Of a stretch of DNA of 64,000 nucleotides, positions 1-64,000 are shown piece after piece. The notes beneath the pieces are model-generated. The model had not been told where the DNA came from, did no database searches, and worked only from the letters and a program-made list of their open reading frames with translations. How positions within the stretch are numbered: position 1 is the stretch's first letter; each line of letters begins with the position of its first letter. The stretch comes from Syncephalis fuscata (Eukaryota; Zoopagomycota; Zoopagomycetes; Zoopagales; Piptocephalidaceae), in assembly GCA_025786725.1 (NCBI GenBank), contig JAHLTZ010000006.1, forward strand, positions 310,001 to 374,000. Direction: 5' to 3'. The position numbers and the translations under genes are program-made.

Positions 1-113
1 TTAAGTGTAGTGAATAAAATGGCTAGCATAAGTGCTTGGTAGTATCGTGCCAATGAGCTAGATAGCCATTATTATGTTACTCATGATTTATTTGTCTATA
101 TTATTAATTGCGC

Positions 114-1496
114 TTACCGATCTGCTTCACCACTGCGAACATTAAGAAATTTACCAAAGCTTCGTTGCCAAAAATCAAGATCTTTCCAGTCAAATCGTGG
201 CCATCCTCGACCACTTCGTACGCGTACGCCAGTATGTTCAAGTAAATCCAGCGACATAGTTAGTGTCAGTCCCCAAAGTGGTACCTCGGTATCAGGTAGG
301 CGGATCGTTTCAAATCGCACTGCACCAAGTATCCAACAGGTGGATGCATATACAAAGCGTGCTAAACTTGCTAGAACTTTATTAGGCGGGCTGGCGTTGT
401 TCCTGCACGCATAGCTGATGGCGATAGACTCGATGATTTGCGTCGAGATCCGGATGGTCTGGACCCACTACCGCTGCCATTACCCGCTGCTGAAGTAATA
501 AAGCGTGGCAATAGTCGCGGTGCAATCTCTACACGAATAGCATGTGGACGTGGTGTCGACAATAAGTAGTCGATAGAGCACCAGTGCAATGATGCCACTT
601 CTCCAGCAGATAAGGTTGGATCCGGTGTTGTAGGGGTCAGTTGCAGATAAACTATCATTAGATCGTCAGTTGCGTTGTACATCTACATATGTTTATTATA
701 ATCGTACCAAATGGGCATAGAATTAGCAAAAGCCGTCTGCCAAAGCGCGTTGTCACCTCTCGTTCGTCTAACGCACCAACAAATGTAAATCTATGATCAT
801 TTTGATTATTACTATTGATTATACAATTGTAATATACTTACGTATTTGATGTAATATCAAATCCAACCTCTTCTCGCGTTTCCCGTTCGGCAGCCTCTCG
901 GTCAGTTTCCCCACTTTCTCGTTTACCACCCGGAAATGCAATCTATTTGGTGTTAATTGCAGCACATATATTTACACCAATGTTACCTGGCCTGACCAAG
1001 GATCTTGTGGATTCGACGTACGGCGAATAAACAATAGCTCTGCCTTGCCCGATTTAACCCATGGCACTATTATCTATTAGTAAACTGATTACTATTATCA
1101 AGTATCCTATAGCTTACGGTTGAAAAAAGTAGTCAAATCCGTGTTATTAGCAGATGATGGCGACGACAATTCTAGATATGGTTTTGTGGTTAGTATAGCT
1201 ACTTTAACAGCTCTATTTGTTAGAATACACTAACGCCTCTCTAAACTAGTCGATAAACATATATATCCATAACACTCATCTATTGCATATAGATGGTAGC
1301 TCACCTTGAATAGGAATGTCATCGATAGGAATGGTGGGTACAACTCTTAGGATCGCGGCTACACTAGCACGCTTTCGACAAGCAGACGGCGATGGAATAC
1401 GCCATGTGTCGGTGCGTCGCAACGAATGACAGAGCGCATCCAAATGTTCAATAGAGCCTGTTGTTGCAGTGGACGTAGAGGGGCAGAAGTTGCCAT
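114..1496 (-). CDS. Nudix hydrolase (fungal CoA-diphosphatase-like group)
   Basis: A multi-exon gene read right to left. The Nudix box GX5EX7REUXEEXGU is complete at about 866-940 (GGKRESGE, then RETREEVGF), preceded by DPWSGQ across a short intron (about 940-990). Downstream come a FVGALDEREVTTRFG-like block (about 715-785), a TPDPTLSAGEVASLHW block (about 570-625) and a WGLT...DLLE tail (about 240-285), the order seen in fungal Nudix proteins related to CoA pyrophosphatase. The family hydrolyses nucleoside diphosphates linked to other groups, with the box glutamates binding metal; the substrate is not readable here. I chose the ATG at 1494-1496. Reaching the conserved frame needs one-base shifts near 1456 and near 380, and the exon 1/2 junction is unresolved. 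The terminal TAA at 114 overlaps a good donor (CG|GTAAGC), so the gene may continue past the left edge. Confidence 0.8.
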
Positions 1497-2140
1497 GATA
1501 ACTTCGGCAGACCAAGTAGTCAGGACGAAAACACGCGTGCACAACCAATAACAGTTGACTATAAATGAATTACCTGACTAAATGCCTAAATATATAGTTG
1601 TGATGACATATAATAGTAATGAATTAGAAAGATGCTGTCAGCAAACAGAGCTGTAGTACGTGTGTTTACAAGAGATATAACATGAAAGAAATAAGACAAA
1701 TAACTGACTGGGCTACACCTCGTTTAATTAACTGAAATAGCCAATGGAATCGGCAGTGGAAGATCCGATATGGTGGGTAATTGTGCGCCCGATGCAATAC
1801 TATGTTTTGTTTCCTATTAATACTGGTTATTTAGTTGAATCGACTGCACTAGAGGTCTTTATACTTTTTTTATTACTAAATACAATAAAATATATTAATC
1901 ATATTGTAATTTACTAAGAGGATGCAAAAGCACTATATTTTGCATTTATTTATTCATTAATTGTATGTTGAATTTAGTACTGTGTACTGATCGTGTTTGT
2001 GAACATCAGAATATAAATATATGGCTAGTTGGCCGTAAATAAAAATAATCAATTTTGGTCTAATATAACTTGGTTCTATTAAACACGGAGCTAGATGATG
2101 AAAAATATTAAATAATAAAAATCTTTAGTAGTTTATTGTG
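1497..2140. other. Gene-free AT-rich spacer
   Basis: This spacer lies upstream of the Nudix gene. No conserved reading frame, RNA gene or clear repeat was seen. It probably contains the Nudix promoter, but no specific element can be assigned. Confidence 0.5.
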
Positions 2141-2141
2141 A

Positions 2142-3875
2142 TTTGGCGGTCAAATGGCTACATTTGATATATATTCCTACATTTAAACTAAACATTCAAT
2201 TTATTGAATATGCTGATGGCGGTGAATTACATTAAAGTCTAAAATACTCATCATCGTAGATTTATTATCCAATATGCACATATCCAGTATGCATATATAC
2301 TCTATTCATTTATATCATTTCCATCTATTACACACTACTGTATGCTATTTTATAACATAGTGAATACATTCTATTTATTATACAAATTAATACACTCCAC
2401 TCGCTCCACTCGCTACGCTGTATATTCATTATATTGTATGCTATTTATCGTATAGCGCATAAGAGCTATGCAACACCATTGTTGTTTTGATTCTAGATTA
2501 TTATTAAATAAGTGTTTTTTATGTTTTGGTGCTTTTGGCATCGGAAAGGCGCTGTGCATTAACACCATTTGTGCGGGCGCTTGAATGGCCATATTGGTAC
2601 ACTGTACCTTTAGTACTGTAGATTTGACATAGATATTATATACTTTATATTTATAGAGTGTTGTTATATATTGTTATACAGTATACTGGCCACACTACAT
2701 CGATTGGCGTTGTCCATTTTACCCTAGTTTATCTTTAAAGTTGGCCCTTCATTACACTTTTTGCTAATGACCATATTACACAGTCACAGTTGGCATATTG
2801 ATAAAGTTAACAGTAAATTAACGAATATATATACTGCAAATCCGATTGGTTCTGCGTACTCGCATGACAATTCTGGCTATAATAAACCAATAAAATAAAA
2901 TGTCTAAATATTTATTGTTTTTATTTAGGATTGTATATGCATATCATAGCAATATTGGTCAAATATTGGTGAAAATCGTTAAATATAAATATAAATTTGT
3001 TTATTTATCGCTATGATTTGTTTATTATGCTAGTTTGTCGATTGGTGTATAGTATACTGGCTACTGGTTGTCAATCTGGCTTATTCTAGTGCAGTTTGCA
3101 GTCATTGCAGTGATTTCAGCTAATGACCAGTCAGTATGGTCCTTGCAGGTCTTACTCGTATATCAGCTGGGTATTTTGTTTGTTTTACGCCGCGTATGCA
3201 TCGATTGCATTGCCCGGGTTGTTTCTGGCTATTGAGCTATGTAATGGTACGCTTTATTCGTTCTATTTCACTTATATTGGCCTCAATGTACACAGCACGC
3301 CACTACATCACTTCCGTTTTTGTACCACCTTCCTAATATGGAGTATTGCCGTGACTCGGTTTAACATTCAACTCCAGAGCCCGTAGTAATACAGCCACCC
3401 ATTGGGCCATTTCCGGCTGACCTTGCCATTACTGTGGATACGCATTGTTTTGCTTGATCAACACCAAAGCCATTGCTAATTGACAATTGCCGGGTTGTCT
3501 AGCAGACGGTTACAATAATTGATTTGTTAATAATTAGCCTGGTGCAAAAATAAACAGATTTTGGATAGAGGAAAGATGGGTGATCATAGAAAACATAAAA
3601 AGCGGTGTCAAAGTTAAGTGCATATAATGCAATGAGTGGAATGAATAAAGTATATTAAACATATAATAAATAGAATGTGTTTAGTATATTATAGAATGAT
3701 ACATAGTAGTGTGGGACAGAATGGGAATGATATAGGTAAACGGTGGATATATGCATACTGGATAACGAATCTATGATGACAAGTATTTGATGACTGATGT
3801 CACTCACCACCCATCATCATGTTCAATAGATTGGGCGTCATTAGATGTTGGTCATTTGTCCCCTAATCATAATAT
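2142..3875. mobile_element. Element with about 230-bp terminal inverted repeats (element 1)
   Basis: The left arm (about 2142-2400) is an imperfect reverse complement of the right arm (about 3618-3875). Shared blocks include CATCATGTTCAATAG-like, a TATGCATACTGGATAA-like block and ATAATAAATAGAATG-like sequence. The same arm recurs at 7035-7267 (reverse), 9870-10060 (forward), 32215-32355 and 53463-53745. The 1.2 kb interior has no credible transposase; a short frame at 3123-3386 has no recognisable motif. The arrangement fits a non-autonomous DNA element with long TIRs. Exact ends and any target-site duplication could not be fixed by eye. Confidence 0.55.
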
Positions 3876-4234
3876 AATTTAATGATTTAATGGTTTAGTA
3901 AAAATGATTACTCGGTCCCATGTTTAATAAAATAAACGTTTAGTTTGACTGCGCCAATGCTGTCAAACAAGTCAATTGGCACCAATCATAATAATTGTTT
4001 ATTTTTATTACATCAGCACTTGCACCCACACTATAAAAACAGTCTGCCGATCGCATAACACACGATTTACGTCACACCTTCCTCTTTCTCTTCCTCCACA
4101 CTTGACAGCATTCATCCACTAGCCACCTTCCCCACTTGCACTCGCTTCCATAAGTTCGGTATATGCCTTGCTTGCTATGTGTCATTGTTAGTCTATTAGT
4201 ATAAGCATGCTTAGTCTCGGTACTACATACCGCC
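3876..4234. other. Gene-free spacer with pyrimidine-rich stretch
   Basis: No gene seen. The block at about 4068-4112 (CACCTTCCTCTTTCTC and flanks, then ACACTTGACA) resembles one at about 31760-31805, so it may be another dispersed repeat. Confidence 0.4.
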
Positions 4235-4258
4235 CTGCTGTATGGCGCCATACAGCAG
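4235..4258. repeat. Perfect 24-bp palindrome
   Basis: The half-site CTGCTGTATGGC is followed directly by its exact reverse complement, with no spacer. Flanking TACCGC (left) and GCGGTA (right) extend the symmetry. A related CATACAGCAGTGC sequence recurs at about 4550-4562. It could form a cruciform or be the end of a mobile element; no function can be assigned. Confidence 0.8.
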
Positions 4259-4300
4259 TGCTAGCGGTATCGTTTTACCTTGTAGGCAGCTGCTAGTATG

Positions 4301-4505
4301 CTAGCTATTATGAATATATGCTATCAAGCATATACCGTTTTCTTTCTCTTTCTCTTCATCCTCTTCTTCTCTAACCTTCCATTACTCACCGTACTAGCAA
4401 CAGTGTATGCTGGATATATGCTACCAAGCATATACTGTTCCTTTCTCACTCTCTACCTCATCCTTTCCTCTATACCTTCCATTGCTCGCCGTGCTAGCAA
4501 TAGTG
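4301..4505. repeat. Two tandem copies of a ~100-bp pyrimidine-rich unit
   Basis: Both copies start with ATATATGCTA(T/C)CAAGCATATAC, run through a CT-rich tract and end with a CCTTCCATT..TC.CCGT.CTAGCAA block. The copies differ at many positions, so this is an old duplication. Overlapping open frames here (4298-4582, 4407-4691) are compositional. Confidence 0.65.
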
Positions 4506-4774
4506 TGTTTAGCTACGGTAGTAGCATATGGTGGCACTCTGTACTGGCCATACAGCAGTGCCATTATATGCACTGCCTGTAAACACCTGCCAGCATGGTG
4601 TTGCATTGGCAGATCTTCTTCTCTTTCCCTTTTCACTTTAACAAACCACTTACCGGTCCTTCTTTATGATACACTGATTATGCAATGGTAAGTAACTAAC
4701 TTAAATCAGTCACTAACTCTGCATATAATGCTTTAGATTTACAAGCCATCAAGTATCAAGTTCAAGGACAATGG

Positions 4775-6510
4775 TGATTAGTGTGTTAGCGGCCGGCTAC
4801 CAAGCAATATAACAATCAATGTTATATTGATGACTTTAAATTTAGTTCACTAACTTACTAACCTGTATTGATAATTACAAATTTATATCATAAATAAAAA
4901 TCACCAAATTGTTTTAGTGTGCTAGCGGCCGGCTACACAACATTACAACATACTAACTTTATATGTATTGTTTTATATTTAGGTACTTGGACACTAACAC
5001 TAACACTTGTTGATTATTATAGATTTTAGATAGCCGAACACCGACACCAACATCAACATCAACACCAACACAACACCGGCACCAACATCGACACCAACAC
5101 CGGCACCAACATCAACACCGGCACCAACACCAACACCAACACCGACATCAACATCAACACCGGCACCAACACCGACACCAACACAACACCGGCACCAACA
5201 CCGACACCAACATCAACACGGGCACCAACACCAACATCGGCACCAACACAACACCGGCACCAACACCGACACCAACATCAACACGGGCACCAACACAACA
5301 CCGGTACCAACACCAACACCGACACCAACACCGACACCAACACCAACATCAACACCAACACCAACACAACACCAACACCGACACCAACATCAACACCAAC
5401 ACCAACATCAACACCAACACCGGCACCAACATCAACACCAACACCGACACCGACATCAACATCAACACCAACACCAACACCGACACCAACACAACACCGG
5501 CACCAACACCGACACCAACATCAACACGGGCACCAACACCAACATCGGCACCAACACCAACACCAACACCAACACAACACCGGCACCAACATCGACACCA
5601 ACACCGGCACCAACATCAACACCAACATCAACACCGGCACCAACACCAACACCAACACCGACATCAACATCAACACCGGCACCAACATCGGCACCAACAC
5701 CAGTACCAACATCAACACCAACAGCAACATCAGCACCAACACCAACATCAACATCAACACCGGCACCAACATCGGCACCAACATAACACCAACACCGACA
5801 CCAACACAACACCGGCACCAACACCGACACCAACATCAACACCAACACCAACACCAACATCGGCACCAACACCAACACCGACATCAACATCAACACCGGC
5901 ACCAACATCGGCACCAACACCAGTACCAACATCAACACCAACAGCAACATCAGCACCAACACCAACATCAACATCAACACCGGCACCAACATCGGCACCA
6001 ACACCAACACCGACATCAACATCAACACCGGCACCAACATCGGCACCAACACCAGTACCAACATCAACACCAACAGCAACATCAGCACCGACACCAACAT
6101 CAACACCAACATCAGCACCAACACCGACATTAACATCAACACCGGCACCAACATAACACCAACACCGACACCAACACAACACCGGCACCAACATCAACAC
6201 CGGCACCAACACAACACCAACACCGACACCAACACAACACCAGCACCAACATCAACACGGGCACCAACATCAACACGGGCACCAACATCGGCGCCAACAC
6301 CAACACTAACATTATTATTGTTATTTAGATTTTAGATAGCCGGCCACGGACACCTGACGTAAGTATTATTATTATTAATAGCCGGCCGCTAGCACACTAA
6401 AACCAAATACAAAATATTAATTCAGGACAATTGTCTACTAACGTACTAACATTGTATTTATTATTTTAGCATTGTAGGTAGCCGGCCGCTAACACACTAA
6501 TCGCCATTTT
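4775..6510. repeat. Nested inverted repeats enclosing a minisatellite
   Basis: Outer arms at about 4775-4803 and 6478-6510 share TAGTGTGTTAGCGGCCGGCT and its reverse complement with about one mismatch. Inner arms at about 4911-4936 and 6380-6404 share TTTAGTGTGCTAGCGGCCGG and its complement. Left order is outer-inner and right order is inner-outer, so the locus is one large imperfect palindrome around the array at 5036-6310. Each arm carries the GC-rich core CGGCCGGCTA in an AT-rich background. This could be a mobile cassette or a recombination product. Confidence 0.75.
5036..6310. repeat. Minisatellite of hexamer-based units (CACCAA/CACCGG/CATCAA)
   Basis: About 1.27 kb consists of 6-bp steps of the type ACCAAC, ACCGAC, ATCAAC, ACCGGC and ATCGGC, arranged in longer shared blocks such as the repeated segments at about 5640-5760, 5860-5990 and 6000-6110. 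Because 6 is a multiple of 3, all frames stay open for long distances; the resulting V/L/P-, G/A/D- and C/W-rich 'proteins' are artefacts. Strong C/G strand asymmetry is evident. Sequences resembling TTTTAGATAGCCG flank both ends (about 5023 and 6332). Confidence 0.9.
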
Positions 6511-7034
6511 AAATAAGTAAGTAATGTGATACAGCAGTTGTAGCAGTATCTATCATACTTTATATGTGGTGGTATACTGCCACCAATAAACGGTGGTATA
6601 CCATCACAACAATAGCAACAATAGCAACAATAGCAACTTCACAAGTACTTGATGCGATATCATCAAGATTAATTGATACTATTGCTATCAATTAACAGCA
6701 AGATTAAAGTTATATTGGATCAATTAATAATATATTATTTATTACCAATATCAAACTTATTATGTGCTGATATTACCAAACAATATCCAAGCAAAGCATT
6801 AAATAAAAGCACATAGCTACTAAATAAGTAGATGCAAAGGTTTATACTTTTGCATCTCTTAAGCGACAACAATAAATACAATATACTTTATTGTACTCAA
6901 TAATGTTAATTGTAATAATAAATATTATATAATTAGTATATATTGCACATACTAACTAATCATTAAACAATTTAATAAAATGACTTTTACGCTCGTTAAA
7001 TAATTTACTAATCATTATAGTATGATTTGTTATT
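6511..7034. other. Gene-free AT-rich spacer
   Basis: It contains a short inverted repeat around 6567-6605 (GGTGGTATACTGCCACC and a related copy) and four AACAATAGC steps at about 6606-6635. No gene was seen. Confidence 0.5.
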
Positions 7035-10000
7035 AAAATAACTATTTTTAATAACATCTAACCTATTGAACATGACGATGGGTGGTGAGTGACATCAATC
7101 ATCAAATACTCATCAGCATAGATTCGTTATCCAGTACGCATATATCCACCATTTACCTATATCACTCTCAATATGCCCACACTACTATATATTATTCTAT
7201 GATATACTAAACATATTCTGTTTATTATATGCTACAATATACTTCGTTCAGTCCACTTATTGCATTATGTGGGTTATAGTTTCAACAGCGCTATTTATAC
7301 TTGTCTATTGTGCATTTATTCTACTTTATATTAACCTATTGTATAGTACCAACACGTTATTTGAAACTGTTATTTATTTAATACTAGTTTGGTTACTAAT
7401 AAATTTAAATTATTACGTTTATTTGTTCATGCATATATGTAACATGCAATCATTTGATAAACAAATTAGTTAATGCAAATTGACTATAGCTTTGATGCTA
7501 GTAGGGCAGATCAATGAATATTTACATTAATAACAAGTTCAAGCGAAATAGGAACATGATGTATTAATAAGTATGCAAATAAAAAAAAGCTAAAGATAAA
7601 ACAGCGTAAACAGCAACAACATAGTACTGTAATGATGATATATGCGTACTAAATAATAAATATACAATAATAAATATTTAAAAAATTAATACTATTTAGC
7701 ATTCAGTTTCATGTTTAATAAAGCAGATATGTAGTTAGTTGCATGAAAAATACTTAGCGCAAATGCTGGCACATAATGCTTAGCACAAATGCTGGCACAT
7801 AATGCTTAGCGCAAATGCTGGCACATAATGCTTAGCGCAAATGCTGGCACATAATGCTTAGCACAAATGCTGGCACATAATGCTTAGCGCAAATGCTGGC
7901 ACATAATGCTTAGCACAAATGCTGGCACATAATGCTTAGCGCAAATGCTGGCACATAATGCTTAGCGCAAATGCTGACACATAATGCTTAGCACAAATGC
8001 TGGCACATAATGCTTAGCGCAAATGCTGGCACATAATGCTTAGCACAAATGCTGGCACATAATGCTTAGCGCAAATGCTGGCACATAATGCTTAGCACAA
8101 ATGCTGGCACATAATGCTTAGCGCAAATGCTGGCACATAATGCTTAGCACAAATGCTGGCACATAATGCTTAGCGCAAATGCTGGCACATAATGCTTAGC
8201 GCAAATGCTGGCACATAATGCTTAGCGCAAATGCTGGCACATAATGCTTAGCGCAAATGCTGGCACATAATGCTTAGCGCAAATGCTGGCACATAATGCT
8301 TAGCGCAAATGCTGGCACATAATGCTTAGCGCAAATGCTGGCACATAATGCTTAGCGCAAATGCTGGCACATAATGCTTAGCGCAAATGCTGGCACATAA
8401 TGCTTAGCGCAAATGCTGGCACATAATGCTTAGCGCAAATGCTGGCACATAATGCTTAGCGCAAATGCTGGCACATAATGCTTAGCGCAAATGCTGGCAC
8501 ATAATGCTTAGCGCAAATGCTGGCACATAATGCTTAGCGCAAATGCTGGCACATAATGCTTAGCGCAAATGCTGGCACATAATGCTTAGCACAAATGCTG
8601 GCACATAATGCTTAGCACAAATGCTGGCACATAATGCTTAGCGCAAATGCTGGCACATAATGCTTAGCGCAAATGCTGGCACATAATGCTTAGCGCAAAT
8701 GCTGACACATAATGCTTAGCGCAAATGCTGGCACATAATGCTTAGCGCAAATGCTGGCACATAATGCTTAGCGCAAATGCTGGCACATAATGCTTAGCGC
8801 AAATGCTGGCACATAATGCTTAGCGCAAATGCTGGCACATAATGCTTAGCGCAAATGCTGGCACATAATGCTTAGCGCAAATGCTGGCACATAATGCTTA
8901 GCGCAAATGCTGGCACATAATGCTTAGCGCAAATGCTGGCACATAATGCTTAGCGCAAATGCTGGCACATAATGCTTAGCGCAAATGCTGCACATAATGC
9001 TTAGCGCAAATGCTGGCACATAATGCTTAGCGCAAATGCTGGCACATAATGCTTAGCGCAAATGCTGGCACATAATGCTTAGCGCAAATGCTGGCACATA
9101 ATGCTTAGCGCAAATGCTGGCACATAATGCTTAGCGCAAATGCTGCACATAATGCTTAGCACAAATGCTGGCACATAATGCTTAGCGCAAATGCTGGCAC
9201 ATAATGCTTAGCGCAAATGCTGGCACATAATGCTTAGCGCAAATGCTGGCACATAATGCTTAGCGCAAATGCTGGCACATAATGCTTAGCGCAAATGCTG
9301 GCACATAATGCTTAGCGCAAATGCTGGCACATAATGCTTAGCGCAAATGCTGGCACATAATGCTTAGCGCAAATGCTGGCACATAATGCTTAGCACAAAT
9401 GCTGGCACATAATGCTTAGCGCAAATGCTGACACATAATGCTTAGCACAAATGCTGGCACATAATGCTTAGCGCAAATGCTGACACATAATGCTTAGCGC
9501 AAATGCTCATTTTTCTCATTACGTTATATGCACTATAACCTCAACACCACTTATCATAATTTTTCCTTATATGTTTATTCTATTATACATCATTTTATAC
9601 TTGCCTAACCTCCCTTTATTTAATGCTATTTTTATTTTTGTTCTAGCTTTATTATTAATAAATTTCAACTAATGTCGGCCATCTGCTCATGCATATATGC
9701 TCAATAACTTTAACATAGCTAATTATCACTCTGTATTGCATATTATTTATAATATATATTGTTTTATTGTTTAATAACTATTGGCTATTTATTGCAACTG
9801 TTCTTTTTGTTTTAACTCTATTATTAATAAATCCCAACGTACTGGGCGCATTGAACTATATATAAAACTCATAGCAAATATAATATGTCTAGTATATCAT
9901 AGAATGGAAATGATATAGGTAAATAGAGTATATGCATATTGATAATAAATCTACGATAATGCGTATTTGATGATTGGTGTCACTCACTACCCATCATCAT

Positions 10001-10060
10001 GTTCAATAGGTTGGATGTTAATAAGTTTTGCCATTTGATTACCAAATTGCAATGAATTAT
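7035..10060. mobile_element. Element with terminal inverted repeats (element 2) holding a 26-bp array
   Basis: The left arm 7035-7267 (reverse) and right arm about 9870-10060 (forward) belong to the same TIR family as the element at 2142-3875. Between them lie two short related stretches predicting hydrophobic peptides (7267-7473 and 9490-9672, both ending near LLINxN), with the 26-bp array in between. A third degenerate copy of the hydrophobic stretch follows at about 9700-9840. No transposase motif was seen. The array may have expanded inside an older element. Confidence 0.5.
7752..9507. repeat. 26-bp minisatellite, about 67 copies
   Basis: The unit is AATGCTTAGCGCA followed by AATGCTGGCACAT. 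These 13-bp halves share AATGCT and, with one gap, GC(G/A)CA, so the unit probably arose from a 13-bp ancestor. The main variants are AGCGCA versus AGCACA, and GCTGG versus GCTGA. Two units near 8990 and 9145 lack one base. GCAC variants are frequent at both ends, while the centre is nearly uniform for GCGC, as expected from recent central expansion. The true length could differ if assembly collapsed copies. Confidence 0.95.
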
Positions 10061-11126
10061 TAATAAATTGTTTATAAAAAAACTGCTTATTAAATGTGAA
10101 ATAATGCAAGTAAATCATTATCATGTTGCTATATGGCAGCCGTGTTTTTCTAGCAGCAGTTACCGATCAAATTTAATAATCCTATAATGGAAAATATTTA
10201 ATAAAATATAAGCAATGTGCTATTATTTTCTTAACTATAAAATGAAGGTAAGACAATAACAAAATAATAAATAAATAAGTGGTATAAGTGTGATGATTAT
10301 ACGATATTTTTTATTGTTTATATTTTAAAATCATTTTACTAAATGTAGAAGTTATTGCTTTATATGCAGACCTATATTCGAGAGCGTAAGCGACAGTATA
10401 AGCATATACATCGACCATAAATATACAGAATAAAGCCAAAGCATTTAATTTTATATTACTAAAAATATACGAATTTTTTTTAAAGTTTGAGACTATAGTC
10501 AGGTATTTAGTTATAAATAAACAAATGAACCCAAAAGGCCATTGAATCGAACGTGCAACTCACATTAAGTCATGTCAACAATAGCGATTATTTTAAAGAT
10601 ATTATTATTATTATATGATGTAGGCAGAGAATATCACATGAAACGCATTATAAATAAGATATTACTAAATATACAGCTTTGCAATGAGTTATATATGGAC
10701 TGACACTTGCACATTAAGACCAGAGCCGGTAGATATGCTATGCATTGCCATAACCCGTTCAGAGCCGGTTGTGTTTAATAGATTTGATTTATGTGTATAA
10801 CTCAGTGTATATACACTGTGGTGTATACAGTACAATTGATTTACGTGATGTTACAATGGAACAGTCGGCTGAATCTGTGCTTGGGTACAGTATTTTATTA
10901 GTAAAACTACATATATTCAACATTTAACAGTCGACATTGATAATCAACTAAAATACTGATTGTATACGCAACAAGTAATATTACATTGTGTTAAAAATGC
11001 ATTTTTTGTTCTTTAGGCAATAGCCATAGTTACAAGTTGAATGGATGTGTGAGTCAATCAGTATATTTTGATAAGAAATTGCAACTAGCCTATGCATAGT
11101 AGTGCATATTTGTAAAGGATACAAGT
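10061..11126. other. Gene-free AT-rich spacer
   Basis: No conserved frame or RNA gene was seen. AGAGCCGGT occurs twice at about 10722 and 10761. Nothing else stands out. Confidence 0.5.
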
Positions 11127-11402
11127 TCAATGTACTAGTGTTGTTTTTGCTTCGGCGTTAAGCGTTGTTCGGAATGCATGTGGATATTGTGGGCTGTATT
11201 TGTCGGTGAAAGCAACAGCAAAGACGTAGTGTGCATCGTCACTATTTCCGCAACTAATAGATTTAGTTTGCGCCACATGGTCGAATTGAGTTACACAATA
11301 CAAGGTAATAGGTAAGTTTCTACCAAAGACGTAATGAATCTGTAATATTGCCACATCGTCTGTGTAATTACCGAACAAATTGAAATAAAGGCTGGGAAGC
11401 AT
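11127..11402 (-). CDS. Hypothetical 91-residue protein
   Basis: An ATG-initiated frame of 91 codons, less AT-rich than its surroundings and with mixed amino-acid composition (several Asp, Tyr, His and two Cys), which argues mildly for coding. It has no signal peptide or membrane segment and I recognise no family. It is divergent from the secreted-protein gene starting at 11680, with 277 bp between them that could be a shared promoter. It could equally be one exon of a larger gene or a chance frame. Confidence 0.3.
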   Translation of the reverse strand: MLPSLYFNLFGNYTDDVAILQIHYVFGRNLPITLYCVTQFDHVAQTKSISCGNSDDAHYVFAVAFTDKYSPQYPHAFRTTLNAEAKTTLVH

Positions 11403-11679
11403 GATATTACATTATCGATATGTTGGTATATGTATGCATCAAGCCACCATGTGAATGTATTGTTATTATTGGTTTACATCGCACATCAATGGTATTGTTT
11501 ATACAACGTAGTATTTCATATATCAGCATAATCCTAGACTTAAATAGTTTATACAATACACACAAATAACTAGCAATATCATCACACTCTAATTTCTGGA
11601 AAATACCTACTACTATCTATTTTATACTAAATATTATATTGTCTATTCTACTTGTTTGCTTTAACAAATCAATATTACC

Positions 11680-12924
11680 ATGAAGCTCTCTATTGCCGTC
11701 GTCTGCACCATTGCCGTGGCTTTTGCAGTCAGTACAGTCATGGTGGATGCTAAGCCTAACCGAGTCCGTCGTGGTATGTTGCAATTACAACAAATATGCA
11801 GATTGGATAGCTACTAACATTATAACAAATCAACCATGGTATTAGCTGGTAAATCGCGATGATGGATCGTTGTTCCAGCACTTACAATATACTGCTATAT
11901 GCATATGAGCGGTCAATAAGTTTTGAAAATATGTGCTTATTGATGTGATAATCAATGATTGTTTGCTATGTATAGTGGTTAGATCAGTGTTATTGGCTAA
12001 AAGTAGGTTCAATGCTCAATAATCAATAAAATGTTGCATTAGAAGTGATAATCTGCTAAATGTGCATTAATAGGAGATATCTTACAGTATAGATGCTTGA
12101 TCATTTAGTTAGTTGCCATTAGATTACTAAATCAACGTTGATAGGCGGTAAGTAGCATTGCATAGTAATTAACTACACGCTAAGCATATGTTATACGCCT
12201 TGTTCGCTTAATAATTTGTATTGATAGTCTGTAAGTGGTATTGTATATTAAATGACTATGCACTAATTGCATGCTATGTGTCATATATGATTAATGCTCG
12301 TATTAATGGTTGGTAAGAGTCATGTATACTAATTAGCCATGTGCTAAATATATATCATGCTTTTTTGTGTTCGATGACTTGTATTAATAGGTCATAAGTA
12401 ATAATTTAAACTAATTAACTATATACTAAATATACCTCACACACTGTATGTGGCCATAACTTGTATTGATAGTGCGTAAGTATGATTTTACATTAATCAG
12501 CTATACATCAAACACATAATGTGCACTGTGTATATTTAATGACCTATATTAATAGAAGTTAAGTCTAGTGTATATTAATTAATTTTATACTATTATATGC
12601 TATGCACTGTATATGTGTAATGAACTGCATTAATAGGATTAAGTGGCAGTATGTAATAGTAATATATGGGCTAATTACATGGTACATGGCATATTATTTA
12701 TGAAAATAGAATAACCGGTGCTCCAAATGCACTAGCATTGGCAGTGTGCTTGAACTGTTAGTTTGATATAATTTAGATATACTGCTGGCAAGAATCAAGA
12801 TCATTTGACAACTAAACTGCCCCGTTCATCTATCTATCAAGTTCCAGCCAATGCTCCGGTTTATTCCATTTTCAATGGATGGATCCATTACATTACCAAC
12901 AAGCTTGCACTTAGTTGCCCTTAG
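11680..12924 (+). CDS. Small secreted protein gene with repetitive intron
   Basis: Exon 1 (11680-11773) encodes an Ala/Val-rich signal peptide (MKLSIAVVCTIAVAFAVS...) followed by KPNRVRR, a possible Kex2-type dibasic cleavage site, and ends at a good donor (G|GTATGT). The last exon (12777-12924) starts after a TTTAG acceptor, encodes about 48 residues including YTAGKNQDHL and PVYSIFNGWIHY, and stops at TAG. I do not recognise the family. The exons are GC-richer than the intervening 1.0 kb, which holds the 82-bp array. A branch-like CTACTAAC (about 11811) and acceptor ATTAG (11845) suggest that a first intron ends early. Direct joining of exon 1 (one spare base) to the last exon is out of frame; intervening exons totalling 1 modulo 3 would be needed. 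Confidence 0.6.
12067..12710 (+). repeat. 82-bp intron-like tandem array
   Basis: Eight degenerate units carry TTRATAG motifs at 12067, 12138, 12221, 12303, 12384, 12466, 12549 and 12630; the last seven are spaced 81-83 bp. In six of those seven, exactly three different bases separate the acceptor-like motif from a donor-like GTAAGT motif: GCG, TCT, TTG, GTC, TGC, AAG. The last unit has two bases. Units at 12138, 12221 and 12466 keep both sites intact; others have lost G of GT or A of AG. The rest of each unit is AT-rich with CTAAT/CTAAC-like sequence, like an intron body. Confidence 0.75.
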
Positions 12925-14352
12925 TCAGCTATGCAAACTTTTGGTAATAAACATATGGCTTTATCTTATTTATATATATATATGATTGTGTTACTATATC
13001 TATGTCTATGCTTTATTTACATTCAATGATTATTTAACATCAACCAAGTAAACACATTAAAATATCTTACATGGATATATTGCATTGTTTATTAGCATAT
13101 ACTGCTACAACTATACAGACATTATCATTTCAACGATAATTATAAATACAGACCTATCGCTGTGCGTTTTAATATTATAATCAACTGTATTTATTTATAT
13201 GCTATAAATCGTATCGAAGCAATTGCCACTATGTAACCAGAGCTGTATTATAGCAATACCAGATGCTAACATCTGCAAACTTATAAAATTGAACAATAAG
13301 ATAAAACTGTAGAAACAAAAAAACTTCTATATAACTAACACAAGACCCATCAATAAGCTATCACTTATTCACAAGTAATATGAATCTTATATAATACAAT
13401 TTAAAATAATATAAAATACTGTTTTATTATTTGTTTTGGTTGTGCATATTGTTGTACAACAAATACTGCAACTTTAAACGTAACAGCGCTTATTAAGCAT
13501 CTTACATTTTGCGCATTTATGGCGTTGAAAAAAATGATATCCAGTTTAAGCAATCAACAATAAAGTTTATACACTTGCAGATTATCCATGTTTTCATTCT
13601 TTGGTTCAATATCACACTTTGAATCTCCTAAAACCATTGGCACTCTTTTCATAATAAAAGAGAAATTAAAACGATACTTAGGCAGCTGTTATCCAGATTT
13701 ATAATTCTATGCTGTTACCCAACTGACTCCGCTATTCAAAACTTAATTACATGTTAGAAAATAAGCTAATTACTTATCGTTTAACATAAACATAAAAAAT
13801 AAATTCATTCTTGCCTTTAAATATGTTGCTTATAACAGTACAGAAATGGTTATGAACGAATGAGTTATATTCGATTCATTTGTTTCAAGTGGATGAATTC
13901 GACTAAATAGGTATATTACAGAGCTTATCACACCACTCATTTCCAACGACGAAATAGTTTTTCGCCATTTTCTTTTAGCGCAAAAATGGCATCAATGACA
14001 TTTTGGATGTAATGTTATTGTTTTTTCAGCAATGTAACTTGTAGTTTATTAATTAATATTATTATTTTTATAACATATTTATAGTAAATGTGACGGGTCA
14101 TCATTTCTATTTAACAAAACGTGGGCATGATATCTGGAATGTCAACAATGTTGTTGTGCTATAATATAAACACCGACAAATAAATGTGTAGCAATCATGA
14201 CACTGCAACTAACTATTTTTAATGCAACAAAACATGACACCAAACCAAGCACCTAATATGGTTTTGGCTTTGAGACATAACGTCATTGGTACCAACGTCC
14301 AACCTTGTTCTTTTCACTGATTCCTTCTAAACAACTGTTTATACCAATTGTT
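12925..14352. other. Gene-free AT-rich spacer
   Basis: No conserved frame or RNA gene was seen. Short TA tracts occur near 12970. The region just left of 14353 should carry the phosphofructokinase promoter, but I can assign no specific element. Confidence 0.5.
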
Positions 14353-17754
<3,402 letters not shown>

Positions 17755-17884
17755 AGGTATTACCAATAACATGGTGTATACACAAAGGGATGATGCCAAT
17801 AATAAATTTGTTTTATTTTCATTTGAACAGCTAATAAATTATAATGGGGAATTACTGTACTTTGACTTTCACAATTTCATTTAT

Positions 17885-18475
17885 CCATTTCACTCCTCAA
17901 CACTTTTAGTTACAATCAAACACCCATTCATTACTATAACATGTATAATATTACATCCAACATTAATTAATTCATATGTAATTATCAATACAATAATGTA
18001 ATTAATTAGTTATTTTTATTATTGCGTTAATATATATACATTGTCATTATGATATTAATTGTTCAAAATGCCATTTATTTAGTCAATTGGCTATAGGAAA
18101 AGTGGTTGTTTAATAAACGACTTTTATAATAATTATATTGATATTGACCTTACATCACAAATATACCCAAAATGCAACAGTAGAATATTAGAAAATATAA
18201 AAAACCATTTAGATGCAATAATCCATGTTGTATGTAGATCCAACAACAGCAAATGCGGAATGACATGGAATTACAATTATATGGTTTCTATTAATATTCG
18301 ATCAATCTTTCTATACATGGCCAACAACAACAATAATCGCCTCATGAATAGCAAAGTAGTTAAATGAAAGCATTATAATTATGTTTGTTGTGCAATAGCA
18401 GCATGAGTTCAATTAAAACAAATTTTGCTTTGAGGACTCCAAATATGGGAGTCAAAGTAAAATTCAAGCCATGAC
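17885..18475 (+). mobile_element. Decayed Fanzor (TnpB-like nuclease) 3' fragment, copy 1
   Basis: Read in pieces, this encodes a Fanzor C-terminus: IGKVVV, then DLTSQIYPKCNSR (the D-E-Y/F-x-TS-x-x-C zinc-ribbon entry), VVCRSNNSKCGMTWN (second Cys pair) and SINIRSIFLYMANNNN. The RuvC-III Asp expected in the (R)D-x-x-A-S-x-N-I context is lost (NYNYMVSINI). Stops and shifts make it non-coding. It closely matches the stretches at 41457-42160 and, reversed, 48860-49470. A hairpin at 18428-18457 follows the ORF remnant. Identification rests on motif order; a profile search would decide. Confidence 0.7.
18428..18457 (+). other. Conserved hairpin downstream of Fanzor relic (copy 1)
   Basis: CTTTGAGGACTCC and GGGAGTCAAAG pair across an AAATAT loop. 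The same hairpin occurs at 48929-48958 on the other strand, again just 3' of a Fanzor relic. Right ends and guide RNAs of TnpB/Fanzor elements are structured and lie 3' of the ORF, so this may be the remnant of that region (inference). Confidence 0.5.
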
Positions 18476-18832
18476 ATACATCAATTTAAATACAGCTGTT
18501 AAATAAATAACTATTTATATAAATGACGATATCCATACTTGATGGAACAATAGTAACGTTAACGTTAAATGAAACAATTAAGTCATGGTTTAACATTTAA
18601 TAATCTCTCCTTTCTAAATATGGACAACGACGACTTGACCCATCGTCTTTCGCTATAATCTTTCTTGTTCTTGCTCTCTCTCTCTCTCCACTCTCCTACT
18701 GACTTCCTTACTTATTTGGCCGTTTACTGCAGCAGTCTATGCACCATCATTACTTGCTTTTTTTATTAAAACTAACTGTTATTAAATTGCATCTAAATAA
18801 CACCAATTCACACACCTGCGTCGATATTTAGT

Positions 18833-21800
18833 ATGCCATCGTCGAAAACGGGTCGGGCCGCAAGTGGTAGTAGCAGTAGCACTAGTAATGCACGCGCCAC
18901 CAACCTTGCTGCCAATGACCAACACCATCGAGCGTATACATTGCCGGGTCGGGTAAATACACCGTTATCGCAATATCAGCCTGTTCCCATCAACTCTGCT
19001 GGTAGTGCGGTGATTGTGACTAGTCCTGGCGGCAGTGAAGTTGGCGACCAAGAAAGCGGCATAGCTATGCCGGCCGCCACACTACCAAGAAGACAGCAGC
19101 GGGAACGCGCTTCAGTATTTAATATGCCAGGATCGCCGCCCAATGTAGCAACTTCATTTGATACAGAATCAGCAAAAAATTATACTTCTAGTAGTCGCCA
19201 AGATAATACTCAACAACATTCACACCATATTAGCGAAGGGACAACACAGGTAACACAACAACAGCAAGAGGATAGCCGTGTAGAAAAGGCAACCAGAGTA
19301 GCTGGTAGTGGTAGAGAAGCGGATTCGGTACAACATATTGCTGCTACACCTCCCCGCACCGCTTCACCGGTCCCGTCACTATCAAATATGAGTACCAATG
19401 AGGTTCATAGTACGAGTACCAACTCGCTGACCTCAGCTGCAGCTCAAGCAGCCGCAGCTATGCTTACGGCTGTCACCGGGCGTAGTATGTCCGTTAATCT
19501 TCCACCTAGCGGTACAACAAATGGTACTGAGCCCATTTCACGTCCACGATCTCCGTTACAGCATTTCACGCTACCGAAAAAGAAACGGTCAGCAGCACTT
19601 CAATCGGTATCGAAAATAGATGTAACTACTACACCTAACACCGATGATAAAGCGGCTACATCAAATAACCAGGGTGATCGTGAAACTATTGGTAACGATA
19701 ATGAACAAGGCTATAATGCTGCAATGGCCAATGGCGCCTGTACACCGTACTCAGTTGGAAGTAGTATTGATCAAGCTGATGGTACAACGAGTGTGTCACA
19801 TCGACGTAATGGCAGTAATAATGAAAATAGTTTAAAGGCCAATCAGCAGCTAAGTGCTGCCTCTACTATTACAAGTTTACGTAAAAGAAATTTGGACTTT
19901 CATGCCCTATTTCCAACAGTACCAGTTGGTGAAATCCTTGTAGATGGTAAGTAGAAAGAATCTGTTTATTTATAATAGCTAATTTAGTATTTACTGGTGG
20001 ATAGATTATAATTGCGCTATGCAAAAAGAAATATTAGTACAAGGACGGCTTTATATTAGTGAAAGAAACGTATGCTTTTACGCCAACATCTTTGGTTGGG
20101 TCACCAATTTAATTATTCCATTCTCACAGTTATTGGCGGTGGAAAAGCGTAATACGGCGTTTGTTATTCCCAATGCTATTCAACTAGCGTCAACACAAGG
20201 CCGTTTCTTCTTTACGTCATTTCTGTTTCGTGACTCAGCCTATACGAATCTTGTAGATACGTGGAAACGTTGCCGAGCTGCCGAGGAGGCAGTTCACTTA
20301 CTCGCCGACGATGATGCGCCAGAAAATGCACCAAACGAATATGGATCGCCAGAAGATCAACCTACAGCCTCCCCTCCTCCACCGGCTGCTGCGGCCATCT
20401 TACCTCGATTAGTAGAAGGTTACCAAAGTACGTTTATTGATGGTTATGTGACCAACAATGCTAGCCAGGAACAATTAAGCAATGGCCCTGTACAAGGTGT
20501 ATACCAAAACGAAGAAGAGAATGATACACAAGAAGCAGATGAAGATGGACAGCAATGGCGTCGTGGCATTGACAGTGACCGCAATGGACTTGCTGTTATA
20601 ATGGATGGTCAACGAGAAGTACTAAGTGATGGTGGCTACACCGAAACAGAACAAGATGACAATGGTAAGTTGTTATATTAGATAAATTGGCTATTAATAT
20701 CAATTATAATACTAATTGCTATTATTGATTGTTATATTAATTACCACCGTTTTATTAATAGGTCCATCAACGCCATTTTCACGTTGGAGAAAACGTATTG
20801 TTAGTTCACGAAATACAAAGCCTAAAAAGGAAGAACGTGTATCAACACCACTTAGTGCAGACATGGTAGACTTTGACTCGGATGACCATTTGGACGGCTC
20901 TGAAGCAGAACATGGCCATCCAGCACAAGCAGCCCAGCATCGACCTCGTCGTGCACATAGAGGTCATCGTAAAACACACGCCCATAATGAAGGTGCAGGC
21001 GATACAGATACACAGAATAAATCTGCAGCCGAAGCGGATACATTACCAGTATTAGATGCTGATGTTTTATGTGACTGTAGTCAAGATGGCACACATGACA
21101 AGGAACAACAAGCCGTTGATACTATTATTGAAGCGCCATTACCTGTTGTGTTTAAAACACTATTTGGTAATGATATAGCTTATATGGCACGATTTCATAC
21201 AGATGATCAAAAGAATAAAAGTAAGAAACAAGATGATTATATGAAACACGATAGCTAATATTTTATGATTGCTTTACTATTTCATTTGGCAAATAGATGT
21301 TAAATACGGCGAATGGCATGCAGACGAAGACAACCAAGAAGTACGTGACTTATTTTATGAAATACCCATTCGCAATCCTTTAGGTAATTAATTTACAATC
21401 ATAACTATAATTATAACTTATAACAACTATTAGGTCCAAAAATTACACGAGCCAATATTGTAGAACGTTTATTACACAAAGATTTGACAAAGTAAGTGTT
21501 TGTAGGAATGAATAGTAAAGCAAATGATAATTTATACTTTATTATAGTTATGTAACTATATTAAGTAAAGTTAATACGCCCGATGTACCTCAAGGCAGTA
21601 ATTTTCACTCATTGACCCGTGTTTGTATGATGAGATGTGCACAGCCAAATCGCACTCGTATACGCGTCACCTGCAAAGTAGAGTGGCAAAAGAGTACCTG
21701 GCTTAAAGGCCCCATTGAAAAGGGAGTGATGGAGGGAAACCAAGGCTTTTATCGAGCCTTGTTTGAAGATGTAAAACGCTATTTGAAATCACCTCAGCCG

Positions 21801-22664
21801 GCAGTTAATGCAGTGGGTACAGTCGGCCAAGACTTGTATCAACGACGACGACGTGGCTCTCGAGCACATGGTCCTGGCGATCGTAGTCGCAATCTAGCTG
21901 AAGGCGACACTTTATTAGATGCTTCAAAGATTGCTGCCCATAATACATCTACTAGTGGCACTACAGAAGACACTTCGGTGTTTGACGCCTTTTTCGGTTG
22001 GTTTACACCAATTCGTATACTTGGATTGTTTGTTGTTGCACTTTGTATTGCAATTAATATTTGGTGCTGGTATCAATTGACTGGCCCATCGACGCACTTA
22101 CCATCTGGCTCAACCTATTTGCCACCAACAACTCAAAGATATACTCGTAACCAGGAATATGAACAAACTAGCCATCTTGGATATAGCAACGATTATATTG
22201 ATACTGAGAAAAAGCCAATTTCTTCTCAATTTGATGAAACGATGCGTACAGGTGATGCTATGGATCGACTACTTGCCTTTTTATCCAAGTTACGACATAC
22301 TCACGAAACATCGCCAGATTCGCAGCTTTATCTTGCGGAAATGGACGATTTACAGCAACGGCTATTGATGTCCTACAATCGATTCCGTCAATTAGATCTT
22401 CGAGTTATCGAGTTAACGCGCAAGATTGTCGATACAGACCGTGAATTACGCAGACTAATGCACGCAGTCGAAGCGGAACGAGCGGTACTTATGGACGAGA
22501 TGGATCATATTGTTAGTGTCTACAATGTGCCACCAACACCAACAGATCAAACGGCAGCAAGTTCATCGCAAACGACTAGCGAAACAGTATTTGGTGCTGA
22601 AGAGACAACAACCAGCAAAGCAGATACAAGCGTAAGACAGGAGAAAGAAGCACAACACCGATAG
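18833..22664 (+). CDS. GRAM-VASt sterol transfer protein (LAM/Aster-like)
   Basis: Exons: 18833-19946, 20005-20664, 20762-21220, 21297-21383, 21434-21491 and 21548-22664, all phase-consistent, no frame breaks. The N-terminal about 350 residues are Ser/Thr/Gln-rich and disordered. A GRAM domain follows (NLDFHALFPTVPVGEILVDD to about FRDSAYTNLV), then an acidic/basic linker, then a VASt/StART-like domain (IIEAPLPVVFKTLFG, YGEWHAD, EIPIRNPLGPKITRAN, YVTILSKVNTPDVP, VEWQKSTWLKGPIEKG). One membrane helix (ILGLFVVALCIAINIWCWY) and a charged coiled coil (about 22260-22510) end the protein. Family members sit in the ER at membrane contact sites and move sterols between ER and plasma membrane; the domain order matches. 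A convergent SCP2 gene follows 213 bp downstream. Confidence 0.92.
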
Positions 22665-22877
22665 AGCCGCTAGTAGTACGTCTGTAAACGCGGCCATTGA
22701 TACTTCTGTGTAGATAAGAATAATCTATAAATCAGTAGTGCAATTGCTCTGTATAGAGTGAATACGGGGACAAAGAGGCCACTCAGCATATTTGCATTTT
22801 TAATAATAGTATCTTTAATTGTTAAATTAGCAGTACACTCATCAGCTAATAGTAATAAAGTAGTCATAACACAGAAT

Positions 22878-23252
22878 TTACAATTTATTCATTGGTGCCA
22901 GTGATTGAAATATATGATTTAACTTGTAGGTAAGTAATTTGTTGCCTTTGACCCAATGTTTTCCCGCTCGATTAGATGGCGGACCACAGAGACGGCCAGC
23001 CACGACATCTGACCATGTCTTAATTGGTAGATAGATGGTAACATCGGTAGGCCCTACAGCACCTTGTGTGAAATAGCCACCTGCTTTATCATCCTTCAAA
23101 TTAAGCGTATAATAAACTTCGTGGCCACTCGGCAACTGAATACAGAACAGAAAAGAAGCGTTGGTTTGGGCGATGAGCACTTTTCGTCGTGGTGGCTCCA
23201 ATGCATCAAGCCTTATGGCAATATGTTGGGCAATTTGATTAGCTGTCAACAT
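22878..23252 (-). CDS. Stand-alone SCP2 sterol/lipid-binding domain protein
   Basis: 124 residues, single exon. The C-terminal two thirds match the SCP2 fold pattern: a Y-Y-T-L-N-L-K strand, a G-x-x-x-Q-G segment, TDVTIYLPIKTWSDVVAGRL (the 'DVTI...D...L..G' helix entry), then GKHWVKGNKLLTYKLNHIF, the usual terminal amphipathic helix. SCP2 domains bind sterols, fatty acids and acyl-CoAs in a hydrophobic tunnel. There is no obvious peroxisomal SKL-type signal (it ends MNKL) and no fused thiolase or dehydrogenase. It is convergent with the GRAM-VASt gene. Confidence 0.8.
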   Translation of the reverse strand: MLTANQIAQHIAIRLDALEPPRRKVLIAQTNASFLFCIQLPSGHEVYYTLNLKDDKAGGYFTQGAVGPTDVTIYLPIKTWSDVVAGRLCGPPSNRAGKHWVKGNKLLTYKLNHIFQSLAPMNKL

Positions 23253-25399
23253 ATTAACGATTTAATGACAGCCGTGTTGTTTGGTAAAAAAAACCTGATC
23301 AAAGATGCTGAATAATGATGTGTATAGATACGCCGTGTTAGTTACGTTCGCATCCACATCGAACTATAGGATTACAACAGCAATAGATAGGCCACAATGT
23401 AGAGGAAATAGTTAGCAACGAGTATGAATACAAACAATTATGCATGCTGTATTTATAGTAAGCGGCAACACAATAAATACATTGGGGTAAATTCATTTTT
23501 TCCTTTTACGTTAATGCCCTACATGACTGATAAGATAGACCCACAGTCGTGTAACGTCCAGATGGTTGGGGCAGCCTTGTATGTAAATGATTGCACTGTA
23601 TATGAGAAATTATAACTATGTCTTGGCTATCATAACGATCTTATGGCTACTATTAATCTGAATAATAATAACAATGATAATAAAATACAAGTCTAGTTTA
23701 TGCTAATGTATACCACTTTATTGCTTTATTCAATCAATTAGCAAAATAATTTTATTATTATTCAATGAGCGACAGTGTAACGAAGCACTGAAATAGAGTC
23801 GATGTATTAGTAAGCACATGTTAGATCCACTTTCTAGTCTTTAGCATAATATATCCCGGGTAATTTTGTTTTTGCAATTTTATTATTTTCTTTCAAGGCT
23901 AGGCATTGGACGATTTATTATCGAGGGAGTGTCGGAAACTAAGGTAATCGCACTAATATTTAATTTCCTGCTAATTCACATCAGTTGATCTTATCGTACT
24001 CATAAAAAAGTAATTATTTTTACAGTTGATCAGTCTACTACTAGCTACTATTAAGGTTAATAAACTTTTATTTATCTGCAGCTGCTCAATATAATATATT
24101 GTAGTAATATTTAGGCATACCAATTAGTTGACTATCGCCTTATTGTAAAGACTGATAAGCACGTCATAACATGGCCAGTATTACCGGTGATCCTATTGTT
24201 AAAGGGCATATAATTTTTTATTTTATAGTTGTTTTATAATAAATACTAGATATTATTTATAGCATACCTATATATACCATCCATGACTGGTATCTATTTT
24301 AAGTAACAACATCTATTTAGTATTATAAACGGCATCAGCTATTCACTAATTATGCCCATACCATTGTAATATGGAATATATTGCTGCATTGTATCGTTTA
24401 AAAATTACTACGCATGTAATAATATGTTTTTGTTTATTCATTTCATACGAATCATAAAATGTAGCAAATATAGAATGATTATTACTAAGCTATGCATTTA
24501 ATTATTGCTTAGTATAGTGTTACTATTTAATAAACATTCTATTCGTTTTATAATAGTTATTCTACAATACATTTTATTTGTACTATATAATAACATTGTT
24601 TAAATTACACCATTATACCAAACGTAGAATTTTTAAAGGCATTACTAAAGTCAAGACAGTCTATATACATATCTCATTTTAGTTGGAAAGTACTATTGGG
24701 AATCAGATTGGTGTTATCCATGTTGATAAAGAAGTGGGAAAAGCAAATAATTTGTATTACCATATTTATTATCAACAATACTATTACCGCCACATATTGC
24801 ACTATTAAAATGCAATAAAACATAGTAGAACTAACTTGCTATTATTGTCATTACGTGACAAATTACGAATAATAAATTGCGTATTTTAACATGATGTAGT
24901 AAAAATGAGTCTTGTTAGAAGAAATTGAAAAAGTAAGACACCACATTTGCCTGTACTACTTTCAATTACCTATAATAGCATTGATGTATATAACTCCGCC
25001 ATTTTAAGACCCAGATTAGGAAATATGACTCATGTCTAATCAAGAGCTCTATTCAATGACGCAACATATTGCGGCATGCCACGCAAGTCAGAGTTGTTCA
25101 CTTTGCGCTCGTATTATGTTTATTGTTGACAATTGAAAAAAACACGTACTTTATATAAAACGACTAGACAGATACAACTAATTATTAGCACACATCAACT
25201 CGCTTTGACTCTTTCTCACTATTTGGCTTAATTCTTGCTTGAATATCACAAAGACGGTCTTTTAATTGTTCTAAAAGCACCGCTTTCAGGTCTGAAATTC
25301 AACAATTTCCCAAGAACTAGCTTGATATTCATCCTTGCTTTATTAAACGTTCAGAAACACTAGGCTAAACAACTACTCAATCATTTACTGTATTCAATC
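23253..25399. other. Gene-free AT-rich spacer (2.1 kb)
   Basis: No conserved frame, tRNA or clear repeat was recognised. A 63-codon frame at 23424-23615 lacks any motif and is treated as chance. The right end must contain the promoter of the ankyrin gene. Confidence 0.5.
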
Positions 25400-28300
25400 A
25401 TGCCAGAAGCTAGCTTAAGCTATCCCGATGCAACTATTCGTGCTTTTTTAGAGCAAAATGCCAACAATCCAGCTGAGGCATTAAAAAACGCACTGATCTC
25501 TGAGGCCGGATTTCGCCAACAGTTTGCCCAACAGCCGGATGCCATCGCCTGCGCAATCCGTATGTATCGCTGCTTGATGTTTTTCAGCATCCAGAGCTAT
25601 GGTACCATCAAGAAACAGTTCCAAAGGACGAGCTCGAAAAGACTGGATATGGTGTCGTGATGCCACTGAAAGAAAACGAGCGCCGTAAGCCAGGCGAACT
25701 GGCCATTTGTTCTGAAAAAATGGACCAGTTTCGTCGTAACTGGCGTCTATTTACCGAAAACAGTCTGGAAAATCTTAACTGGAATAACGTATTTGTTGCA
25801 GGTAATTATCAATTAAAGACTGCAGTATCCATTTTTCTAATCAATTGGTACTAGGTGGTGCGGTCAATGCATGTCTGCTGCCAATACCAAAAGAACACTC
25901 GGCAACTTATAGCCAAATACGTCAATATTACCACAGTACAGCATATGGTGGTTCAGATATTGATCTGTTTATCTATGGCTTAGATGAAGAACAAGCGAAA
26001 ATTAAAATGGACGAAATCTATACATCAGTGCGCGATAGGTAGGCTATACAATATTTACTGTATTCAAACAGACCAGTAATAACAATGTCTTTTAGCATTC
26101 CATGGGAGGTGACGTGCATTCGTAGTAAAAATGTCGTTACTCTAGTGTCGCAATATCCATATCGACACATTCAGATCATCCTTCGTCTTTACCGTAGCCC
26201 AGCCGAAGTTTTAATGGGATTTGACGTTGATTGCTGTTCTGTTGGATTTGATGGTAAAAAGGTGTGGGCTTTACCACGCGCTCGAGAGGCGTTTATTCGT
26301 CAGCAGAATAGCGTGGATATGACACGCCGTTCGCCATCTTATGAAGTTCGTTTAGCAAAATATGCAAAGCGTGGGTTTGAGGTATTTATAACTGAATTTA
26401 ATATATTAATAACGAATAAAACTGACATAGTTTACTACAGATTCACGTTCCAGGATTGGACCGCCAACGCATCGATCCTACAATCTATGAACGTGGCTTT
26501 GAGAAATTATACGGACTTGCTCGTTTATTAGTCCTGGAAGAACTGGCCACACCAGAAGTTCGATACACATTTTTGGAAAAACGACGCGAACATCGCAAGC
26601 GACCAGCACATAAAAATGCTGGCAGCTATGCTGCAAAAGATCGCCAAGGTGATTTGAAAGCGCTAGAGGCTGACAATAACGATTATGAAACGGTCCATTT
26701 GCCATATGGTCCAAGATGGCATGCTGGCAATACTGTTAAACAGCTGTACACTAAAGACGTAGTGCTTAATTCACCATGGTATACCAAGAACAAAGGCCGC
26801 AGCATTAAATTCCATCGCCATCCTTGCTTTTTCGGTACTATGGAAGAAGTCATGAATGACTGCTGCGGTTATTGCCCTGATGTTACCAAATTAGCAGAAG
26901 AAGATAAACCACACCAGAACGAACTTGATATTTATGTGCAAGGCACTATCAGCTTTATAAAAGATGATCCTGGACGTCAGGCAATTGGATCATTTCATCC
27001 TATCACTGATGGCGACTGGTCAGCGGAGGCTTACATTAAGCAGCCGTGCAATGATCTTTGTGCCGCAGCATCCAATGGTGATCTGGACACTGTGAAACAG
27101 CTTTTAAACAGCATCCAACCAGCTAAAGCTAATGTCGCCGAATTGGATGGCACAGATCATGTACAAGATGCAATAATGGTATTGGAAGAACCACAAGATA
27201 ATGCAAATACACCGACAGTCGATGTCAACATTCGTGATCACGTTGGCCGAACACCATTGCAATTGGCAGTTCTTGAAGGGCATCGGGATGTAGCAGCATT
27301 TTTGATTGACCAAGGTGCGCGTATTTGTGCACGTGTTGCCGACGGCAGAACCGTTTTACATTTGGCAGCTCAGCAAGGAAATAGTGAGATTATCCGACTA
27401 CTTCTTGCCCGCAGTGAAGAGAATCGCAAAGCAAAGGAAGCGCGTGAATCAGCAGCAATGGAGATATTGTTAGCGATACCGCCAGTGAAGCCAGCTCAAT
27501 TGATATTATTGAGAAACACGAGCTCAGCGACTATCCAGGCAGAATCAACTGGGACCAGGAAGCTGATGGAGAGACGGAGAAATTGGAACCAGAAGAAATT
27601 GATGATGACATTATCGATATTAGTGTGGTCGATTGGGATTTTCAGGTAAAATATTGCATAATTAGCTACCAAATTAAGTAAATGCTAATTTAATTATGTT
27701 TAAATTACATAGCTGACAGCTATGGAACACGCTGTATTTTATGGAAATTTGGATGTTGTTAAAGTACTTATCGATGCTGGCGCAGATCCATGTCGAGTTA
27801 TCAAGTTTAAAGCACGACGATTAATTTACTATCCATTGACTTTAAGCATGGCAATTAAGGATACGGAAACAAGTTTAGAAGTTGCCAAATATCTTATTAG
27901 CAAGGGTGCAAGACCAACACAGGTAAGTTATAAAATAATATATGGCTAAAAACAATACTCATGTTTGATTATATCAGCTGAATCATAACAGCGAATCATA
28001 TTTCATGCAGCAATTAAATATGGCCGTTTCCAATTTATTGAGCTTTTTATAAGTGCGGCTAAGAATCCACTTTCTTTAGTCAATTCCTTGAATGCTCAAT
28101 TTAAATCACCACTGTGTGAAGCTCTTAAGTGGAAAGACAAGATGTAGTCGAATTGTTACTAAAAAATGGTGCAAAGGTAATTATAATTTATAATTGTCAT
28201 ATTTGGTAATGACAATAATACAACAAAAATAGCTAACTGTTCTGTTTACTAGCCACAAATCGATATTGACGACTGTAGAGCATTTCTACGAATCAGTAGC

Positions 28301-31300
28301 CAGACTCATGTCGATCTGGAAGAACAAGCCACATCTAATCTTAACGGACTTGCTCAGCCGATCACGTACACAGCTGACAATGATTTGTACAAACTTTAGT
28401 GCCTTTAGGTGTTGATATTAACAAATTTAATCCTATTGGCTATTTTGGCGAATATCATACAATTCTTGATAAGATCGAGGCCAATATTCGTCGCGTAGAG
28501 AAACAAATCAATACATTGCAGCCAACAGTATCAGTAAAACCATCAGAAAACCAACAAATACTTTTACAACTTTATCTGGACCAAGTCAACGCATGCAAAG
28601 ATGATAGCTATGAACGTTATTGCTGGGACAGATCATATTACAATTTGCGAACGCCACTTAGTACTTCTACTAAGGTTGAAGAAAGCGATGATTTTATTAA
28701 GGCAAAAAAAAAGCTTAAAGAACTTGAAGCTCGTCGCGATTATTTTATTTCACATAATGCAAAACGTTATATTGAATTATTTCCAGATCAAAAAGAAGAC
28801 CAGTTAAGCAAGCGGTATAGATCGGAATATGGATATAGACCATACAACATGCACGCTATCAATCCTACGGTAGTTGAAACAAAGGAAAAACCAGAGATTC
28901 CACAAATATTTGCGTATACATTACCAAATATTACCTCAGGTGTTATTAGAATGTCTGTATGCCAAGAAGAGCAAGATACTTATTATGGCCTATTTAATGC
29001 CGTATGGAATAATGACATTGCTACCGTAAAACGCCTTACATCCCCTGTAAAACACACATCCGAACAACATTTACTTCATATTGGTGTGTATGATCAAAAT
29101 AGCCAGTCACTACTATCGATTGCTTGTTTACGTGGACATGCTGAAATGGCATCGTTAATTATTGAGATTGCCGACAAACAGTACACGCCAAAAGTTAAAT
29201 CAGAAAAGAATGACCGCAAAGAAAAGGCCATTAATAATTATACTTTAAGAGTGTGTAAGTTACTAGCATTATTATTTAGATTATTGTGATTAACGTATGT
29301 TTTAAACTTGACAAATTAGCTTCCGATAGTGAAGATGATGATGAATACTATAGCGAAGAGAGAATGCTGACACAGGTGATGATGATGATGATGAGGACGA
29401 GGATGAACTTCAAAGAATACGGGACCATGACTTACCAGAAGTGCCATATAAGCCATTAGTCAATCATATGCTTCCAAAGAATTTGCTTACAGGCCAGCAT
29501 AGTATTTATTTGGGCTCTATTCTTCCTGATGGTTGGATTGAATATAATCCAAATCAAAATAATGGTGTAAAGCCTTTGAAAAGTATTTTCAAAGCACTAA
29601 CTCCGTTACAGATTGCGGTAATTCGTGGCGATCTTGAATTGGTTCGTGCTTTATTAAATGCGACAAAGAAGCTTGAAAATGGTAAATATTAACAATAGTA
29701 TGATTAATTTAGACAACTAATTAATGCAATATTTTAGGATTGGATTTGGACACAAAGGTTCAATCAGATGCTGTACAAGCATTAATAAGCAGTGAGCGCG
29801 GCAACTCCTACGGCAATACGGCGATAACGGCATTTTTCTCTACTTCATTAGCGGTGTTGCTTGGACACGAAGAAATTATCGATTTATTCATTGAGTAAGC
29901 ACCCATTAATACAAAATAATTCAATTGACTAATCGCTATTTATGTTCATATATATTACAGAGAATGTGCCGCTGGCGATAGTTTCTCTGGAGTTAACATT
30001 TATCGCGATTGTGACGAGATTGATCCTGAAACTAAACTAAACATTACTGAAAACTACCTCGGACTGAACGTCGACGGAAAGAAGAAGCTAAGCTGGATCA
30101 ACAAACACAATCCGGACAATCGTGATCCAAAAGATTTACCATTATTACACCTCGCCATCTCAGCAAACAATCATCGTAGTATGGCGTATTTGCTTAGTGA
30201 TCGGCCTACCCATGCTCTTCGGCGATTTGCGCAAAAACATCCGCAAGATCGCCGTACTTCAGTGTTAAAAACAGATACCGAATTGGAAGATGCCACAAAG
30301 CGTTTAATAGGGGTGGACTCAATCAACAAGCCAACACCAATCCACATTGCTGTTGCGGCCAATCAGCCAGATGCTTTGCGATTTATAATTCAGCATTACC
30401 AACAACTATATAGTCATGACCCGTCAAAGTTCAAGCAACTGCTTGAATTTAATGATAAGGCAATCTAGTTCGACCTATCTACTTGGCCATTGCTAATAAT
30501 CAACTCGAGTCTTTTGATACTTTAGTTGAATTTGGTGCCAATCCATTGGCTACCTACAAAGGCTGGAACATTGCACATTTTGCTGCGTAAGTATTATTAT
30601 TAATACTTTGTATTATTTAACTAACAATTATTCATTTTACTAGATACCATGACCATCATGAAACATTACGTCACATCGCTAGCAAAGTAACCGCTGATGA
30701 ATGGCGTCAACTAATGTCATCGCGTGCAACTGGCTGTCTTTGGACGCCACTAGCAGTTGCTGTAGCCAAGTCGAATCTTGATGCTACTTATACCATCTTG
30801 GAGCTGTTACCTGATTCAAGCGCACTAAACATATTTGATGCCGACTGTGAGCTACCATTACATTTGGCAATCAAAAAACAGCATTCATTTATTGTCGGTC
30901 GACTTATTGAGGAAATCCGCACACGTCAGCTTTGGGCGCTGCTGAGTGTCGAGAATGGCGCTGGCATGATCGCCCATGAACTTACTCAGCAGTTAGCACT
31001 TGGCACTTTTTGCAATAAGAATCCAGCAACGCCATATGATAATAAGGACATACCAAGTGCAGATGCGCTGTTTGAGATGGTTCGAAATTACAACATTGAT
31101 GAAAGAAAAAGCTATCTTTCAATCCCGATATTCCTACGATACAGGCAATTATGACGCTTGTTCAACCAGAGATTACGCCATTGAACATATCGCGTAAGAC
31201 AATTGAATTGCAGCAGTTACACGAACTGATTAAGGAGGCAGCCAACGATTCACGACGACTTGCGCGTATGCACTATTGGAGCCGACAACATGATAACGAA

Positions 31301-31441
31301 CGCAATATGCCCAAGACACCTTCCCACATTCCTACATTTAACGTTATCTGGCGCATTCAAGCTAACACTCAACCATTGGAAACAGATGATCCAACCAAGC
31401 TACGTTTCTGTGTTCCCAAAATCATTGACATCTACGGCTAG
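25400..31441 (+). CDS. Large ankyrin-repeat protein with nucleotidyltransferase-like N-terminal domain
   Basis: About ten exons; junctions seen at 25801/25855, 26038/26096, 26381/26441, 27645/27713, 27922/27992, 28176/28253, 29254/29320 and 29681/29738, with others near 29895/29961 and 30587/30644. The N-terminal region reads VAGGAVNACLLP (split by an intron), then GGSDIDLFIYGLDEEQA, and later RLYRSPAEVLMGFDVDCC: the glycine pair, D-x-D and third carboxylate typical of polymerase-beta-like nucleotidyltransferases. Ankyrin repeats follow in several blocks (e.g. GRTPLQLAVLEGHRDVAAFL, GRTVLHLAAQQGNSEIIRLL, EHAVFYGNLDVVKVLIDAGA, DLPLLHLAISANNHRSMAYL). An acidic D/E run occurs near 29375. Seven single-base frame breaks (about 25549, 27462, 28132, 28392, 29359, 30460, 31125) all equal one missing base; splice sites and sequence between them are well kept. 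Function is unknown. Confidence 0.8.
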
Positions 31442-32527
31442 ACACAGCAATGAATGAGCACTATGCACTTTAAATAATAAACAAATGTTTTTTGTATAAC
31501 TTTGGTTACTGTTACGTACATTTTATATACTGATTTCTATTCAATTTTTTATTATACTCGCTATTATACTGAATATATGTTCTATGATAATGAGTAGTTT
31601 TGGTGGTAAAATGCTTTTATTCTTAATTCACTATTGCTTCACTTGTTCTATGATGTACTGACATGTTGGGTAGATTGACTTTTATTATTCACACTCCATT
31701 TATTAATGAATTAAACTCGGCTGTTTATAAATATTGACTGACAGGCTCACATCTCACAATCTACGTCATCACATTTCCTTTCTCTTTCTTCACACTTGAT
31801 AACATGTAACATGCATATACTTGTACACTCCATATATACCATCTAAATAGTGTCAGTAGTTGACTGACTACTAGCTATATACAATACTATTTACACTATG
31901 TACTTGCATTGCTCTTTTGTAATCTGACCTTTTTTACAAATCACTTTCTTTACTTTGATCATTGAAATTAATAGATTTATCAGCATAGTAATTACAATTC
32001 CGGCTTGTTTTGTGTTATTTTGAATATAAGCTACAAAAATCTTGCTATATACTTTGTTTTTTGTTATAGATTGTCATTGCAGATTATCTGGCAACAGCAT
32101 GTGCAATCTTGAACGTAGTAGATCGCACCTTTGCATTGTACAATTACTGTATTTATTATATTTGCTTTTACTTCTCCGCTTATAAACCGATATAGAAGAA
32201 TAAAAGATAATGTGTTAATATATGTGTACTGAATATATGCACATTGACTAATAGATCTACAATAATAAGTATTTGATCTTTAATATCATTCACCACCCAT
32301 CGTTATGTTCAATAGATTTAATATTATCAAATTTAGTCATTTGATCTCCAAACTATATCAAGTTGTTGAAATAAGCAATGTAAACGTAATTGTATGGAAT
32401 ATAGCTGACTACAGCGTGTTTAATAATTTATAATGCTCAAGTAAATAGATGTAGCAAATATAAAGCATTTGCGTAAAATAAAGATATACTACTATTATTT
32501 TATTATTATCAGTAACTCATCACATTG
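31442..32527. other. Intergenic spacer between convergent genes
   Basis: It contains the dispersed repeat at 32215-32355 and a pyrimidine-rich block at about 31760-31805 similar to one at 4068-4112. No gene was seen. Confidence 0.5.
32215..32355 (+). repeat. Solo copy of the dispersed TIR-family repeat
   Basis: Shares TATATGCACATTGACTAATA-like, CACCACCCATCGTTATGTTC-like and CATTTGATCTCCAAA-like blocks with the arms of the elements at 2142-3875 and 7035-10060, in forward orientation. Only the outer half of the arm is recognisable. Confidence 0.55.
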
Positions 32528-34305
32528 CTAATGCGTTTTGCAAGCATTGGATAGGTCGCGTTCGATATACTCTTCAATGTGTTCCAAGTATTTGGGCAAT
32601 GGACAAGCCTTAAAGTCGCACCAGTCAGCGGCAAGTGAGCGGCCGTTGTAAATGATACGGATGACGTAGTTGTTAGGATCATTGTGCTTCATGTCTGGCT
32701 TTGGATCTTGCCATAATTCGAAATTAAGTTAGAAGCATAAGGCGGCCAGCGAAGATCCTTGGCAAGTAGTAGTCCAATTAATCCATAAACTGTAGTGTCA
32801 TGCCCAGAAAATAGCTCAAATTTAGGTGTTAATATAGCTGCATGGCCATTGTCGTCGCTAGACACTGTCGAAGCTCCATTAACAGCATTCATTAGACGAT
32901 CACGTAGTTCGCCCATAAAATAACCCAAGCTAAGGAGATTGTGTTCTTTTGCTTCAGGCAATGCACCGTACATCATAGCAACTTCCTCGTTAACGCCTTG
33001 ATTTAATTCATCAACATCGCGGACGGTTAGGCACTCATTGTTAAGGCATGGTAATGTCATGTTGTGACAAACACGAGCTCGGAGAGGGTCCATGTATTTG
33101 GTCCATGACTTCTTATACTTTTCTATACCTCCAGTGCCAAGAATCTTCTCCAAGCGGTCGCGCAGTGAATTGTGGCGCGCAAAGACAGCATGATATTGAT
33201 CTGACTTGCGCATGTTATCTTTAATTTCGTCAAAACGAGGACAGGTATTGTCCTTCCTACTGCGCATTGTTTCCACCTCGTATGGATACACGATAATTGG
33301 AAGTATTTGCGCATCTGCTGCACGAGCATTCTTCTTGGGCCAAACACCTGTAAGGAAAGAAGCGGCTGATTGCTTAGTACGCCACATATCTGTGCTACGG
33401 AAATAGACATTGCCGCCATGTTCGCCGTTCGAAGTAAGGTCTTTTTTAGCAATGGTAGCCGGTAAATATTTAAGCTGATCGACGTAGATTGAGCGGAACT
33501 GTTTGCCTAAATCCATATGTTGACGGGCACCCTTGCTTGTCAACTGTCCGAGAACGCAGCTGCCTTTTGACCAAACTGTATCATTAAAAACCTTTTTACT
33601 TGGGATGACAATGTGTGTACTATAATCAGCGACATCTGGACCATTGAACTGATCAGAGCCCGCCTTGTTGTCGTTTGTGTGTGCGATTTCTATCATATCA
33701 TCGCAGCGCCAGTCAACCAGTTCATTTGGTAAAACGGGCGACTTAGGAACGCGATCTCCATGGCGGATAACCATTTGGAGGTGTACTAGCTTGGCGGTTG
33801 TCGATAGTGGCTTGTATTGCGTGGAATTTGGATAATCGGCCTGACAGTAATCATAGCCGCGAAGCCCAAATTCGCCACCGTCACTACTACCTGGCACGTT
33901 ATTAATATCAAACGTGGCGGTAGATTTGGCCTCAGAAGTAGTAGTGCCATGGATGAGCGCTACTAGGAAGACAATAAAAAGAAACGCCAGAAACGCCATA
34001 CGATATGCAAAAGGTATGTTCATGATATATGTAGCCAAATGGCCAATTTGCTTTTTAGCTTTAAATAAAAATAGCGATAGCTGATGCCGATTATATAAAT
34101 CTCGCTTTGGTGTAAAATTATGTTCATTCTCTATATCTTGGCTATCAAGAAGTAAATCAGAGTCTATAGAGTCTGCTCGAGATACATCACCAGCAGTAGC
34201 AGCTAAAATGGGCTGTCTAGCTGTAGACTGGTTTGAGCTAGCGCTAATAAATTCAGAAAAGGCGTGGCTAGAGCCAGCCACGAAAGCTCCTTGCTCGCGT
34301 TCCAT
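32528..34305 (-). CDS. Type II membrane-anchored histidine acid phosphatase
   Basis: Single exon. The cytosolic N-terminus (about 105 residues) precedes a membrane segment (MAFLAFLFIVFLVALIHG), then a lumenal or extracellular phosphatase domain. The RHGxRxP motif is present (MVIRHGDRVPKSP) as is the distal HD acid (FSGHDTT), together with paired cysteines, the pattern of branch-2 histidine acid phosphatases. The closest architecture is the Golgi-type 2-phosphoxylose phosphatase/ACP group. The frame stops early at 32689; one missing base near 32721 restores a conserved tail (ELWQDPKPD, YNGRSLAADWCDF, CPLPKYLEHI) ending at TAG 32528. I use that end. The substrate is not predictable. Confidence 0.85.
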
Positions 34306-35728
34306 GTCTAAGCTAATTGAGACTTTTGGTTTAAAAATATATAGAAGATTACGAGGTGGTTTCCTCGTATTTAAATATACAGTATCGGACTAAGAAACGA
34401 CGTAGAAAGAGAGTATGAGAAAACTAGTTTGGGCAAAGTTGAGCAAAGTCTGTTAAAAGCGATGGATATATGCAATAGGCGGCTAGTGTTACAATGAAAA
34501 CAATTCTAGAAGTAACGACTAACGTGACAAAGCTATTTGCCAGAAATAACCAGATGATACGATGTTTGAATAGCAACAGTATATCCATAATAACAAAGTA
34601 CTATCAATATTAACCTTGTACTGCTATTTTTTAAAACAAACCTTTTGTATGAACCCATATGTTTGTCCATGTTACAAAATTGTATATACCATGTCATTTA
34701 GCAACATAAACTTTAAGAATATTAAATTAAGTTAGGCTATTGATGAGTATTATCAAAAACTAATAGATTATCACACTAATGTAACTGCTTAATTAGAGAA
34801 TTATCCAATATTAAACATAAAACTAAATTGCGATTACTAAAAGATATCATTTTATAGCACCTGATATTTCAATATTAGAATACGCAGCTGCCAAAAAGAT
34901 CAACAAATGGAAACTATAAATGCAGCATACTTTATTTTTATTGCGCAAAATGAAATAAGCTTTTTAATGGCAGTTTATTTGAATATATATATATTTAAAG
35001 ACTTTTATTAGTTGCAAGGTGTATAATTTGCAGATACAAGCTACACATACACAGAAAATAATGCAGAATTTACATGAAAATAAAAATAAAATAGCTAGCG
35101 TATTTTATGGGCTTAAACTTGATAAAATAAATCTTTGTTCAATTTTTTCATGACATTGGCTGGATGTTAATAAAGAATTCTTACTTAGAATTTGGCAAAA
35201 AGCAGCAGTCATCAAGTTAAGCAAATTTGCATATTGCTTACATTGCCTGCAGATTTTAGCATCAAACTACCGCCGCTTGTTTTATTTTTTATACAGCAGC
35301 CGCGGCCACATGGCGTACTATAAAAATAGAACACGAAAATAAATATGACGATTTGCAGCCCGATACAATGTGGTTTTTACTCTAGCTCTTCATATAAAAT
35401 TTAACCAAGCAGGTTCTTTTTTTGCGACAAAAAGCAACTGCAAAGTTTGCTTTTTTTAATGACGATTGTAATGATTCATGCAATAATACCGCCAATAAAA
35501 TTACAGAATTAGAATGATACTTTTCTTTCGAGTAAATCTCCGCACTAGTTCCGTTTAGGATTGGAACAATGGTCAACGTGGCCCCGTTGTCCAGATTGGA
35601 TCAGGCATGTATTTCCAACACACGTGAAGAGATGCATCGTTAAACAGTCCGCTTTATTTTAAAACCACATCCTGTTTGGCAGAAATCGCCCTCTCAACTT
35701 TTTCTTTTTCCTCTTAACGATACAAATT
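34306..35728. other. Gene-free AT-rich spacer
   Basis: Spacer between the divergent acid phosphatase and the first kinase-like gene; it should hold both promoters. A 64-codon reverse frame at 35382-35576 has no recognisable motif. No RNA gene was seen. Confidence 0.5.
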
Positions 35729-36953
35729 ATGATTATGAACTATAGATTATCTTTATTGGCTACCTTCTTGGGCTATATCGCTGTGATTTCTGTAGTATAG
35801 CTATCCGAGTCAGTGCCGAAGACTCTGTTAGCCTTAAAGATTACATTGAACTTTACGAAATTGAAGCCAACTACCTAAACTAAAATATATCAAAGATATC
35901 CGTAGTCACAATATAGGTCAGGCTCTTGGAAGCGCTTTTTATGACGGCCAGCCAGCATTTATAAAATGCACCACTAACACGGAATATCACAATATGGAAA
36001 GCGCCATATTTGATGTAAATATTTTGCATGCAGTAATATTCTAACATATTACTAACTACATAATTTTAGCACCTTGACTCCGTTAATCTTAAAGCTATCA
36101 AAATGACTGAAGCAGATCGTGCTTTGGTTGTTCGTAGAATAGCTAAATTCGAACTAACGCCCCAATCGCCTTGTTTCGTGCTTTCTACGATACCCTCTGC
36201 CATAGATTTGGTTGATTTTATTGGAAATGTACCGCTAAAGAAGCGCTTGAATTCACTTTCATTTATATTGCCCCAATTATTGCGAGGTAAGTTAGCACTT
36301 GCATCATTGCCATTGACTTACATATTGTAAAATTAGCGGTAGCTTACCTTCATCGTGCTGGTGTTGGGCATGGCGATTTAAAGCTTGATAGTAAGTTGAA
36401 TCAACACAATTATTTAGCAAATGCTAACTTGTTTCATCTAGACTTTCTCATTGGTCCTGGCAATAGTCCCAGGGTGCTTCTTATTGACTTTGACCGTTCG
36501 GTCATTTATAATAAAGAACCATATGGAATTCCATATGGCGGCACTCCTGGCTATATACCACCCGAATATTACAACAATAATCCCGATCTGTCGAAACCAC
36601 CAATCGTCAACTTGCAGCTCTACGATTCCTGGCAACTTGGCTGTATCTTTTATGTTTTTCTTACCAACAAGCTACCTTACGGGTTTGAATCAACAAGCAA
36701 AGGTTCACTCTCTCCATTGAATCCAGCAGTACATTTTGCGGCAATGGAAAAACTACTGAAAACAAAAAAGCACACCTATCCACCGGTAAAATATCCATTT
36801 ACAGACCTGCCTCTGGTGGAGAAAATGAGGCTATACGTGCTGGAAATGTCCATGAAGCGTCTAATGACGATTGATGTTAGACAACGATACACCCCCGAGA
36901 GATTGCTTGATTCAAACCTATTCAATCTCCAAAAAGCAGCGATGCGTCAATAA
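35729..36953 (+). CDS. Secreted protein-kinase-like protein 1
   Basis: A hydrophobic N-terminus (MIMNYRLSLLATFLGYIAVI) acts as a likely signal peptide. Exons: 35729-36014, 36070-36286, 36337-36390 and 36442-36953. Kinase landmarks: FIKC (beta-3 Lys), VGHGDLKLD|N (catalytic loop, with HRD changed to HGD; Asp, Lys and Asn kept, Asn created across the intron), LLIDFDRS (DFG as DFD), GGTPGYIPPEYY (APE region), YDSWQLGCIFYVFLTNKLPY (helix F Asp and Gly) and a terminal R. So metal- and ATP-binding residues look retained. Two one-base breaks in exon 1 (about 35791 and 35868) fit missing bases. First of three tandem paralogues sharing the exon pattern. Confidence 0.75.
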
Positions 36954-37396
36954 TACAGCAACTGTTGGCGATAGTCATAGAAATAAAATTTTGACCGCAT
37001 TAAATACAAAGTTTACTAGCAGTCTTGTTTATATTCATAAAACATGTCCACAATCTAGTATTAATCCTTTTTGTTTATTAGAAACCAAAGTCAACGTCTA
37101 ATCGCTATCAGTATAAATGATGAACTTGGGATTAAGATAAAATCTAAATACTAAGAGTACTACAATAAATTCATCCATATGACAACAAAGCACCTATCGG
37201 GTAATATTCAGATGTTGTCTATTTTAAGAATGTCACTGCCAAAAAGACGCATCTGACACTAGTCCGACTGTAGACCCGTCGGCATAACTAAGCGGTCTCC
37301 ATCCTTGTTTCAGAATTGCGTGTTATCTGTGGATAAATTCCATCTTGAGTAACGCCCGTAACTTTACCTTTTATTCCTCGCATCCACTACTTCATC

Positions 37397-38689
37397 ATGA
37401 AATCTAGATATCCATGTTCATTTATTGCTGTTGCATTCATCGCCATCATCAACACACATGAAACGACTACGCATGCCATGCCCCATGCTCTCGTAGCACC
37501 TATTCAACCACACTTTCACCACTTAGCAATAATGTCCTTACAAATCATAGACAAGTTACATTGGTAACTCGAGCTTTAAACAAAGCAAAACTTGATGTTA
37601 TTGCAGACACACCATTAGCTGAGCTTACTGCTGTGGCGATAAAACAAATTTCTGATTTAAAAATTACTGGACTGGTTCCATCGCCGAAAGATACATTATT
37701 AGTTGCTAAAGGATTTCTCAACAAAATACCTGTTTTTATTAAATGTAATTCAAATTTAGAACGTTATGCTGCCGAAGAAAAAACATTTGCTGTAAGTATT
37801 TACGACATGTACTGTAATGAATTTGATTTATTAATAAGCAATTTATAGCAACTCAATTCCGTTAAACCGGCATCAGCTGAAATAGCGAAATATCGCGACT
37901 TGATTGTTAGCAAACTAGCTAATTTCAATCTGAAAGCCAATGTGCCATGCTTTGTGTTGTCCACTCTTGTTTCGGGAATTGATTTATTTGATTTTAGTGC
38001 GAATTTAATACCTAAAGAACGTATCGCTCTCATGACTGATATATTACCTAAAATACTTCGCGGTAAGCATTACATCATTTATTTTACATCAACACTCATT
38101 TAATACGTTTAGGACTGGCCTATCTCAACGAAGTAAACATTGCTCACGGCGATATTAAGTTAGAAAGTAAGTGAAGCGCAAAGTGTTGAATATTATTTGT
38201 AAACTAACAAACTATTATTTAGATATTCTTATTAGTTACGTGGATAAAGTTTTCAGAATCATGATCATTGACTTGGATCATGCTGTGGTGTTTAAAACAC
38301 CTGAGGGAAAGCCACCAAGGGCACAATAGGCTATCGTTCTCCCGAATCTTACATAGGCCTAGATCCTGTCAACAATCCACCAGTTGTCGATTATTGAAAG
38401 CTGACGCTTGGTCTCTCGGCATCACTATATTCGTCGTACTTTATCGTATATATCCCTACGCTTTCACTCTTACTCCATCGGGAACAACTGTCGAGCTTAG
38501 TCAAAAAGTTACCATTGATCAAATGCAAAATTTGCTAAAAACAAATGAGCGTAGTTATAGAATATCAAGTTTCCTACTGCGTCACTATCACCAGCTGAAT
38601 ATAATCAATTCGAAATGCTGATTAACACAATGGATAAGTTGCTAACAATAAACCCAAAGGACCGGCTAATACCTAAAAGTTTAATTTAA
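37397..38689 (+). CDS. Secreted protein-kinase-like protein 2
   Basis: Signal-peptide-like start (MKSRYPCSFIAVAFIAII). Landmarks: VFIKC (beta-3 Lys), IAHGDIKLE|N (HGD catalytic loop, Asn completed across the intron at about 38168/38222), MIIDLDHA (DFG as DLD), GTIGYRSPESY (APE region), ADAWSLGITIFVVLYRIYPY (helix F). The intron positions match the neighbouring paralogues. Four one-base breaks (about 37557, 38320, 38394 and 38568) each equal one missing base; without them the frame runs to TAA 38687-38689. This is the most broken of the three, so it could be a pseudogene, but the lack of other stop codons argues for sequence error. Confidence 0.65.
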
Positions 38690-39307
38690 TCAACTATCTA
38701 ACAAATAGGAATGATAATTAACTTGCAAAAACAAAATATATGGAATAGCAAGTAAAACAAACTTATCTGTAACAAATCATCAGGATGATTTGATTATTTC
38801 GTTCCTTTTACATTCTGGTATGATTACTACCATTCTTTTATTAGTATAAATCAAATAAAGGTGAATTTTTTTATAAACATGATAATATTTGGCTGTAAAC
38901 GATGAATCTAAAAGTCTACTCTCTTTCATTGTACCATATATCTTTATTAATATACTGTAAAATGCATTGACCATACGTTATGACTTCTATGGACAATGTA
39001 CATGATCACATGGCCCATCCCTCCCTCTCTCTCTCTCTCTCGCTCTTTGACCATAAGTTAACATTTATACAATGATTGTAACATCCAAAAATGCGTGCTT
39101 TGAACGGCACTTGAATATAAACTTAATTTAGACATGAATATCCAAAAGTAATCGCTTTTATTCAATTCTGGCTATCATGTAGTGAACCCCGTTATTCTAA
39201 TGCCAAATTTATCCAAATGCCGAATTTTTTGCAAGCTTTACTAAAAACTAAATAGATTGTCTTGATAATGACATACCATTTCTTTTCGCCAAATATCAGT
39301 TATCATC

Positions 39308-40557
39308 ATGAAATGGTTTAGTTTTACGAGTTTATTTCTCTTTAATGTTTTCTGGGTAGATTTTGTTAAAGCAAGTCCAGACTGGGACATAGCAAATAAA
39401 CTACCTAGTATTGTGCAAAATAAAATATCAAAACTATGGCATCCAGATACACGGAATGTACCACAATTAAAAACGGAGACTTGGAAGGCTAGCAAAGACC
39501 ATAAATTATTTAACACCGAAGGTTTCTACAACGGCAAACGAGTTTGGATTAAATGTAATCGCAATCAAGCTCATTTTCAAAATGAAATGACCATTCTACG
39601 TGTAAGTTATTCACTTTAACGGGCAAATACATAGAATAACAATAATAATAACGATAATGCTAATAAATGTATAGAAACTTAAATCAACCGATCCCAGTAC
39701 AGTTAGCACACCTGCCACAGACAAAGATCTATCTACAAGCTATTTGCTAGAATTTAAAACTAGAAATAAAATCAATTGCGTGGTATTTCCCAAAATCCAT
39801 GGCACCGTCAACTTATATCAATATGTTACGTCAAAAACGCTACTACTTCGTATAAAACCTTTATACGAAATTGTATATCTAATAGCCCGTGGTAAGCTAC
39901 CGCTCGTTACCTACTAATATAAGCTACTAACTTTTATATAGCGCTAACCTATTTACACCGATTGAAGATCATGCATGGTGACATAAAGCTAGAAAGTAAA
40001 TACTAATGTTGTGTTAACGATTAAATAGACTAACAAATAGCTCTATTAGATGTACTAGTTATCCCATCAAAAATTTTGCCGCAAAATGTTCAAATAATGC
40101 TTATAAACTTTGAACACGCTATTCTCTTTGACAAGCCTATGCAACGACCACCTATAGGTACATCCGGTTATCGACCACCCGAAGCGTATTTTGGAAAAGA
40201 TCCAATGCTTTATCCGCATGCTGTAAACATGAAGAAATACGATGCCTGGTCACTTGGTGTGCTAATTTACGCAGCACTAACAAATCGCTATCCGTATAGT
40301 GATACAATTGATCCAAAACCGGCCAACGCGTAGCTTGGACGACCCACGATCAAGTATGGGCGATGAAGCACTTGGCTAATGTAGGCAAGCACACTTATCA
40401 ACCCGTACACATTTCATCCATGAAATTAGAAGCAAACAATGACTGGCGAGTAAGCTATCTAGTCGATGCCATGACAAGTTTAATGGCAATCGATCCAACA
40501 AAACGCCTCACGCCCGAAGAATTACTCGATTCCAAAGCATTTAGTCTTTATTTATAG
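39308..40557 (+). CDS. Secreted kinase-like protein 3, probably a pseudokinase
   Basis: Signal peptide MKWFSFTSLFLFNVFWVDF. Exons 39308-39601, 39675-39892, 39942-39995 and 40050-40557. Landmarks: VWIKC (beta-3 Lys), IMHGDIKLE|N (HGD loop), then MLINFEHA where DFG should be: the metal-binding Asp is Asn. GTSGYRPPEAYFG, YDAWSLGVLIYAALTNRYPY and a terminal RLTPEELLDSKAF complete the fold. Loss of the DFG Asp usually abolishes or strongly lowers phosphotransfer, so a binding or regulatory role is more likely (inference). One break near 40330 equals a missing base. Alternative acceptor 40040 would lose the catalytic-loop Asn; 40049 keeps it and is preferred. Confidence 0.7.
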
Positions 40558-40835
40558 CTTTTATTAAAATAAGAGCTATTTTACTTTGTTCCTTTAGCTT
40601 CAAACTGGGGCAAAAAGATCCATAACTCGAATAATAAATCATCAATTAGTTTTTACTACTGAGAAGTGTTATTTGTTGTAGTGTCACATCAACTCCAATT
40701 GAACTAATTGGAGATGAATCAGTCTGCACTATTTTCAATATCTGATATCAGTGTTAATAAAATTTAAATAGTATTTCATGTTACTTACAATAAAATACTA
40801 TAACTTAATTACGATGTTGATGCGACAGTGTCAGT

Positions 40836-41234
40836 TTAATTTCTTATAATAGTAGGTGGTAAGAAATTAAAAGGCCTTGGTTCGCCACTGGCCATTGTAC
40901 TGAATATACTGTGCATGTTTCTACTGGCATTAACATCACGCTGCCATACCTTACAACAATTATTGCTTTGGCAAACAAGTACGCTATGCATTGTGCTGTT
41001 GTGTTTTTGCAAATGTAAATTTGCCATCTCCTTTTTCTTGCACTTGGAACAGACTTTGATGTATTGTATTCGTCAATATCTACAATCACCAAAATTCCTT
41101 CTTGCTCAGCAGTTTTGAGCATCTTTCTGCAACGATTGGCCAGTACAGCAACCTTGCCTTTTATAGAAATGGCAAATCGGACAGCTCAAAAGCAATAAGT
41201 GGAATTTTATCATCAAGTGACTGAATAGGTAGAG
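40836..41234 (-). pseudogene. C-terminal fragment of a Fanzor (TnpB-like RNA-guided nuclease)
   Basis: About 130 codons remain: KIPLIAF, then VRFAISIKGKVAVLANRC, VDIDEYNTSK, VCSKCKKKE (first zinc-ribbon Cys pair), HSVLVCQSNNCCKVWQRD (second pair) and VNASRNMHSIF with the RuvC-III Asp in WQRDVNASRN, ending EPRPFNFLPP. This order is diagnostic of the Fanzor/TnpB C-terminus. Unlike the other copies here, the zinc ribbon and the RuvC-III Asp are intact. Two breaks (about 41057 and 41186) each equal one missing base. The N-terminus and RuvC-I are absent, so it cannot be a functional nuclease as it stands. It is a different subfamily from the relics at 17885, 41457 and 48860. Confidence 0.8.
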
Positions 41235-41456
41235 GCTATGTGCTAGTGTAAATGTTAATAAATCTTGATCCATATTATTGTTACTGTAAAGTATTCAAAG
41301 CATTACAATTTGATATTTAATGCCATTCACCATCCAGTTCCATGTTTAGTAGAACAATAAATGTGTAGTTTAATCAAGCAAAGGATGTCAGCTTTGATCT
41401 TTTGGTACTGAATTATATGAGTTTACTAATGAATTATTTATTATTAGTAAACTATT

Positions 41457-42160
41457 TTACTTTGGCTCTTAGATTTTATTTACTCATTTCACTTCCTTTT
41501 TCTTAATGCTTTTAAACACAACTAAACATTCATTCATCACTATAGTATGTATAATATTATATCTAATATGAATTAATTCATATGTAATTATCAATACAGT
41601 AATGTAATTAATTAGTTATCTTTATTATTGCTTTAATATATATATATATATTGTCATTTATTTAGTCAGATTGGTTATAAGAAAAGTGGCTGTTTAATAA
41701 ACAACTTTATAAGAATTAATTAATATCGACCCTACATACAATATGCTCAAAATACAATAGTAGAAATTAGAAAATAAAAGAAACTATTCAGATGCAATAA
41801 TCCATGCTGTATATAGATACAATAACAACAAATGCAGAATGACATGGAATTACAATCATATGGCTTCTATTAATATCCAATCAATCTTTCTACACATAGC
41901 CAACAACAACAATGATCAACCTCAAATGTTTCAAACTCAAATAGTATGTTACATTTTTATTTAAATGTTTAATATTATTACTGATACAATGTTCTTTACA
42001 TTTAATTTAATTTAATGGAAATGATAATGTTATTATATATATTAATATTTATTGAAAATAATCATTTAAACACAATTTAATCAAATCAAATCATTACAAT
42101 AGATTGTGTAAAATGATTTACTGCACCGGGGGATTAAAGTAAAGTTCAACCAAAATTTAT
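41457..42160 (+). mobile_element. Decayed Fanzor 3' fragment, copy 2
   Basis: Matches 17885-18475 over most of its length, including a shared AT-rich 5' part (about 41510-41640) and the coding remnant CRMTWNYNHMASINIQSIF, then HIANNNN. The zinc-ribbon cysteines are mostly mutated and the RuvC-III Asp is gone. A degenerate version of the 3' hairpin may remain near 42128-42150. It lies 220 bp from the other Fanzor relic and just upstream of the roadblock gene. Confidence 0.65.
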
Positions 42161-42267
42161 TTATTTATACTCTTCTGTCTCTTAACATCTTTGCCGTCTT
42201 ATCACTATCGTGGTTATTGCTGTCCATATCTTCATCTACGCGCAGCTAGTTCATTGTCATCGCTATC

Positions 42268-42814
42268 ATGGTAGGTATACAGGTGGCATCGTTATGATAT
42301 AACGACTGATGACATGCACTTTACTTTCATCCAACGATGGGTAGTCTAGCGGCAACGACCCAACATTTACACCTCGCGGCCCTTCAGAAATTGCGGCCCC
42401 GACCGAATTCAACATAGAAGAGACGGTCGACCGCATTGCTTCGCGTAAGGGTGTTCATGGTGTTGTGATTCTTAATCGGCAAGGTATGGCCGTCCGCTCC
42501 ACACTACCTATCGATATGACGCGGCAGTATGCACATCTCCTTAATGGTCTAGTACAACAAACGCGCAATGTAGTCCAAGACTTGGACTCGGAAAATCAGG
42601 CAAGCTACTTTATATATAAACAAATATAAACACACGCTTATTTATTACAATAGAATGATTTAACCTTTCTACGTATTCGAACGAAGAAACATGAGATTAT
42701 GGTGGCACCAGGCAAGTATCAATACTAACTACTGCATAGCCATTTAATGAATAATCAATAGGTCCTGAATATCTACTAGTGGTCATTCAAAATCCACAAG
42801 AGCACTATCAATAA
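42268..42814 (+). CDS. Dynein light chain, roadblock/LC7 family
   Basis: It is a dynein intermediate-chain-binding subunit of cytoplasmic dynein. Exons: 42268-42270 (only the ATG), 42345-42600, about 42654-42712 and about 42763-42814. The protein reads IEETVDRIASRKGVHGVVIL, GMAVRSTLP, QYAHLLNGL, then NDLTFLRIRTKKHEIMVAP and EYLLVVIQNP, a full-length roadblock fold of about 130 residues. The second and third introns use GC donors (CAG|GCAAGC and CCAG|GCAAGT) and AG acceptors. The alternative ATG at 42336 leads to a stop, so the ATG|GTAGGT start is preferred. It is convergent with RPA190 (181 bp between stops). Confidence 0.88.
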
Positions 42815-42995
42815 TTCTTAGTTCTTGTCGTATCATTCGTGCCAATATTTACATAATAATACATTGTTATTGTCATTACATCAATATTATCAATATTAAC
42901 ATTTCATTCTGTATAGCTGTGTTATTGTTATTATTATTACTACTACCATCATTGCTATTAATTATCGTTTAACTATAACACTAAAGTAAAGAAAT

Positions 42996-48770
<5,775 letters not shown>

Positions 48771-48859
48771 TGTTGTCAAAAAGGTCTAAGCAAAAACAAC
48801 TATAAAAAAGAAAAAGACGCCTTGAAGCGGATACAAATAATGTAAAATTTTAGTTATCA

Positions 48860-49470
48860 TATTTCTTTTTTTCTATTTAATTTAATCTGCTTTAAATCAA
48901 TTTTATTTAAATTGTATTCAACTTTTTACTTTGACTCCCACATTTAGAGTTCTCAAAGCAAAATTCGTTCCAATTTAATTTATGTTGTTCTGCGCAGCAA
49001 ACATAGTTATAATGTTTTTATTTAACTACTTTGAAATCCACGAGGCCGATTATTGTTGTTGTTGGCCATGTATAGAAAATTGATCGAATATTAATAGAAG
49101 CCATATAATTGCAATTCCATATCATTCCGTAGTTGTTGTTATTGTTACTACGTACAGTGTGGCTTCTTTGCGTCTAAATGGTCTTTTATATTTTCCAATC
49201 TTCTACTGTTGCATTTTGAGCATGTTCGCGATGTAAGATACTCGTCTATGATGACAAGAAGGTAGGACAACTAGCGTTTCTGATGTTCACCATTGTTTTG
49301 AGCATTGTTGGTATCAACTTAATAGGCGCAATTACTTTGCCAATCATTAATGAAGCAAATGACCTTCACCATATGCAATAATAATAGGCTAAGTGTCTTT
49401 ACCAGGAAGATCTTGTAGCGACAGTTGTAATCAGAATATACGGCATGCCGTTGAGGTTACTTGAACAGGT
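48860..49470 (-). mobile_element. Decayed Fanzor 3' fragment, copy 3
   Basis: Reading right to left: PIIIAYGEGHFASLMIGKV and APIK (about 49395-49310), VIIDEYLTSRTCSKCNSR with an intact DEY-TS and first Cys pair (about 49250-49200), then a broken second Cys pair, and a terminal MANNNNNRPRGFQSS before TAA (about 49015). This copy reaches further upstream than the others and best supports the Fanzor assignment. The 3' hairpin follows at 48929-48958. Stops and shifts show it is dead. It sits just upstream of the RPA190 start. Confidence 0.75.
48929..48958 (-). other. Conserved hairpin downstream of Fanzor relic (copy 3)
   Basis: CTTTGACTCCC pairs with the AGAGTTCTCAAAG side (minor mismatches). 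It is homologous to the hairpin at 18428-18457 and in the same position relative to the remnant ORF. Confidence 0.5.
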
Positions 49471-49511
49471 GTTAATGTAAAATAATATAAATAAAGACTA
49501 AGAATTAAATA

Positions 49512-49694
49512 ATGTTATTTATTGATGTTCAAATACACATGTTATTTATATCGTTATATTTGGTATTATTGTGTAATCTATTACTGAATAAAATATCTAA
49601 AAAGAAGATAAACGACAACGATAAGAAAAAGGCGACGAAATCAGTAAATAAAAATGTGAGAGCCAAAGTACAACAGCTTCAAATGATTAATTAA
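49512..49694 (+). CDS. Possible small membrane/basic peptide
   Basis: 60 codons with ATG start: a hydrophobic N-terminal half (LFISLYLVLLCNLLL) and a Lys-rich C-terminal half. AT-rich composition makes this a weak case, and it could easily be chance. No family recognised. Confidence 0.15.
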   Translation: MLFIDVQIHMLFISLYLVLLCNLLLNKISKKKINDNDKKKATKSVNKNVRAKVQQLQMIN

Positions 49695-49940
49695 CCAACG
49701 CTATAATGTCTATTTGATATAATACACCACAATCTATTCATCTGTTACGATTATTACTACTATTTCTACCACTGCTACTACTGCATATCAATAGCTATAC
49801 AGAGACAGTATAGTATGAAAGAAGTGAATTAGTTACATTTCTTTTTACTTGACCAGATCTGTAGATCTATACGTGTATATATACTTATTGAACAGTGCAT
49901 TCCTTGAGCAATATTTGTTATATATTTCTTTTCATTTAAT

Positions 49941-50662
49941 ATGCTGTCATCTAACATTTCATTGTCAAGTATTAGTAGCTCGTTAGCTACTACTAATGTT
50001 ACAAGCCGCGGCATAGCACCAAGCCAAGTTGCTTATCCAGATTGGGAGAGTTTAGTAAGTCGTTATCGCTATTGTGTTTAATAATACAAGTTGACTAATT
50101 AATTACTATAATAATAGGAACAACAGGTACCACCAGTCAATTGGACCTAAATCAACGACATGCACCACAACTAGTATTACCAGGTCTGTATATCGGTTCG
50201 TTGCAAGTATCCCGTTCGCTACCAGAGCTTCGGGAACGAGGCATTACACATATTATTCATGCTTGTGACTCGGATGGACGGCCCTTACCCTCCTCTCTTA
50301 CTACTATGCACAGCTACAACACTAGTGACAATATTATAAACAATACTGGCATGCCTTTGTTGTCTGATGGAGGCCCAGTAATTGAATTAAAGACTATCGA
50401 CATTTATGATCGAGGCCGTCATTCGTTGGCTGCCTTTTCTGATGCATCACAATTCTGCCGACTAGCATGGGCCAATGGCAGCAATGTGCTTATTTACTGC
50501 TTAACCGGCATTGACGCAAGCCCCGTCATTGCTGTAGCCATTATTATGGAAATGACGGGTATGGCTTGTGTTGATGCTATGCACTGGGTTCAAATGCGTC
50601 GACGATGTACCAATATTCGAGGTGTCTATCTTCGCTTACTAGAGGCAAGTTATTCAATACGT

Positions 50663-50693
<31 letters not shown>

Positions 50694-51047
50694 GGAACAA
50701 CACTAATATATTTATATACAGGAATATGAACCTGTATTATATGCACAACAAACAACAATGAATGAAACAGCATTAGCTATCGATCCATCATTGCATGGGT
50801 CACTACAACAACAGTCATCAAAACGGTAAGTTGTTGTTAATAAGCTTGTATTTTGTTTATATTTGCATTAATGCCATACTGAAGTAGTCTAAGAGACCAT
50901 AATAATGACCATGAAGACGATGAAACAATGGGTCACAGCCATCGAAAGAATCTCTTGCTTGATTCTACTGCTACTGATTCTAATGCAAACTCGGCCTCGC
51001 CTATTACTATTTGTACACTTCCTATTAACTGGTCAGGTCCAAATTAG
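49941..51047 (+). CDS. STYX-like dual-specificity pseudophosphatase, copy 1 (frame-broken)
   Basis: Exons 49941 to about 50055, 50117-50644, 50722-50825 and 50888-51047. Motifs follow STYX: AYPDWE, VNWT, LVLPGLYIGSLQVSRS, LRERGITHIIHACD, then NVLIYCLTGIDASPVIAVAI where the active P-loop HCX5R should be. His is Tyr and the essential Arg is Ala, so catalysis is unlikely; STYX proteins bind phosphoproteins instead (family knowledge). After the fold comes VQMRRRCTNI, LEEYEPVLYAQQ and an acidic/His tail. Intron 3 has a GC donor (GAG|GCAAGT). Compared with the second copy, one base is missing at 50146-50147, creating TGG ACC TAA, which ends the frame. It has its own ATG and signal-less N-terminus. 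Confidence 0.7.
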
Positions 51048-51190
51048 CTTTTTTGTTTCATTTATCCAATATGACTGCTACTATACTAATATATATATAT
51101 ATATACATTATTACCAATAATTTTTTTATTCCATTACTGTTATTACTAACTATACGTCATGATTTTTATATAAATGACGTAGATATAAAT
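49956..51190 (+). repeat. Duplicated 1.23-kb segment, copy 1
   Basis: Almost identical to 54222-55455 (direct orientation, 4.27 kb apart). Differences are a few substitutions, TA- and T-tract lengths and the single-base indel at 50146. The left break is inside exon 1 of the STYX-like gene; the right break follows TAAATGACGTAGATAT. Confidence 0.9.
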
Positions 51191-52315
51191 TTATTATTAT
51201 TATTGACAATTTATTTAGCTGATTGTTTATTTATTTTTGTTAAGGTTATTAATTACCATTAAACAATTCATTAACTATTTATTATGAGTTGATGGTCAAA
51301 TAACTACTTTAATAATATTTGCGTAATTGAACTACACATTGTTCTATTGAATATAGGAACGGGTAGTGAGTTATATCAGTCATTGAATCTATTATTATGG
51401 CTATTCTGTATAAACATATCTATTGTGAATACCACCATATCGTTACATTCTCGCAGTATTGCAATATTGATATTTGCATTGTCCTTATTCTCTAACTTTT
51501 TACAGTCCCATATTGACCTATTTGGTGTTAGCTAGCTTAACGATTATTAGCTATAAATTATTAACTAAATACATATTTTAATAAATCAATAAAGTTATGC
51601 ATACTCATATTGTTTCATTCGTCTGTATGGTTCAATAAATAAAATGAATCAAGGTGTATTGGTAATTGAGCCAGGGACAAACAAGCGACCGTTATGAACA
51701 GTACGTGATTACTAATAAATAAATAATTTAGAATAGGATGAATATACAATGGAAAGTATACAATTAATAGCGTTGAGTCTATAATGCATAAAACCTTACC
51801 ATTGATGTACAATATCAACGAACTTTGTAAAATGGTATTATTCGTTATTTACAATAGATACTTCCATCATAAAAATGTACTATTTTATTTCCAATAGCTA
51901 TGATCACAATAAAGCATTTAACTTTACATATAATATTTGAAATGTCAATAGAGCGTTAGTTTACAAATCTAATTGTAAAAGCATTGCGCCCACACTGTAA
52001 AAGCATTTAAAAATATTGAAAAGTTATTCCAGTGTAATAGTGTGTAAAAAAGATGTAAAACTAGCTACAATCGTAACAATATCTTTATGTAAAATAAAAC
52101 ATTATATGATATTTCGCACAATTATACTAAGTAAATTATTAATCAAATTCAAATATATTATATCCAATTATTTATTGCCTCATCTACCTTTACATAACTT
52201 AATTTTTTAATTACTAAAATAATCAAAATTAAGCGCGATCTTCCCGCTGTAGCTTAAACAAAACAATATGCATCGCCAATTGCAAAAAAACAAAGCGCCG
52301 TGGCGCAAAAAGGTT
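51191..52315. other. Gene-free AT-rich spacer
   Basis: A frame at 51347-51535 is preceded by an acceptor-like TATAG and could be a distal exon of the STYX-like copy 1, but this is not supported further. Otherwise nothing was seen. Confidence 0.4.
52309..52313 (-). terminator. Pol III T-run terminator
   Basis: TTTTT on the minus strand just after tRNA-Asp. It is the first run of four or more Ts downstream of the 5S gene start, so it would end a joint 5S-tRNA transcript. Confidence 0.6.
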
Positions 52316-52387
52316 CTCTCTGTCGGGGAATTGAACCCCGGTCTTCCGCGTGACAGGCGGATATACTCACCACTATACTAACAAAGA
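52316..52387 (-). tRNA. tRNA-Asp (anticodon GTC)
   Basis: 72 nt, no intron. Acceptor stem TCTTTGT/ACAGAGA (7 bp, one G-U) with discriminator G, D arm AGTATAGTGGTGAGTAT, anticodon stem TCCGC/GCGGA with loop CTGTCAC, and T arm CCGGGGTTCAATTCCCCG. A T5 tract follows 4 nt downstream. Its 5' end lies 7 nt after the 5S rRNA gene on the same strand. Confidence 0.95.
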
Positions 52388-52394
52388 TAACTAG

Positions 52395-52513
52395 AAACTA
52401 CATTACTTCTCATTCCCGCGTGGTCCCCCACCGCAGTACTACAGAAGCGCGGCCTAACTTAACTTCGGAGATCGGACGGGATCCGGTGCTTTCTAGGCGC
52501 AATGAACGTAGTT
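52395..52513 (-). rRNA. 5S ribosomal RNA
   Basis: About 119 nt. The internal promoter/A-block region GAAAGCACCGGATCCCGTCC and GATCTCCGAAGTTAAG are canonical, as is the GTACT...GGGGGACCAC...GGGAAT region. The ends pair as helix I (AACTACGTT with AATGTAGTT, one G-U). The 3' end is followed only by TTT and CTAGTTA before tRNA-Asp. The 5S gene is unlinked to any 18S-28S sequence in this window. Confidence 0.9.
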
Positions 52514-52519
52514 GAAGTG

Positions 52520-53462
52520 GAAGCAGTTTTTTGCAAGTCGTTCGTAATTTCTTTTACGTAAAAGCCTACCATTATCATGGCATTTGGCTACACATACGTC
52601 ATAGGATTGCATCGTATACAAAAGCAAACGCATACACGCAATAATAACAACAATTATAAACATAGCACTATCGATAAGCATATATATAATAATGATGACA
52701 GTATATGCATGTAATCTATTAGTATAGTTATTACTATCATCAGCATAATACAATAAACGAATCATATCAATGAATAACAACAAGAGCATTTATGAGTAGT
52801 ACAGTGCATTATATATGCAGTTATAGAATACGATTACTATTCAATAGTAAAAGTATATATACACATATATTGTGCATATATGCGTACTGTTATTCAATAG
52901 CTATAGTAGATGACAAGGCAATACAGTGCATTAAATGATAAGTATAAGCAACAATAAAAATGCATATAGAGTAGATGACTAGCATACATACAGGCTGTGT
53001 ACTATAGTCAATAGCAACAAAGCAAACACGACAATACGAAAGAAAGATAGATAGACAAGTGTGACGTGCATATAGTATACCTACTTACCATCATAATTAC
53101 CTATAAAAGTGATGAACAAAGAATACAGATGGCAAGTACAGTAAGGAATAGAAAGAAAGAGTGCGATAGGTGACGTGATGGAAAGGAATAAGTGTGATGC
53201 ATATAGGCTGTGCTAAATGGTGTGTGACTATTGTAAAATAATAAAACGAATAAGTAATAGGAAAAGTATGAATAGTAATGCCGAAGCTATAGTGCATATA
53301 GCCTGATGAGCGACATAGGTTAAATGAGTCGACTGTTATTAGTAGTCAAACTAGCGTTAGACAAATAGCAGTTCTGAATAGCGTGTAGCCATTGTAGAAC
53401 AAAGCGATATATAAAAGAATGAATATAGAGTGAAAGGTGTCTGAATAGCGATGTTAAAGTTA
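52520..53462 (-). repeat. Degenerate tandem repeats of about 100-120 bp
   Basis: Blocks resembling TATAGTGCATATAGCCTG and GAATAG(T/C)(A/G)ATG recur at about 53015-53080, 53195-53215, 53275-53310 and 53440-53475, separated by purine-rich sequence. Long frames on the minus strand (53097-53297, 53320-53604) are Tyr/His/Ile-rich compositional frames. The period is loose and needs a self-alignment. Confidence 0.35.
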
Positions 53463-53745
53463 TAGTGCATACAATGCAATGAAGAGAATGACTGAAGTAT
53501 ACTGATACATATAAACAATAGAATGTGTCTAATATATCATATAATGGTATATAATAGTGTGGGATATAATATGAATGATATAGATGAATAGTAGATATAT
53601 GCATACTGGATAATAAATTTATGATGACAAGTATTTTGGTTATTGATGTTATTCACCACTCAGTTCAATGTTCACTAGAACAAATGCCTAGTTTAAATGT
53701 GTAAATGTTATTAACTATAGTCGTTTGATCGTCAAATCATGCCAA
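53463..53745 (+). repeat. Solo copy of the dispersed TIR-family repeat
   Basis: Starts GTGCATACAATGCAATG, continues through CATATAAACAATAGAATGTG, TATATGCATACTGGATAATA and ends in a GTTTGATCGTCAAATCATG-like block, matching the right arms at 3618-3875 and 9870-10060. It is the longest single arm and useful to define the family. Confidence 0.7.
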
Positions 53746-54221
53746 ATGTTAATAATCAATTAGTCTAAATATGGTAGTTATCTAGACAAACAACTACAAC
53801 AATAGCAAGCGCTGGCGTTACTAGCAATGGCTAAATGTATTGGTCCCAACTGTCAGTCATGGACATATTTTGCACAAACTATTGCCACCTTGTGATCTAG
53901 TATATAATTTTAAACCATTTGCACGCGTTAATAAAGCAATTAACTTTTATTTTGCTCTGAATTTAATACACATATTTCTCAATTTAAAAGCATAGATTTT
54001 TAAGCTTTTTTATATTTAAAATAGCTAACAATAGCTTAAAAGACATCAAGTTTACCTTTTTGAAGACAGAAGAAAAGTATAAGCTCTTTACAAAAAACAA
54101 AAATACTTAAGCTACGTTTAATGAAAATTAAATATTTTATAAGGTGGCTAATTTCTATTAATTATTTATAAATCATATAACTATGGGATAAACAAAAAAC
54201 AAACAAAAATATGCTGCATTT

Positions 54222-54932
54222 AACATTTCATTGTCAAGTATTAGTAGCTCGTTAGCTACTACTAATGTTACAAGCCGCGGCATAGCACCAAGCCAAGTTG
54301 CTTATCCAGATTGGGAGAGTTTAGTAAGTCGTTATCGCTATTGTGTTTAATAATACAAGTTGACTAATTAATTACTATAATAATAGGAACAACAGGTACC
54401 ACCAGTCAATTGGACCTACAATCAACGACATGCACCACAACTAGTATTACCAGGTCTGTATATCGGTTCGTTGCAAGTATCCCGTTCGCTACCAGAGCTT
54501 CGGGAACGAGGCATTACACATATTATTCATGCTTGTGACTCGGATGGACGGCCCTTACCCTCCTCTCTTACTACTATGCACAGCTACAACACTAGTGACA
54601 ATATTATAAACAATACTGGCATGCCTTTGTTGTCTGATGGAGGCCCAGTAATTGAATTAAAGACTATCGACATTTATGATCGAGGCCGTCATTCGTTGGC
54701 TGCCTTTTCTGATGCATCACAATTCTGCCGACTAGCATGGGCCAATGGCAGCAATGTGCTTATTTACTGCTTAACCGGCATTGACGCAAGCCCCGTCATT
54801 GCTGTAGCCATTATTATGGAAATGACGGGTATGGCTTGTGTTGATGCTATGCACTGGGTTCAAATGCGTCGACGATGTACCAATATTCGAGGTGTCTATC
54901 TTCGCTTACTAGAGGCAAGTTATTCAATACGT

Positions 54933-54965
<33 letters not shown>

Positions 54966-55319
54966 GGAACAACACTAATATATTTATATACAGGAATATG
55001 AACCTGTATTATATGCACAACAAACAACAATGAATGAAACAGCATTAACTATCGATCCATCATTGCATGGGTCACTACAACAACAGTCATCAAAACGGTA
55101 AGTTGTTGTTAATAAGCTTGTATTTTGTTTATATTTGCATTAATGCCATACTGAAGTAGTCTAAGGGACCATAATAATGACCATGAAGACGATGAAACAA
55201 TGGGTCACAGCCATCGAAAGAATCTCTTACTTGATTCTACTGCTATTGATTCTAATGCAAACTCGGCCTCGCCTATTACTATTTGTACACTTCCTATTAA
55301 CTGGTCAGGTCCAAATTAG
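54222..55319 (+). pseudogene. STYX-like pseudophosphatase, copy 2 (5'-truncated duplicate)
   Basis: It retains the full frame that copy 1 has lost (VNWTYNQRHAP at the indel site) and the same YCLTGIDAS pseudo-active site, GC-donor intron and C-terminal exons ending at TAG 55317-55319. Its 5' break cuts into exon 1: the in-frame sequence upstream has no ATG and soon meets TAA, and the promoter of copy 1 is not included. Unless it has captured a new start, it should be silent. Some changes from copy 1 alter amino acids (e.g. an Ala/Thr and a Thr/Ile difference). Confidence 0.7.
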
Positions 55320-55455
55320 CTTTTTTGTTTCATTTATCCAATATGACTGCTACTATACTAATATATATATATATACATTATTACCAATAATTTTTATTCC
55401 ATTACTATTATTACTAACTATACGTCATGATTTTTATATAAATGACGTAGATATG
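54222..55455 (+). repeat. Duplicated 1.23-kb segment, copy 2
   Basis: Partner of 49956-51190. Between the two copies lie the 5S-tRNA pair, the degenerate tandem repeats and a TIR-family copy. Sequence differences argue against simple assembly redundancy, although a mis-joined second haplotype remains possible. Confidence 0.9.
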
Positions 55456-55724
55456 AATGCTCACGCTGTCTATAGTCATATGATCGGTGTAAATAGGCGG
55501 CGTGTTGACCACATGCCATAACTGCACCCCACCCTCCCCTTTGCTTTTATAAACAGGCTAATACATTGTAGGGATGTATGTGTGTGTATGTGTACACGGA
55601 GTGGTACATTTACATATTTCATATTCTATTCGTTCAACCATCTGCACACACCAAACACACATCCCAGCAGGTACTTACACAATAAAAACAAGAACAACAC
55701 CACAGAAATGTGATGTATACACAC

Positions 55725-55773
<49 letters not shown>

Positions 55774-56373
55774 TAAACAAACCATACATTAGCAATATTT
55801 CTCTTCCTTTCTCTTCCTCTCTCTCATCCACTCTCACTTCTCCTATTTGGTTTATTTGTCGTCTATACTAACTGGAATAACCAAGACGACAAAGACCTTT
55901 TAAACAACCTTTATTGGTTTGTCGGTTTCATCTTTATTTCTTTTCTTTTCCCCTTATTGCTATTCGACAATTCCAGTCATCCTTTCTATCTGGGATACGT
56001 TGCATACATTGTACCTGTATAGGCCTCGTTTTCATTTCTGTATTGACGCCTTTATATTCATTGCCTTGTCGTTCTATACGCTTATTACTACCTTGTCTAC
56101 GCCCCATTGTGCTTCTTACTCTCAATAGTTTGTTGGCTGGCCTAGTATTATTGTGTTTGTTTGGTTGTTGTACGTCATCTCTTCATTGGTTACTTACGCA
56201 TTCTAACTTATTACTCCTATCGCTACTATTATTATCGCTACTATATTATTTCTATATTATTTCTATATTATTATTAGTATATTAGAACGTATTAGTGGTC
56301 ATCTATTTTAGTTTATTTTATTTTATTATTCTTTATACGAGCCACGCTGTGACGTGCTCATTACAACTCCGAT
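55456..56373. other. Spacer upstream of coiled-coil gene
   Basis: Contains the microsatellite at 55720-55774 and a T/C-rich stretch (55900-56330) typical of fungal 5' regions. No gene was seen. Confidence 0.5.
55720..55774 (+). repeat. (AC)n(AG)n microsatellite
   Basis: About 20 AC dinucleotides with one CG interruption, followed directly by about 10 AG dinucleotides. Confidence 0.95.
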
Positions 56374-59300
56374 ATGTCACATCGGGATCTAATTCAATTG
56401 CCGTCAGCACGGCATCATGATCTCGACATATTAACTGATACAGATGCATCAATGAGTGAACATAATGACCATGATGACCAAGAATCAATGGCTGATCTAT
56501 CAAATCACACCGTACAAACCGTATTACCAAATGTTAATGAAGATGAAATACTAGGTTATAGATATGCTGATCCTCAATATTATCAACCATCAGCCATATC
56601 ATCAACAACTACAATGACAACAATTACAAAAACACCAATAACATCGCAGGAATCGGGAACTGGCCATAATCGATCAATGACAGCGGTCGTTATATCACCC
56701 ATTACACCGTCAGTTACAGAAGAATCGGGTATAAAATTGCCGATACCAGGGGCACACGATCTTACACGTAGTCCCTCCAATGTACTTAATAGTGATGCTT
56801 ATCGGGATGCTGTAGCAAGATTTCGTAAGTGTATTAATATAATAATAATCATAACAATAATATAGAGTGAGGAGTGAAATGGGAGTGAATGGGATGGGAT
56901 GAAAGGTAATTAAATGATGATAGATTTCTATGAATTCTACGTAAAACACGATGATATCATATATATAATTCACACGCCCATGGTTTCGTTTATTTAACTT
57001 GACAACAGCCATTTCCATGATTCATTTCCCCTTTGATTAATATTACACACACTATATCATTTGAGTCTATTGTTTCCATTTCTACTTGGCCACACATCTC
57101 TATCGGATATGATTCCCCTTTATTAATACACTTTATATTAATACTATTGAACATCATTGGTATTATTGCTATACTCCCCTGGTTATCATCTATTGATTTC
57201 CTTTTATTAGGCTATTTTTATATGCATGATTGTATATTGACAGGCCTTGGCTACACTATATATCGTTGATATTGCAGTGTGGTTCAGTCATCTATAATAT
57301 ATTATTGTTGTAGATACGGCAGACCATTTATAATATACTAACGATTAACTTTACCACTCTTGAATATACTCGCATTTTATTTCATTTTCTATCACCTTTT
57401 TCATTTTCTTTATTGCTATTAGGTGCCTTTACGGCTACACTTGACGTGGCAGATAAAGTTCAACATCCTATTCGCTCGCCTGGCTTGCGCGCTTCTAATG
57501 CTCAGTGGCGTCGTAGAACAATGTCATTATCGGCAATGGCCGAATCTTTAGCCATGGTCACCGGTGCCAATCCTGTAGTAGGCGGGGGAAAGGCAGGATT
57601 GAATATAAGAGCCGGTGAACGTATGGCTCATGTTATATCTCCACTGGCGGGAAAAAGAATGACCAGTGTACAGGAACAACCAGGAGCAGAACCTACTGAT
57701 ACGACAACATCATTACCAAACGATAACTCAAAAGATTTACCACCTACTAATTCAGTAGTAGAAGTGAAAATTAATGAATCTATTGACGGTGATAATGATG
57801 ATGAGGTAGAATCAGAAGTGGCTGCAGTGACACAGGCTGCTGCTGCTGCCGGTGGTCGACGTCGTTCTCATGCCGCACTAGATACAACTATGACATCATC
57901 TACGATCAATAATGGACGTAGATCACGTAGTACAGTAATCGGCGTGGCAGCAACCAAAAGACCACCTTCATCGACGGCCACTAGTCGTAATACAGCCACT
58001 AGTCGAACAAGACCTTCATCCGTGGCATCTAACCGTTCAACAACAACAACAACCACTTCTGGTCACACCCGTAGTGCTACAACAACTTCACTATCACGAC
58101 GTGCCTCTTTGGTTGGTATGCGTGCTTCTAACAATCATTCGCCTACTACAATGAATCGTGAACCAAGTAGTACACGACGTGGTGGCGTTGCAGCATCTAC
58201 AACTACAACAACAACAACAGATCGAAAACGGCTGAGTAACAGTTCAAATACTTCAACGGATACCACAGCAAATACTCGTAAAGCAGCAACTGAAAGACGT
58301 GCCCGTAATGGCACCGCATCTACTGCTGCTTCATCATCAACCGCATCAGCATCAGCAACCGCAGCAGCAGCAACAACAACAGCATCTACACGATCCGCTT
58401 CTACTTCGAGTGTCACTCCAGTACGTCGAACAGCCACTAATCGTGCCACTAATGCAAATACCAATACTGGTGGTAGTGCCACTACCGCCAACACAAGCCG
58501 TACGCCAACACTTGGCAATTATTCAGTATCATCACGAACAACTGCAGTATCTCGTGGCGCCATGCCATCTAATCGGTCAAGATCCAATAGTAATACAAGC
58601 ACATCAAGCACAAGTGCCACGGCAATGACGACAACAAAATCATTGCCATCGACTACTAGCAGCCATAATCGTAGTGTTAATCATTCACGTAATACTTCTA
58701 TTACTAATACGACATCACCAGATACACCTGTTGTTGCCAATGCTTCATCTGAACACGACCATGATATAATGTCTTCAAATCAGCATTATCATTATGGGAA
58801 TGCCATACTTTCATTACCAGCCTCACCGGTACCAACTGATATTTTCCCTAATGAAGCATTGACCATTAATACTTCAGGATTTCTATCCTCTGAAATGGAT
58901 TTATCAACCGCTGTTGAACATGCATTTACAACTGAAGAAGAAGATGGCTGCTGTTGCGAACAATCCAATTGTCCACGTTGGCGTGTATGGTGTGATAGTA
59001 TGGCCGCTAGAGATGAAGATTTGCGATTAGCCGCTGGTAAGTGCAATATTAACATTAATATGATTGATAGGATGAACACTAATGTTTATGTATAGAAATT
59101 GGCCAAACTTTATTGGAAAAACATGATTTGTATGTGGCACAGTCACAAGAAACGATTCATGAATTACGTGAACGGTGTCGACAGGATGAAGAGCGAGTTG
59201 CCGATCTTATCCGTAATCGTGATCGTTGGCAATGTACAGCTGAATCAGCACTACGTGAACGTGATGTGCTTGATGAAGAGCGTATACGATCTGAACAGGT

Positions 59301-60961
59301 AATTACTTGACTTTTTAATATTGATTACATAATACTGATAACAATTAGACACTACGATCAATGGAAACTGAACAATCACGTTTACGTAATGAACTAGTAC
59401 GGGCCCATTCTGCCGTAGATGATTCTGAAAAACATGCCATCAATGTACGTAAATAGATAATAACCATAATACAATAGTATAATTAACTACTAAATTAACC
59501 ATTAATAGATTGATACATTACAAGCGGAATTAAATGAGGCACGTAATGCAAAACATAGCGCTGAAGCACGTCTACGTCGATGGAAAGTTCGTCATGGTAA
59601 CTAACTATACTAATCATAATTAAAATGATATTAATAATACTGTTGATAGAAACACTAAACAATTCATATGATCGTCTAAAACGTGAACACCAAGATATTC
59701 AAACATCTTATGACACACAAAATCAATCGATGGTTCAACTACGTGATGTTAATGACAAATTACGAGGAGAACTAGAAAAGGTAACAATTATTTAATATAT
59801 TAATAGCCATCTATTAATATGTATTTGTATAGATTGTTCATAAATCTGATCTTGAAGGCGATAGTCCCGAACGCACTCAAATTCTTAATATGGTACAAGA
59901 TGTCACTACACGTAATGCAGAAATGCAAGCATCTTTAGAAGAATATCGACAACTATTGAATGATTCACGAGAAGAGGCAGCTCGTTTAAGAGAACAAGTT
60001 CTATGTCCTACAACTATTCATCAGCGTAGTAGTAGTTATGCCGATAGTGTATTTTTGGATGAAGAAGTAGCATCTGCTGTGGGATCTAGACGTGGATCTA
60101 TTAGTTCAGTTGCTACCAATCCAACACCTACTGCACATGTACCCAGTATAGATGATATCGATTCATTATGTCTATCACCGCCTATACGTTCCATGTCATG
60201 TCAAGGCACCAATAGTACACGTCAACAACAACAACAGCAACAACCAAGTCTACGTCATTGTTATAGTATTGACTTTCCACCAGCCCCTGTTCAAGCAACA
60301 CCGACTCGTAGTCCAGAATTAAGACCCGTTTCAGATATACAAGATGGATCTTTAAATAGAACAGGTGCAGTAACGGATGATGACCAAGTCTATGTTGGTC
60401 GTCTACATCATCGACAACAACAAATGAGATCCCGTCGTGGTGCACGTCGATGGACAGAAATAACACCATTACCATCAGTAACTGTTACTGATGCCACTAC
60501 TGATACTACTGTATCGCCATTATTGTGTATTCGTTGTCAACATTCTAGTGATACGACGGCTATTACAACGAATGAAATGGCTACACAGACTGATCCAGTC
60601 CTTACTGGTTCTATTACTCGCCGTGTTACTAATCGACCACAATCTATATCGGTGATGACGGATAGTCAACGTCGTCGTCGTCGTCGTTCGAGTTGTAGTA
60701 ATAGTCCCGATGGTGGTGACAGTGACGAAGAGGCCAGTAGTTATGATGAATATGATTATTATGGAGATGAAGAAGAGGGTGAAGCTTTAATGAGACAACG
60801 AGAAGCCATTCAACAAAGTGGATCGACTGAATATAATAACAGCAATCCTAATACTAATTATAGTAATAACAACAACAACAGTAATAATGATAACGATGAC
60901 GAGAATGATACAGCTCGCTTTAAACGCGAGGTAAGCTGGTGGGATTTGTGGATGTAACAAG

Positions 60962-60994
<33 letters not shown>

Positions 60995-63949
60995 TTTACC
61001 ATTCGAGAGGATATTCTATTTATCAAATGATAATATAACTCGACAACAATGGTATATCATTTATTGAAGCAGTTCTCGTTCGATGGAAATTCATGTATAT
61101 ATATTTATATATATGTATCTATATATATATATACGGTGATGTTTATTTTTTAGATGGAGCCGTGTATTATTGTATATATCATTTTTCTCTAGTCGTTAAT
61201 ACACACAAACACATATACAACGTATATACACACATAGGCATTGACTATAAGGATGATCTATTTATTGGCGTATATATATATATATATACATATATATAGA
61301 TCGTTGTATGTATGTATGTTGCGTGTCTGTATGTATTTTGTATACAGTATAAAACGGCTATGATCTCTTTTACTATAACTATTATTATTACGTATTTTTC
61401 TTTTCTTGATTTAATTTGATTTATTTTGATGGATGTGATGTGATGTGATTAATAATTGGTTATGAATGATTCACATTATGGGTAATTTGAGATTAATATT
61501 ACAAAATATGATCCATATTATATATTATATTATATTATATATTATATAGATTACTAACTATAGATTTAAATCATTATTTTATTTGTATTAATAGAAGAAG
61601 AAGAAGAAGACAAAGAAATCATCGCCTTTACGATTAAATCTATCTCCCAATACAAATGATATGCCTATCAAGTCATTGGCACCTGCTCAACAAACAATAT
61701 TGCTAACACCGAATGAAATAGTGGCATCACCGATTAGTGAACATATTACTCGATTACCGTTAGTTGGCAATTCTCCATTGCCATCACAGGATAAAATAGT
61801 AGAATTTACTACCAATGAACCTACAACGGCAGAACCACGTCAGCCTTTAGTGCGTTTACTCTCTCGTGGTAAATCACCGGCTGTATCGATGGTGGTTGAT
61901 TGGGGATCGGCCGATGAACATACATGGACACCGCGTGGATCCATTTACTCACCCAACTATTCACCGATGCCGACCATCGAGAATGAAGAGCGTAAATTGA
62001 CCAATCCTGTAAAGATTGAACGGAAAGGATCGATGGCAGGTCGTATTGAAGCATCAGCCCGTGCATTATGGCGTCGATCAACAGCATCATTGGCCGATAT
62101 AACGCGCAATAATGAACAGAGTCCTCAGCTTGATCAGGTACCGAATAGTACACAGGTGGCACAAATAGCGGCTGCAAACATTGTTGCTGCCACTCAAGAT
62201 ATGACACCAGAGGATATGCTTAGACGGCATTCACTATCTCGTCGTCATTCAACGATCTATTCACTGGCATCGAAGTCATCAAGTCCACGACATTCGATAG
62301 CATTATCGGAAGAATGTGCACAAGCCGTGTTGTCACCACCGTTTGTTAACCATGCTATACGCACATCTATTAGTTCAAATCGACCAGCTAGTCCATTGCA
62401 GCATCCAGACAACAGTAAGGTATTACAGTGGCGATATCCACGTCTACGGAGACTGCTGTGCCTAGTATGCCAGTTAAGAAAATGTCTATGGCCTCTACTC
62501 ATCCATTACCACCATTATCGGCACTATCTAATAGTCATACGGCGATAACGGATTCGGCAGCCACGGCAGCCATTCTATCCGCCACGGCTCGACCTGGCAC
62601 CTTCCGACGACGAAGCCGTTTAGTGCCGCCGGTACAACAAAGTACACCGCCATTACGTCAACTGCACGATCGATCAGTTGCGCTTTTACAACGATTACAA
62701 AAAGCGGAACCACGGGCATTGAATCGACGATTGAAACGTGCCTATGATGCGGAAGAATTGGCCACACTAGCTAGTTCGGTACTTGATGATGTTATGGATG
62801 ATGTACATACTCTACCAGATCGATTTACCTGGTTACTCTACCCAAAGACACAGATAAATGGCAAAATCCTGTGGAGACAATTGATACAGAGACAGAACAA
62901 GCGAGTGATATGAATCAAGTACCATTTACTACAACACTGGGCGATTTTATTGCTATTGTTGATTTGGTAGCTCGTTTATTAGAGGAAGCAGTCGAGTTAC
63001 AGCGTACAATAAACTCATTGGCGCTATCCTACGTACAAGCGACCGAGGAGCGAAGTCGTGAGGCAGTAGGCACGGATTATATTGGCGATGCGATGCACGC
63101 GGTGTGGCAGGTGCGAGGCTCTACGGGCATTGGCGGTGGTGAAGAGGCAGCGACAGCGTTTGCAGCATATGACATCGCAGTAGGTGTCTTTTTCTACGCG
63201 CGAGAGAGAAAGAAATATATAGATAGATAGAGATATAAAGATATATAGCGTGTATGGATATGGGAGAGTGATATGGGAATCTATTAACATGACACTAACA
63301 TGATACTATTTGTTTATTATTATTATAGCGTATGAAACAGAGTAATCAATCAGCGGCACGAGTGTATCAATCAATGCCTAATCGACGTGGTGCTACTATC
63401 GGACCGGGTACATGGGCTGATTGGGCTCATCAACAGTTTGTCGGATTACGTAGACAACAGGCGATGCAAGCAAATACGATATCACCACAACGCGGTACCA
63501 TTTCAGATGATGTAACGAATGGAGCGTTTGGACGACGTCGACCACGACTTATTACCTTCCAAAGCAAGCCAACCATCTATTCAGGCGAGAATGGTAATAG
63601 CAATGGTAATACCGAGTCATTAATAGCATCTACTTCTACGAGTGCACCACTACCACCACCACCAACTGTTCCCATAACCCGTGTACTTACTGCTCGTGAC
63701 GTGCTTTTAAATCGAGCAGGCTGGACACCTAGTGGTGATGATACTAGTGGTGGCAATGATACATCAGCAGCCGCTAATGATGCAAGTGCCATGCTAAAAA
63801 GACGAGAGACTATTGCCGCCATGGAGCGGAATAGTGCACGTCAGCGTGCTTCATGGTGGTGGCCACAGCCATTAGCAGCTTATTTTGTCGGTACGGCTAA
63901 TACGGTAAATAGTGGTAGCAGCAGTAGCAATAATGGTATTACTTCTTAA
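56374..63949 (+). CDS. Large Ser/Thr-rich coiled-coil protein
   Basis: Exons 56374-56824, 57423-59036, 59096-59298, 59349-59444, 59509-59596, 59650-59780, 59833-60930, 61595-63110 and 63329-63949, all phase-consistent. An N-terminal region ends DAYRDAVARF|RAFTATLDVADKV; a very Ser/Thr/Arg-rich disordered segment (about 57850-58750) follows, then a Cys cluster (CCCEQSNCPRW), then a coiled coil (about 59100-60000, heptad-like Leu/Arg/Glu), a second disordered region and a conserved-looking C-terminal block (DRFTWLLYPK, TTLGDFIAIVDLVARLLEEA, WADWAHQQFVGLRR). Two introns (598 and 664 nt) are far longer than the rest; the second could instead separate two genes, the first ending at TAA 60955-60957 and the second starting near 61661. 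Breaks at about 62419 and 62841 equal single missing bases. I do not recognise the family; a cytoskeletal or polarity scaffold is possible. Confidence 0.65.
60958..61594. repeat. Low-complexity intron with ATT, TA and TATG tracts
   Basis: Includes an (ATT)n tract at about 60964-60991 and TA-rich tracts near 61097-61135, 61270-61302 and 61510-61550. It is treated as an intron of the coiled-coil gene or an intergenic region if two genes are present. Confidence 0.6.
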
Positions 63950-64000
63950 AAGACTATTCATTCAGTCATCCATTCATTCATCTAATCATTTACTCAGTAC

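Follow-up and report, generated by a model that had tools for sequence, protein, structure and literature searches.

A Syncephalis fuscata gene family with a signal-peptide exon and tandem arrays of probable one-codon exons

Main finding

A large, dispersed family of genes in Syncephalis fuscata was found in which, with high probability, each codon for the mature part of a small secreted peptide has its own exon, the introns being removed and the triplets joined in order. The architecture, the exact 3-nt spacing, the phase and an order-specific absence of stop codons are features of the DNA as read from the assembly. The family was recognised from one member at 11,540–12,951 of the window, by which we mean the whole 64,000-nucleotide stretch analysed.

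The window copy

The following features were assigned to the window copy, with positions counted from the first letter of the window.

11540..11547, forward strand: promoter-like box TTAAATAG, putative function, also upstream of exon 1 in loci L028, L017 and L021
11680..11773, forward strand: exon 1, 94 nt, phase 1, with a signal peptide, a short pro-region ending Arg-Arg and the first base of the next codon
11774..11845, forward strand: intron 1, with donor GTATGT, branch-like TACTAAC at 11812–11818 and acceptor TATTAG
11846..11848, forward strand: 3-nt exon site CTG, followed by GTAAAT, intact on both sides
12067..12709, forward strand: decayed array of 82-bp units, each an intron plus one codon
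12074..12076, forward strand: former 3-nt exon site GAG, donor lost (ATATCT)
12145..12147, forward strand: 3-nt exon site GCG, two intact splice sites
12228..12230, forward strand: 3-nt exon site TCT, two intact splice sites
12310..12312, forward strand: former 3-nt exon site TTG, acceptor AG lost
12391..12393, forward strand: former 3-nt exon site GTC, donor GT lost
12473..12475, forward strand: 3-nt exon site TGC, two intact splice sites
12556..12558, forward strand: former 3-nt exon site AAG, donor GT lost
12637..12639, forward strand: final degenerate unit, donor lost
12710..12951, forward strand: last exon, with a phase-1 TAA at 12712–12714, then the 3' region to AATAAA at 12946–12951 (the acceptor being the most plausible choice)

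The preliminary description had reported units of 81–83 bp, and eight TTRATRG motifs indeed start between 12067 and 12630, the seven from 12138 onwards being spaced by 83, 82, 81, 82, 83 and 81 bp; the six differing triplets it had listed (GCG, TCT, TTG, GTC, TGC, AAG) were confirmed. The earlier site that it had credited with the same geometry was recovered as TATTAG-CTG-GTAAAT (triplet 11846–11848), and the signal peptide that it had placed at the gene start corresponds to the signal-peptide-like exon at 11680–11773, with donor GTATGT at 11774. Sister-gene models P0007 and P0009 fit the same exon-1 donor, and the 3' region of the window copy is related to the 3' regions of other members.

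Five of the nine sites are damaged on one side (donors at 12074, 12391, 12556 and 12637; acceptor at 12310), and four are intact on both sides. A near copy at 515 kb on the same contig, C256, aligns over 1,148 bases with 13 substitutions and 4 gap columns, all of which lie outside the damaged bases, and since the damaged sites are common to both copies, the decay is older than the duplication. Judged from these sites, the window copy is a decaying family member, so that the decay raised earlier as a possibility was the right reading for this copy. It is unlikely that the gene still works as a micro-exon gene: exon 1, four of the 3-nt sites and the last exon look intact, and a near copy is kept on the same contig, but five of nine sites are damaged and the damage is identical in the near copy.

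Elsewhere in the window, a tandem array of a 26-bp unit (7749–9507, ~68 copies, 98 percent match) and a long AACACC hexamer array within a strongly strand-asymmetric stretch (5037–6311) were seen. Two near-identical ORFs resembling dual-specificity phosphatases (50141–50761 and 54471–55001, named by eye) are apparently a recent duplication. For the phosphatase gene in the window, one of 4 database hits comes from Thamnocephalis, which is placed in the Zoopagales like S. fuscata, itself of the Piptocephalidaceae.

Motif geometry across the genome

Genome-wide counts were made on the 28.95-Mb, 299-contig assembly, in which the window lies on contig C256. The exact pattern TTAATAG-NNN-GTAAGT was present at 1,992 sites (911 + 1,081), against 1 for a reversed-pattern control. 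When the gap was freed to 0–15 bases, 2,078 sites were counted (57 in the control), so that all gaps other than 3 bases account for ~86 sites combined. With TTRATAG as the acceptor motif, 7 sites had a 4-base gap (control 4) and 15 had a 6-base gap (control 3). The motif geometry is not due to chance. One form with a 6-nt gap, TTGATAG-CTAGCG-GTAAGT, was seen at six places (C24, C35 twice, C168, C248 and C256), and may mark a subfamily whose exon holds two codons, or a different repeat.

Arrays with at least 5 units were sampled (33 arrays) and modelled using position weight matrices trained on units with the 3-nt motif, with exon lengths of 1–30 nt allowed in the chain models; the genome-wide motif counts (gaps of 0–15, exact 3, 4 and 6) are independent of these matrices. 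Acceptor and donor models scored separately placed 318 of 320 pairs at a distance of 3 nt. Chain models of 20 genes gave 338/340 exons of 3 nt, and those of the 33 sampled arrays gave 730/736 predicted exons of exactly 3 nt, with chains of up to 47 units. Dividing the 1,992 exact sites by the exact fraction in the sampled arrays (0.538) gives a very rough estimate of 3,700 such exons in the genome.

Exon 1, last exon and sister genes

At least 115 matches to the array DNA of the window copy were found in the S. fuscata genome (40 of 328 candidates scored), and a 30-base stretch of exon 1 occurred 205 times with up to 3 mismatches, versus 0 in a control. Among 20 fetched loci, a signal-peptide exon, judged by eye from its hydrophobic leader, lay upstream in 18, or 19 with the frameshifted exon of L021; L013 begins inside the array at a contig end, with exon 1 cut off. 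Exon 1 was 94 or 97 nt long, and its pro-region usually ended in Arg-Arg. It ended in phase 1 in 19 of the 20 models, all but L011, and in each of 9 additional ones (28/29 donors). The exon-1 donor pattern was unmatched in 6 of the 33 arrays (L014, L024, L035, L021, L013 and L044). On reading by eye, L014 and L035 carry the same exon 1 followed by GTACGT, L024 carries a related exon 1 followed by GTAGGT, which the pattern missed, and no exon 1 was seen in the stretch of L044. Frameshifts in the signal-peptide exons of L011 and L021 point to decaying copies in the family besides that in the window.

Nine of ten last exons began with AATAA or ACTAA (exception AACAA), in a list made with a pattern that resembles these starts, and in phase 1 either start gives an immediate TAA. 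The last-exon pattern was found in 10 of the 27 chains searched (one with a CTCC start), the other 17 having no assigned last exon. The automatic last-exon acceptor looks wrong in many of the 20 models, and loci read directly were used instead.

Some sister genes are intronless. Those fetched (L029, L032, L033, L034, L038 and L039) share the signal exon, but in contrast to the array genes their mature part lies in one uninterrupted exon, which is often Cys-rich, and several have the Arg-Arg site. L029 (202–372) has a predicted mature part of ~11 residues with two Cys and three Trp, and L033 and L034 have an identical product over the 80 residues shown. L037 is, by eye, a frameshifted relative, yet it is annotated in GenBank as P0011.

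Among GenBank models, P0007 fits L012 and P0009 fits L020; both use the predicted exon 1 and its donor, and both end before the array exons. No fit was obtained when P0007 was tried on L015 and P0008 on L031. Gene finders rarely predict 3-nt exons. The mature peptides predicted from the arrays are short and varied, being Pro/Thr-rich in L028, Gly/Ser/Arg-rich in L042, Cys-containing in L046 and helix-like, by eye, in L045. Near-identical copies lie far apart or on other contigs (L010 and L011; the window copy and L009; L012 and L015; L017 and L022), which suggests that segments were duplicated recently or that the assembly includes haplotype copies.

Structure of the units

Introns between adjacent units were 50–104 nt long (33 arrays, gaps >110 nt excluded), and their lengths fell in all three classes modulo 3 (284, 175 and 162; introns of 110 nt or less). 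A further 82 gaps of 124–585 nt between called units were excluded from the intron counts; these are sites of lost or missed units. L030 illustrates a constant 3-nt exon amid introns of differing length. Of 590 introns, 253 had a branch-like motif close to their 3' end; among 590 control stretches, 29 had one.

Conservation was measured on 412 strict units. The splice acceptor and donor were almost invariant, and triplet positions 1 and 3 held 0.07 and 0.05 bits, position 2 holding 0.5 bits with a bias to T. From 25 bases before to 60 bases after the motif start all other positions held at least 0.2 bits; outside that range the alignment drifts, and a few positions are equally low. Because the units were chosen by motif, the splice-site letters are conserved partly by construction, a bias from which the triplet letters are free. 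The second triplet base, which is the third base of the predicted codon, was T in 57 percent, an excess that could fit a wobble base.

Pairs of units within one array were then compared where both 30-nt flanks were at least 95 percent identical (134 pairs, 16 arrays, with 71 of the pairs from L042). Whole triplets were identical in 0.30 of these pairs, versus 0.68–0.99 for seven other positions with equal flank identity; as array means, the values were 0.47 and 0.81–0.94. A comparison with 20 other positions gave the same pattern of differing triplets between nearly identical flanks. Between L042 and L043, the triplet lists differ in steps of entire units, and hence of entire codons. From these comparisons, the triplets resist, through some kind of selection, the homogenisation seen in the introns.

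Hypermutation of the triplets was considered and rejected. Pooled over 14 sister-gene pairs, triplet positions had changed in 30/308 cases versus 232/10,879 for the others, but 25 of the 30 changes come from the pair L042/L043, in which entire units have come or gone and the alignment has probably slipped. With that pair removed, triplet change was 5/233 versus 114/8,402, with no clear excess among the other sister-gene pairs. Since the pooled excess arises mostly from this one pair, hypermutation is not claimed.

The unit structure also bears on whether the arrays might be a minisatellite that gene duplication has spread and whose conserved core merely looks like splice sites. Tandem units of ~82 bp, near-identical units within one array and the joint movement of arrays with the gene family would all suit a minisatellite. 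Such an origin would leave it a coincidence that the gap is 3 nt in 730 of 736 cases while introns vary from 50 to 104 nt, and that triplet bases 1 and 3, the least conserved, are flanked by nearly invariant splice sites; the avoidance of stops, moreover, depends on triplet order (below). We regard a minisatellite as scarcely credible.

Reading frame and stop codons

In phase 1, a codon spans two triplets, taking its first base from the end of one and its other two from the start of the following triplet. This reading was applied to 33 arrays (702 triplets, 614 codons), using only neighbouring units with introns of 110 nt or less; arrays with <5 neighbouring units, including the window copy and L009, were left out of the count. 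Stop counts were as follows.

Exon-1 frame, true neighbours: 0/614
Triplet order shuffled within arrays (4,000 shuffles): mean 19.7, lowest 9
Nonredundant set (26 arrays), exon-1 frame: 0/489, shuffled 17.8
Other split frame: 40/614, expected 48.3
One unit skipped: 14/526, expected 16.6
Two units skipped: 13/457, expected 14.2
Reversed order: 11/614, below most shuffles

Fisher's test of 0/614 gave 0.0009 against the reversed order (11/614) and 1.8e-5 against the skip-one junctions (14/526). Part of the shortage of stops stems from the likeness of units that lie close together, as the reversed order, too, has a low count (11). The absence of stops depends on frame, on order and on adjacency, which is what full inclusion of the triplets in order would predict. 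An earlier, looser count, which was not restricted to neighbouring units, had given 1 stop in 354 versus 11.1. Taken with the 3-nt exon length and the exon-1 phase, the absence of stops at adjacent triplets strongly supports, for the family, the micro-exon gene with one-codon exons that the preliminary description had put forward, and these triplets very probably act as successive exons of one codon each, coding for short secreted peptides.

A phase 0 reading was also considered. None of the 702 triplets is itself a stop, but TAA, TAG or TGA triplets would create overlapping splice sites. The stop-free triplets are thus no evidence for phase 0, a reading that shuffling cannot test; phase 1 is established by exon 1 together with the neighbour test.

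Whole chains read across gaps were open in 17 of 20 models (exceptions L011, L016 and L030), and among nine translated chains five contained stops (L016, L030, L047, L048 and L049). The stops in whole chains are tentatively attributed to missed units and a few misassigned 27–28-nt exons, and some of the genes may be decayed.

The same counts weigh on the other reading offered at the outset, an array that is one non-coding intron of tandem copies, removed recursively or whole, with the triplets as meaningless spacers. Every unit does carry donor and acceptor signals, many with a branch-like one, and the two fitted GenBank models leave the array untranslated, as such an intron would have it. A non-coding intron nonetheless fails to explain why stops are absent only in the exon-1 frame with true neighbours (0/614) and present in skipped, reversed and other-frame readings, nor does it account for the T at the possible wobble position. 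Recursive splicing sites join AG directly to GT and leave a zero exon, with no fixed 3-nt gap, and the S. fuscata units differ from them both in that gap and in their order- and frame-specific avoidance of stops. We consider this explanation very improbable.

Combinatorial alternative splicing, in which each gene would yield many peptide isoforms by including some triplets and skipping others, is improbable to a lesser degree. Almost all exons being 3 nt, the frame would survive skipping, and chains of up to 47 units would offer many combinations; against it, stops were not depleted at skip-one or skip-two junctions. Skipped forms are thus apparently not under selection, and low-level skipping may still occur.

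Proposed mechanism

Under ordered inclusion of one-codon exons, exon 1 would encode the signal peptide and usually an Arg-Arg processing site, ending in phase 1, and would be followed by tandem units that each combine a short GT-AG intron with a 3-nt exon. The introns would be removed successively and the triplets joined in order, each residue being encoded across the junction of two triplets by one base of the first and two of the second, and the last exon would supply a stop within a few codons, as in the cases read. Intron definition is probable, because short introns suit it and 3 nt can hardly hold both splice complexes. With an acceptor and the next donor 3 nt apart, adjacent introns could hardly be engaged together, so that removal would be serial or alternating. 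We infer that the arrays are spliced, that the peptides are secreted and cleaved at Arg-Arg, and that they have a role in mycoparasitism.

Duplication of a unit could add a new residue, and triplets may be kept distinct by diversifying selection or by purifying selection against conversion. It is somewhat probable that coding is modular at the level of single residues, such that gain, loss or exchange of units edits the peptide residue by residue while the introns homogenise.

Comparison with known systems

Introner elements are many near-identical introns in a genome, scattered through unrelated genes. The S. fuscata genome likewise has many near-identical introns, but the exon 1 of one family lies upstream of them in 19 of the 20 loci fetched, L013 being cut by the contig end.

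Micro-exon genes of Schistosoma, as described in the available portion of the source, encode secreted proteins with signal peptides and consist mostly of very short exons, mostly in multiples of three (PMC10526429). The same portion gives exon lengths of 6–81 bp, mostly 15 bp, in its text and 3–81 in its abstract, and introns of 100 to almost 5000 bp (PMC10526429). The S. fuscata genes resemble this class in a coding region made up largely of very short exons (730/736 predicted exons of 3 nt) and in the N-terminal signal peptide seen by eye in exon 1. They differ from Schistosoma in that their predicted exons are nearly all 3 nt, are arranged in tandem arrays with adjacent introns of 50–104 nt, and occur in a fungus. 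Alternative splicing of micro-exons is a further trait of the Schistosoma genes; in the S. fuscata arrays, the stop counts show no selection for skipped forms.

Aphid bicycle genes are, in the available portion of their description, rapidly evolving putative effectors with ~17 exons on average; their internal exons are numerous and small, and nearly all have the same phase, named phase 2 (PMC9168663). In S. fuscata, one phase runs through the arrays: at 28 of 29 donors a single base is left over after exon 1, and internal exons start at codon position 2. The naming of this phase may coincide with phase 2 of the bicycle genes. The lineages are unrelated and the exons differ in size, the available portion on bicycle genes describing no one-codon exons.

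Isolated 3-nt micro-exons can be spliced in Drosophila homothorax, troponin T and NCAM, according to the available portion of a further source (PMC7392893). As described there, these are single 3-nt exons in otherwise ordinary genes, unlike the arrays of tens in S. fuscata.

Significance

Isolated 3-nt exons and micro-exon-rich genes are already known. Among the open-licence matches listed, no description was found of a mature coding region arranged as a tandem array of dozens of one-codon exons, nor of such genes in Syncephalis or elsewhere. Syncephalis is mycoparasitic, as stated in the available portion of the source (PMC10386755).

If transcripts confirm the predicted splicing, the family would stand at the extreme of split-gene structure, would challenge views of how small an exon can be, of exon definition and of ordered splicing, would provide thousands of natural splicing experiments within one genome, and would reveal a repertoire of secreted peptides missed by the two gene models checked. 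Introns may here drive the evolution of peptides residue by residue. If modular coding is true, the arrays would be a natural test of the spliceosome on dozens of consecutive 3-nt exons, and would give this mycoparasite a fast-evolving arsenal.
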